The notes under the pieces were generated by a model. The model ran no database searches and was not told where the DNA came from. It saw only the letters and a program-made list of their open reading frames with translations. A DNA stretch of 46,273 bases from Candidatus Nitrosopelagicus sp. (GTDB lineage: Archaea > Thermoproteota > Nitrososphaeria > Nitrososphaerales > Nitrosopumilaceae). The translations under genes were made by a program, and so were the position numbers. Positions within the stretch are counted from its first letter, which is position 1; the number at the start of each line of letters is the position of its first letter. Below, in pieces: positions 1 to 46,273 of the stretch. The stretch spans positions 1-46,273 of the forward strand of contig JAOLYB010000008.1 of the NCBI GenBank assembly GCA_028343215.1, given 5' to 3'.

Positions 1-1428
1 TGATGTTAGCATTGGAGTTAATGTAACTTTGACTGCTTCTTTGAAGACTGGGTTTTCTCTTTCATAGTCAGCAACTGCTGGTGAGAAAGAGTAGTAGAAG
101 TGGTTGAATCCTGTCATGAATGCTGTACCTGATTGTGTTGTCATTACGGTGTTATCTCTAATTTCTCTTAAGAATTGAACTTGTGGTGCCATTTCAGAAC
201 CAAATGCTGCTGTTGCAATTAGACAACCACCGCCTTCTTCATTGGATAATGTTCCTTCATACCCTTCTAGATCAGTTTCAGCACCAGTGGGAACCTTTGC
301 AAAATCAATGTTAGAAAATTCTATTGTGCTAACAATTTCATCAAAATAATTTGCTTGTCTGTCAAAACTTTCTAAATTGTTTGTATATTGTACAGTGTAA
401 AACATGTCATCTACTTTAATTAGAAAAGTCGCAAATCCAATATTCATTTCTATTCCTTCTCTATTTTCAAAATGACCAATTGCTTTTAGTAAATACGCAT
501 CATTTCCACTAATTTGTGTGCCTTCTTCACTTACAATTGTTAATGCACCTGTTTCAATCATTGGAGTAACTTGTTGTCTCAGTCCGTTTATTGCTTCTTC
601 AATTGTAATATCTTCACGAGTAATGGCAAAAGATACAGCTGGAGCTGATGTAGATGTTTTTGGTCCAACAACTACAATATCAGGACTATTACCAGATGGA
701 GGAGGTGTTTGAACTAGCCAACCTGCAGGAGAAGTGAATGATAATCCATACTCAGGAAAAGAGTTTGGTTGACTAGTGGTTGGAGCTATGAGAGCATCAC
801 CTTCGTTGGTAATTACAGGAGTTGAATATTCAGGCAAACTTGACAACTCTGAACGATCTAATACACTGACATTTTTGATAATTGCTCTCCATGCATCCAT
901 TGGTTGATCATTTGGGGCCGTATCCATTGTTGCAATTCTATCTAATGTTTCAAAACTTTCATCTGTCAAGATTCTACCAAATACAGTATACTGTCCATCT
1001 AGAAAGTTTGAGTCCTTATGAACAATAAAAAATTGAGAACCAGCACTATTAGGATCTGCAGAGCGTGCCATTGAAACTATTCCTCGTTTATGTTCAATAT
1101 TGTTAAATTCTGCATCAATGGAATAACCAGGGTCACCAGTTCCCCATTCAGACATTGAGAAATCAGGATCTGCAGATTTAGGATCACCACCTTGTATCAT
1201 AAACCCTTCAATTATACGGTGAAAAATAGTTCCAGTGTAGAATCCATCTTCAGATAATGTTACAAAATTTTCAACATGATTTGGTGCAAATTGAGGGAAA
1301 AATTCTATAATTAAGCGTCCCGAATCAGTTTCTAATACTACAATTGTATCTTCATATTCTGCAAAAGCTTGAGGCGTAATGGCAATAGTCAATAATACAA
1401 AAGGTAAGATAAAGAATCCTTTATTCAT
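1..1428 (-). CDS. Exported cyclophilin-type peptidyl-prolyl isomerase with CFI-box C-terminal region (3' end outside window)
   Basis: The reading frame is open from ATG at 1428 to the window edge (476 codons, no stop), so the gene is partial. Residues 1-23 form a signal peptide ending in an AFA-type cleavage site. Residues about 25-190 are a cyclophilin domain with the motifs FHRIIEGFMIQGGDP and GSQFFI, which hold the catalytic Arg, Phe and Gln of the family. A middle domain of about 170 residues follows, which I do not recognise. Near residues 398-410 is GGGCLIATAAFG, the CFI-box motif found near the C-terminus of some exported archaeal and bacterial proteins. The likely role is prolyl isomerisation outside the cytoplasmic membrane. 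The cyclophilin call is firm. The function of the CFI-box tail is unknown. The gene is divergent from the next one, with 75 bases between their starts. Confidence 0.9.
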   Translation of the reverse strand, partial: MNKGFFILPFVLLTIAITPQAFAEYEDTIVVLETDSGRLIIEFFPQFAPNHVENFVTLSEDGFYTGTIFHRIIEGFMIQGGDPKSADPDFSMSEWGTGDPGYSIDAEFNNIEHKRGIVSMARSADPNSAGSQFFIVHKDSNFLDGQYTVFGRILTDESFETLDRIATMDTAPNDQPMDAWRAIIKNVSVLDRSELSSLPEYSTPVITNEGDALIAPTTSQPNSFPEYGLSFTSPAGWLVQTPPPSGNSPDIVVVGPKTSTSAPAVSFAITREDITIEEAINGLRQQVTPMIETGALTIVSEEGTQISGNDAYLLKAIGHFENREGIEMNIGFATFLIKVDDMFYTVQYTNNLESFDRQANYFDEIVSTIEFSNIDFAKVPTGAETDLEGYEGTLSNEEGGGCLIATAAFGSEMAPQVQFLREIRDNTVMTTQSGTAFMTGFNHFYYSFSPAVADYERENPVFKEAVKVTLTPMLTS

Positions 1429-1503
1429 AAATTTGAAAATTATATCTGTAATAAAAATTAGATCTGCAATTGACTTTTAACGATCTATTTTTCAAGTTGT
1501 TCT

Positions 1504-2008
1504 ATGGAATTTGATGAAAAAATTCATACACATTTGATGTCTGTTTGGAGAGAATCAAAATCATTTTTTGGTGTTGGAGGAAAAGAAGGAATGTTACTAT
1601 TAACAGATAATCATTTAATATTTCTAAAAAGAACAGAACGAATGAAAAAATGGTGGGGTGCCGCAAGTAAAAGACAGATAGTTACATTATTACAAAATAA
1701 AAATACAATGACTGAGAAATTGGATGGTTATGAGGAAAAAGATTTAAAAGTTGATTTAGAAGAAGTTAAAAAAAAAATACATCAGTAAAATCACATTTGA
1801 CAATATTTTAGAAATTGGAGAAGAAGAAAAAACATGGGGTAGCGTATTATCAATTAAAGCAATTGAAGATGGAAAAGAAAAGAAATATGATTTTTCAATT
1901 GTTCAAGATTGGGTAAAATATCCAATTAAGGATCCTACAAAATATCTTAGTGTTGACTGGAAACCATGTATTGAGTTCATTAAATCAAAACAACGAGTCA
2001 CAAAATAA
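1504..2008 (+). CDS. Hypothetical protein, PH-like fold possible; interrupted by a +1 frameshift in A10
   Basis: The ATG at 1504 opens a 94-residue frame that stops at 1788. The next frame continues without stops from the same region to TAA at 2006-2008. The two join if the ten-A run at 1768-1777 is read as nine, giving a 167-residue protein. The segment GMLLLTDNHLIFLKR resembles the start of bacterial PH-like or GRAM-like domains, but this is only a resemblance by eye. The C-terminal part is rich in charged residues, with no signal peptide or membrane segment. The next gene, cbiE, starts two bases after the stop, so the two are probably cotranscribed. The function is unknown. I treat it as one gene with a sequencing-type error. 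A genuine small 94-residue protein is the alternative. Confidence 0.65.
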
Positions 2009-2009
2009 A

Positions 2010-2708
2010 ATGAACAAAGTTTTTGCCGTAGGTGTGGGTCCAGGTTCACCAAAATATGTTACAGATATAGTAAAAGAAGCAATATCACAATGTGACGTTG
2101 TGATTGGTTATGGATATACAATAAAAACAATTGAAGAATATGTCAAAGGTAAAAAAATACTTGAAGTGACAATGCAGAATCAAGAAGATGCATACCAAGA
2201 AATTGCAAAAGAAGATAATCATACAATACTAGTTCCTTTTACAGGTGATGTTAATTTTTCTGAATCTGAAGTTGTGGATAGATTAATTGAGATTTATGAC
2301 GAAGTTGAAATAATTCCTGGAATTAGCTCAACACAGGTAGCTGCATCACGTGCAAAAGTTCCAACTGATAAATCCAAAGTAATTACTATGCATATTTCAA
2401 CATCAATTGAAGAAAAAAAATTAGAATTACAAAAAGCACTCATAGATGGTCTTAGCGTTATACTTGTTCCAAGACCATGGCCAAAAGTTCCAGAAAAACA
2501 TTTTATGCAATCTGAAATTGCAAAATATTTGAAACAGAATGGTTTTGAAACATCAAAAATGAAAGTACATGTCTATGAATCAATAACTACAGAAAATGAG
2601 ACTAGTTTTGAAGGTACAGTTGAACAATTAGAAGGAAAAGAGTTCTCAGATCTCTCTGTAATGGTGTTTAATCAGGCAACACTTGAATCGTATATTAATT
2701 TTGAATAG
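2010..2708 (+). CDS. cbiE: Cobalt-precorrin-7 (C5)-methyltransferase CbiE-type
   Basis: This is a 232-residue SAM-dependent tetrapyrrole methylase. The N-terminal VGVGPGSPKYVT is the glycine-rich loop of the family, and VIGYGYT and EIIPGISSTQVAASR are the conserved blocks that position SAM and the corrin ring. Length and motifs fit CbiE, which methylates C5 of the corrin ring in anaerobic cobalamin synthesis. A frame extending to 1950 exists, but its 20 extra residues precede the GPGSP loop in an atypical way and overlap the upstream gene, so I chose ATG 2010. Thaumarchaeota are known cobalamin producers, but no other cob/cbi gene is in the window. Another methylase of the same family (for example CbiL-type) is possible but less likely. 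Confidence 0.82.
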   Translation: MNKVFAVGVGPGSPKYVTDIVKEAISQCDVVIGYGYTIKTIEEYVKGKKILEVTMQNQEDAYQEIAKEDNHTILVPFTGDVNFSESEVVDRLIEIYDEVEIIPGISSTQVAASRAKVPTDKSKVITMHISTSIEEKKLELQKALIDGLSVILVPRPWPKVPEKHFMQSEIAKYLKQNGFETSKMKVHVYESITTENETSFEGTVEQLEGKEFSDLSVMVFNQATLESYINFE

Positions 2709-2710
2709 TC

Positions 2711-3139
2711 ATGGGTAAAAAAGCACCAATGTGGGCTCCATCAAAAAAAGAATTAGAGAAAATATTAGAAGTAGATAACGTACATGAATTATTTCTAGTT
2801 GGACAAGTCTGTATCGAAAGGATGTTAGAGAAAATATTAGAAAAGAAATTCAATATTCCTTTAGAAGCATTAGATGATCCAATGATTATGTGGACACAGA
2901 AATACTTGATACTAGAAAAATCAGGTCTACTCAAGGGCAACGTAAAGAAAAATGTTCGTTTGATTAACAGTATAAGAAATAGATATGCACATAGATTGAA
3001 ACCTGATGAAAAAGCGATTGGAAACAATATCAGAGAATTAGAGTATCTTGGCATATCACATACAAATCCAACCACAAAATTTGAAAAGTATAGAGTTTGT
3101 GTTATCAGTACTTTTACAGCATTAGAGAAAATGTTGTAA
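2711..3139 (+). CDS. Small HEPN-like helical protein
   Basis: This 142-residue, mostly helical, charged protein starts two bases after cbiE ends. Residues 86-96 contain NSIRNRYAHR, in which R89 and H94 match the Rx4H motif of HEPN domains. Many HEPN proteins are RNases or partners of nucleotidyltransferases in toxin-antitoxin pairs. No nucleotidyltransferase or antitoxin-like gene lies next to it. Its neighbours are cobalamin and zinc-finger genes, so a housekeeping or RNA-related role is as likely as a toxin role. The fold assignment rests on the motif and helical character only. Confidence 0.6.
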   Translation: MGKKAPMWAPSKKELEKILEVDNVHELFLVGQVCIERMLEKILEKKFNIPLEALDDPMIMWTQKYLILEKSGLLKGNVKKNVRLINSIRNRYAHRLKPDEKAIGNNIRELEYLGISHTNPTTKFEKYRVCVISTFTALEKML

Positions 3140-3169
3140 ATTTATTAGAGAAAAAATCTATTTGATGTT

Positions 3170-3391
3170 ATGATACAGGAAAAATGTGCATATTGTGGGG
3201 ATATGGTAGATATTCCATTTGAATGCACATACTGTAAAGATCCATTTTGTGATGAACATAGACTTCCAGAAGATCATCGTTGTGTAAAATTAACAGTCAT
3301 AAGAGCAAAAAAGTTTGGAGAGAAGAAAGTAATCAGAGATGGAGGACCAGGTTCCAGTAAATTCAAAAAGTTTTTTGGGAAATTTCGTTAA
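3170..3391 (+). CDS. AN1-type zinc finger protein
   Basis: This 73-residue protein carries a complete AN1 zinc-finger pattern in its first 38 residues: C6-x2-C9, C19-x2-C22, C27-x2-H30 and H36-x-C38. That is the two-zinc arrangement of the family. The C-terminal 30 residues are strongly basic (Lys/Arg rich) and could bind nucleic acid. AN1 proteins are common as small archaeal ORFs; in eukaryotes the domain occurs in stress and ubiquitin-associated proteins. The archaeal role is not established. The stop codon lies one base from the stop of the convergent gene on the other strand. Confidence 0.88.
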   Translation: MIQEKCAYCGDMVDIPFECTYCKDPFCDEHRLPEDHRCVKLTVIRAKKFGEKKVIRDGGPGSSKFKKFFGKFR

Positions 3392-3392
3392 A

Positions 3393-3707
3393 TCAATAAT
3401 CTGCTTTAGTAGGATCAAGTTTTGAACGTCTAGCTTGGAAAAATAATGTAACAGCTAATGCAAGCATAACCAAAATTGACATCCACAATGGTTCAACATG
3501 AACATTATTTTCTTGTGTAACAATCATTGCAGGGAAAACAACATAAATCACAGATAAAATTATCATTGCAATTCCTTGTGTGGTTAATTTTTTCCATGAT
3601 GAAAGTTTGATTCCTCTACTAATTAATTCAATTACACCAAGAGCTATGAAAGGATAGATTGTAAAAGCTAAAAAATCAATTATATCAACTGAACCGGGAT
3701 GAGACAT
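3393..3707 (-). CDS. Small membrane protein of unknown function
   Basis: This 104-residue protein has three hydrophobic stretches (about residues 10-30, 43-65 and 72-92) and a charged tail ending SKLDPTKADY. The start ATG at 3707 lies two bases below the last base of the GINS gene on the same strand, so the two form an operon. I do not recognise a family. The co-occurrence with a replication factor may be incidental. Confidence 0.7.
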   Translation of the reverse strand: MSHPGSVDIIDFLAFTIYPFIALGVIELISRGIKLSSWKKLTTQGIAMIILSVIYVVFPAMIVTQENNVHVEPLWMSILVMLALAVTLFFQARRSKLDPTKADY

Positions 3708-3708
3708 G

Positions 3709-4266
3709 TTATTCTTCTATTCTAATTTTTAATGCAATTCCATTTGAAATTAAAGCTTGCGCATTTTCGTTAGGAATTGTTGCTATATCTTCAGGTTTGA
3801 ATGGGCCATATTTTTCTAAATCAACTCCAACTATTTCATCAAATTCTTTCACAAATCTTACAGTTACAGGTTTTATTTTGTGTTTTGTGGAAGTAGTTTC
3901 TAAAAATTTTGATTTTCCATTAATTATTCCAGAAATTATCATATCTTTACGATCATTCATTTCATCGTTTGAATCAATTACAAATTTTTCTTCATCGCTT
4001 AGAATACTATAAGATGTTTTTGGCGATTTTGAGATTTTATCTAGTCTTTTATTTATTAAGAGTTCAGTAAGATTTGTAGCAGTTAAAATAATCTCATTTT
4101 TTGTTTTCTTTTCAATTCCATCATATTCTTCATTTTTTAGTTTTCCAATAAGGTTTGATAAATTTCTGAAAAAATCTATGCTAAGCTCCTGTATATCATC
4201 AGTTTGATATTCTTGCATTACAATTACATGAAGATTTTTTAGATCTAGTGATTCAAGAGTTGACAT
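3709..4266 (-). CDS. GINS complex subunit (archaeal Gins15/51-like)
   Basis: This 185-residue protein has a helical N-terminal part (about residues 1-120) and a C-terminal B-domain at about residues 134-183. The B-domain carries VRFVKEFDEIVGVDL, YGPF, and a proline/asparagine segment (IPNENAQALISNG) that is characteristic of the Sld5/Psf1 branch of GINS. GINS joins MCM and Cdc45/RecJ-like proteins in the archaeal replicative helicase complex. The A-domain-first order fits Gins51. TATA-like TTTAAG lies about 20 bases above the start. It leads a two-gene operon with a small membrane protein and is divergent from glutamine synthetase. Confidence 0.8.
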   Translation of the reverse strand: MSTLESLDLKNLHVIVMQEYQTDDIQELSIDFFRNLSNLIGKLKNEEYDGIEKKTKNEIILTATNLTELLINKRLDKISKSPKTSYSILSDEEKFVIDSNDEMNDRKDMIISGIINGKSKFLETTSTKHKIKPVTVRFVKEFDEIVGVDLEKYGPFKPEDIATIPNENAQALISNGIALKIRIEE

Positions 4267-4324
4267 TTTAATACAAAGTTAATCTTAAATGGTACGTTTA
4301 ATTCTTTTAGCTTGAAGTAGAAAA

Positions 4325-5785
4325 TTGCCGTACAAAGTAATAGGTGGTAAAGCCACACAAGTAAAATATTCATCTGACGAGGTATTCTCTAGAATAAAAC
4401 ATGAGGATATCAAGTTCATAGATCTTCAATTTACCGGTTTAACAGGCAGATTTCATCATACTACGATCTCAGCAAATACATTTACTCCTGAACAAATGGA
4501 AGATGGATTACCAAAATTAGATGGTTCATCAATAGTTGGGTTTACCGACATTGCAGATTCGGATTTAATACTAAAACCAGACCCAAGTACATTTGCAATA
4601 ATTCCATGGGTAAAAGAGAAAAAAACTGCAAGATTACTATGTGATGTATACTGGGGCGGAGGGAGAGGACGTCTTGAAAGTGATCCTCGAGGAATTTGCC
4701 AAAAAGCAGAAAAATATGTTAAGACACAGGGATTTGATTTTAGCAATTGGGGACCTGAAGTAGAATTTTTTGTATTTGATAAGGTACACTGGGATGTTTT
4801 AACACCATACAAAGGTCAATCATATTCAATCGAATCATCTGAATCACCATGGAGTCAAGAAGGAACTGGATACCCTATGGGATTACAAGAAGGATATTAC
4901 CCAAGCACACCGTCAGATACTCTTGCAGAATTTAGAAATGAATGCGTAGATGTTTTGAATGATAATTTTGGTATTTTGTGTGACAATCATCATCACGAAG
5001 TAGCAACAGCAGGACAATGTGAAATTGATATAAAATATGATTTAATGACTAACTCTGCTGATGGTGCTCAATCGTACAAATATGTTGTAAGAAATGTTGC
5101 ACAACAGTTTGGCAAAGTTGCAACAATGATGCCAAAACCAATATCAATGGATGCAGGTTCTGGAATGCACACAAATGTCAGTTTATGGAAAAAAGATGAA
5201 AATACATTTTATGACAAAGATGAAGATTTAGAATTAAGTCAAACTGGACGTTATTTCTGCGGGGGAGTAATGGAACATGCAAAAGGATTAACAGCAATTA
5301 CCAATCCAACAACAAACTCATACCACAGATTAGTTCCAGGTTATGAAGCACCTGTTTACATTGCATGGAGTTCAAGTAATCGTTCTGCAACAATTAGAAT
5401 TCCTGGTCATTTTAAGGGAGAAAAATATGCATATATGAAAAGAATGGAATATCGTGTACCTGATCCAGCATCTAATCCGTATCTTGTATTTTCAGCTGTC
5501 TTAGCTGCAGGACTAGATGGAATTAAAAAGAAAACAGAACCGGGTGATCCTGTAAAAGAAGATATTTACAAAATGACAAAATCAGAAAGGAAGAAATATG
5601 GAATTGACACGTTACCTGCAAATCTTGGAAGAGCACTTGATGAATTGGAAAGTGATAGAAAATTCCTAAATCCAATTTTCTCAAATGATGTTTTAGATAA
5701 AATTATTGAATTGGAAAGAAGAGATCATAGAGAAATTGCAATTAGACCACACCCACATGAATTTTATCTTTACTTTGATGTTTAA
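4325..5785 (+). CDS. glnA: Type I glutamine synthetase
   Basis: This 486-residue enzyme condenses ammonia and glutamate to glutamine with ATP. It shows the family blocks in order: DGSSIVGF, EVEFFVFD (metal ligand region), ATAGQCEID, GSGMHTNVS, and NPTTNSYHRLVPGYEAP followed by NRSATIRIP. The start is TTG at 4325, because the first in-frame ATG would remove most of the N-terminal beta-grasp domain. The region around the usual adenylylation tyrosine of beta-type enzymes reads SERKKYGIDTLP and lacks the NLYDLPP-like motif, so adenylylation control is unlikely. In an ammonia oxidiser this is the main ammonia assimilation step. Its 3' end is one base from the convergent gene. Confidence 0.96.
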   Translation: MPYKVIGGKATQVKYSSDEVFSRIKHEDIKFIDLQFTGLTGRFHHTTISANTFTPEQMEDGLPKLDGSSIVGFTDIADSDLILKPDPSTFAIIPWVKEKKTARLLCDVYWGGGRGRLESDPRGICQKAEKYVKTQGFDFSNWGPEVEFFVFDKVHWDVLTPYKGQSYSIESSESPWSQEGTGYPMGLQEGYYPSTPSDTLAEFRNECVDVLNDNFGILCDNHHHEVATAGQCEIDIKYDLMTNSADGAQSYKYVVRNVAQQFGKVATMMPKPISMDAGSGMHTNVSLWKKDENTFYDKDEDLELSQTGRYFCGGVMEHAKGLTAITNPTTNSYHRLVPGYEAPVYIAWSSSNRSATIRIPGHFKGEKYAYMKRMEYRVPDPASNPYLVFSAVLAAGLDGIKKKTEPGDPVKEDIYKMTKSERKKYGIDTLPANLGRALDELESDRKFLNPIFSNDVLDKIIELERRDHREIAIRPHPHEFYLYFDV

Positions 5786-5786
5786 G

Positions 5787-6200
5787 TTAGTTAATTAACG
5801 GATGATTAGTCAATTCATAAATTAGAATTAATGAACCAAATATCATTCCTAATCCACCACAAACCATTATTGTTGTAAATTTTTGTGTTTTAATTCCTAG
5901 AAAAATAACTATTCCACCTGCAAGACCTAAAAAGATTGAAAGCATCCCAAATATCACATCTTCAAATTCCACGTTCAATGTTAGTGGAGTAAATATTCCA
6001 GAAAGTAATGCAACAGCTGCTATAATGTAAGCATACTTCGTTCCCGATAGAAGAATTGATTTGAAATCTTTGTTGGTTTTAGGGGACGTAGCACTGAGAT
6101 CTTGAGTTGGTTCAGTGTATAGATTTGCAGGTACATCAACAGGTGGTGGTGTACGTGGTCTGTCTTTTGGTTTATCAGAAAATCTTCTATGTTTTGCCAT
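5787..6200 (-). CDS. Small membrane protein with proline-rich N-terminus
   Basis: This 137-residue protein has a charged, proline-rich N-terminal segment (RTPPPVDVPANLY near residues 16-28). Three hydrophobic helices follow between about residue 50 and the C-terminus (YAYIIAAVALLSGI, an alanine/glycine-rich second helix, and GGLGMIFGSLILI). The arrangement suggests a cytosolic tail plus a three-helix membrane anchor. I recognise no family. The gene sits between glnA (convergent, one-base gap) and the thermosome gene on the same strand, whose stop lies 43 bases away. Confidence 0.72.
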   Translation of the reverse strand: MAKHRRFSDKPKDRPRTPPPVDVPANLYTEPTQDLSATSPKTNKDFKSILLSGTKYAYIIAAVALLSGIFTPLTLNVEFEDVIFGMLSIFLGLAGGIVIFLGIKTQKFTTIMVCGGLGMIFGSLILIYELTNHPLIN

Positions 6201-6243
6201 AATAATTTAGACTAAAATTGTGTTGATTAAAATTTTTGCTAAT

Positions 6244-7938
6244 CTACATTCCCATTCCAGGTGGCATTCCCATGCCTCCCATACCTGGCATTCCACCCAT
6301 TCCACCCATATCAGGCATTCCGCCTTCGGCTCCTGGTGGAGGTCCTGCAGATTTTGCAGTTGCTATTACATCATCAATTCTTAGAATCATACATGCAGCT
6401 TCTGTTGCAGCTGAAACAATTTGATGTTTAACTGCCAATGGTTCAATAATATCAGTTGATTTCAAATTTCCAACTTTACCTTTCATGACATCAATTCCTG
6501 TCCATTTTTCACCTTTGATTTGTTTTGCACGTAAATGAGTAAGTGTATCAATTGGATCCATACCTGCATTTTCAGATAATGCTAAAGGAATTGATTCTAA
6601 TGCTTCTGCAAATTTTTCTGCAGCTAGTTGTTCACGTCCTTGAAGTGATTTTGCCCAACTTCTAATTTTTGTTGCTGCAAATGTTTCTGGTGCACCACCA
6701 CCTGCTACTATAGATGGTAATTCCATTACATCTCTTACAACCATTAGTGAATCATGAACTGAACGTTCTACTTCATCTACAACTCTTTGTGAGCCTGCAC
6801 GAAGTAATAATGTAACAGATTTTGGATGTTTACATCCTTCAACAAAGACCCATTTGTCTTCTTCAACTTTCTTTTCTTGAATTGATGATGCAGAGCCTAA
6901 ATCTCTTTCAAATAAATCATCTAAGTTAGTTACAATTCTTGCGCCAGTTGCTTTTGCAAGTTTTGATAAATCACTTTCTTTTACACGTCTTACTGCTAAG
7001 ATGCCTGCTTTTGATAAATAATGTTGTGCCATGTCGTCAATTCCTTTTTGACACAATACTACATTTGCACCAGAACCAATAACCTTGTCAACCATTGTTT
7101 TGAGCATTTTATTTTCTTCATCTAAGAATGCTTTCATTTGTTGTGGATTTGAAATGTTAATTTTTGCATCGGTTTCAGTTTTGTTAATTTCTAATGCTGC
7201 GTTTAATAGTGCAATTTTTCCTTCTGTAATTTTCTTTGGCATTCCAGAGTGAACAATTTCTTTATCCAAAACAATTCCTTGAATAATTTTAGAGTCTTTA
7301 ATTGAACCGCCGGCTTTCTTTTCTACTTTAATATCATCAATGTCAACTGTATATTTTTCACCATTCTTTTCTGCAACTGCTTTTACTGCTTTAACAATCA
7401 TATCTCCTAATTGTTCAGAATCTTTTCTTACTAGTTTAGTTTGCATGGATGTTTTTGCAATTTTTAATAAAATTCCATTATCAGTTGGTTCAACCTTATC
7501 TGCAATTTGATCTAAGAACTCTTTTGCTTTTCTTCCTGCTTTTCTATATCCATCAACAATGATTGTTGGGTGAACGTCTTGTAAAACAAGTTCTTCAGCA
7601 TGTTCTAGTAATGCACCAGCCAATACAACTGCAGAGGTAGTTCCATCACCTACTTCATTATCAGTAGTTTTTGAAATTTCAACTAGCATTTTTGCTGCTG
7701 GATGTTGTACATCAATTTCTTTTAGAATTGTTGCACCGTCATTTGTAATTGTAACATCGCCTAAAGAATCTACAAGCATTTTGTCCATTCCTTTTGGACC
7801 TAAACTGGTATGAACAATTTCGGCTATAATTTTGGCAGCTGCAATATTGTTTTTTTGGGCTTCTCTTCCCTTTACCTGACTTGCGTCATCTTTTAGAACT
7901 ACAACCGGCATGTTGCCTTTTGGAGTTTGTGCTGCCAT
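6244..7938 (-). CDS. thsA: Thermosome subunit (group II chaperonin)
   Basis: This 564-residue subunit forms the ATP-driven double-ring chaperonin that folds cytosolic proteins. The ATP site is visible as [11 protein letters not shown] (about 45-55), ITNDGATIL (64-72) and GDGTTS (98-103), with the second conserved block VAGGGAPE near residue 410. The C-terminus is a Gly-Met-rich tail (repeats of [11 protein letters not shown]), typical of chaperonin tails that fill the ring cavity. Start ATG 7938 has TATATA at 7963-7968, about 27 bases upstream, consistent with a leaderless mRNA. The gene is divergent from glyA. The symbol is given by family; Thaumarchaeota may have more than one subunit gene. 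Confidence 0.96.
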
Positions 7939-7962
7939 AGATCAAAACGTCAATTTTCAAAA

Positions 7963-7968
7963 TATATA
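7963..7968 (-). promoter_or_regulatory. TATA box of the thermosome gene
   Basis: TATATA centred about 27 bases upstream of the thermosome ATG on the minus strand, the distance expected for archaeal TBP/TFB promoters with leaderless transcripts. Confidence 0.7.
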
Positions 7969-8013
7969 GCTAGCTTCTTGTTTTTCTAGAAAATTAGAAG
8001 AAAGATCGCTGTT

Positions 8014-8022
8014 CTTAAATTA
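8014..8022 (+). promoter_or_regulatory. TATA-like box of glyA
   Basis: CTTAAATTA is centred about 25 bases upstream of the glyA ATG at 8043. Together with the thermosome box it defines a 104-base divergent promoter region. Confidence 0.6.
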
Positions 8023-8042
8023 GGAAAATCAAGTTCAAAATC

Positions 8043-9362
8043 ATGGCTGATTCAAACAAAGAATCGTATGATAAGATTTTCACTAGTCTTGAGAAACACC
8101 ATGAATGGTTTGAAAACTCTATTCCGCTAATTGCTAGTGAGAACATTCCTAGTCCAGCTGTCAGAGAGGCAGTAATGTCAGATTTTGGTAATAGATATGC
8201 TGAAGGTTGGCCGGGTGAGCGAGTCTATGCAGGATGTACCTACATCGATGAGGTTGAAATTCAATGTATGGAGTTGGCACAAAAATTATTTGATGCAGAG
8301 TTTGCAGATGTAAGAAGTGTTTCTGGTGTTGTAGCAAACTTGGCAATTTATTCTGCTTATTCAAATCCAGGAGATGTTATGATTGCATCATCAATTCCTG
8401 CAGGAGGTCACATTTCACATGGTAAAAAAGAACATTCAGGAACTGCAGGATTAGTGCATGGATTAGATATTGAGTTCTTTGCATTTGATCCTGAAGAAAT
8501 GACATTAGATGTTGATAAAACAAAAACTAAAGTTGAAGATTTGAAATCACAAGGAAAACTACCAAAGATTGCAATGTTTGGTGGTTCTGTATTTTTATTT
8601 CCACATCCGGTAAAAGAATTAGCTGAATTTCTAAAGGGTCATGGTATGCACATTAATTATGATGCAGCACACGTTGCAGGATTAATTGCAGGTGGAAAAT
8701 TCCAAGACCCACTTAGAGAAGGAACAGATACAATGACTATGAGTACTCACAAAACTTTGTTTGGACCACAAGGAGGATTAGTTTTAGGATCTGAAGAACA
8801 TGCAGAACCAATCAAAAAAGCAATGTTCCCAGGATTAACAAGTAGTCATCATATTCATCACATGGGTGCAAAGGCAGTTGCATTTGCAGAAGCTTTGGAG
8901 TTTGGGAAAGATTATGCAGAGCAGACAATTAAAAATGCAAAAGCATTAGCTTTAGAATTAAACAATGTAGGATTCAAAGTGTTAGGAGAGAAAAGAGGTT
9001 ATACAGAATCACACCAGACAGTTGTAAATGTTTTAGATTATGGTGATGGTGGAACTATCGAAGCTGATTTAGAAAAAGCAAACATAATTGTTAACCGTCA
9101 ATTAATTCCAGGAGATTTGAAAGCAGGTCGTCACTATATGCATCCAGGTGGAATTCGTTTGGGAACATCTGAGATTACCCGTTTAGGTATGAAAGAATCT
9201 GAAATGAAAGAGATTGCATCTTTATTAAAACAAGTTGTTGTTGATAAAAAAGATGCAGGAGAAATTGCAGCACATGTTAAAGAATTCAAAACAGATTTCA
9301 AAAAGACACAATATTGTTTTGATAACAAACTTGGTGCCTACGAATACGTCAAATTAAGATAA
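8043..9362 (+). CDS. glyA: Serine hydroxymethyltransferase
   Basis: This 439-residue PLP enzyme interconverts serine and glycine, passing a one-carbon unit to a folate or tetrahydromethanopterin carrier. Visible motifs are NRYAEGWPGERVYAG near the N-terminus (substrate and PLP contacts), the aspartate in NYDAAHVAGL, and MSTHKTLFGPQGG with the PLP lysine at about K237. RLGTSEITRLGM near the C-terminus is the conserved arginine block. The length fits the family. It has its own TATA-like box and is divergent from the thermosome gene. Confidence 0.96.
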   Translation: MADSNKESYDKIFTSLEKHHEWFENSIPLIASENIPSPAVREAVMSDFGNRYAEGWPGERVYAGCTYIDEVEIQCMELAQKLFDAEFADVRSVSGVVANLAIYSAYSNPGDVMIASSIPAGGHISHGKKEHSGTAGLVHGLDIEFFAFDPEEMTLDVDKTKTKVEDLKSQGKLPKIAMFGGSVFLFPHPVKELAEFLKGHGMHINYDAAHVAGLIAGGKFQDPLREGTDTMTMSTHKTLFGPQGGLVLGSEEHAEPIKKAMFPGLTSSHHIHHMGAKAVAFAEALEFGKDYAEQTIKNAKALALELNNVGFKVLGEKRGYTESHQTVVNVLDYGDGGTIEADLEKANIIVNRQLIPGDLKAGRHYMHPGGIRLGTSEITRLGMKESEMKEIASLLKQVVVDKKDAGEIAAHVKEFKTDFKKTQYCFDNKLGAYEYVKLR

Positions 9363-9404
9363 AATCAAGATCATTCTTTTCTATAACAAAGCACATCTGC
9401 ATTT

Positions 9405-9908
9405 ATGGCTAGAATGAGTGATGAAGAAATTCGTGAGGAATTAGGGAAAAATGTAGGAACGATACTTGGTTCCGAAAACAGATATGATATTCATCGTTGT
9501 TCTTTTTCTACCGAAGGGATATGGATTGAATGTCAGATATTGTACAAACAGGAAGACGGAAGCTTTCAAAGTTTTGGATATGGTGACAAAGAACTGTGTC
9601 ATATTTACCACATGGAATTTGATACTGGTGGTTTTAATGAGTGGACAGCGCATGGGATTTTTCGTTTAGATTATTCAAAAATTGATTATTCGCCTGATGA
9701 AGTTCTTGAAAAATTAGATGATATGGATTATACAGCGAGTACTGATTGGAACTATGATTTTTACGTTGATCCTGATGATGATGAGTGTATTAAAGTTGAG
9801 ATTACTGGAGATGATATGTCGCCAGACAAAGACGATGTTCCTAGAATTCAGGATTTGAATAGCCAACTGGCTGAGATGGTAGATGACATATGCAGTAATG
9901 ATGATTAA
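9405..9908 (+). CDS. Acidic hypothetical protein
   Basis: This 167-residue, strongly acidic protein is rich in Asp and Glu, with an Asp-rich stretch DPDDDECIKVEITGDD near residues 124-139. It has no signal peptide or membrane segment, and I recognise no known domain. It follows glyA by 42 bases on the same strand and could be cotranscribed. Its 3' end is five bases from the convergent DP2 gene. The function is unknown. Confidence 0.7.
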   Translation: MARMSDEEIREELGKNVGTILGSENRYDIHRCSFSTEGIWIECQILYKQEDGSFQSFGYGDKELCHIYHMEFDTGGFNEWTAHGIFRLDYSKIDYSPDEVLEKLDDMDYTASTDWNYDFYVDPDDDECIKVEITGDDMSPDKDDVPRIQDLNSQLAEMVDDICSNDD

Positions 9909-9913
9909 ATTTT

Positions 9914-12900
9914 TTAATTAACAAAATCAGTTAGCAGTTGTTGTGAACCATCACCTTTTCCAAAAAGTAGTTCAATTTCATCAGATAATGTCATGATTCT
10001 TCCTTTCAGGTATGGATCTACGTCATATTTTGTGACTAGTTTCTTTGCTAATGGAAGATATTTTTCAATTGAAGGTCGAGTAATAGTTTGTAATAGTTTG
10101 TGACCACATGTACATTTTTGAAGTAATGGCATTCGTCTATATTTTGCACCACATGCAGTACAACGAAATTTTTGTTTTGCATATGCACGAATGTTTCCCA
10201 TAATATCAGGAATCAGATGTGTTTGTATCAAATATGAAACAATATCTCTTGTTTCAACTGCATTGATGATATCAGCATTTCTAATTTGTAAATCAAGTTT
10301 GTCAACCATTGATTCCAGTGTTGAATATGCACTTCGTGATTTTGATGTAGTTAGTGTTGTCGTACTATGTGTAAAGAAATGATCATAGAAAATATTTTCA
10401 TCGCCAGTATCTTTTCTCATGGCTAAAGTTTCAATATTTCTGATGTCACCTGATTTTTCATTATTTAATGATGATTCATAAAATTCAAGTGGAAATTCTT
10501 TTGCTACCTCAAAGTTGTGTGCCTGTGTTTGTGCCTCATGTGGTAAAACTATTGGTTGAATTAGTAATGGTGCATCCATTAGTCCACCAATTTTATCAGA
10601 CAAGAACTGTCGTGAGAAGTTCAATAATGCATCTAGTAATAACATGACAGAGTCTGCATCACCATCTGCATCTCTTCTTTTTGCAGAATGCCAAATTGGA
10701 CTAGCAAAACAGACGTGAGTTTTGGTATAACCAATCAGTCGTCCGGTAATTCCTACGGAAGTATGTGGTGCAAGACCAATAACTAAATGACCTAACAAAT
10801 CCTGTGTGTTTTTTTAAATTGTAAAATGGTTGTTTGCCAAAAAACTTCTGCAGTTCAAAATCAATATATTTTGAAACATTAACAAGATATTCGGCACTTT
10901 CATGAGGAATAATTACATCTTGCATCTTTAATTCAATTAATTGCTCATCATTTGTGATTGGATTTCCATCAATATCATTTTCATACCCAAGTTTTGTGAT
11001 TTGTTCAACTGTTGTTCCTATCCAGGAGAGTTTGAAGTGTGTCAAAGGTGAGTTTGTAGCATCAAATCTGACAGTTCCGTCTTTGAAGGCAGATAAACCA
11101 AACTTTTGTCTAATTAGTCCTTTTTCTAGAGGTTCTGGGATTTTTTCTTGATTGATTAATTTATCAACGCCTTTGAATGGTGCTTTTGCACGTATTCCAA
11201 GTTTTTCTTGCGCTGCCATCAGATTTTGTTTTAGCGGGAATTGTTTGTAAGAAAATCCATTTGCATCTCTTTTACATTTTTCACAGTGTTGTGTTTCTAA
11301 TTCATCTTTACAAATTCTACAAATGTAAAATTTTGTAGTTTTATTACCACATTTTGAACAAACAATTCCGATTGATGGAATATTACAATTTGTACAACGA
11401 CGATTATTCAAATTTGTGAAAAATGATTCTGATGCAACAGCGGCTTTCAAAATATCTCTAGTAATTCCACCTTTTTCTGCAACAGGAAATAGTACATGAA
11501 CTGGTGGTTTCATCAAACGGGGTGCGGCTTTTTCAGGTCTTCCAATTCTAACGCCAATTGATTTTGAAAATTTATTCTTTATTTCAATTCCAGTGCTTTC
11601 TGTTAACAATTCTAAAACAGATTTGGCGGTATCAAAATTCAAGGTTGCCCCAAAAATTAGATGGTTTAAGATTTGAACATCAATTCCAGAAATAATGATC
11701 TTATCATCTGTAACTTTGTGCGGAATTCCTAAATTTTCAAGAATTTGTTTTGTTGAAATTTCATAATGAATTTCATTTTCTGATTTTAAGATTGGGTTTG
11801 AAATTTTCTCAAGCTCTTTTGTTGTGATAAAATCCCAATAGTAAAGAAATTTTGGGTGTAATGGAATTTTTAATTCTTTTGAAAGTAAAATGGCATCAAC
11901 AAATGTTGGAGTTTTTGTTAGAAATCCGAGTCTTTCATCATGTTTGGGAAGTTTTGCTTTAAGATATTCGGTCCAAACCTCTTCTACCATTGGAGTTGGA
12001 ATTAATTCTGCGTTGTTTTCTAAAAAGTCACCAAATGTTATTAGAATATCACCTAGATGCAAAATCTTTTCAATGTCATTTTTAATCTGAATTCCGTGTT
12101 CTGTATCTTGGATTTTGACTACATCGCCTCCTTTTAGTCTGACAATAGGCGTCTCAAGTGAGTCAACAAAGGCCACAGTTGCTCCTTTACTTGGTTTGTC
12201 AAGTTTGATTTGTGTTCCTACCGCAATAGTATGATCTAAGATTTCAGCAATCACTGGATGTAACCCAACGCTAGCAAAACCTGTATTGCATGCACGTCCA
12301 TATCTGAGTCGAAAACCTCCAATCTTGTTAGGCATTGATAGTACGGAACGTCCAGTGATTACTTCTCTCATACGTTTTTCAGAAGCATCATCACCAGATT
12401 CACCTTTTTGAACAGCACCTTGAACATTGTTTAGCCACTCCCAACCTTCCAAGTTATACTTTTCAATTCGCTTTAGGAGTTTTTTTGATCTTCCAATTAA
12501 TCCATCATTTAGTACACGTAATGCACCACCTCTTACTCGATCTGTTTTAATTCGAGTCATGTTACGATGATTAACTACTTCATCCGGGTCTGTTCCTTCT
12601 CCTTCAAGTTCAACAGGTAAGTTTGAAATCACGGTTTTGATGTCATCATCAGATACATGAAATTGAAAACTTTGTTTTGCTTCACTTTCATAGATTCGAA
12701 GTTCTTCTACGAATCTTCCAGTCTCATCATCAAAACAATCCGCTTGATATTTTTCGAGTCCAACTGCACGTCTCACATGATCAGCAATTAACATTGTAAC
12801 AGCAGATTCAGTTCCTCCTGCAGACCTCATTGGTCCTGCAATGGATACAGAAAGATACTGAGTACCATCTTTGTTATTTTTAATTTTAATCTCACTAATT

Positions 12901-13292
12901 CCTTGTAGGGGGGCAATTGTCACACCTTCTGTTACAATAGCTAATCCAACCCTAACTGCATGATCTAATCTATCTTCTAAACTTGCATCTGGAGATTGGT
13001 ACTTTCCTAATGCAATTTCCTTTGACATTATCAAAGCAGCATTTTCTTTTCCGGTTTTATCTAGTAACTCACGAAGGGGCGTAGAAATGTCAATATCATG
13101 CATTTTAGCTACTCGTTCCGCCAAATCAAATGCGATTTTCGGCTCTATTATTCCAGAAGAGTCTAAAAGCGTTGATTTTGCAACTGCTGCGGTCTCAAAC
13201 TCCTTGTAGACCTGTTGTGATAGTTCTTCATAATAGTCAGAGTAGTTTTGAGGAACCTTGATTTCTTTAAGATAATTTGCGGTGGTAGACAT
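9914..13292 (-). CDS. polC: DNA polymerase D large subunit DP2, frameshifted at 10809-10815
   Basis: DP2 is the catalytic subunit of archaeal polymerase D. Two frames together encode it: 13292-10701 (N-terminal part) and 10798-9914 (C-terminal part). Their sequences join smoothly if the seven-base T/A run at 10809-10815 is read as six, giving FYNLKN then TQDLLGHLVIGLAPHTS, and a protein of 1125 residues, normal for the family. The second part holds the catalytic carboxylates in KRRDADGDADSV and a CxxC/CxC zinc site (CTACG, CTCGHK). The first part has a zinc-finger cluster (CTNCN, CSKCG, CRICK, CEKCK). As this is an essential gene, the break is most likely a sequence error. It lies downstream of GGGP synthase, eight bases apart. 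Confidence 0.9.
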
Positions 13293-13300
13293 GTAGAAGG

Positions 13301-14041
13301 TTAGTTTTTGATGGCTTTGGCTATTTCGGTTAGTTTTTCCAAGTTTTTACTATCCTCAAGAAGGGTCCCAATTACCAAAGCGTCTGCTCCTGCATCAGTC
13401 AATGATTTTGCGGTTTGAGCATCACGAATGCCTCCACCTACGATTAAAAATCCTTGAAAGACCTTTCTTACAGTTGCAACCATTTCTGGAGTTACGTTGG
13501 TTTTTGCACCAGAACCTGCCTCCAAATAGACAAATCTCATACCAAAAAATTGGGCTGCTAAAGAGTATGCAGCTGCGATTTTCGGCTTATCAAATGGTAT
13601 TCCTCTAACATTACCTACAAACCAAGCAGATGTTCCTTCTCCAATTACTAAATATGATGTTGGGAGAGGTTCTAAACCGAATTTGAGGACGTTTGGAGCA
13701 CCAAGGGCTTGTGCCTGTGTAATGTAATATGGATTCTCAGAGTTCATTAAGGAACTAAACAGTATGGCGTCTGCCTGAGGCACAACACCGGTAATGTTGC
13801 CAGGAAATAGAATAATGGGAATATTTACTGCACTTTTGAGGTTTTTGACTACCTCGGCCATCTCCATCTGATCAGTTGCAGATGAACCGCCTACCAGTAT
13901 TGATGCTGCACCTATTTCTTCAACATCTTTGGCTAGTTTAACAGCAGAATCTATCTGAGATACCTCTGAATCGATTAATACGAATAGTAATGGGGATTTT
14001 TTACGCTCAGAAATGAGTAATTCTTCTACTTTTCCAGTCAT
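13301..14041 (-). CDS. Geranylgeranylglyceryl phosphate synthase
   Basis: This 246-residue TIM-barrel prenyltransferase makes the first ether bond of archaeal lipids, joining sn-glycerol-1-phosphate to geranylgeranyl diphosphate. The phosphate-binding and core motifs are visible: FVLIDSEVSQID, ILVGGSSATDQ, IILFPGN, YLEAGSGA and VGGGIRDAQTA, followed by GADALVIGT. It is the upstream gene of a two-gene operon with DP2, whose ATG lies eight bases after this stop. The divergent neighbour starts 64 bases away. Confidence 0.94.
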   Translation of the reverse strand: MTGKVEELLISERKKSPLLFVLIDSEVSQIDSAVKLAKDVEEIGAASILVGGSSATDQMEMAEVVKNLKSAVNIPIILFPGNITGVVPQADAILFSSLMNSENPYYITQAQALGAPNVLKFGLEPLPTSYLVIGEGTSAWFVGNVRGIPFDKPKIAAAYSLAAQFFGMRFVYLEAGSGAKTNVTPEMVATVRKVFQGFLIVGGGIRDAQTAKSLTDAGADALVIGTLLEDSKNLEKLTEIAKAIKN

Positions 14042-14105
14042 GCTTCACGTTTAATGATGACCCTTTAAGTTTTATTCAAGTATCGGTATACAGATTTGTA
14101 TAGCT

Positions 14106-14468
14106 ATGAGCGACCCCAGTAATTCTAATTTTTCTAATATTTTAAAGGAAATCATCAAAAAATCACTATTTACAGAGAGACAAATTGAAATTATTCTAAA
14201 ATCAAAGAATCTTTCTGATGTCGAATTTACTATGACTAAAGGCGCCTATTACAGGCAGGTTTCTCAGTCTAGGGATAAGCTTTCAGGCTTGTATTATTCA
14301 TTCATAGTTCTAGGCATACTAGGCGTGGTTTTGCCTGATGATATCGATGTAATATCACAACTCTCCGAACGAATGAGTGTGATAAAAGATGGTGATGTTT
14401 TCCCTGAGAAGGAACAAGAAATCATTAGTGTGATAGAGCGTGTAGTCAAGCAGACTACAGCAATGTGA
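14106..14468 (+). CDS. Small conserved-type protein with helix-turn-helix character
   Basis: This 120-residue protein has a stretch TERQIEIILKSKNLSDVEFT followed by TKGAYYRQVSQSRDKL (about residues 22-61), which reads like a DNA-binding helix-turn-helix. A hydrophobic helix (YSFIVLGILGVVLP, about 64-77) follows. No enzymatic motif is visible. It is the first of a run of small putative regulators leading up to the probable origin of replication. DNA binding is inferred from the pattern only. Confidence 0.65.
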   Translation: MSDPSNSNFSNILKEIIKKSLFTERQIEIILKSKNLSDVEFTMTKGAYYRQVSQSRDKLSGLYYSFIVLGILGVVLPDDIDVISQLSERMSVIKDGDVFPEKEQEIISVIERVVKQTTAM

Positions 14469-14479
14469 TTTTGTGCCTG

Positions 14480-14573
14480 TGAGGAATATTTCTTGTGTAA
14501 TAGTGTGATGAGGTTTTGGTTACTCTAAGTGTGAAATAATGTTGTCCTATCACGATAAATCACAAATTCCTCA
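14480..14573. repeat. Widely spaced 8-bp inverted repeat in a short intergenic region
   Basis: TGAGGAAT at 14480-14487 is mirrored by ATTCCTCA at 14566-14573, just before the start at 14583. The spacer also has several GTGAT/ATCAC half-sites. This could be an operator or a small hairpin RNA, but the spacing is long and chance is possible. Confidence 0.3.
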
Positions 14574-14582
14574 TGATATGTC

Positions 14583-15176
14583 ATGTTAGTTGAGATTCCA
14601 GACTTGGACGTGATATTCGGTCTCATATTGGCCTTCATAGGCGGATTATTCACATTATTCGTTTATTCTAAATTAAAGGCAGTTTCAGCCTCTAACGACC
14701 AAACAAAGGCAGATTCAGAGCGTTTAGAGTTCTATGAAAGACAGTTAATTGATCTTAAAATTAAATTAGATGCAATTGACTTGGAAAATCTTAGCTTTTC
14801 TCAAGAAATACCACAAAATATTGTAAGAAATGAGGAAAAACCGGTCCAAGTTGTAGAGAAACCGGCCCAAGTTGTGCCTGAGCAGACTCTAGTTCAGCCT
14901 AGAGTAGAAAGAACACCTAACATGAGTAGTGGTGATATTGTTGAGGCGGTATTGAGACTAATCACAGACAGGTCACGCACATCACGTGATATTCAAATCA
15001 CACTAGGTAAGAGTAGAGAGCATATTTCGAGGACAATGAAGAAAATGTCTGATGATGGGTTGGTGGAGAGAAACACCAACGCAAAGCCATACAGCTACTC
15101 AATTACCCAAACTGGCCGTTCCAGGTTGTCTGGATCAGGTGCAGCAACACAAACTATAGCCCCACAGACCTCCTAG
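14583..15176 (+). CDS. Membrane-anchored winged-helix protein
   Basis: This 197-residue protein starts with a single membrane helix (residues about 8-30, VIFGLILAFIGGLFTLFVY). A coiled-coil (about 38-75) and a Pro/Val-rich linker with a near-duplicated segment (EKPVQVVEKPAQVV) follow. The C-terminal winged helix at about 118-185 reads DIVEAVLRLITDRSRTSRDI, then SREHISRTMKKMSDDGLVER and a wing. This layout places a DNA-binding domain at the membrane. A role in transcription, or in tethering DNA near the origin, is possible. Neither has direct support. Confidence 0.75.
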   Translation: MLVEIPDLDVIFGLILAFIGGLFTLFVYSKLKAVSASNDQTKADSERLEFYERQLIDLKIKLDAIDLENLSFSQEIPQNIVRNEEKPVQVVEKPAQVVPEQTLVQPRVERTPNMSSGDIVEAVLRLITDRSRTSRDIQITLGKSREHISRTMKKMSDDGLVERNTNAKPYSYSITQTGRSRLSGSGAATQTIAPQTS

Positions 15177-15340
15177 TTGGATAAAATCAAGGTAATTTTC
15201 ATGATCTGATAGGTTTTTTGACTTTGTTGAATTGTGTTTGAGATGTTGATTTTTTGATGGTTTTACTCATATTTTCTATTGTAATTTATAATATAATTAT
15301 AAACATAATTAATTAATACTAGTTTATCATATATTATGAT

Positions 15341-15499
15341 ATGAGTGAGGTTCCTGAAGAATTAGTAAAGATAACATCAGGTGGAACCATCTCCATACCT
15401 AAGCAATTTAGACGATATTTAGAGATGCAGAAGGGTGATTACCTCAAAATAGGCCTGGAAGGAGACCATTTAGTGGTCCGAAAAGTGCGTATTTCTTAG
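15341..15499 (+). CDS. AbrB/SpoVT-like small DNA-binding protein
   Basis: This 52-residue protein contains the pattern LVKITSGGTISIPKQFRRYL followed by GDYLKIGLEGDHLVVRK. That is the swapped-hairpin AbrB fold: a beta-strand, the G-x-I-x-I-P-K-x-F-R core, the G-D turn and a closing strand. Such domains dimerise and bind DNA as regulators, chromatin factors or antitoxins. No toxin-like gene is adjacent. The ATG at 15341 is preceded by a very AT-rich stretch with TATA-like sequences. The stop overlaps that of the convergent 133-residue gene by four bases. Confidence 0.8.
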   Translation: MSEVPEELVKITSGGTISIPKQFRRYLEMQKGDYLKIGLEGDHLVVRKVRIS

Positions 15500-15897
15500 T
15501 TTTCTGAAAGTTTTGGGGCGGTATTTGTAAGTTTTAGAGTGTGATAAGCCCATTCTCTGCCTTTTTTGGCTCTTTCAACCTTGTTTTTAGAGGTAAATCT
15601 GGCCAAATATGTCGAAATTACGCTAAGTTTGATTGGTTGGTTGTATTCATCTTCATATTTCTCTAGTATGTCTGAAGAGGTGAATTTGCCGGTTGGGTAG
15701 TATTTGTCTACTATATGCCATATCTTACCTCCAACTGACTCTACCCCAGGGTTGTCTGCAGTTTCTTCAATATTCATCAAGTCTAGTAAATCGAAAATTT
15801 TGAGGACTTTATCACGATTGATGTTACCCTCCAAGTTGAACTTGTACTTGGCCCCATCCTTGTCCTCTAGATCTATTCTAATTCTTTTTCCTGCCAT
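15496..15897 (-). CDS. Origin-adjacent hypothetical protein with possible winged-helix region
   Basis: This 133-residue basic protein has an N-terminal beta-rich segment (RIRIDLEDKDGAKYKFNLEG) and then helices. A C-terminal part, about residues 62-120 (KIWHIVDKYYPTGKFTSSDI to VERAKKGREWAYHTLKL), has the rhythm of a winged helix with recognition helix LSVISTYLARF. I recognise no named family. Its start faces the probable replication origin, and orc1/cdc6 lies on the other side. A DNA-related role is an inference from fold impression and position. Confidence 0.65.
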   Translation of the reverse strand: MAGKRIRIDLEDKDGAKYKFNLEGNINRDKVLKIFDLLDLMNIEETADNPGVESVGGKIWHIVDKYYPTGKFTSSDILEKYEDEYNQPIKLSVISTYLARFTSKNKVERAKKGREWAYHTLKLTNTAPKLSEN

Positions 15898-16056
15898 TCA
15901 GATCAATAAGGATCCAACCTTAACTCATCAACTGATCTTCTGAGATTTGTTAACTAACAGGTTTGTTAACATTGACTGCCTAGCCCACGCCTGAGTGTTT
16001 TTTTGTTATTAACAAAACTACCTCCTATACCCTCCAAATTTGGGGATATATTACGC

Positions 16057-16078
16057 CTAGACTGGAAATAGGGGGGTG
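16057..16078 (+). repeat. ORB-like repeat 1
   Basis: CTAGACTGGAAATAGGGGGG followed by TG. It shares the TGGAAA core and the downstream G-string of archaeal origin recognition boxes. It is near-identical to the copy 61 bases further on. Confidence 0.7.
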
Positions 16079-16117
16079 ATTTTACGATATTAACAATGTT
16101 AACAACCATCTTCACGA

Positions 16118-16139
16118 CTAGACTGGAAATTAGGGGGTA
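16118..16139 (+). repeat. ORB-like repeat 2
   Basis: CTAGACTGGAAATTAGGGGG followed by TA. It has the same core as repeat 1, in direct orientation, differing by an inserted T and one fewer G. Confidence 0.7.
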
Positions 16140-16259
16140 AAATGGGCTTCCTTTCACTTTCCTTAACACATCCTTAACAGTTGTTAACTATCCCAGGCAT
16201 TTTAGATTTTTCGTAAAATTCCCTCACAGATTTCCTTTTTTATTTTCATTTTTTGATAT

Positions 16260-16284
16260 CCCACACACCTATCTTTCCAGTGTT
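16260..16284 (-). repeat. Diverged ORB-like repeat in inverted orientation
   Basis: Read on the minus strand it gives ACTGGAAAGATAGGTGTGTG, which keeps the ACTGGAAA core and a partly degenerate G-rich tail. It faces repeats 1 and 2 across a T-rich tract. Confidence 0.5.
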
Positions 16285-16489
16285 ACCTTTTCTAATTTTT
16301 TTGAAATGAGAATTCATGTTCATACTAATTTTATTTTATTTTATTATACAATCTAGTTTATCATTAGAAATGAAGGTGTCTGGGAGCGATCCTATCGATC
16401 TGAGAAGAGTCAACAAGAACGATCAGTCTTGTGAAGTTTTTCAAAAAGATCAGTTGAACTGTTGTTTTGAAATATAATATGATCTCAAC

Positions 16490-17725
16490 ATGAGTACAAC
16501 CACAATCGATCCAATTGACCGTCTTTTAGATGCAGCCCAAAACGGCAAAACTCTAATCAAGAATAGAGACGTACTTCACTTTACATTCATGCCTAATCAG
16601 ATACTTCACAGGGACCCTGAGCAGGAAAAAATCACTCAATCTTTACTTCCAATTTTAATGGAATCAAGACCATCAAACTTACTGGTGTATGGCAAGCCTG
16701 GAACAGGCAAGACTCTGGTAATTAAGAAAGTACTCTCAAAAATCCAAAAAAGGGTTGAAGAGGGATCATTTCCAATTAAACTAGCATATACAAACGCAAA
16801 ACAAGAGACAACACTATACGGATTGTTGGTCTCCTTTGGAAGACAACTAGGCCTAGGAAGTCAAAAAACCAACGATGAAAAGATGTGGCTTCCAAGCACA
16901 GGCCTATCAATAAGTGAAGTATTCAACAGAATTCTCTACGTTTTAGACAAGAACGAAACAAACGCAGTATTCGTAATTGATGAAATTGATTACTTGGCAG
17001 AATTAATCCAAAAAACAGGCAAAGATGTTCTTTATCAAATTACCAGAGCAAACGAGAGACTAACCACAGGCTCATTAACACTAATTGGTGTATCAAATGA
17101 CCTCACCTTCAAAGAAAGACTAGATCCACGTGTCATTAGTAGTTTGAGTGAGGAAGAAGTCATATTCACAAATTACAATCTACCACAAATCAAAGAGATA
17201 CTCGATGCTAGAATTGAGGTGGCATTTGAACAAAACATAGTCTCAGATGCAGCATTAAACCTCTGTTCTGCTATGGCTGGAAGAGAATCAGGAGACGCTA
17301 GACGTGCATTAGACCTTCTTCGAGTAGCAGCCGAGATAGCAGAAAGAACCCAAATGCCAACCGTCTCTGAAGACCATATCAGAATGGCAGCAGAAAAGAT
17401 TGAGGAAAACAAAGAGGTTGTAGCACTTCGTTCCTATCCATTACATGAAAAGTTGCTAATCTTAGCAATTATGAAATCATCAGAGATATCCACAGGAGAA
17501 GTATATTCAACCTACAAAAATCTCTGTAAAGATATTCGCCAAAAAGAGCTCACTCAAAGAAGAGTCACTCAAATGCTCAGTGAGATAGAAATGTCAGGAA
17601 TCATTGCCGGCAGAATCGTCCACCAAGGAACACATGGAAACACAAAGAAATTCAGAATTACAGTCTCACCAGATATGGTAAAAACTACCTTCAAAGATGA
17701 GATGCTACTACAAGATATTCTCTAA
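16490..17725 (+). CDS. cdc6: Orc1/Cdc6 replication initiator
   Basis: This 411-residue AAA+ protein binds origins and loads MCM helicase. Walker A is GKPGTGKT (about 66-73) and Walker B is VFVIDEIDYL (about 161-170). A sensor region SLTLIGVSND is near 200, and GDARRALDLLRVAA is near 265. The C-terminal 100 residues (from about 305) form the winged helix with RRVTQMLSEIEMSGII. An AT-rich TATA-like stretch lies at about 16468-16480, before the ATG. It lies directly downstream of the putative origin and ends in a four-base overlap with the convergent DP1 gene. Confidence 0.95.
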   Translation: MSTTTIDPIDRLLDAAQNGKTLIKNRDVLHFTFMPNQILHRDPEQEKITQSLLPILMESRPSNLLVYGKPGTGKTLVIKKVLSKIQKRVEEGSFPIKLAYTNAKQETTLYGLLVSFGRQLGLGSQKTNDEKMWLPSTGLSISEVFNRILYVLDKNETNAVFVIDEIDYLAELIQKTGKDVLYQITRANERLTTGSLTLIGVSNDLTFKERLDPRVISSLSEEEVIFTNYNLPQIKEILDARIEVAFEQNIVSDAALNLCSAMAGRESGDARRALDLLRVAAEIAERTQMPTVSEDHIRMAAEKIEENKEVVALRSYPLHEKLLILAIMKSSEISTGEVYSTYKNLCKDIRQKELTQRRVTQMLSEIEMSGIIAGRIVHQGTHGNTKKFRITVSPDMVKTTFKDEMLLQDIL

Positions 17726-19197
17726 CTTAGTGGTGCAGGCTCTGCATGTTTTGGTTCAATAAAGTCTGACTCATGAACACGAAAGTCCTTTTGGTAAACC
17801 TTCATTGTCTGTAGATTTACTATAATTGCCATTCCTGGGGTAGGTGTAATTCCTACACTTTCCTGGAAATCCGTCTGTCTTTGCCAAGCACCTGAATTGA
17901 CTATCAAAACCCCTTTGTACATATCAAGACCCACAAAATGGACATGTCCAGAATGGAAGATATCTGGAATATCATCAATTACCATCATATCTTCAGTTTC
18001 TGGTGCAATTGGAGTCCTACTTCCATAAATCGGGCTCATATGTCTGGCTTTAAGAAAATGTCTCATTACAGCAGCTGGCTTGTCATAACTAACTCCAGGC
18101 GTGGTTCTGACCACATCATCTATTGATTGACCATGATACATCAAAACCTTAACTCCATTTAGTGAAACCATTGATGGATTTCCTAACATGAAGAAATTCT
18201 CCCTATCCCATAATTGAGAATTGTACATCTTTGGGATTGCAGGTTGTGGAAGCGCCTTTCTTCCTGCATCGTGGTTTCCAGATATGAGAAATACTTTGAT
18301 GTGCTTTGGTATCTTATCTAAAACCTCAAACGTTTTTTGTAATTGCCCTTCTGTTGTTGTTTGATTTAGGATCTTTTCTTGACCAGGGAAAACACCAACT
18401 CCATCAATCAAGTCTCCTCCAACAATAACAAATCTTATCTTCCTAGCTATTGGGTCTGCACTTGAAATCCAGTTGATGAATTCTGATAATTCTTCTTCCA
18501 TGAAGAACTTACTTCCAACATGCAAATCTGATAGAAATACAGCATAAGTCTCAGTTTTTGAGCGATTTGTGGTATGTTCTGGTATGTCTGGGAGAAGAAT
18601 CTCTTTTGCAAAAAATCCACCATTTTTGGCAGGAACTATCTTAAACATTGCAAATTGGTCCATGAGTAAAGTATCTGCGGTATCTTTCAAGTCTCCTTCA
18701 AAGACTACTATCTCCATAGAGCTGGTAGGGTCTTCTAGAGTGATTTTTGTGATATTTCTATCTGATTTTCTATCTGAAACTAATCCCCACACGAATAACT
18801 CATCATCATTTTTTGTGATTGATTTGACAGATTCGATTTCTTTGACCTTTTTTGATTCTGGCCTATCAGACATTATCTGTTTTAATTTGTTAAATCTACT
18901 AGCAAATAATTTTCCATATCCTTCAACACCTTCTGCAGATGTTATTTTATCGGTAGGGTCTGATAAAATCTCAAATTCTACCTGATGTTCCTCATCATCC
19001 TTTATTCCTAGATAGATCTCAAAATCTTCTTCATTTATCAAAAACTGCTTTTGTTTTGTCTTTTCTTTAACTACATCTTTGATAATCTGAGCCAATTCTT
19101 TAACGTTAATCTTATGTAAAATTTCTAGTGCATCGGGATGAATCTGAAATCCTTTATTCAAAGCATAACTAACAGCTGAGGAAATTTCTTCGTCCAT
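17722..19197 (-). CDS. polB: DNA polymerase D small subunit DP1
   Basis: This 491-residue subunit is the proofreading 3'-5' exonuclease partner of DP2. The N-terminal about 70 residues are a small helical domain, followed by an OB-fold region (about 110-190, with LFVWGLVSDRKSDRN). The C-terminal calcineurin-like phosphoesterase carries SDLHVGSKFF, VGGDLIDGVG, SGNHDAGRK, YHGQSIDD and SGHVHFVG, covering all metal-binding motifs. With DP2 at 9914-13292 and Orc1/Cdc6 next door, this makes a compact replication locus. The start ATG is at 19197; the divergent neighbour starts 77 bases away. Confidence 0.95.
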   Translation of the reverse strand: MDEEISSAVSYALNKGFQIHPDALEILHKINVKELAQIIKDVVKEKTKQKQFLINEEDFEIYLGIKDDEEHQVEFEILSDPTDKITSAEGVEGYGKLFASRFNKLKQIMSDRPESKKVKEIESVKSITKNDDELFVWGLVSDRKSDRNITKITLEDPTSSMEIVVFEGDLKDTADTLLMDQFAMFKIVPAKNGGFFAKEILLPDIPEHTTNRSKTETYAVFLSDLHVGSKFFMEEELSEFINWISSADPIARKIRFVIVGGDLIDGVGVFPGQEKILNQTTTEGQLQKTFEVLDKIPKHIKVFLISGNHDAGRKALPQPAIPKMYNSQLWDRENFFMLGNPSMVSLNGVKVLMYHGQSIDDVVRTTPGVSYDKPAAVMRHFLKARHMSPIYGSRTPIAPETEDMMVIDDIPDIFHSGHVHFVGLDMYKGVLIVNSGAWQRQTDFQESVGITPTPGMAIIVNLQTMKVYQKDFRVHESDFIEPKHAEPAPLS

Positions 19198-19273
19198 TCC
19201 AAATAGTGATTAGAGTTTTAATTAAATCTGTTTTACAACAAAACCTCAAATATAGATCGATTAAACGTGCACC

Positions 19274-19804
19274 ATGTTAACAATGAAACGAATAATCTTA
19301 TTCTTCATTTTTACAGCAATTTTCACAGTCGTATATGGTGGCTCTGCTGTAACAAGTGAGCCTACTGAAGAAGAAATCGAGGAGGTAATGAGTTTCTTTG
19401 AAGAAATTATTGATACTATAGATGGAATTGGTATCTTTGTACATAATACAACAATAGCATTACCGATGTTTATTCCAGGTTTTGGTGTAGCTTGGGGATT
19501 GTTTTCAGCTTATTCAACAGGATTTGCATATTCAGCTATAGCAGCTTCAAATGCTCAAGTAGCCCAACTAAATCCGCTAGCAATACTTTTGACACCATTT
19601 GGATTGATGGAAATGGCGTCCTATTCACTTGCAATGTCACGCAGTACATTACTTGCAAAAGATGTATTTCAAAAAAATTGGAATCAAATTAAAAGCGATA
19701 AACTGATCATTTCAATCGAAATTGGTATTGTTGTTACATTATTGTTGATTGGTGGTATTGTCGAAATGTGGATGATAGAAACTGCGCAAGGAATGAACGG
19801 ATAG
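19274..19804 (+). CDS. SpoIIM-like membrane protein
   Basis: This 176-residue protein starts with a hydrophobic N-terminal helix (about 4-24), which may be a signal anchor. An acidic segment (TEEEIEEVMSFFEEIIDT) and several membrane helices follow. HNTTIALPMFIPGFGVAWGL and LTPFGLMEMASYSLAMSRS match the pattern of SpoIIM/DUF95 proteins, in which an N near the first helix and a P-x-G-x-x-E motif are conserved. The archaeal function of this family is unknown, and the similarity is by eye. TATA-like CAAATATAG lies about 26 bases before the start. Confidence 0.68.
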   Translation: MLTMKRIILFFIFTAIFTVVYGGSAVTSEPTEEEIEEVMSFFEEIIDTIDGIGIFVHNTTIALPMFIPGFGVAWGLFSAYSTGFAYSAIAASNAQVAQLNPLAILLTPFGLMEMASYSLAMSRSTLLAKDVFQKNWNQIKSDKLIISIEIGIVVTLLLIGGIVEMWMIETAQGMNG

Positions 19805-19834
19805 CATAAAATAGTCACAATATCGAGAATTTGT

Positions 19835-19975
19835 ATGTCAAGTATGAAATGTATAGAATGTGGAATTGGATTTTTCTCAGCAGATGGAGGAAACAAATGT
19901 TCCAAATGTAGACCAAGTGTATCTCAAGGTACTGAGACTCACAGTGGATGCGGTTGTGGCGGGCACGACTGCTAA
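19835..19975 (+). CDS. 46-residue cysteine-rich mini zinc-ribbon protein
   Basis: ATG 19835 to TAA 19973-19975 encodes 46 residues. Two CxxC knuckles (C6IEC9 and C23SKC26) form a zinc ribbon, and the C-terminus ends GCGCGGHDC, adding three Cys and a His. The pattern recalls FmdB-like ribbons, and the C-terminus could bind a second metal. The gene lies between the SpoIIM-like gene and an SDR gene on the same strand. The function is unknown. The regular cysteine spacing in a short intergenic gap argues that it is a real gene. Confidence 0.72.
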   Translation: MSSMKCIECGIGFFSADGGNKCSKCRPSVSQGTETHSGCGCGGHDC

Positions 19976-20037
19976 CTCTTCTTTTTCCCCAAATCACGTA
20001 ACATTTTTAGTCATAACGAATTTCATAAAATTCAGCT

Positions 20038-20778
20038 TTGATACAAGATAAAGTTGTAGTAATTACTGGAGCATCTAGCGGAATTGGATATTCCACTGCT
20101 AAAGCACTTGCAAAAAAAGGTGCAAAAATAGTTGCTGGAGCAAGAAGATTAGATAGACTAGAAACTTTGAAAAAAGAAATTACTGATGACGGTGGTGAAA
20201 TTATTATTTGTGAAACAGATGTTACCAAAAAAACTGATTGTGATAATTTAGTTAAACAAGCAATTGAAAAGTATGGAACAGTTGATGTTTTGATAAACAA
20301 TGCTGGATTAATGCCTCTTAGTTTTGTAAAATCTCTAAAAATCGATGAATGGGATAGAATGGTAGATGTAAACATCAAAGGTGTTCTTTATTGTACTGCA
20401 GCAGTAGTTCCTACAATGGTTGAGAAAAAATCAGGTCATATTGTAAATATTTCATCAGTTGCAGGAAGAGTTGTTTTCCCTGCTGGAAGTGTATATTGTG
20501 CTACAAAATTTGCAGTAGCTGCATTTACAGAAGGATTGAGACAAGAACTCTCTGTACGAAAAAATATTCGAGTTACTAGTATTGAACCTGGGGTTGTACA
20601 AACTGAATTAACCAATACAATTACTGAACAATCCTTACAAGCATTTGTTGATAAACATAAAGAAATGGAAGGTTTGCAAGCTGAAGATATTTCAAATGCA
20701 ATTATCTTTGCACTAGAAGCACCAAATCACATGAACGTGAATGAAATTCTAATAAGACCAACTACTCAAGAAGTATAA
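20038..20778 (+). CDS. Short-chain dehydrogenase/reductase (SDR)
   Basis: This 246-residue classical SDR starts at TTG 20038. The nucleotide loop is TGASSGIG (about 10-17), and ARRLDR near residue 36-41 suggests NADP preference. NNAG is near residue 86. The catalytic Ser and YxxxK are in NISSVAGR and YCATK (Y near 152). The substrate cannot be read from the sequence. A related enzyme lies at 43659-44459 in this window. The 3' end directly abuts the stop of the convergent gene, with no spacer. Confidence 0.9.
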   Translation: MIQDKVVVITGASSGIGYSTAKALAKKGAKIVAGARRLDRLETLKKEITDDGGEIIICETDVTKKTDCDNLVKQAIEKYGTVDVLINNAGLMPLSFVKSLKIDEWDRMVDVNIKGVLYCTAAVVPTMVEKKSGHIVNISSVAGRVVFPAGSVYCATKFAVAAFTEGLRQELSVRKNIRVTSIEPGVVQTELTNTITEQSLQAFVDKHKEMEGLQAEDISNAIIFALEAPNHMNVNEILIRPTTQEV

Positions 20779-21012
20779 TTATTCAGATTCAGTATCTTTT
20801 TCCCTATTCATATGTCCTAAGAGCGCCTTGATTTCTTTACTCATATTGTTAGGATCTTTTCCTAAATCCAATTTTTCGGTTATAGTATCTTTCAACTGCA
20901 AATTTTCTAATTCAATTCGTCTTTTTTCTACACAGTGTAAATGATCACTGTCTGTTGCAGAAATTTTCTTACATATAGAACATGTTCCCATGCCTTCTTT
21001 TTGGTTCACCAC
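20779..21012 (-). CDS. Small zinc-binding hypothetical protein
   Basis: This 77-residue protein carries C11-x2-C14 followed by H25 and C27 (GTCSICKK, HLHCVEK), a possible single zinc site. A charged helical remainder follows. A shorter start at the internal Met before GTCSIC is possible. No family is recognised. It is separated from the kinase-glycosylase gene on the same strand by 44 bases. Confidence 0.6.
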   Translation of the reverse strand: MVNQKEGMGTCSICKKISATDSDHLHCVEKRRIELENLQLKDTITEKLDLGKDPNNMSKEIKALLGHMNREKDTESE

Positions 21013-21056
21013 GATTTAATTATTTCATACATGAGAGGTCAAATCTCTACTGATTT

Positions 21057-22424
21057 TTAGCCTATGGAATTAATTCTCTGACTTTTCCAAATATACCAAC
21101 ATGCAATACTACGGTTTGGTTTCCATCTAGCTGAATATTTTTCCATAGTTTTTGGATTAGGTAGTTCTTTTAATGAAAATAAATCTCTAATCCCTTTTTG
21201 TATTCCTAGATCTCCTACTGGGAAAACATCTTTTCTTTGTAAACAAAACATTAGATAGATTTGTGCCGTCCAATTTCCAATTCCTTTGATTTTGGTTAAC
21301 TCTTCAATTACTTGTTCATCTTTTAATTTTGAAATTTTTTTAAAATCAATTTCTTTTTGAATAATCTGTTTTGATAATCCTTTAATGTAATTGATTTTTG
21401 TGCCTGAAATTCCTGTATCTTTTAATTTTTTGTCACCTGTATTCATAACCTGTTCTGGAGTAGGAAATTTTTTGTAAAGTTTTAGAAATCTCTTTGTAAT
21501 TGCTGTGGCAGATGCTTCTGATAATTGTTGATAGATTATTGCCTCCACAAGTGTTTGGTATGAATTTTTTGTAATTCTCATTGTACATGGACCAATTTTT
21601 CTTATCAATGGTTCAAGTTTTTTATCTAAATACAGAGATGAAACCTCTTTTTCATGTTTACCTGCAGTTTGTAATTTTAATCCAATGGTAATATTTTCAA
21701 AGTTTTTTGCTGTTGGATTTTTTTTATATTCTCTAGTTAGATTAATTATTTTTAATTTTGTGGGTAACTTTATCTTTTTTTGAATAATTTTTGCCAATCC
21801 CGTTCCAATCAAAATTGCTTGTGTTGCACCTGTTACATTGGATGGTTTTCTGTTGGTACTTGAACTCTCAAAATCAATAATTGTATTTTTATTTTTTCCA
21901 ACAATCACATGTTTGTCTATTGTACTTAGTTCTCCATGATCTAATTCTATGCTATCTAAAAGATAACATTCTCTCAAAACATTATTCAGTACTAAACGAA
22001 TTTCTTCTGATTTTGTTTCAGGTTTTTTTGCCCAATCAATAATTTTTTCACCTTCAATGTACTCCATTATCAAAAAATTTTTTGAATTTTTGATAAACTT
22101 TGGACCTACATCAATTTTATTTGCAATTTTGAGTAATTTGGCTTCATTTGTCATATTTTTCCTTGGAGAATCAATTCTTCGAATTTTTAATGCTACAACA
22201 TTCTTATTTTTTTTTGCAAGAACAACCATTCCCACATACCCCTTTCCAAGAATTTGACACTTCTCGATCTGTAATGGTCCGGTGAATGAAACATGAGTAA
22301 TTCCTAATTTTTTTAATTCTGTTAGTCGTTTTTTAATCTCAGTTTGTTTTCCCTCTGGAAATGTTAGAATTTTTTTGTAAGGTTCTTTATTGAAAACGCT
22401 AATTGGTTGAAAATGCTGTGTCAT
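21057..22424 (-). CDS. Fusion of an RIO/Bud32-like predicted protein kinase with an AlkA-type DNA glycosylase
   Basis: The product has 455 residues in one uninterrupted frame. Residues about 45-215 are kinase-like: glycine loop LGKGYVGMV (59-67), VALK lysine K80, LDHGELS (161-167) at the catalytic loop, and IIDFES (182-187) in place of DFG. This resembles the small archaeal predicted Ser/Thr kinases (COG2112-like). Residues about 265-450 are an HhH-GPD glycosylase: AIIYQQLSEASA, the helix-hairpin-helix LTKIKGIGNWTAQIY (377-391), and the catalytic aspartate D405 in FPVGDLG. The likely role of the second half is removal of alkylated bases. It overlaps the CCA transferase gene by 26 bases. The catalytic Asp of the kinase appears as Glu (HGE), so its activity is uncertain. 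Confidence 0.85.
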   Translation of the reverse strand: MTQHFQPISVFNKEPYKKILTFPEGKQTEIKKRLTELKKLGITHVSFTGPLQIEKCQILGKGYVGMVVLAKKNKNVVALKIRRIDSPRKNMTNEAKLLKIANKIDVGPKFIKNSKNFLIMEYIEGEKIIDWAKKPETKSEEIRLVLNNVLRECYLLDSIELDHGELSTIDKHVIVGKNKNTIIDFESSSTNRKPSNVTGATQAILIGTGLAKIIQKKIKLPTKLKIINLTREYKKNPTAKNFENITIGLKLQTAGKHEKEVSSLYLDKKLEPLIRKIGPCTMRITKNSYQTLVEAIIYQQLSEASATAITKRFLKLYKKFPTPEQVMNTGDKKLKDTGISGTKINYIKGLSKQIIQKEIDFKKISKLKDEQVIEELTKIKGIGNWTAQIYLMFCLQRKDVFPVGDLGIQKGIRDLFSLKELPNPKTMEKYSARWKPNRSIACWYIWKSQRINSIG

Positions 22425-23739
22425 CAGTAGTTATCAGTTTTGAAATGCTCTTTTTAACAGATTTGTTTTGTTTGTCTTTTCCACTTGTAATTTTAAATCC
22501 CTTTTTGAAATCATTTCTTAATCCCTTTGGAATTCCTGATTGCCCAATATGATTTTTAATTAAATCATTAAGGTATGTTTTGGCATTTTCATATCTTCGA
22601 GTTTGTAATGATTGTAATTTTCCTTCCTTATCTGTCCACATTAATTTTGATTTTTTGGAATTAATATTGATAAATTTAGTTGCAAACTCACCAGAAAATA
22701 CATCTGGTCCTGTTCTTATTTCATTTTTTGATATGATTAGTGATTCTAGTAAGAACAACAAACTAGCTCTGGTTTCATCATGTGCTATTGCATCATTTCT
22801 AAGAACATTAAATCCCTCATTGATCATTTGAGATTCAATTGAGCTAGATGCACGCTTAATCTGCCCATAAACAATGTCATCACTCCTTTTTTTGTATGTA
22901 AAATTCACAATTAGTAGATTTTTTGCAATTTCAGCGGGAATCTTAATTTTTGATTTTTCTTTAAAGTATGAAATTGAATTCTTCTTTAAGAAATTTCTAG
23001 CAATTAAAATGAAATTTGTAACATTTTGAATTGATATTGCAGCTCCGAGATTTCTGTTCCTATCTATTGGATCAATTATTACTATTGGGGACTCAAATTT
23101 TCTTGGAGATTCTCCAATCATTTCATTATTTTGCAATTTTGCAATTTTTTTTAAGACATTTTCAAAGCTACCCAGATAATAAACCAAAACTTCACAAACA
23201 TAACCACTGAATCCCTGCTTTGCAATCTCTGCTCCATACATTCCATTAATTTTTAAAAAACATTTCAAAACTCTAATGTCATCTTTCATTGAACCCGTTA
23301 ATTTTTCGCTCATAAACTCTGTATGAAATGTTGATCTATCAGCTGCACTTTTCCATTCTCCTTTTTTAATGTCATAACACGGTACAACATTAACTCCTAC
23401 TCCATCAATGTCTGCTTCAACAAATGGATGTTCTGAATATCTTACATACGGTTTGAATTTTTTTAGTGAATCAAATCCAATTTTTTTACCAATTGTTTCA
23501 AAATTTTTTTCAGTTGTTGTTTTTTTAAATTTTACAAAAATATCAATATCAATTTTTTCTGGAGTCCACGTTTCTTTTGCATATGAGCCTCCAAAATGTA
23601 CTGACACGACCGCTTTTTGTTTCTCAGTTTCTTTGTTTACAAGACTAAAGACCTGATTTGCAATTTTATCCACTTTTTTTCTTAGTATGTTGTTTGGAAT
23701 TGCTATTTGTTTTGATTTTTTTATGATATCACTTTTCAT
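22399..23739 (-). CDS. cca: Archaeal CCA-adding tRNA nucleotidyltransferase
   Basis: This 446-residue class I enzyme adds CCA to tRNA 3' ends. The nucleotidyltransferase signature is GGSYAKETW (about 50-58), followed by the catalytic carboxylates in DIDIFVKF (about 64-71) and a third one in VEADIDGV. The helical tRNA-binding C-terminal part follows; the length fits the archaeal family. Start ATG 23739 overlaps the end of the ThpR gene by four bases (ATGA type). Its 3' end overlaps the kinase-glycosylase gene by 26 bases, so three genes form a tight operon. Confidence 0.94.
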   Translation of the reverse strand: MKSDIIKKSKQIAIPNNILRKKVDKIANQVFSLVNKETEKQKAVVSVHFGGSYAKETWTPEKIDIDIFVKFKKTTTEKNFETIGKKIGFDSLKKFKPYVRYSEHPFVEADIDGVGVNVVPCYDIKKGEWKSAADRSTFHTEFMSEKLTGSMKDDIRVLKCFLKINGMYGAEIAKQGFSGYVCEVLVYYLGSFENVLKKIAKLQNNEMIGESPRKFESPIVIIDPIDRNRNLGAAISIQNVTNFILIARNFLKKNSISYFKEKSKIKIPAEIAKNLLIVNFTYKKRSDDIVYGQIKRASSSIESQMINEGFNVLRNDAIAHDETRASLLFLLESLIISKNEIRTGPDVFSGEFATKFININSKKSKLMWTDKEGKLQSLQTRRYENAKTYLNDLIKNHIGQSGIPKGLRNDFKKGFKITSGKDKQNKSVKKSISKLITTDDTAFSTN

Positions 23740-24275
23740 TTTGCATTAACCTCCAGTAAATCTGAATATTCTGGTCCCTTTGGACTTAAAACACTTTTTT
23801 TCACTTTGATTTTTGATACAGTTTGTGTACCAAATTCAATAGTCTGATAATCTTTCATTATGACTGAAATGTCGTTAATTTTCTTTTTTACTCTAAAAAT
23901 TGTCAAGTGAGGTTTGAATTTTTTATCATTTTCAAAACCCAACGATGTTAATTTTATTCCTATTTCATTTACTATAGTGGTTAATTTCTCTACACCATTT
24001 TCATCAATTCTAATCCAGATTACTCGTGGATTTTTTAAATTTGGAAATCCTCCTACACCTTTCAACGATAAATCAAAAGAAGAAAATGATATTTTCTTAA
24101 TAGTATCTTTTACTTGTTCACATTTGCTTTCATCAATTTCTCCCAAAAATTTCAAAGTAAAATGAATCTGATCAATTTTTGTGGGTTTTGCATCAATCTG
24201 AACATTTTTTTGGAATGTTTCAATATTCTTCAAAATTCTGTCATTAGAAATTTCTACTGCTACAAAAACTCTCAT
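23736..24275 (-). CDS. thpR: RNA 2',3'-cyclic phosphodiesterase (2H family, ThpR/LigT)
   Basis: This 179-residue 2H phosphoesterase has the two histidine motifs HFTLKFLGE (about 43-51) and HLTIFRVKK (about 123-131), the catalytic pair that acts on 2',3'-cyclic phosphate RNA ends. MRVFVAVEIS at the N-terminus is typical of the family. It leads the operon with cca, a neighbourhood seen in many archaea and consistent with tRNA end maturation or repair. The start ATG lies 64 bases from the divergent GTG-started gene. Confidence 0.9.
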   Translation of the reverse strand: MRVFVAVEISNDRILKNIETFQKNVQIDAKPTKIDQIHFTLKFLGEIDESKCEQVKDTIKKISFSSFDLSLKGVGGFPNLKNPRVIWIRIDENGVEKLTTIVNEIGIKLTSLGFENDKKFKPHLTIFRVKKKINDISVIMKDYQTIEFGTQTVSKIKVKKSVLSPKGPEYSDLLEVNAK

Positions 24276-24339
24276 GAAAAATAAAATGTTAGTAATTATT
24301 TATCGCTACCTTCATAGACTAGTCATTCAAAAATAATCT

Positions 24340-24888
24340 GTGTCAAAACTAGTTGTTTGTTTAACTGGAATGCCTGGTGCAGGAAAATCAACTATTGTTT
24401 CAAAATTAAAAGAAGGTGGTTATGAAACATTCAGCCTTGGTGATGGTGTTAGAGCTGAGGCTAAAAGACTAAATTTGGAACCTACAGGTGAGAATCTTGG
24501 TAAACTTATGTTAAATTTACGTGAAAAAAATGGACCAGGTGCAATTGCAAAATTACTTAAAAATTCTATTGAAAACTCAACTCATGAAATTATAATTATT
24601 GATGGTATACGTTCAATACATGAAATTAATGTTCTAAAAGAAACTGGAAATGTAAAACTTTTAGCTGTAAACGCATCTGCTGATACAAGATTTAATTTTC
24701 TCCGTGAACGTAAAAGATCAGATGATCCGTTAACAAGAGAAAAATTTGAAGAACGTGATAATCGTGAAATCGGCGTTGGCTTAGAAGAAATTATTGGACT
24801 TGCTGATGAATCAATCGAAAATAACAATGTAACAATTGAGGAAATGGTAAAATCTGCAATCAAAATATTTCAAAAGTGGATTGAATAA
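24340..24888 (+). CDS. UPF0200-type P-loop kinase-like protein
   Basis: This 182-residue P-loop protein starts at GTG 24340. Walker A is GMPGAGKST (about 10-18). IIIDGIRSIHEI and ERKRSDDPLTREKFEERDNRE match the archaeal UPF0200 family, related to dephospho-CoA and adenylate kinases. The substrate is unknown. The stop and the next start share one base (TAATG), so it is translationally coupled to the UPF0201-type gene. That pairing fits the common joint occurrence of the two families in archaea. Confidence 0.82.
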   Translation: MSKLVVCLTGMPGAGKSTIVSKLKEGGYETFSLGDGVRAEAKRLNLEPTGENLGKLMLNLREKNGPGAIAKLLKNSIENSTHEIIIIDGIRSIHEINVLKETGNVKLLAVNASADTRFNFLRERKRSDDPLTREKFEERDNREIGVGLEEIIGLADESIENNNVTIEEMVKSAIKIFQKWIE

Positions 24889-25271
24889 TGAATCAAAAAA
24901 CAACAATTCAAATTTTCTGTCAAATCAATCCTTCTGAAGATCCTGAAAAAGTAAAATCTGCAATAAATAACATTTTTCCTGAAATAGAATTAGAAATATC
25001 TGATGCAGAAATTAGTGCAAAAACAAATAATTTTTCAATTCTGTCACAAATTTCAAAATCAATTCATGAAAAAAACACCAAAAACACCTATCAACGTATT
25101 CTCAAAAAAAATAGTGACGGTGACTCCACTTGGTTTTATCTCAATAAACAGGCAGCATTTGTAAATACTGTAGCCTTATGCAGTGAAGAAAATGAATCAT
25201 CTTTAGGCCCAATTAAGATAATTTTACGCTCAAACGACATAGAACAAGTAATTGATTCTATTACGAATTAG
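24888..25271 (+). CDS. UPF0201-type protein (COG1931-like)
   Basis: This 127-residue protein begins NQKTTIQIFCQINPSEDPEKV, as in the UPF0201 family, and carries FYLNKQAAFVNTVALC and LGPIKIILRS in the C-terminal half, the most conserved blocks. It belongs to a group with an RRM-like or RNA-binding type fold, but its molecular role is not established. Its start overlaps the stop of the upstream P-loop gene by one base. Confidence 0.78.
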   Translation: MNQKTTIQIFCQINPSEDPEKVKSAINNIFPEIELEISDAEISAKTNNFSILSQISKSIHEKNTKNTYQRILKKNSDGDSTWFYLNKQAAFVNTVALCSEENESSLGPIKIILRSNDIEQVIDSITN

Positions 25272-25348
25272 ACAACTAGCTATTTCTATCCATTTTGAGA
25301 GCTTTTTTTTAGCTCAGTCATGAAAAATCGATTTTTACAGCATTTGTT

Positions 25349-25636
25349 ATGAAAATACAATTAGCAATAATTGGCGCAGTATTGATAGCTGGTGGAATTT
25401 TATTCTTACCTGAAACAATGAGTCAATTTCCTGCAGGTACATTAGTTCTTGATGCATTAGTTGCAGATGCCACTAACATTAAGGAATACAATCAGCATAC
25501 AAGCCAAGTCGGTGATACATTGTATGATGTTGGATTAAAGGCAGGAGATACAGTAGTAGATGTTGCAGGTCAAGTTGAAAACACTATTGATGAAACAGAA
25601 ATCCCTGAGATTGACTTTCTAAAATTTGATGAATAA
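25349..25636 (+). CDS. Small exported or membrane-anchored acidic protein
   Basis: This 95-residue protein has an N-terminal hydrophobic helix (residues 3-20, IQLAIIGAVLIAGGILFLP). An acidic, Val/Asp-rich soluble part (about 30-95) follows. It is probably exported or anchored with the C-terminus outside. I see no recognisable domain. Its stop lies one base from the convergent RNase Z gene. Confidence 0.65.
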   Translation: MKIQLAIIGAVLIAGGILFLPETMSQFPAGTLVLDALVADATNIKEYNQHTSQVGDTLYDVGLKAGDTVVDVAGQVENTIDETEIPEIDFLKFDE

Positions 25637-25637
25637 T

Positions 25638-26534
25638 CTAAATTTCAATTTCAAGTAGATCTTTTGCAGCTATAACTGATTCATGAATCTGTTTTGCTTC
25701 ATTTAGTAAAATTGATTCATCATTATATCTTGCTGAAAAGTGTGTTAAAATGAGATTTTTTACATTTGCATTTTTTGCCAATTCTGCTGCTTCTTTTGCA
25801 GTTGAATGATTTGTCTCAATTGCTCTATCTTTTAGTTCATATGAAAATGTACAATCAAAGCTCATGTAGTCACTATTTTTGAAAAATGCTTGTAATTTTT
25901 CAGTAGGACGTGTATCACCTGAAATTCCAATTTTCTTACCTGGTCTTTTTTCACCTGTTACTTGTGATGAATTAATTTTTTTACCCTCTACTTCTACGGA
26001 ATTACCATTTTGTAACTCCTGCCATAATTTCCCTTCCGGAATTCCTAACTCTTTTGCTTTTTCTGGATAAAATACACCAGCTCTTTCATTTTCTATAAAA
26101 CAATATGAATACGCAGTAATTCCATGTTGTGCCTCACAACAATTTATCTGATAATCTTTTTCGTTAACAACATTACCTTCATTTACAATTGTTATGAAAA
26201 CAGGAAATGGCAATCCAAAATTTAATACTTTGATATTTGCAGTAATGAATTCTTCAATTCCATCTGGGCCGTAAATCTCAACAGCTTCTGTTCTCTTTTG
26301 TAATGACATTGTTTGTAAAAGACCCAAGACACCTAAACAGTGATCTCCATGTAGATGTGTGACAAATATTTTCATTTTTTTATTCCATGGTAAACCTGCT
26401 TTCAAATATGCAACTTGGGCTCCTTCTCCTGCATCAAACATCAAAACTTCATTTTCACGAACAAGACAAATGCATGTTAATGAACGATCAATGGTCGGTG
26501 CAGCAGCTGAAGTTCCAAGATAAACTATTTTCAT
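25638..26534 (-). CDS. rnz: Ribonuclease Z (tRNA 3' endonuclease)
   Basis: This 298-residue metallo-beta-lactamase-fold nuclease removes 3' trailers from pre-tRNA. Motifs are GTSAAAPT at the N-terminus, the zinc signature THLHGDHCLG (about 59-68), ISGDTRPT with the bridging Asp, and the C-terminal LTHFSARY. The length fits the short (RNase Z-S) form. It is the last gene of a co-directional run with prs and a membrane gene. With CCA transferase and ThpR nearby, it gives a tRNA 3'-end maturation neighbourhood, though these are in separate operons. Confidence 0.95.
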   Translation of the reverse strand: MKIVYLGTSAAAPTIDRSLTCICLVRENEVLMFDAGEGAQVAYLKAGLPWNKKMKIFVTHLHGDHCLGVLGLLQTMSLQKRTEAVEIYGPDGIEEFITANIKVLNFGLPFPVFITIVNEGNVVNEKDYQINCCEAQHGITAYSYCFIENERAGVFYPEKAKELGIPEGKLWQELQNGNSVEVEGKKINSSQVTGEKRPGKKIGISGDTRPTEKLQAFFKNSDYMSFDCTFSYELKDRAIETNHSTAKEAAELAKNANVKNLILTHFSARYNDESILLNEAKQIHESVIAAKDLLEIEI

Positions 26535-26544
26535 AATGTTATTT

Positions 26545-27420
26545 TCATCTCAATGCATCAGAAATAACTCTTGATACATCTACCTTTGCTGATTCACCAG
26601 GTATGGTGTTTGTACTAATAATTTGAGTAACACCTGCATTTTTGATCTTTTTTGTAGCGTCATTAACCAATAATGCATGCGTACATGCAACAAAAACACG
26701 TCTGCATTTTTGTTTCTTTAAAAATTGAGTTGCTTTAACAATACTTCCGCCAGTACTAACCATATCATCTACCAGAATTAAATCTCTATTTTTCACATCA
26801 ACTTTACCAGAAAGGATATTCACTTTTCCAGTTTTTCTGTCCCTATGTTTTCTCAATGCAATGAAATCTGTTTTCAAAAGATTAGAAAATCTTTCAGCTC
26901 TTTCTTTACCCCCTAAATCTGGAGATACAACCAATGGATCTTTCATTTTCATTTTCTTAAAATGTTTGACTAGTACTTCCATTGCAGAAACGTTTTCTGA
27001 TGGAATTTTTAATTCTTTTAATGCTAATTTACTATGAATGTCAACTGTGAGTATTTTTTTTACACCTGCTGCTTTGAGTAATTTTCCAACCACACCAATA
27101 GTAATTATTTCCCCACCAAGAAATTCTCTATCTTGTCTTGCATATCCCATGTAAGGAATCACTGCATATACTTTTGAAGAAAATTTTTGCACTTTTGAAA
27201 CAATACTCAATAATTCTAAAAGATTTGAATCAACTGGTGGGTTAGTTGATTGAACAACTATCACGATGCTCTTTTTTGGAATTTGGTTAATTGTTATTTT
27301 ACTTTCTCCATCAGGAAATATTTTCTTCTCAGTTTTGATATAGGGTGATTTTAATTTTCTAGCAATTCTTTTAGCTAAATCAGATGATGCATCTCCTCCA
27401 ATAACTGTAAACTTTGCCAT
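26545..27420 (-). CDS. prs: Ribose-phosphate pyrophosphokinase
   Basis: This 291-residue PRPP synthetase transfers pyrophosphate from ATP to ribose-5-phosphate. It has FPDGESKI near residue 36, YMGYARQDREFLGGE (about 90-104), the ribose-phosphate region VVSPDLGGKERA, and the PRPP loop DLILVDDMVSTGGSI (about 214-228). The length is that of archaeal class enzymes. It lies ten bases upstream of RNase Z on the same strand. Confidence 0.95.
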   Translation of the reverse strand: MAKFTVIGGDASSDLAKRIARKLKSPYIKTEKKIFPDGESKITINQIPKKSIVIVVQSTNPPVDSNLLELLSIVSKVQKFSSKVYAVIPYMGYARQDREFLGGEIITIGVVGKLLKAAGVKKILTVDIHSKLALKELKIPSENVSAMEVLVKHFKKMKMKDPLVVSPDLGGKERAERFSNLLKTDFIALRKHRDRKTGKVNILSGKVDVKNRDLILVDDMVSTGGSIVKATQFLKKQKCRRVFVACTHALLVNDATKKIKNAGVTQIISTNTIPGESAKVDVSRVISDALR

Positions 27421-27445
27421 TAAATCAACGAATCAAAACGGATTC

Positions 27446-28057
27446 TTAAGTTTTCGTAAGATTGTTTTTTAATCTAATTTCTTTTCTTTTAACTAGATAG
27501 CTTACTGCTGCAACTATTGCTACACCTATAATCTCAATTCCTAACCAGTCTAATCCCTGAAATTTCACTGTTTCTAAGACAAATGGTGAGAAGAGTGGAA
27601 ATTTTGTACTTGAAGCAAATGCAACATCTGCAAGGAAGACATCAAATGCTAAATGTGATAAAACTGCAGAAAATGCAACTGCGGATAATCTTAAATCTTT
27701 TCCTCGAATGATTATAAAAAAAACTATTGCTGCTATGACTGCAAACGGAATTGAATGACTCATTCTTGAAACTAATTCAATATCTAAAAACTGTAATAAA
27801 TGATCGGCATCTAACAAAATGGCAAAACTTCCACCAAGTACGATGTATCTAATACTTAACGTTCCTAATCCTATTACTGCTCCCCAAAAAATATGTCCAA
27901 TTACGTGTTCATATGTAACACTACTAACAACAAGTGGATTTCCAATTACAAACGTATGTTCACTTGATGGAAATAATCCTCCAATCATTGAAAATCCAAA
28001 TGAAATTATAGCGAAAATTATTGAATTTTTTAAAATGAATTTAATATGATCTTTCAA
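27446..28057 (-). CDS. Membrane-bound metal-dependent hydrolase-like protein (YdjM/DUF457 type)
   Basis: This 203-residue protein has about five to six membrane helices. The polar residues are clustered as in the YdjM/DUF457 group: GHIFWGA, LLDADHLLQFLD, RMSHSIPFA and LSHLAFDVFLA, giving Asp/His pairs that could bind metal within the membrane. The substrate is unknown. It is followed on the same strand by prs. Confidence 0.65.
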   Translation of the reverse strand: MKDHIKFILKNSIIFAIISFGFSMIGGLFPSSEHTFVIGNPLVVSSVTYEHVIGHIFWGAVIGLGTLSIRYIVLGGSFAILLDADHLLQFLDIELVSRMSHSIPFAVIAAIVFFIIIRGKDLRLSAVAFSAVLSHLAFDVFLADVAFASSTKFPLFSPFVLETVKFQGLDWLGIEIIGVAIVAAVSYLVKRKEIRLKNNLTKT

Positions 28058-28094
28058 TATACATTTTGAATTTTTTCAAATAAATTAATCATTA

Positions 28095-29838
28095 CTATTC
28101 ATCTCCTGCTTCACCACGACCTAAATCACCTAATCCATACTCGTCCATCACTTCATTACGCTTGGAATCTAGTTGATTAATTTCCTGTTCTTCACGTTTT
28201 TCATCACCTTGGTAAACTGTACGTATTGGCCATGGTATTCTAATATCATATTTCTTGAACTCTTCGTACATAATCAGACGCATATCGCTTTTTGTCTTGA
28301 ATTGTGCACCATAATCTCTTACGTAAACCCACATCGAAAAGTCCAAAGATGAATCATTGAACTTGTCAAATCGTACAACTGGCTGTGTTACATCCACATG
28401 AATATCCTTGTCACATCCACAACTAGGTTTGTTTTCTTCAAGATATGGACATCTGTTTTGTCTTACAAGATGTCTTCCTCTTGCATCTGTAGCTTCAATC
28501 ATAGCACGTTTTCCAACTTTGACTAAAATTGATGTAACTTGCCTTGGATTATTCAGATATGATACACCAACATTTACTACTGCAGGAACCAGTTTGATTT
28601 CTTTTGTATAGTTAATTATTTCTGCACTAACCAATTGGCGTGTAGGGATAATTGCAACTGATTCATTTAATCCATGACGAATGTATGTCACTCTTGGTGT
28701 AATTTTATGTACATATCCATTATATCCACTTTGTAATTGTATTCTATCTCCTTCTTTTACAACCTTATCTTTTCTGATAAGAATATAGGAAAAGTAATTT
28801 TCTAAGGTTTCTTTTAGTGCTAATCCAACACCAAATGCAAGTCCTCCTGTTGCAGTTGCTAAAACTATCAAATCTACTTCCCACCATGATACTACTCCAA
28901 CTAATACTCCAACAAAAATCAAAATTGGTAGAACCTGTTTTGCAGATTTTGGTACACCTTCTTTTTGTTTTCGTGAGTGTCCTGGTGGTTTATTTCCTGA
29001 AATTATTGACTCAAAACCTGAATTTCTTTTCTGTTCTCTCCAAATATCTATTGGATAAATCTCTTCAGGTAATACACCTGGAAATAACTTTCTTCCTGAT
29101 ACATTCTTTCCTGTTACACAAGCTTCAAAGTATAATTGATATTTTTTTCGTTCAGATTTTTTCCATTTTTCATAAGGTTCTTTAGAATTTTTTTTCATAA
29201 CTTCCAATTGGGGCTCCTCTTGACGTCCGGAAGTTTTCTAAGTATTGTATTCCTTCGTCAGTTTGCAAATAGCTATTGAATTCTTCTTCAGTTAGATCAT
29301 CTGGTTTTTGTTTTGGTGGAATCCATTTGTATAATTTATGAAATAAATCGTCAGCATCATCTGGGAATCCTCTCATTTCTCTCCAGGCTTCAAAATCTTC
29401 ACGTTCAAGACGTGAACTATCGCGTTTTGTTAATGCTATTGGAACTAATTGTGAAATTGTATATCCTATAACCAAAATATTCAATGTGTTTAACATTTTT
29501 GCAAAAATTTCACTAGGTGCTAGCTCTCCTTCTATTTGCGTAACTGTTAATTCTTCATCAAATAATTCGAATACTTGAATGTACATATTTACAGATGAAA
29601 TTAAGGCAATCGCCAAAAATGGTAAAATTATTTTTCTTGCAAATCTTGCAACATGTGGTCTTGTATGGTTGAATTTTTGTGTTTTAATCCAAAATGAAAA
29701 TTTTCTATAAACTACGCTGATTACAATAATTCCAATAATCAGTCCAATTACAGCTAATTGCAACGACACTGATGATGCGATCAATTGTGATACTGTATCA
29801 AACTGACCAACTGAAATTTCACTAATTTCTTCTGCCAT
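28095..29838 (-). CDS. MscS-type mechanosensitive channel, split by a frameshift in an A8 run
   Basis: Two overlapping frames (29838-29182, 218 residues; 29207-28095, 370 residues) form one 580-residue protein if the eight-base T/A run at 29188-29195 is read as seven, giving SYEKNSKEPYEKW across the junction. The first part supplies three membrane helices (LQLAVIGLIIGIIVIS, FLAIALISSV, ILVIGYTISQL). The second has two more, including the MscS pore-like helix region GGLAFGVGLALKETLENYF, and the beta domain (KEGDRIQLQSGYNGYVHKIT). An insert with paired cysteines (RCPYLEENKPSCGC) is unusual. Such channels release pressure under hypo-osmotic shock. As given, the second frame would lack the first helices. 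Confidence 0.8.
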
Positions 29839-29996
29839 CTCTAATATTTTTTGAGAATCCTAAACTTAAGTTAGTAGATTTGTCGTCAAGTTTTAAAAAA
29901 ACTGTCAATTTTTTTCAAAAATATGCGTTTTCAGGCATAATCTCTTCGTAAATGTCAGATCCTAAAGTTTAACAGAGGATTTATCGTAATTATGGA

Positions 29997-31373
29997 ATGG
30001 CTCAAACAAGTAATCAGCAAGAATCGATCTGGACAGTAGATTCTTCACCAAAGATCAAGTCATATACGCTTTCAAATCTAAGGAAAATTCCACAAATTGA
30101 AAATTTCACAGAAGAACAAATTTTTGAAATGGAGGTAGTTGGACACGTTTTACCTTTCAAGGCAAATAATTACGTAATTGAGCAATTAATTGACTGGGGT
30201 AATGTACCAGGTGATTCAATGTTTAATCTAACATTTCCGCAAAAAGGTATGCTCAAACCAGAACATTATGAAATGATGGCCTCAACTTTAAAAAATAATT
30301 CATCTGGCAAGGAACTTCGAGATATGGCAAATAAAATTCGTTTACAATTAAACCCACATCCAGCTGGTCAAATGGAGCTAAATGTTCCAATGCTAAAAGA
30401 TGGAACTAAACTTTATGGAATGCAGCATAAATACAAAGAAACAACTCTCTTTTTCCCAAGTCAAGGACAAACTTGTCATGCATATTGTAGTTTTTGTTTT
30501 AGATGGCCACAGTTTGTTGGTATGGATGAAATGAAATTTGCGATGCAAGAAGGAGATGATTTAGCACAATATGTAAAAGAACATCCAGAAATTTCAGATA
30601 TTTTGTTTACTGGAGGAGATCCTATGATTATGCCGGCAAAAATATTTTCTACATATATTGATAAAATTTTAGATGCAGATTTGCCAAATCTTAAAACAAT
30701 TCGAATAGGAACAAAGGCCTTATCTTACTGGCCATACAAATTCATCTCTGATGATGATGCTGAAGAGACACTTGAAACATTTAGACGAGTAAACTCAAAA
30801 GGAATTCATCTTGCAATAATGGGACATTTTAATCACTTAGCAGAATTAAAAACAGGTGCTGTTAAACTTGCAATCAAAAATGTTCGTGAAACAGGTGCTC
30901 AAATTAGAACTCAATCTCCACTTCTTACTAACATTAATGATGATGCAGATATGTGGGCTCAAATGTGGCAGAAACAAGTGGAGCTTGGTTGTATACCATA
31001 TTACATGTTTGTTGTAAGAGACACTGGAGCACAACATTACTTTGGAATACCTTTAGTCAAAGCACATCAAATATTCCAACATGCAATTCAAAAAGTAAGT
31101 GGATTAGGAAGAACCGTTAGAGGCCCAAGTATGTCTGCTACTCCTGGAAAAGTTCAGATTGATGGAGTTTCTGAAATTAATGGAACCAAAGTTATTGTAT
31201 TGAGAATGCTTCAGGGAAGAAATCCAGAGTGGGTAAACCGTCCATTCTTTGCAAAATATGATGAAAATGCAATATGGCTTGATGATCTAAAACCTGCATT
31301 TGAAGACAAGTTCTTTTTCGAAGACGAACTAAATGAAATTAAAGACCAAAAAATGAAAAACATGAATAGTTAA
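29997..31373 (+). CDS. KamA-like radical SAM enzyme (lysine 2,3-aminomutase family)
   Basis: This 458-residue radical SAM protein has the iron-sulfur motif CHAYCSFCF (C-x3-C-x2-C, about residues 160-168) and the following FTGGDPMIM. The C-terminal ATPGKVQIDG is the likely PLP-lysine region of the aminomutase family (normally in a PGG-x-K context). The family converts lysine to beta-lysine or acts on related amino acids; the substrate here cannot be read. A TATA-like GTTTAACAG lies about 25 bases before the start. It is first in a co-directional group of five genes. Confidence 0.82.
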   Translation: MAQTSNQQESIWTVDSSPKIKSYTLSNLRKIPQIENFTEEQIFEMEVVGHVLPFKANNYVIEQLIDWGNVPGDSMFNLTFPQKGMLKPEHYEMMASTLKNNSSGKELRDMANKIRLQLNPHPAGQMELNVPMLKDGTKLYGMQHKYKETTLFFPSQGQTCHAYCSFCFRWPQFVGMDEMKFAMQEGDDLAQYVKEHPEISDILFTGGDPMIMPAKIFSTYIDKILDADLPNLKTIRIGTKALSYWPYKFISDDDAEETLETFRRVNSKGIHLAIMGHFNHLAELKTGAVKLAIKNVRETGAQIRTQSPLLTNINDDADMWAQMWQKQVELGCIPYYMFVVRDTGAQHYFGIPLVKAHQIFQHAIQKVSGLGRTVRGPSMSATPGKVQIDGVSEINGTKVIVLRMLQGRNPEWVNRPFFAKYDENAIWLDDLKPAFEDKFFFEDELNEIKDQKMKNMNS

Positions 31374-31399
31374 AATATGGATTTTTACAGGTAAATGGT

Positions 31400-31732
31400 A
31401 TGAGAAAAGAATTTGTAGTTATGAGAATTGATGCAGCACCAGATGGCGCTCCATATGTTCTAGTTACTCTTTCTTTAGCCAAAGATATGGCCGAAGGAAA
31501 TCAACCTCCAAACCCATCTACAACAAATGTTATGGGATTTTCTAACATGGATGACATGATGAAAAATCTAAACAAGATGATTTCTGGTGGTGGAATGCCA
31601 GGTATGATGGGCGGCGCAGCCCCAGGAACAACATCAATCAAGCTAGATATGCATGAATACAAGCAGCTTGGATTGTCTGTTGGAGATAAGGTCAATTTAG
31701 ATATCTCAAAATCTGAAACCTTAGGCGTATAG
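31400..31732 (+). CDS. Small protein with Gly-Met-rich central loop
   Basis: This 110-residue protein has an N-terminal beta-rich part (EFVVMRIDAAPDGAPYVLVT) and a Met/Gly-rich loop (GGGMPGMMGGAAPG, about 64-77). The C-terminal part, LGLSVGDKVNLDIS, resembles a small beta-barrel end. No family is recognised. It follows the radical SAM gene by 26 bases. The Gly-Met loop resembles chaperonin tails, but nothing else does. Confidence 0.68.
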   Translation: MRKEFVVMRIDAAPDGAPYVLVTLSLAKDMAEGNQPPNPSTTNVMGFSNMDDMMKNLNKMISGGGMPGMMGGAAPGTTSIKLDMHEYKQLGLSVGDKVNLDISKSETLGV

Positions 31733-31737
31733 ATCTC

Positions 31738-31745
31738 TTTAAAAA
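31738..31745 (+). promoter_or_regulatory. TATA-like box for the 32-residue gene
   Basis: TTTAAAAA is centred about 26 bases before ATG 31767. This supports a leaderless transcript for the tiny gene and the hemerythrin-like gene behind it. Confidence 0.55.
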
Positions 31746-31766
31746 TCTGAAATTTCTATTATTTTC

Positions 31767-31865
31767 ATGGGCGATAAATCAGATGAAATGGTTCAAAATC
31801 TCAAGATGGAACTTGATATCTATAAAGAAAAAATAAAATCCATTTTCTCTAAGAAGAAAAATTAG
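31767..31865 (+). CDS. 32-residue charged peptide gene
   Basis: ATG 31767 to TAG 31863-31865 encodes 32 residues, strongly charged and helical, with a basic tail ending SIFSKKKN. A well-placed TATA-like box and a four-base gap to the hemerythrin-like gene support expression. The function is unknown. A chance ORF or leader peptide cannot be excluded. Confidence 0.5.
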   Translation: MGDKSDEMVQNLKMELDIYKEKIKSIFSKKKN

Positions 31866-31869
31866 AATT

Positions 31870-32410
31870 ATGAGTGCTAGTGAATTTCTACGAAATGAAC
31901 ATCAAGATATTCTACGTCTTGAAAAAGTAATCACAAAATCATACAAAGCATTGTACAATGGAGTAGATATTCCATTTTCTGATATTGATAAGATTAATTT
32001 TCTAATTGCAGAATTTTTAGATTCTGTACATTTTACAAGAGAAGAAGGTTCATACTTTCCATGTGTTGCAACATACGATCATCTGAATAAAGAAATTCGT
32101 GAATTATTAATTGAACATGAATTTAGCAGGAATATAGCAAGATCAATTTCAAAAAATCTCAAATTATGGAAAGAAGGTCAAGACAAACGTGAACCGGTTG
32201 CTAGATTTTTGAGTGTATATTCAACATTTCTGATAGAACATATGAAAAGAGAAGAAGCATTTTTTTGAAAAAGCAGAAAAAGAAATTCTCTCAAGAGAAG
32301 AAGAACAAGAAATGTTTGAGCAGTTTCAGTCTATATCTACAATTGCAGAAAAGGTGACCTCTCTTTTAGAAGATATTGATTATCTAGAATCTCAAGACTG
32401 GGCAAAATAA
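31870..32410 (+). CDS. Hemerythrin-like protein, frameshifted in a T7 run
   Basis: The frame from ATG 31870 stops at 32268, but the next frame continues to TAA at 32408-32410. Reading the seven-T run at 32260-32266 as six gives one 179-residue protein. The four-helix hemerythrin pattern is visible: NEHQDIL (about 9-15), HFTREEGSYF (about 54-63), IEHEFSR (about 82-88) and EHMKREEAFF (about 123-132), providing His and Glu ligands for a di-iron site. The last motif sits exactly at the frameshift. The restored tail EKAEKEILSREEEQEMFEQF is charged helix. Roles of such proteins include oxygen or iron sensing or storage. Confidence 0.78.
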
Positions 32411-32442
32411 CATTCTTAAGCGGTAATTTCTCTGCCATTTAC

Positions 32443-32955
32443 ATGGCCTTTTGTTTATGGATGACCGGATTGCCTTGTTCAGGTAAAACCACCATAGTAA
32501 GAAAACTTGCTGAAACCATACCAAATCTGGCCATTTTAGACGGTGATGAACTAAGAGAATGGTTCTCTCCAAAAGACTTCTCAAAAGAGGCAAGAGATGA
32601 GCATAACAGAAGAGTTGCTCATTTGTCAAAACTACTCCTAAAACACAATGTTTCAATGGGTGTATCATTAATCAGCCCATACAAAGAGAATCGTGCAAAC
32701 GCAAAAGAGATTATTGGTGATGACACCAAATTCTTCGAAGTTTACGTTAATGCTTCTCTAGCACAATGTGAAGAGCGTGATGTCAAAGGAATGTATGCAA
32801 AAGCTCGTTCAGGAGAGATTAAGGGTTTTACCGGAATCGACGACCCATATGAGGCACCAGACAATGCTGATTTAGTCCTAGATACTGAAAACAAATCTCT
32901 TGATGAGAGTGCTGCAGAAGTTTTAGAATTTTTAAAATCTAAGAATCTAATCTAG
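32443..32955 (+). CDS. cysC: Adenylylsulfate (APS) kinase
   Basis: This 170-residue P-loop kinase phosphorylates APS to PAPS. The Walker A motif is GLPCSGKTT (about 9-17). DGDELREWFS (about 33-42), SLISPYKENR, and KARSGEIKGFTGIDDPYE (about 125-142) are the family's APS-binding and lid motifs. The 3' end overlaps the convergent phosphatase gene by 17 bases. The convergent neighbour is of the kind that degrades PAP, so the two enzymes probably belong to the same sulfur nucleotide cycle. Confidence 0.93.
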   Translation: MAFCLWMTGLPCSGKTTIVRKLAETIPNLAILDGDELREWFSPKDFSKEARDEHNRRVAHLSKLLLKHNVSMGVSLISPYKENRANAKEIIGDDTKFFEVYVNASLAQCEERDVKGMYAKARSGEIKGFTGIDDPYEAPDNADLVLDTENKSLDESAAEVLEFLKSKNLI

Positions 32956-33757
32956 AAATAGCATCTAATGCATCTTGATGTATCAATCCATTAGTTACCA
33001 AAATTCCATTTTCATGATTCACTATCTCAGTATTGTACGATAACTCATTTCCTGAAATATCGGTCATCTTCCCACCAGCCTCAGAAATTATACAATTAGA
33101 GGCACAAGTATCCCACTGTTTCATTTTGTTTGTGGTTGTCAGATAGATCTCGGCATTCCCTGATGCAATCTCTGTAACTTTGAGTGAGCTACCAATACTT
33201 GTGACAACTGAAATTTCCATTTCATCGAGCAATCTCTTTTCCTTCTCTGAAAGATGATGTCTACTGACTAATGCATGACAATTTTGCATTTCTGACATTA
33301 TTGTAGTCTCAATTTCCCCCCATTCTTCATCATGACAAAATGCACCTTTTCCTGATTCAGCCAAATACATCTTCTTTTTGATAGGCCAATAAATTATACC
33401 CAAAACGGATTTTTGTTTTTCAACCAATCCTACCATTATTGTAAACTCTCCTGTTCTGTTTACAAAATCCGTGGTCCCATCTAACGGATCAATAATCCAA
33501 ATCTTATCATCTGATAATCTTTTTTTGTCATCTGTGTCTTCTTCAGATAAAATAGTAATTCCAGTTTTTCCCAAAACCTCTTTTAGAATTTTATTACTCT
33601 CAATATCTGCTTGAGTGATAGGTGAATCATCATCTTTTTTTTCAGTTGAGAAATCAGTTTCATAAACCTCGATTACCTTTTCACCAGCTTTCAATACTCC
33701 CTCGATAATTTTACCTAATTCTGGTATTGTTGATTTAAACGGTAATTCACTAATCAT
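32939..33757 (-). CDS. cysQ: Inositol monophosphatase family protein, probably CysQ-type 3'(2'),5'-bisphosphate nucleotidase
   Basis: This 272-residue Mg-dependent phosphatase has the two-metal site motifs SEEDTDD (about 75-81) and WIIDPLDGTTDFVNR (about 91-105), and the C-terminal QWDTCASNCIISEAGGKM. These are shared by inositol phosphatases and CysQ. Adjacency to APS kinase favours PAP hydrolysis, because CysQ removes the PAP left after PAPS use. The start ATG 33757 overlaps the small membrane gene by eight bases. Confidence 0.85.
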   Translation of the reverse strand: MISELPFKSTIPELGKIIEGVLKAGEKVIEVYETDFSTEKKDDDSPITQADIESNKILKEVLGKTGITILSEEDTDDKKRLSDDKIWIIDPLDGTTDFVNRTGEFTIMVGLVEKQKSVLGIIYWPIKKKMYLAESGKGAFCHDEEWGEIETTIMSEMQNCHALVSRHHLSEKEKRLLDEMEISVVTSIGSSLKVTEIASGNAEIYLTTTNKMKQWDTCASNCIISEAGGKMTDISGNELSYNTEIVNHENGILVTNGLIHQDALDAISRLDS

Positions 33758-33977
33758 TCTTCAAATCTCTATTTGCTAATTCTGGCTTTAGAGTCCATGC
33801 TATGGCTAGACCAACGAATGGAACTGATATCAATCCAGTCATTTGAACTATAATCAATAGTTGTTGCTGTGCTACATCGGGTGTTGTTATCAGCCATGGA
33901 AGTGGAAGTGATAAAATAAACCAGACTCCTACTAGCAGTCCAATTATCTCAATTCTTTGTTTTTTCCTAGCATTCAT
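33750..33977 (-). CDS. Small two-helix membrane protein
   Basis: This 75-residue protein has a basic N-terminus (NARKKQRIE) and two hydrophobic helices (about 10-30, IIGLLVGVWFILSLPLPW, and 41-62). It overlaps the CysQ-type gene by eight bases and is likely cotranscribed with it. No family is recognised. Confidence 0.65.
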   Translation of the reverse strand: MNARKKQRIEIIGLLVGVWFILSLPLPWLITTPDVAQQQLLIIVQMTGLISVPFVGLAIAWTLKPELANRDLKND

Positions 33978-34004
33978 GATAAATTCACTCTGTTCTCATC
34001 AAAT

Positions 34005-34439
34005 TTAATTCTTGAACTTTATCCCAAAGGTGACTCTTCTATTTAGGACGTAATTTATGGCACTGGCGACTGCAATTCCAATTCCTGCTCCGTACATGTG
34101 GTAAAATGCACTACTTTCTACTAGAGTGACTGTAATTCCTAATTGAATTCCCATTCCAATTGCGCTAACTATGAGGAATTTGATATACATGACGGAATTT
34201 CTTTTATCCTTTACGAAACTACCAAATGTCCAATATCTATTGAAAAAGAAATTTGTGGTAATTGAAACTGAGATTGCTATAATTTGAGATGCAACATACC
34301 AGAATCCTCCGATATCTGTTAGAAGGTATAAAATTCCTAAATTTACTATAACGCCGGTTGCACCAACAATGTAAAACTGAACTGCATGTTTTGCAAATAA
34401 CGATAATCCGCCTTTCTTTTTTTCGTCCTCTATCGTCAT
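34005..34439 (-). CDS. GtrA-family membrane protein
   Basis: This 144-residue protein has four predicted membrane helices and the typical pattern FYIVGATGVIVNLGILYLL, then NFFFNRYWTF and AINYVLNRRVTF, which identify the GtrA family. These proteins are proposed flippases or carriers for polyprenyl-linked sugars. A longer frame starts at TTG 34472. I prefer ATG 34439 because TTAATTATAG lies about 26 bases upstream, a fitting TATA position for a leaderless start. The 27-base gap to the downstream membrane gene suggests cotranscription. Confidence 0.82.
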   Translation of the reverse strand: MTIEDEKKKGGLSLFAKHAVQFYIVGATGVIVNLGILYLLTDIGGFWYVASQIIAISVSITTNFFFNRYWTFGSFVKDKRNSVMYIKFLIVSAIGMGIQLGITVTLVESSAFYHMYGAGIGIAVASAINYVLNRRVTFGIKFKN

Positions 34440-34536
34440 GTCCCTGCTTATTTCACCTTCTATAATTAACAATAGATTGAATCAATAATAATTTTCAAAA
34501 AACATTAGTTTTTTTTGTAATAATTTGTGAAATCTC

Positions 34537-34544
34537 TTAAATAT
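34537..34544 (+). promoter_or_regulatory. TATA box of the structured RNA
   Basis: TTAAATAT lies about 22-26 bases before the predicted RNA 5' end near 34562-34566. No protein frame starts downstream on this strand. Confidence 0.6.
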
Positions 34545-34561
34545 GATAATAACGTACCCAG

Positions 34562-34700
34562 ATTAATGCGGAAGGATGTAAATCCTATCGATTAGACTTG
34601 CGTGGTCCTGCAGAGCAGAAAATAGAGTTAATGCACATTGATGCTGACAAGTGAGGGAATCTCACATTGCTTTGCCGAAGGGCCACGCCCCCATTTAATC
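34562..34700 (+). ncRNA. Unassigned structured RNA of about 140 nt
   Basis: This region has no protein frame but has GC-rich paired segments in AT-rich DNA. The ends pair (GATTAA at 34561-34566 with TTAATC at 34695-34700). GGAT/ATCC at 34574-34585 closes a GTAA tetraloop of GNRA type. GCGTGGTCC at 34600-34608 pairs with GGGCCACGC at 34680-34688, with one G-U. GTGAG/CTCAC at 34651-34665 forms a hairpin extended by CAA/TTG. A TATA box precedes it and the convergent protein gene ends at 34704. I do not see SRP RNA, RNase P RNA or tRNA signatures. Transcription is inferred, not shown. Confidence 0.7.
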
Positions 34701-34703
34701 AGC

Positions 34704-35180
34704 CTAGATACTTCTATCGATTGCAATCAATGAAATGCTAACTGAGCCTTTTAAATTTCCAAATCGCTGAATATTCAAATCATAATTACACACATTTTGA
34801 TTCTTACATTGCATACCAGAAATTTCAAAATACTTGTTTCCTGAATAATCCCAAGTATAGTATTTTGAGATTCCAGTATCTACTAATTCTCTTTCTAAGA
34901 TGAAGGTTTCTGAGTATGGCCCAAGTTGAATTGATACCCGTTCTGGGGAATCACCCATAGGTACGAACTCAAATTTGTATGGAATATTTTGTTCCAAAGA
35001 TATAGCTGTAAATTGATGTGAATTCACATCATGAAATTCTGGTCCAGAAAAGCGAAAACTCCAAATCTCTGAATCGGCACGTTTTTGCTCATTTCCACCT
35101 GGATTCATTGCTGCACCATATGCCATTGAAACCACAATGGCAACAGCTACTATTCCTCCAGCGATGAGCGTTTTGTTCAT
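34704..35180 (-). CDS. Membrane-anchored exported protein of unknown function
   Basis: This 158-residue protein has an N-terminal hydrophobic anchor (about 5-23, LIAGGIVAVAIVVSMAYGA). A beta-rich exported domain follows with paired cysteines near the end (MQCKNQNVCNYDL), which could form a disulfide outside the cell. No family is recognised. The stop is three bases from the end of the structured RNA on the other strand. Confidence 0.7.
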   Translation of the reverse strand: MNKTLIAGGIVAVAIVVSMAYGAAMNPGGNEQKRADSEIWSFRFSGPEFHDVNSHQFTAISLEQNIPYKFEFVPMGDSPERVSIQLGPYSETFILERELVDTGISKYYTWDYSGNKYFEISGMQCKNQNVCNYDLNIQRFGNLKGSVSISLIAIDRSI

Positions 35181-35271
35181 AATTTAGGCATGAATTTCCC
35201 AGATTATAGTCATTTTGTTAATTCTAGTCATACAATTTCTATAATTTGTGAACCATTATTCACACCGGAAA

Positions 35272-35278
35272 TTAATAA
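35272..35278 (+). promoter_or_regulatory. TATA-like box of the CdvB gene
   Basis: TTAATAA is centred 24 bases before ATG 35299. It fixes that ATG, rather than one 51 bases upstream, as the likely start. Confidence 0.6.
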
Positions 35279-35298
35279 CATATTTCAAAACAGTACGC

Positions 35299-35958
35299 AT
35301 GGCAAGTTTCCAAGACAAATGGGCAGCTCCTCAGAAGCAAAGCTTCATGGACAAACTCGGTGATACTCTCAAACCAAAAGGATCACTAAAACCAAGAGTC
35401 GAAATGGCTGTAAAACGATTACAGGCTCAAATCGGAAAACTTGATGGCATGTGCCAAAAACTCCAAGAAAGAGATCAGAAAATTTTCCAAAAAATTGTCG
35501 CTGCTCAACAAGCACACGACACCTATTCAAGTAAAGTATTATCAAATGAACTAGTAGAAGTTCGTAAAGTTAACAAAATAATGTCTAATGCCAAAATGGG
35601 ATTAGAAAGAATTGAATTAAGATTAACAACCTTCCACGACTTGGGCGATACAGTCACCACATTGATGCCAACAATCGGTCTCATGAACGGACTCAAATCA
35701 TCACTTGTCAAATTCATGCCAGGTGCAGATCAAGAGATTGGTAGAATGACTGAGATGTTAGGTGGACTAATGACTGAAACCTTCAGCAGCAGCGGATCAT
35801 CCTTCGGAGTTGAAGAATCAACAAACACCGAATCTGATAGCATCCTTGCAGAAGCAGCAGCAGTCGCAGAATCACAATCAGGAGAACAGTTCCCTTCAGT
35901 ACCATCAACTGGATTAGAGCAATTTAACGTTCCAACTTCTGAATCAAAATTTATGTAA
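35299..35958 (+). CDS. cdvB: CdvB-like ESCRT-III (Snf7 family) protein
   Basis: This 219-residue protein has a basic N-terminal helix region (about 10-40; SLKPRVEMAVKRLQAQIGKL) and a long helical hairpin with LQERDQKIFQKIVAAQQAHD, then NELVEVRKVNKIMSNA. These are the core helices of archaeal ESCRT-III. A Met-rich region (LGGLMTET) and an acidic Ser/Ala tail follow. In Thaumarchaeota and Sulfolobales, Cdv proteins constrict the cell at division. I chose ATG 35299 because of the TATA box; a frame from 35248 would add 17 residues. Whether this is the principal CdvB or a paralogue cannot be decided here. No CdvA or CdvC gene is in the window. Confidence 0.85.
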   Translation: MASFQDKWAAPQKQSFMDKLGDTLKPKGSLKPRVEMAVKRLQAQIGKLDGMCQKLQERDQKIFQKIVAAQQAHDTYSSKVLSNELVEVRKVNKIMSNAKMGLERIELRLTTFHDLGDTVTTLMPTIGLMNGLKSSLVKFMPGADQEIGRMTEMLGGLMTETFSSSGSSFGVEESTNTESDSILAEAAAVAESQSGEQFPSVPSTGLEQFNVPTSESKFM

Positions 35959-35964
35959 AATTTT

Positions 35965-36444
35965 CTAAAAACTAGAAGATTTATCTCGTGACTCTTTGAA
36001 ACTAGTAATTCTTTTTCCTTCGTCATCGATGATTTTGTCTATACCTGATAGTTTCTCTCTCATTGAAGATATTAGAGTGCCTACCTCATCTGCTTCATTT
36101 TCAACTGTATTTCGTTTTTGAGTCAGATGTTCTATTCCACGTGTCTCTTCATCGATATAATCACTAACTTTCATTAATTTTTCTTTCAAATTTTTAATGT
36201 CTACTGATTCTTCTTCAATCTCTTTTTCAAGATTAGTTCTTTTTTCTTTGAGGTTTGCAATCAAGCCTCCAACATAATCGATAGCCTCTTCTAATTTTGC
36301 CCGCTTGTTCATCAATGATGAAATTCCAATATCTGAGTCTGATTGACCCATTTCTTGAGGTGGTTCAGGCATAGATTCAGTTGGTCTTTCTTCCATCATT
36401 TCGCCGCCTTCGTCTTCTTTGGAAGAACCTAATAATCCAGTCAC
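35965..36444 (-). CDS. Long coiled-coil protein facing cdvB
   Basis: This 159-residue protein has an acidic, proline-containing N-terminus (about 1-35, PTESMPEPPQEMGQ). A nearly continuous coiled coil from about residue 43 to 150 follows, in heptad-like blocks (LMNKRAKLEEAIDYVGGLIA, LKEKRTNLEKEI, LTQKRNTVENEADEVGTLI). It lacks the N-terminal PRC-barrel expected of CdvA. Its gene converges on cdvB with a six-base gap, so a partner role in membrane remodelling is a speculation from position. No family is recognised. Confidence 0.7.
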   Translation of the reverse strand: MTGLLGSSKEDEGGEMMEERPTESMPEPPQEMGQSDSDIGISSLMNKRAKLEEAIDYVGGLIANLKEKRTNLEKEIEEESVDIKNLKEKLMKVSDYIDEETRGIEHLTQKRNTVENEADEVGTLISSMREKLSGIDKIIDDEGKRITSFKESRDKSSSF

Positions 36445-36550
36445 GAATTAACTTCATTTTCCTCAAATAAAAAGATGAACGGACGAATTTTACGCACATT
36501 TTACACATACGAAAAAATACAATTTTCAACAACTTTCATCAAAATTGCCA

Positions 36551-36604
36551 TTTTTAGTCGATTTTTAGCCGTTTCAAACCTGTTCCGCTATGCGTTCCGC
36601 TGTG
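36551..36604. repeat. Two short tandem repeats upstream of a winged-helix gene
   Basis: TTTTTAG-type units lie at about 36551-36570, and GTTCCGCTATG at 36582-36592 is repeated as GTTCCGCTGTG at 36594-36604. The repeats lie 47-100 bases before the ATG at 36651, a position suited to a regulator or activator binding site. Confidence 0.4.
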
Positions 36605-36650
36605 ACATTTCAAAATGTTCCTCATAAAGCTCTTGATCCTAAACTAGACC

Positions 36651-36938
36651 ATGTCAAAACAACAATACAGATCCGAAATGGGAATAATGGGAGACATCTT
36701 AGATGTTACCATGAATGGAGGCCAGCAGGGCGTCATTGTGTCTGCAATCTCCAGAAGAGCAAACCTATCTCACTATGCCGTTCTTGATAAATGTGAAAAA
36801 TTGATCAATGCAGGTTTAGTCGAAACAAGACGTGATGATAGAAATCGCAAATTCATGATAACTGAAAAAGGTCTAAAATTCTTTGATGAATTCAAGAACT
36901 TCCAAAACCTCCTAAATTCGATGAATCTGAGGTATTAG
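36651..36938 (+). CDS. Winged-helix transcriptional regulator
   Basis: This 95-residue protein is a single winged helix: MGIMGDILDVTMNGG (first helix), SAISRRANLSHYAVLDKCEK (helix-turn-helix, about 32-51), then a two-strand wing with ETRRDDRNRKFMITEKG. It fits the HTH_45-like group of small archaeal regulators. It is upstream of a membrane-bound winged-helix gene and has short tandem repeats in its promoter region, which could be autoregulatory sites. Confidence 0.85.
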   Translation: MSKQQYRSEMGIMGDILDVTMNGGQQGVIVSAISRRANLSHYAVLDKCEKLINAGLVETRRDDRNRKFMITEKGLKFFDEFKNFQNLLNSMNLRY

Positions 36939-36998
36939 AATTGAACCAAGAGTCAGCTTGCTGTGGTTGGTTGGAAGATTCCAAGAATGATGGAATGC

Positions 36999-37005
36999 TT
37001 TTAAG
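36999..37005 (+). promoter_or_regulatory. TATA-like box that decides the start at 37028
   Basis: TTTTAAG is centred about 26 bases before ATG 37028, suggesting a separate leaderless transcript that starts at this Met rather than at the TTG at 36941. Confidence 0.55.
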
Positions 37006-37027
37006 CCCAACCGAAGCCCTGATTTTG

Positions 37028-37963
37028 ATGGCTCGCGTACCCCTAGCAGTTTTTGTCCTAATTCTGCTTGCTATGTCGGTACCGCTACAGCACTCTTTTG
37101 GCTCAACTCGAACCCTCGATTTCTTCCTTTTTCCTGATGGATCAACACATGTCACTTATTCTTTAGAATCTGATCCATTACTTCCTGATACTGAAGTTTC
37201 ACTTTATGGTGATTCAGTAGAAAATCTTGTGACAGAAGATGAAAATGGATTTCCTTTAACTACAGAATCTAAAAAAAATATATTACAAGTTGAAACGCTG
37301 GGGTCTTCAAATATTCTGATTAATTATGATACGTATTCACTAATTTCAAAAGACGGAAAAATTTGGTCATTTGAGATAAATTCTCCAGTCGAATTCAATG
37401 TTGTAATGCCAGAAAACTCTGTCATTGTGGGAATGTCAACATTTCCTATTGACATGAATGTAGATTCTGACAGAACAAAAATTCTTCTTCCTAGTGGAAT
37501 TGCTGAAATCACATATTTCTTAACAGTCGCAGAATCATCCCAGGTCTTACCAACTGATGAAACTCCTGTATCAGAAGGTGATAATTCTATGATGTATGTT
37601 GCAGGTGGAGCTGCTGTAGCAATTGCAGCAATAGCAGCGATTGCACTAAAGATGAAAAATAAACCAAAACAAATTGTTTCAACTTCTCAAACCACAGTTT
37701 TAGAAAAGAATGAACCTTTCAATATTGAGAGGGTTCTACAAATGCCAGATATCAGAGAAGATGATAAAGAGATAATCAAATTTATTCATGAAAATGGTGG
37801 CAGTGCATTAGAAAGTGATCTTAGGAAAAAATTCCTTTTACCTAGAACAACAATGTGGAGAGCAGTAAAAAGATTAGAAAGATATGAATTAATTGAAATC
37901 ACTAAAAAAGACCAACAAAACCTCATAAAATTAACAAATGTGGAGGATGACAAAAATGAATAA
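37028..37963 (+). CDS. Membrane-spanning winged-helix regulator with extracellular sensor-like domain
   Basis: From ATG 37028 the product has 311 residues: a signal helix (about 1-25; PLAVFVLILLAMSVPL), an extracytoplasmic beta-rich domain (about 26-180), and a transmembrane helix (about 187-208, AGGAAVAIAAIAAIAL). A cytosolic winged helix ends it (about 240-311, with DKEIIKFIHENGG and LLPRTTMWRAVKRLERYELI). A longer frame exists from TTG 36941, but it would bury the signal helix. The layout is that of a one-component sensor linking an outside signal to DNA. The ligand is unknown. Its 3' end overlaps the next gene's start by eight bases. Confidence 0.82.
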   Translation: MARVPLAVFVLILLAMSVPLQHSFGSTRTLDFFLFPDGSTHVTYSLESDPLLPDTEVSLYGDSVENLVTEDENGFPLTTESKKNILQVETLGSSNILINYDTYSLISKDGKIWSFEINSPVEFNVVMPENSVIVGMSTFPIDMNVDSDRTKILLPSGIAEITYFLTVAESSQVLPTDETPVSEGDNSMMYVAGGAAVAIAAIAAIALKMKNKPKQIVSTSQTTVLEKNEPFNIERVLQMPDIREDDKEIIKFIHENGGSALESDLRKKFLLPRTTMWRAVKRLERYELIEITKKDQQNLIKLTNVEDDKNE

Positions 37964-39038
37964 AATTTATGGTTTTATTGCAATCTTTGCATTTGCTGGT
38001 CTTTTGTTACCTACATCAGCCATGCAAGTTGAAGCTGCATCTGATTTAGATTATATGTTAAATATTGCTGAAAAGGCAAAGCGTTACATTAAACACAACA
38101 TCGATGAGATGGAAAATTCAAACACACAAGATTGGAAGAACAGACAAGCTGTACTAGAGATTTACAATAAAAGTAGTTATGAAATTGATCAATTATCAAC
38201 TGCAATCAAAGATGGAGATGTAAAATCTGCAAGAGAATTATTCATTTCATCTATGGGTAAAATTAAACAAATCAGCCAGATGCTAAACCAAATTGCTGAA
38301 AGTAAAGCACAAGATGCAGCACTACCAGATCATTCTCAGATTATCAAAAGATATGAGATGAATTATCAAAGACTTCAACAAATATCTGATAAAATTGGAG
38401 CCGATGTTGACTTTTCAGAAATGAAAGGTCTCATATCTCTTGCAAAACAAAATAATGAACAAGGTGAAAGTGACAAAGCAAAGCAAACAATTGATCAGAT
38501 TGCTTTGAAAGGACTTGAAATCTATAAATCACTTCAATCAATTAATGAGAAAAATAAGATAATTCGTGCACAAGCATTGGCTGAAAAATATGTAGACAAA
38601 ATCAATGTACTAATTGTACAAGCCAAAACCTCTGGTTTACTAGATTATGTTAAACAATTAGAGAATACAAAAACTCAACTTGTTTCCTCCAATTCTACAT
38701 CTCAAATCACAAAACATATCAGAATAGTTATTACAATAAATAGTGATATACAAGAAATCAACAGAAACAATCTACAACAAATTGATGTTGATGAAATTCA
38801 ACTATCCCAAAAACAAAAAATCACATCTGAACTCTCTCAGTTAGAGACTAAAGCCAAGTTACTTCATTCTGAAGCAAAAGAAAGCAATGCGGCATTATAT
38901 TATGTGGAAAAAGCAATTACCATAATTAATGATTTGAGAAACAATCTAGATGAGTCTGAACGAAAAATTAATTCAAAACTACAATTAATAGATCAACTCC
39001 TAACAAAAGCAGAGAAAATAGTGCAAGAATCAACATAA
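37956..39038 (+). CDS. Exported long helical protein
   Basis: This 360-residue protein has a signal peptide (about 1-27, ending SAMQVEA). The remainder is almost all helix, rich in Lys, Gln and Glu with heptad-like segments, which suggests a coiled-coil or spectrin-like exported protein. I chose ATG 37956 because GGAGG lies about ten bases upstream (37941-37945); in-frame ATGs at 37938 and 37947 are alternatives. The start overlaps the end of the membrane regulator by eight bases, so the two are translationally coupled. That makes it a candidate partner or target of the sensor. The function is unknown. Confidence 0.8.
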   Translation: MNKIYGFIAIFAFAGLLLPTSAMQVEAASDLDYMLNIAEKAKRYIKHNIDEMENSNTQDWKNRQAVLEIYNKSSYEIDQLSTAIKDGDVKSARELFISSMGKIKQISQMLNQIAESKAQDAALPDHSQIIKRYEMNYQRLQQISDKIGADVDFSEMKGLISLAKQNNEQGESDKAKQTIDQIALKGLEIYKSLQSINEKNKIIRAQALAEKYVDKINVLIVQAKTSGLLDYVKQLENTKTQLVSSNSTSQITKHIRIVITINSDIQEINRNNLQQIDVDEIQLSQKQKITSELSQLETKAKLLHSEAKESNAALYYVEKAITIINDLRNNLDESERKINSKLQLIDQLLTKAEKIVQEST

Positions 39039-39070
39039 ACTTCATATAGATTTCAATCCCGTTTTTCATT

Positions 39071-39319
39071 ATGACTTCAAAAGCAATCATTTTTGGTGTT
39101 GGATTACCAATGGTAATTTTTGGAGCATTCATAGCACTAGCCATAGCACCACTTGCTGAAGGAGTAGTATCGACAATTGAATTTGTTGGATCTCTGATTG
39201 GAATTTTGGGTGTTGTCTTTATGATCTCAGGTATGTTCTATAAAAAAAGAAATAATTATTCAAGAATAATTGTGCCTAAGAAATTCACATCCTTTAAAAT
39301 AACCTTTCAAACCAAATGA
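39071..39319 (+). CDS. Small two-helix membrane protein
   Basis: This 82-residue protein has two hydrophobic helices (about 5-28 and 35-57, GSLIGILGVVFMISGMFY). A basic C-terminal tail (KKRNNYSRIIVPKKF) is presumably cytosolic. It lies five bases upstream of folE, but no functional link is evident. Confidence 0.65.
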   Translation: MTSKAIIFGVGLPMVIFGAFIALAIAPLAEGVVSTIEFVGSLIGILGVVFMISGMFYKKRNNYSRIIVPKKFTSFKITFQTK

Positions 39320-39323
39320 TCAC

Positions 39324-39863
39324 ATGGATAAAGAGCGTGTCAAAAAACTAGTACGTGAACTAATCATTGAAATCGGCGAAGATCCTACTAGAGAGGGTCT
39401 AAAGGATACTCCTAGAAGAATTGCTGATGCTTATAGTGAAATATTTCAAGGCTATGATTCTGATTCTGAACTATCTGTGCAATTTTCTGAAGATTCTGAA
39501 ACAGTAGTTGCAAAAAATATTCAATTTTATTCAATGTGTGAACATCACATGTTACCATTTTATGGAACTATTCAAATTGCATACGTACCAAACGGTCGTG
39601 TCTTTGGAATTTCTAAACTAGTTAGAGTTGTTGAAAAATTCTCAAAGAGACTTCAAATTCAAGAAAGAATTACCAAAAATATTGCAGATGAACTTTATGC
39701 TCAAGGTGTAAAAGGTGTTGCAGTTGTAGCAGATGCTGAACATCTATGTATGAAGATGAGAGGCGTCAAAAATGATGCCAAAGTCACAACATCGGCATTT
39801 AGAGGTACATTTGAGGATCAAAAGACCAAAGAAGAGCTTCTAAAAGCTATGTATGTCAAATAG
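39324..39863 (+). CDS. folE: GTP cyclohydrolase I (GCYH-IA)
   Basis: This 179-residue enzyme opens GTP to 7,8-dihydroneopterin triphosphate. The N-terminal DPTREGLKDTPRRIADAY and the zinc ligands in FYSMCEHHMLPF (about 71-82) and AEHLCMKMRG (about 140-149) are all present. QERITKNIADEL is also conserved. In archaea this activity feeds the 7-deazaguanine (archaeosine) pathway. A QueC gene lies less than 400 bases downstream on the other strand, which supports that role. QueD and QueE are not in the window. Confidence 0.95.
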   Translation: MDKERVKKLVRELIIEIGEDPTREGLKDTPRRIADAYSEIFQGYDSDSELSVQFSEDSETVVAKNIQFYSMCEHHMLPFYGTIQIAYVPNGRVFGISKLVRVVEKFSKRLQIQERITKNIADELYAQGVKGVAVVADAEHLCMKMRGVKNDAKVTTSAFRGTFEDQKTKEELLKAMYVK

Positions 39864-39906
39864 TCCTCTATCAAAAATTAAATAATCCCCTAATTAGAAA
39901 TTCATC

Positions 39907-40221
39907 ATGCCTGCAAGAAATAATATACACGTTCCAGGTGAATCATGGCCATTTTTCTCCTGGTCTATTATTGAATTTGCAATAGTAATTGCAATTGCAA
40001 TAGTTATTTCATGGCAAGTCAACCCATTCTTTGAAGATTCTGTGATGTCTTATGGATGGGAATGTGAACAAACATCACAAATAACCGACTGTAGTATCGC
40101 AGATGAAGAAACTGTTAATCAAGGCTCACTTAATTGGATATTTTGGGGAATAGTAGGTGCAATCTTTGCTGGATGGTATATGGGCGCTCGTAGATTTGTT
40201 TTAAAAAGAAAAATACTCTAA
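39907..40221 (+). CDS. Small membrane protein with two helices and an exposed loop
   Basis: This 104-residue protein has two hydrophobic helices (about 16-36, FAIVIAIAIVISW, and 78-95, WIFWGIVGAIFAGWYMG). They flank an acidic loop with two cysteines (ECEQTSQITDCS) that could form a disulfide outside. No family is recognised. It lies between folE and queC. Confidence 0.68.
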   Translation: MPARNNIHVPGESWPFFSWSIIEFAIVIAIAIVISWQVNPFFEDSVMSYGWECEQTSQITDCSIADEETVNQGSLNWIFWGIVGAIFAGWYMGARRFVLKRKIL

Positions 40222-40223
40222 TT

Positions 40224-40898
40224 TTATTTCAAATATTTTGTCTTATCTGTAATCTTTGCTTTTGCAAATGCAATTTTCCTATTATTACATGATTCACATT
40301 TTCCACATTGCATTTTACCACTTAGATAACAGCTCCATGTCTTGAAAATTTCATTTCCTAAAACCTTGTAGCCTTTTTTTATTAAATCACTTTTTGAAAT
40401 ATTTTCTGAATATGGAGACCAAATTTTAATTTCCTTTCTAATTTTATTTTTAATTCCATCATATTCACCTTGATTTAATGCAGATTGTATTTTTCTAGTA
40501 AATTCTGGTCTACAATCTGGGTATTGTGTATCTCCTTTTTGTGCTCCATATGCAACTAGTTCTGCATTTAGGGTAAATGCCCATGCTGTGGCAATTGAAA
40601 GAAATATTGCATTTCTGATAGGGACTACGATAGAATATTCAAACGTACTAGGCATCTTTTTCTTTGTATTAGTTAGAACATTACTATCTCCGTACAATTC
40701 CTTCATAAAACCAATATCAAGAATTTTGTGCTCTTTTAGTTTGAGTAATTTTCCTATACGCTTTGCAGCCTTTATCTCCTCAGATGCTCTCTGGCCATAT
40801 GCAAATGTAATTCCATACAACTGGTATCCTTTTTTCAAATATGACATCATGCATGCTGAATCTAAACCTCCACTTAGAATAATAACTGCTCTTTTCAT
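40224..40898 (-). CDS. queC: 7-cyano-7-deazaguanine synthase
   Basis: This 224-residue ATP-dependent enzyme converts 7-carboxy-7-deazaguanine to preQ0, the precursor of archaeosine in tRNA. The ATP pyrophosphatase loop is SGGLDSACM (about 9-17), and the zinc site is near the C-terminus (SCYLSGKMQCGKCESC). YGAQKGDTQYPDCRPEF is a conserved block. The gene pairs functionally with folE nearby, and it is three bases from the homoserine kinase gene on the same strand. Confidence 0.93.
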   Translation of the reverse strand: MKRAVIILSGGLDSACMMSYLKKGYQLYGITFAYGQRASEEIKAAKRIGKLLKLKEHKILDIGFMKELYGDSNVLTNTKKKMPSTFEYSIVVPIRNAIFLSIATAWAFTLNAELVAYGAQKGDTQYPDCRPEFTRKIQSALNQGEYDGIKNKIRKEIKIWSPYSENISKSDLIKKGYKVLGNEIFKTWSCYLSGKMQCGKCESCNNRKIAFAKAKITDKTKYLK

Positions 40899-40901
40899 TT
40901 T

Positions 40902-41822
40902 TTACCTTCTGATTACTGGACCTTTGCTTGGTTTACAAACAAAAATTCTAGATTCTTTTTTTGCATCTTTGAATCCTCTTTTCATCGCATTAGAAATTTT
41001 CTTCACATCATGTTTTTTATCTGTAAATGCAATTACTGATGGTCCTGCACCACTTATTGTAACTCCATATGCACCTGCAGCTAATGCATTTTTTTTCACT
41101 TTATCAAATCCAGGAATCATATGTTTTCTTGCTGGTTCAACAATAACATCTTGTACTGATTTTCCAATTAATTCTGAATTTCTTTCTGAAAAACCTGCGA
41201 CTATTGCTGATGCATTTGAGATATTTTTTATCATGTCTAATAATGAAACTTTTTTTGGGATAACTCCTCTTGAAACCTTGGTTTTTTTTGCAGGAACCTT
41301 CAATTCTGGCACTGCTACACACAAAACTAAGTCACTTGGAGGTTGCATTTTTACAACTTGTAATGGCTTTGTCTTAACTATCACAAATCCACCTAATACT
41401 GATGCTGCAACATTATCATAATGAATTGTACCTGCACTAGCTTTCTCACCAATTCCAGCAAATTCAACTAATTCTGCATCAGATAATTTCAAATTGTATA
41501 ATTTGTTAATACCTACTGCACATGCAGAAGCTGATGCTGCACTACTTCCCATTCCATATCCTGCTGGTATATTTTTATTAATTTTAATTTCTATACCATC
41601 TTTTATCTTAAATTTTTTTTTCATTGCAGATACAACTAATCCTGCAGTATTTTTTGATGGACTTAATGGAATATCATCTGAACTTACTATAACGATTCCT
41701 TTTCCTTTCTTTGTTAGAATAACATTGTCATATAGTGCATCTAATGCCATACCAAACACGTCAAATCCTGGACCTAAATTTGCAGTAGAGCAAGGAGCAC
41801 GTACAGTTACTGATTTTACCAT
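40902..41822 (-). CDS. thrB: Homoserine kinase (GHMP family)
   Basis: This 306-residue GHMP kinase phosphorylates homoserine in threonine synthesis. VRAPCSTANLGPGFDVFGMA at the N-terminus and the ATP loop PAGYGMGSSAASASA (about 86-100) are diagnostic. The C-terminal GAYGVTISGAGPSVIA is the third GHMP motif. It overlaps the end of the GPN GTPase gene by one base and is followed by queC, making a compact three-gene run. Confidence 0.92.
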   Translation of the reverse strand: MVKSVTVRAPCSTANLGPGFDVFGMALDALYDNVILTKKGKGIVIVSSDDIPLSPSKNTAGLVVSAMKKKFKIKDGIEIKINKNIPAGYGMGSSAASASACAVGINKLYNLKLSDAELVEFAGIGEKASAGTIHYDNVAASVLGGFVIVKTKPLQVVKMQPPSDLVLCVAVPELKVPAKKTKVSRGVIPKKVSLLDMIKNISNASAIVAGFSERNSELIGKSVQDVIVEPARKHMIPGFDKVKKNALAAGAYGVTISGAGPSVIAFTDKKHDVKKISNAMKRGFKDAKKESRIFVCKPSKGPVIRR

Positions 41823-42580
41823 TAATCTTCTATTTCTTCGCCCAAGTTAATAGTTCTGCTTAATGCACTTTGTAGATTTACCATTCCATCTCCTGTTGCA
41901 TTAGAAACTGGAATCAAATCCTGTTGAAAATCATGTCTGTTTAAACTTGTTAACATATCCGATACTAGAGAAAATGTATCTCCATTCACTTCTCCTGCTA
42001 AATCTGCCTCTAACTGTGAGCCTGTTCCAGACCAGCTTAACACCTTTTCTAATTTTTCTTGTATCAAGTCTGTTTTGGTAATGACATTAACTGTTGGCAA
42101 TCCTAGTCGTAATCTTATTGATGTTGACAATAATGTTAGTGACACAAAATTATTTGGAGTTGAAACCATTGTTCCATCAAACAAAAACAAGTTCATTTTT
42201 TCTTCTGCAATAAACTCATTTACAAAAAATGGACCACTCTGTCTGTATGCAAATAATTCAATTTGTCCTGGTGTATCAACTATAAGATAATCTGGATTAA
42301 TTGTATCTGCCTCTTTTTGTATATCATCAATTTTTGTAGCAATCAAATCATTTGCCATTATCAAAGAGCCATTTGATCCTAACTCGTATTGTTCCATCAA
42401 TGAATTAAGATCAATGTAATCTCTAACATCGATATCTGGTGAATATGGCAAACTTGCTACCCCTGGATCTAAATTTAGGGTAATTGGGAATGTGGCATTT
42501 TTTGCATAATATTCCTTGAGTTTTGAAGTCAGTAACGACTTTCCTGCCCCTGCTGTGCCTGTAACAAAAATAACTTTCAA
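41822..42580 (-). CDS. GPN-loop GTPase
   Basis: This 252-residue GTPase has P-loop GTAGAGKS (about 7-14), DTPGQIELF (about 102-110) and NVITKTDL (about 160-167). The insertion that defines the family normally reads Gly-Pro-Asn, but here it reads LGSNGSL (about 67-73), so proline is replaced by serine. LNLDPGVASLPYSPDIDVRD is typical of the archaeal and eukaryotic GPN1-type proteins, which help assemble RNA polymerase in eukaryotes. The archaeal role is uncertain. It is the first gene of the run with thrB and queC, and it is divergent from the flippase-like gene. Confidence 0.88.
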   Translation of the reverse strand: MKVIFVTGTAGAGKSLLTSKLKEYYAKNATFPITLNLDPGVASLPYSPDIDVRDYIDLNSLMEQYELGSNGSLIMANDLIATKIDDIQKEADTINPDYLIVDTPGQIELFAYRQSGPFFVNEFIAEEKMNLFLFDGTMVSTPNNFVSLTLLSTSIRLRLGLPTVNVITKTDLIQEKLEKVLSWSGTGSQLEADLAGEVNGDTFSLVSDMLTSLNRHDFQQDLIPVSNATGDGMVNLQSALSRTINLGEEIED

Positions 42581-42638
42581 TGGTTCGACAAAAATTCTTT
42601 TTTATTCGCTTATATTTGAATCTCTTAAAAATTGAGCA

Positions 42639-43655
42639 ATGAACTGGCGACTAGCAGTAATTCCTGTTACCCTCATACCAATCATCATAATTGCTGTCCA
42701 ATTTGACATTGAAGCCGAAGATATCTTTGCAATAGGTGCAATACCTTTCGCATTAGCCGTTTTAGCAATAATGACGAAATTAGGATTGCAAGGATTAAAG
42801 CTTGCATACATTGCACGAACTTTTCTTGGTCCATTCGATTCGATAAAACGCCTAACTGCAATGCGTGTTGGTAGTGAGTTTATCAAATTTACAACTCCAA
42901 TGTTTGTTGGAGCAGAGTTTGCAGTCATCTATTACATGACAAAAAAAGGAATACCAACATCAAAAGCTTCATGGGTTGCATTATTAGATATTGTAACTGA
43001 AGTATTTGCAGCAGGTGTACTTTCAATTCTAGCAGGAATTCTTGCATTAATGTACGGTGCATATGTTGTTGGAGCCGTAGTTTTAGGAACCGCAGTTCCA
43101 ATTACAGGATTATGGATTGTTTTATTTTTCATGTCATCAAAACGTACATTCACACTTCCTAGGGTAATTTCATACATTGCCACTACACTTGGAAAAGAAC
43201 GTGGAGAAAAATATGTCAAACAAACCAATGGTTGGATTGAAGATGTTTGTGTGATGAGTAGAGAAAATCTTCATTCTAGTAAATCAAAAAAAGTGTTCAT
43301 TGTAGGATTTTTTGTATCAATTGTATCTTGGATATGTTATGGAATTTCATTTTTAATAATTGCTGATGGTGTAGGTTTTGCAGTAGAATTCTTTGATTCA
43401 ATTATGGCAGTAATGGGCGCAAATGCAATTGCTAATCTTCCAATTACAGTTGGTGGTTCAGGATTAGCAGAATTTGGAATAATTGCTTATTTGAATAACT
43501 TAGATCCTTTTAATTTATCTGCAGATGTTGATCCACTTCAATGGAACGCTGTAATTGGATGGAGAATTGCCACATATTACGTACCAATTGCTGTTACATG
43601 GATCTTGTTGGTAAAATTAGCATTAAGTAAAATCAGTAAACCAAATTCTGCATGA
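42639..43655 (+). CDS. Flippase-like / lysylphosphatidylglycerol synthase transmembrane domain protein (UPF0104 type)
   Basis: This 338-residue protein has about seven to eight membrane helices. It matches the UPF0104 / LPG-synthase transmembrane pattern, including MRVGSEFIKFTTPMFVGAEFAVIYYM (in pieces) near the second pair of helices and NAIANLPITVGGSGLAEFG in the C-terminal part. Members are thought to move lipids or polyprenyl sugars across the membrane. The substrate is unknown. It is followed by an SDR gene starting three bases later. The upstream neighbour is divergent with 58 bases between the starts. Confidence 0.82.
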   Translation: MNWRLAVIPVTLIPIIIIAVQFDIEAEDIFAIGAIPFALAVLAIMTKLGLQGLKLAYIARTFLGPFDSIKRLTAMRVGSEFIKFTTPMFVGAEFAVIYYMTKKGIPTSKASWVALLDIVTEVFAAGVLSILAGILALMYGAYVVGAVVLGTAVPITGLWIVLFFMSSKRTFTLPRVISYIATTLGKERGEKYVKQTNGWIEDVCVMSRENLHSSKSKKVFIVGFFVSIVSWICYGISFLIIADGVGFAVEFFDSIMAVMGANAIANLPITVGGSGLAEFGIIAYLNNLDPFNLSADVDPLQWNAVIGWRIATYYVPIAVTWILLVKLALSKISKPNSA

Positions 43656-43658
43656 ACA

Positions 43659-44459
43659 ATGAATTTTAAAAATAAAGTTGTAGTAATTACTGGTGCATCT
43701 AGTGGAATTGGTGAAGCAGCAGCTGAACAATTTGCTAAAAAAGGAGCAAATATCGTGCTTGTTGCAAGAAGAAAAGAAAAGCTAGAGCAAGTTGAGAAAA
43801 AACTTTCAAAATATTCTACAAAAATTCTAGTACAGGTTTGTGATGTGTCTGATAAAGAACAAGTAAAGCAAATGTCTGAAAAAGTAATTGAAATATTCTC
43901 TAAAATTGATGTACTAGTAAATAATGCAGGATTTGTAATTTATGGCAAAGTAGAGGAATTATCTATTGAAGATATTGAATCTCAAATGCAAACCAACTAT
44001 TTTGGTATGATAAATTGTACCAAATATTTTCTTCCATATTTTCTGAAACAAAATTCTGGTCATATGGTAAATGTGGCATCAGTTGGAGGAAGCTTTGGGG
44101 TACCTGGTATTGCATCATATTGTGCAACAAAATTTGCAATGCTAGGATTTTCTGAAGGGTTACACCACGAACTTCATGAAACTAATGTTGGAGTAACTGT
44201 TGTAAGTCCAATAATGGTTAGAACTAGCTTATTTGATCATCCATCATTCAAAAATTTTACAAAATTTGCAACTGGAATTTCCTTAACTTCTGAAACTGTT
44301 GCAAAAGCAATCATCAAGGCATCAGATTCATCTAGATTAGAAATTGTCGTTCCATCATTCGTACGAATCGGAATCTGGTTCAAACAAACATTTCCATTTT
44401 TAATTAATCCAATAATTGGAAATAGATTTAGAAAACAGCTTGATAAAAGAGATTCTTAG
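43659..44459 (+). CDS. Short-chain dehydrogenase/reductase (SDR), second copy
   Basis: This 266-residue SDR has TGASSGIG (about 11-18), ARRKEK, NNAG (about 89-92) and YCATK (about 157-161). It is similar in layout to the SDR at 20038-20778 but has a longer hydrophobic C-terminus (FKQTFPFLINPIIG), which may associate with membranes. The gene follows the flippase-like gene by three bases, so a role in lipid metabolism is possible. The substrate cannot be read. Confidence 0.9.
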   Translation: MNFKNKVVVITGASSGIGEAAAEQFAKKGANIVLVARRKEKLEQVEKKLSKYSTKILVQVCDVSDKEQVKQMSEKVIEIFSKIDVLVNNAGFVIYGKVEELSIEDIESQMQTNYFGMINCTKYFLPYFLKQNSGHMVNVASVGGSFGVPGIASYCATKFAMLGFSEGLHHELHETNVGVTVVSPIMVRTSLFDHPSFKNFTKFATGISLTSETVAKAIIKASDSSRLEIVVPSFVRIGIWFKQTFPFLINPIIGNRFRKQLDKRDS

Positions 44460-44821
44460 GCATTTTCGTCTGTAATTTTTATTTCAGCTAATTCGTATTG
44501 AATTATTTCAGTAAGATTGATTCCTTGTTCTGCAAGATAATCCACTGTTTTTTTACTTAGTTTAGCTTTCATTTCATTTAGTTTAAATTCACACACAACA
44601 CCTTTTTCTAAATCATTTAATTTTACATCCTTTGAAAGATTTAGCCCTTCAATGATTGATGTTCCTTGTACTGATTCATACAATTGCAGATCAACTTTTT
44701 TATCTTTTTCATTGATATCTAGAACATAACCGCTATTTGTTAGTGATTTTGGTTTTCCAAATTTTGGTGATTCTAATTCTTTATTGATATCTTCTGGAAC
44801 TTCGTCCTTTTTTTTAGCCAT
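44456..44821 (-). CDS. Thaumarchaeal-type hypothetical protein
   Basis: This 121-residue charged protein has a basic N-terminus and a C-terminal beta-rich part (VLDINEKDKKVDLQLYESVQ, CEFKLNEMKAKLS). No known motif or membrane segment is visible. It overlaps the SDR stop by four bases and follows the zinc-binding gene by 13 bases on the same strand, so those two form a likely operon. The function is unknown. Confidence 0.6.
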   Translation of the reverse strand: MAKKKDEVPEDINKELESPKFGKPKSLTNSGYVLDINEKDKKVDLQLYESVQGTSIIEGLNLSKDVKLNDLEKGVVCEFKLNEMKAKLSKKTVDYLAEQGINLTEIIQYELAEIKITDENA

Positions 44822-44834
44822 TTTTCATCAAAAA

Positions 44835-45176
44835 CTATGATTCGTCTTTGTCTTTTTTGCTTTTTTGCCACCAATCTAAATAATCATATTGTTTATCTGA
44901 TTTTGTGCTTTCTTTACGAGATAATTTGTATCTGATATCACTAACTTGTTCCCTTGTTGCATAGAGACCACATCTTTTACAAATGAAGTGTTTTGTTGCT
45001 GGATCTAACTTCATTATTAGACCTAATCCTTCAAAATCAATCCCATCTTCCATTTCTCTATATGGTGGTGCTCTAAATTCAAAACCCTCTTCTTGTTCCT
45101 CAGCCTTAAAATCTGCCTCTAGCTGTTTTCTTTTCTTAGATACTTCTCTACTTACACATTCAGGGCAGTTTACCAA
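44835..45176 (-). CDS. Small zinc-binding hypothetical protein
   Basis: This 113-residue protein starts at TTG 45176. It holds two CxxC pairs: CPEC at residues 4-7 and CKRC near residues 70-73. They could form one zinc ribbon interrupted by an acidic, Glu-rich insert. A basic C-terminal tail (KKDKDES) follows. TTATGTAAAAATA lies about 20-30 bases upstream, as a TATA-like box for a leaderless TTG start. No family is recognised. Confidence 0.65.
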   Translation of the reverse strand: MVNCPECVSREVSKKRKQLEADFKAEEQEEGFEFRAPPYREMEDGIDFEGLGLIMKLDPATKHFICKRCGLYATREQVSDIRYKLSRKESTKSDKQYDYLDWWQKSKKDKDES

Positions 45177-45236
45177 TATCGATTTCCTTCTATTTTTACA
45201 TAAGAGTGTTGCCTCATTTTTTAGATCTAAAAAATG

Positions 45237-45304
45237 ACTGATGCGCGGATTAACTCTTCATCCCTTGCGGTCAGTTCGCCCATCGACAACCGCGCACCAG
45301 TACA
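45237..45304. ncRNA. GC-rich hairpin, candidate small RNA (H/ACA-like on the plus strand)
   Basis: In a 151-base gap, ACTG-A-TGCGCGG at 45237-45248 pairs with CCGCGCA-C-CAGT at 45290-45301: 11 base pairs and one A-C mismatch, enclosing 41 bases. On the plus strand ACA follows immediately (45302-45304), as in archaeal H/ACA guides. TTG-CG and CG-A-CAA could form an inner stem. The minus strand instead ends in a T6 stretch. The strand and class are unresolved, and no target was searched. Confidence 0.5.
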
Positions 45305-45327
45305 TCTCTGTTAGTTTTTGTAAGCTA

Positions 45328-46273
45328 TTATTTTTTGTCTTCTAAAATTTCTGATGCAATTTTTGTTGTATTGCTGACGCCATTACCGTTGAAGTTTCTT
45401 GAAAACTCTTTAACCGAATCTGTAATTTCCTCATAATTTTCGTACATTTCTCTTATAGCTTCTGCTATTTGCACTCTATTTCGAGCAAACAATCCTAATT
45501 TTTTTTCTTTTGCCCATTCGATCTGATTAGTATGTTCATCATAAATTGGAATTCCAATTATCGGTTTTGCGTGACTACCTAGAATTTCTCCCATTACTGT
45601 ATGAGAACCATTTACCACTGCATATTTGCACAAATTCAAAACTGTTTCTTTTTCCTGTTCAGAAAGAAATCCTTTATCAATTTGAATCCAATCAATTTTC
45701 TTTTCATATGCCTCTGATATTGAATATTCTTTCCCATCTTTATCTAAAACTCTATCAATACTTGAATTATTTTTTGCATGAGAGACAATTCTTTTCTCAT
45801 CTTTCATCTCTGATTGATGAAATGCTTCTTCGTACCTTTCACCTGTTCCATCGTTAGTTGATTTATTTCCAGTCCTCATCCAATAACCATAATTTGAATC
45901 TGAAACTAATTTTTCTAAATCGCTTTTTTCACTTTTCTCAATTATTTTTTCATTCGTAAAATGTCCCACATAGACTACTTTTTCTTGAACCTCTTTTGTA
46001 AAATTTAGATTGTATTCACACATTGTATATGGCGGTTCAGAGTCTGCCACAAGAATTTTAGATGCTTTGGAAATTTGTTTTGCAACAAACTCTAATGCTG
46101 GTTTGAAATACATTCTTGATTTCCATAATTTTGGTTTGAACTGATTGGTAACGAACAAACTTGTGATATTTCGTCGTTGTGCTAATACATTCGAACCCAT
46201 ATCTCCATCATTAATTACTAAATCAAATCCAATTTTGTTATACAGTTTAGCTTCGTCTTTCAAATAACTTGAA
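45328..46273 (-). CDS. MurG-like glycosyltransferase, partial (5' end outside window)
   Basis: The frame is open to the window edge above the visible 315 codons, so the start lies outside. The visible part has INDGDMGSNVLAQRRNITSL, a middle linker, and the C-terminal block YAVVNGSHTVMGEILGSHAK followed by PIIGIPIYDEHTNQIEWAKE. That is the nucleotide-sugar site of GT28/MurG-type transferases (the G-G-H-x-T-x-x-E-like turn). The substrate and acceptor are unknown. Surface glycan assembly is likely. The call is by fold pattern. Confidence 0.72.
   Translation of the reverse strand, partial: SSYLKDEAKLYNKIGFDLVINDGDMGSNVLAQRRNITSLFVTNQFKPKLWKSRMYFKPALEFVAKQISKASKILVADSEPPYTMCEYNLNFTKEVQEKVVYVGHFTNEKIIEKSEKSDLEKLVSDSNYGYWMRTGNKSTNDGTGERYEEAFHQSEMKDEKRIVSHAKNNSSIDRVLDKDGKEYSISEAYEKKIDWIQIDKGFLSEQEKETVLNLCKYAVVNGSHTVMGEILGSHAKPIIGIPIYDEHTNQIEWAKEKKLGLFARNRVQIAEAIREMYENYEEITDSVKEFSRNFNGNGVSNTTKIASEILEDKK

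Follow-up and report, generated by a model that had tools for sequence, protein, structure and literature searches.

A structured RNA gene of the Nitrosopumilaceae embedding a short reading frame of conserved length: a possible ribosome-engaging RNA

The Locus and Its Features

The window analysed in this work, i.e., the whole stretch of 46,273 nucleotides of a Candidatus Nitrosopelagicus contig (JAOLYB010000008.1), harbors between a divergent and a convergent gene a segment (34562–34700) that, according to the original prediction, may be an undescribed thaumarchaeal non-coding RNA. This locus raises the question of whether the segment is a gene in its own right and, if so, of which kind. According to the data reported below, it is almost certainly a real structured RNA gene, located on the + strand, which is the strand that fits all of the TATA box, the short reading frame (micro-ORF) and the G·U pairs. 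The gene is predicted to be free-standing, with a transcript of about 130–140 nt. The features of the locus are the following:

34005–34439, − strand: divergent neighbour, GtrA-like protein (PF04138, 4.2e-25)
34537–34543, + strand: TATA box, TTAAATA, at −29 to −23 from the ATG of the micro-ORF
34565–34566, + strand: predicted transcription start, placed from the TATA spacing (family: T at −2 in 0.93, A/G at −1 in 0.99)
34566–34595, + strand: nine-codon micro-ORF, ATG CGG AAG GAT GTA AAT CCT ATC GAT TAG (MRKDVNPID*)
34569–34590, + strand: hairpin P2 within the micro-ORF (34573–34577/34582–34586, GUAA loop; possible outer pairs 34569–34571/34588–34590)
34600–34608, + strand: 5′ strand of P3, pairing with 34680–34688 and starting 4 nt past the stop codon
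34610–34617, + strand: 5′ strand of P4, an 8-bp helix, pairing with 34668–34675
34633–34644, + strand: variable hairpin P5 (34633–34635/34642–34644)
34651–34665, + strand: hairpin P6, GTGAG-GGAAT-CTCAC (usual form in the family, GAGAGGNAATCTCTC)
34668–34675, + strand: 3′ strand of P4, from covariation and the structure-blind alignment
34680–34688, + strand: 3′ strand of P3, from covariation and the structure-blind alignment
34689–34703, + strand: 3′ tail, T-rich and G-poor past P3 in family members; likely terminator, weak in the window copy
34704–35180, − strand: convergent neighbour, exported protein of 158 aa, no Pfam or NCBIfam family
35299–35958, + strand: gene for a CdvB1/B2-like (ESCRT-III-type) protein (NF041005, 1.2e-42, below the equivalog cut-off)

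The fold of 34562–34703 reaches −47.8 kcal/mol, compared with −33.3 ± 3.7 kcal/mol for 200 dinucleotide shuffles (z −3.9), none of which was as stable. The pairing 34590–34596/34694–34700 of the minimum-energy structure, which has two mismatches in one relative (L007), was discarded.

Covariation Supports Helices P3, P4 and P6

The case for pairing rests on wide sampling, since the first 12 members are too alike in sequence and show no pair changed on both sides. In the model-fitted alignment of 72 members, double-sided changes were found in 27 of the 34 base pairs, for a total of 231 cells versus 57.9 in shuffles, and 92.2% of the cells were paired versus 82.9% (0/500 shuffles in either comparison); slid controls reached at most 10 pairs and 43 cells. 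A smaller set of 33 members, also in a model-fitted alignment, yielded double changes in 13 of the 34 pairs (84 cells; 25.1 in shuffles). Within P3, six out of nine pairs had changed on both sides among the 72 members; these are the compensatory changes called for by the original prediction in GCGTGGTCC/GGGCCACGC.

An all-against-all scan of column pairs was carried out on 100 members, again with a model-fitted alignment, from which the seven weakest matches (E 0.024–0.48) had been dropped and which leaves outside the loci L256 (without ORF) and L264 (with ORF). The 11 strongest covarying column pairs all fall in P3–P6, the top three representing P5, and no pair of P1 or P2 is present among the top 70. 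In a structure-blind MAFFT alignment, P3 was 97.7% paired (shuffled maximum 92.6%) with 66 double cells (maximum 30), P4 90.1% (85.2%) with 49 (21), and P6 95.1% (89.7%) with 20 (6). The same alignment lends P2 weak support (64.6% paired, shuffled maximum 61.2%), its outer pairs not exceeding the shuffles (60.9%, maximum 61.5%), and does not recover P5 (55.3%, maximum 58.8%), which lies in a region of variable length.

Concerning the four helices originally proposed, the GNRA (GUAA) hairpin at 34573–34586, the 9-bp stem 34600–34608/34680–34688 and the 5-bp hairpin at 34651–34665 are present and kept in relatives, the GNRA hairpin least well. The terminal 6-bp pairing (P1) is not supported: AATG/CATT is 70.9% paired in the structure-blind alignment (shuffled mean 69.4%, maximum 71.2%), a level expected from A/T-richness, its pairs do not appear among the top 70 covarying column pairs, and the TATA spacing puts the 5′ end of the RNA at about 34565/34566. 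Helix P4 (34610–34617/34668–34675) and hairpin P5 are additions to that list.

The P6 loop and P4 are strongly conserved in the family alignment. Three loci (L072, L073 and L076) form a subgroup in which another sequence (AAGAGAATGCTTTTGCC) takes the place of the usual P6 hairpin and the ORF, P3 and P4 are kept. We also considered P6 (GAGG) as a Shine-Dalgarno sequence; the base following GAGG is variable, which speaks against this reading.

Promoter and 3′ End

The gene has its own TATA box at the right distance, as originally proposed. Its seven bases, TTAAATA, hardly vary over 139 different upstream regions, with frequencies of T 0.90, T 0.99, A 0.99, A 0.97, A 0.99, T 0.98 and A 0.99. In Archaea, the usual spacing from the TATA box to the start of transcription would put the start at −1/+1 of the ATG; since the box occupies −29 to −23, the transcript is predicted to be leaderless or to carry a leader of a single base. 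Moreover, the different neighbourhood classes share a moderately conserved AT-rich element (about −54 to −40 of the ATG; 34512–34526 in the window, where it reads TTTTTGTAATAATTT), which may mark a shared regulator.

As for the other end, the segment stops just before the convergent gene, as already noted in the original prediction, the convergent ORF ending at 34704. In 98 loci, positions 2–13 past P3 have a T frequency of 0.43–0.78 and a G frequency of at most 0.06, and this tract is likely an archaeal terminator.

Identity of the RNA

No Rfam family matched at the gathering cut-off in the window or in the loci of six relatives, and none at E ≤ 10 in 34450–34800; ARAGORN found neither tRNA nor tmRNA in the window. 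Hence, the statement that the segment matches none of SRP RNA, RNase P RNA and tRNA still stands. The genome has its RNase P RNA (C1:64214–64495) and its SRP RNA (C6:28034–28345) on other contigs, and neither matches here. A riboswitch or a 5′ leader of the following gene was also discarded, the downstream ORF being convergent in 65 out of 72 loci. A literature survey, conducted mostly on titles and the beginnings of abstracts and not extending to the N. maritimus genome paper (10.1073/pnas.0913533107), returned no published account of this RNA, and the family appears to be new.

Distribution of the RNA Among Archaeal Genomes

A BLASTN search over 61 relatives retrieved the RNA from 12 genomes, all belonging to the same genus (12 out of 31 genomes of the genus). 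The covariance model R1, built from these 12 members, matched (E ≤ 1) 127 of the 151 genomes of the same family, including 86 of 96 good-quality ones, and 15 of 22 genera; the search in relatives suggested together with the original prediction thus returned a wide occurrence. A second model (R2), built from 72 members and including the ORF region, matched (E ≤ 0.1) 127 out of 300 genomes sampled at the order level and 17 out of 64 genera, with one to four matches per genome. Every R2 match falls within the family of the window, the genomes of other families in this sample giving none; when 24 genomes from other families were searched more deeply, a single match came up, with E 0.2. Two loci with E of about 0.05 (L258 and L259) were not counted as members.

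Among 25 hand-picked genomes, mostly missed or weakly matched by R1, 19 gave a match at E ≤ 10 and 15 at E ≤ 0.001. Five genomes of the family (G034, G064, G067, G079 and G355), two of which are small 0.8-Mb genomes of one genus, have no significant match; a deeper pass over them retrieved nothing in four and a match with E 0.43 in the fifth, a pattern that loss, divergence or missing sequence could each account for.

Furthermore, the P6–P4 pattern was found in at least 120 stretches of genome_contigs, and the 80 matches listed come from records titled Nitrosopumilus, Nitrosarchaeum, Nitrosotenuis, Thaumarchaeota and other archaea. A virus-borne element was considered and set aside, the exact P6–P4 pattern having 0 matches in viral_contigs, a search that diverged forms would escape.

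Several copies are much diverged. Seven loci of the window's genus (L248, L249, L251–L254 and L264) have ORFs like MPKADKAYD and a hairpin with GGAGGTAGTCTCC or similar; thus, this genus holds at least two forms of the RNA. Genome G098 has copies at 22388–22541 and 690161–690310; a third, divergent one (C1:488151–488291, L270) reads MEKRANFTA* and has no P6 motif of the GAGAGG type.

Gene Neighbourhood

Relatives of the exported 158-aa protein adjoin the RNA in many loci, and the CdvB1/B2-like gene beyond the convergent gene is also found in relatives; the latter may be a thaumarchaeal paralogue, because its score lies below the NCBIfam equivalog cut-off. A coarse sorting of 171 loci, in which some places are represented by two loci and the TFB class overlaps that of the exported protein, assigned 86 to the exported-protein locus, 36 to the vicinity of TFB, 25 to that of purP, 6 to an MFS transporter/membrane gene, 5 to corA/tyw1, 2 to a locus similar to that of the exported protein and 11 to other places. 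In 65 of 72 loci, the first downstream ORF (≥60 aa) lies in convergent orientation; this, together with the existence of copies without a common gene neighbourhood, argues for a free-standing RNA.

The Micro-ORF: Start, Length and Stop

The segment had been described as having no protein frame; the frame at 34566–34595, kept across the family, contradicts this. As a consequence, the idea of an undescribed thaumarchaeal non-coding RNA holds in one part: a structured RNA with its promoter is strongly supported by covariation, the TATA box, the wide occurrence in the family and the lack of an Rfam match, but the term non-coding does not suit an RNA whose 5′ fifth is a conserved reading frame.

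The counts that we rely on were obtained from the 100-member alignment, where the frame was identified by its spacing to P3. Of the 100 members, 98 have a frame of 8 or 9 codons that terminates 3–5 nt before P3, the spacing between stop and P3 being 3, 4 and 5 nt in 32, 58 and 8 members, respectively. The starts among these 98 are ATG (95), GTG (2) and TTG (1), and the stops TAA (56), TAG (31) and TGA (11). In the two remaining members (L071 and L079), the usual stop has been lost and the frames run on for one and three codons, respectively. The shorter ORFs, of 8 codons, still have their start and stop at the usual positions with respect to TATA and P3. Changes were also counted on a tree obtained from P3–P6 alone: at least 21 exchanges between the stops TAA, TAG and TGA are needed among the 98 members, to which the count is restricted since they have the ORF. 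In the 91 ORFs with nine codons, the start varies at its first base only, where three changes fall, and the three bases of the stop change 0, 6 and 13 times. Codons 2–9 of the same 91 ORFs vary freely, with 84, 116 and 97 changes at the first, second and third codon position, respectively.

Two simpler scans gave a similar picture. In the first one, 139 out of 143 distinct RNAs (171 loci) had an ATG frame with a stop, comprising 9 codons before the stop in 119, 10 in 17 (15 of which begin with ATGATG), 8 in 2 and 12 in 1, with the caveat that, by preferring the longest frame, it picked one that is not conserved in L072, L097, L132 and L140 at least. Inspection by eye of the four failures revealed a 9-codon frame just beyond the scanned window in L113, L123 and L125, and GTG/TTG replacing ATG in L056. 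A looser search fitted a frame in 169 of the 171 loci and took a non-conserved one for L071. Moreover, 15 of 16 divergent members found later, after the frame had been noticed in an alignment of the family, keep a start (13 ATG, 1 GTG and 1 TTG), 8 or 9 codons and a stop, a test that is not wholly independent, these members having been retrieved with R2, which includes the ORF region; the sixteenth (L256) has no such frame.

On these bases, the start, length and stop of the frame are kept by selection, the peptide hardly or not at all, and translation of the micro-ORF is predicted with good confidence. Codon statistics do not have a purely coding meaning here, P2 overlapping the frame and constraining some of its bases. 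A total of 70 distinct ORFs fold with a mean z of −2.7 relative to their codon-shuffled versions, which fits hairpin P2. Frame 0 was not preferred by a simplified score of the RNAcode type (−0.16, with an expectation of +0.13), a result that counts against the coding reading.

Alternative Explanations

In principle, the frame might be due to coincidence, the RNA being purely non-coding and AUG and UAA/UAG/UGA representing structural bases. P2 and the adjoining bases are indeed structured and the peptide is not conserved, but structural bases would hardly switch from stop to stop at least 21 times, nor would the start change only to GTG/TTG; the frame is kept in 15 of the 16 later members, and the 8-codon ORFs hold start and stop in place relative to TATA and P3. 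Furthermore, the composition of the columns would by itself keep 53.4 of 66 ORFs intact (maximum 60 in 2000 shuffles), breaking about 13; these 66 ORFs were picked by their first stop, so that the absence of internal stops from frame 0 (0, compared with 53 and 19 in the other frames) is true by construction. We regard this explanation as very improbable. A different possibility is that the nonapeptide is itself the product, i.e., a signal or an antibiotic precursor, as in microcin C, with P3–P6 acting as a stabilising 3′ untranslated region and terminator. The ORF is kept across members, and a gene of 7 codons can be a real gene, as reported for E. coli (PMC6495379). Some peptides are shared: MQKDAKSTA is common to L068 and L263, which differ by one synonymous and one stop-codon change; orthologous copies have peptides such as MPKDIIPID in common; and codon 9 holds its residue somewhat better, with 16 amino-acid and 24 codon changes. 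Against this, the peptide drifts freely. Pairs of ORFs differing by one base, which are mutually non-independent, show 18 nonsynonymous and 4 synonymous differences (expected 0.73 : 0.24), i.e., no purifying selection on the peptide; pairs of nearest ORFs show 35 nonsynonymous and 11 synonymous ones, 6 of the 11 lying in the stop codon. The residue of codon 5, which lies in the P2 loop, is the most changeable, with no fewer than 32 replacements on the tree, and the peptides range over MPKDIIPID, MRKDVNPID, MSLVIKSGD, MSKAIKYIA, MSVNPSSID and MAMIVISID. In addition, the genome, which is 74.7% complete, has a single match to the ThiF family (MccB-like), and this lies on another contig. A peptide product is, therefore, improbable in our opinion.

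Two further explanations were considered. If the RNA were a ribosome-controlled terminator, translation of the micro-ORF would keep P3 open and allow read-through past the T tract, antisense into the convergent gene or into the following gene. The T-rich tract after P3 and the 5′ strand of P3, which would sit under the terminating ribosome, are consistent with this, and so are the convergent orientation of the first downstream ORF (≥60 aa; 65 of 72 loci) and the proximity to corA/tyw1-type genes (5 of 171 loci). However, most of the convergent cases belong to a single orthologous locus, and the copies have diverse neighbours (exported-protein/cdvB locus, purP, TFB, corA, MFS transporter), which leaves no common downstream target; we consider this reading rather unlikely. 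The RNA might instead act in trans, by base pairing or by binding a protein, the micro-ORF only protecting the 5′ end or ensuring turnover. The occurrence of several copies per genome (one to four matches) and the high conservation of the P6 loop and P4 agree with such a role, which would nevertheless leave the fixed length of the ORF and its 3–5 nt spacing to P3 unexplained, and it seems unlikely as well.

Comparison with Known Systems

Bacterial dual-function small RNAs (e.g., SgrS) unite a small ORF with a structured or regulatory portion in the same molecule, an arrangement also seen here. The patterns of selection support both the ORF and the RNA part of the archaeal RNA, which would make it a candidate for this kind. 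The ORFs of the bacterial RNAs encode conserved proteins some tens of residues long, whereas here there are nine codons without sequence conservation. Leader-peptide attenuators (e.g., mgtL and corL) have a short ORF directly before a stem ending in a T-rich tract. They differ from the archaeal RNA, which has no common downstream gene: instead of a regulated gene in the same direction, the next ORF is usually convergent (65 of 72 loci).

A closer likeness is offered by E. coli mccA, in the microcin C operon, which has an ultra-short ORF of conserved length in a short RNA ending at a terminator hairpin (PMC6495379); here, too, the ORF is short and of conserved length, comprising 8 or 9 codons in 98 of the 100 members. 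According to the same source, the 7 codons of mccA are repeatedly translated in vitro without ribosome release, the frame being read about 71 times before release (30 and 6 times with 11 and 15 codons, respectively), and its RNA is ribosome-bound (PMC6495379); binding of the archaeal RNA to the ribosome would follow from its predicted translation. The two differ in that mccA, as described there, starts from a Shine-Dalgarno site, lies upstream of genes for the modification of the peptide and yields the peptide as its product (PMC6495379), whereas the archaeal RNA is predicted to be leaderless and its peptide is not conserved. No MccB-type (ThiF-fold) enzyme was found beside the RNA, the scanned neighbours belonging to other families or being unclassified and covering part of those of the other copies; the sole ThiF match in the genome (74.7% complete) is on C17, not on C42. 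Since no adjacent adenylating enzyme was found and the peptide drifts, the RNA is not a member of the microcin C system.

Among archaeal RNAs, the ribosome-associated sRNAs of Haloferax volcanii are reported to show ribosome occupancy, mostly without coding evidence (PMC12482152); judging from that description, they are a haloarchaeal set defined by Ribo-seq, whereas the present RNA is defined by its structure. Tan1 RNA, a structured RNA of marine Euryarchaeota with a length of 229 nt and a function given as unknown (PMC5069720), shares with it the origin from marine archaea and is set apart, as described, by length and host.

A Possible Ribosome-Engaging RNA

The explanation that we put forward, with about even confidence, is that the transcript is a leaderless micro-mRNA that docks the ribosome against a structured domain, what is selected being the ribosome event rather than the peptide; this latter point is suggested by start, length and stop being kept and the peptide not. 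Transcription would start at the AUG or one base before it, as deduced from the TATA spacing; the ribosome would initiate on the 5′-terminal AUG, read nine codons, melting hairpin P2, and reach a stop codon placed 3–5 nt short of P3, frame and spacing being conserved. Given the size of the ribosome footprint, the stop codon, the spacer and the 5′ strand of P3 would together match the stretch under a terminating ribosome; since this would cover the 5′ strand of P3, translation would have to open P3 or press against it. The RNA might thus be a regulatory one that engages the ribosome, either holding or repeatedly reloading it or reporting that translation starts and ends normally, and the P3–P6 domain would relay the ribosome event in trans. 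More tentatively, and with somewhat less than even confidence, these RNAs could represent a new class, in which a leaderless micro-ORF of fixed length and free sequence serves as a ribosome-positioning device, the ribosome rather than the peptide being effector or signal.

Nitrosopumilaceae are among the most abundant archaea in the ocean. The RNA family is present in most of the sampled genomes of this main family of ammonia-oxidizing archaea, and its frame is too short for the usual gene callers. If the proposed mechanism is true, the Nitrosopumilaceae would possess a ribosome-sensing or ribosome-holding RNA, often in several copies per genome, and this would be an unusually clear natural case in which the act and the length of translation are kept while the peptide drifts. 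It would also make a general question testable, i.e., whether the ribosome can serve as a mechanical part of a regulatory RNA.
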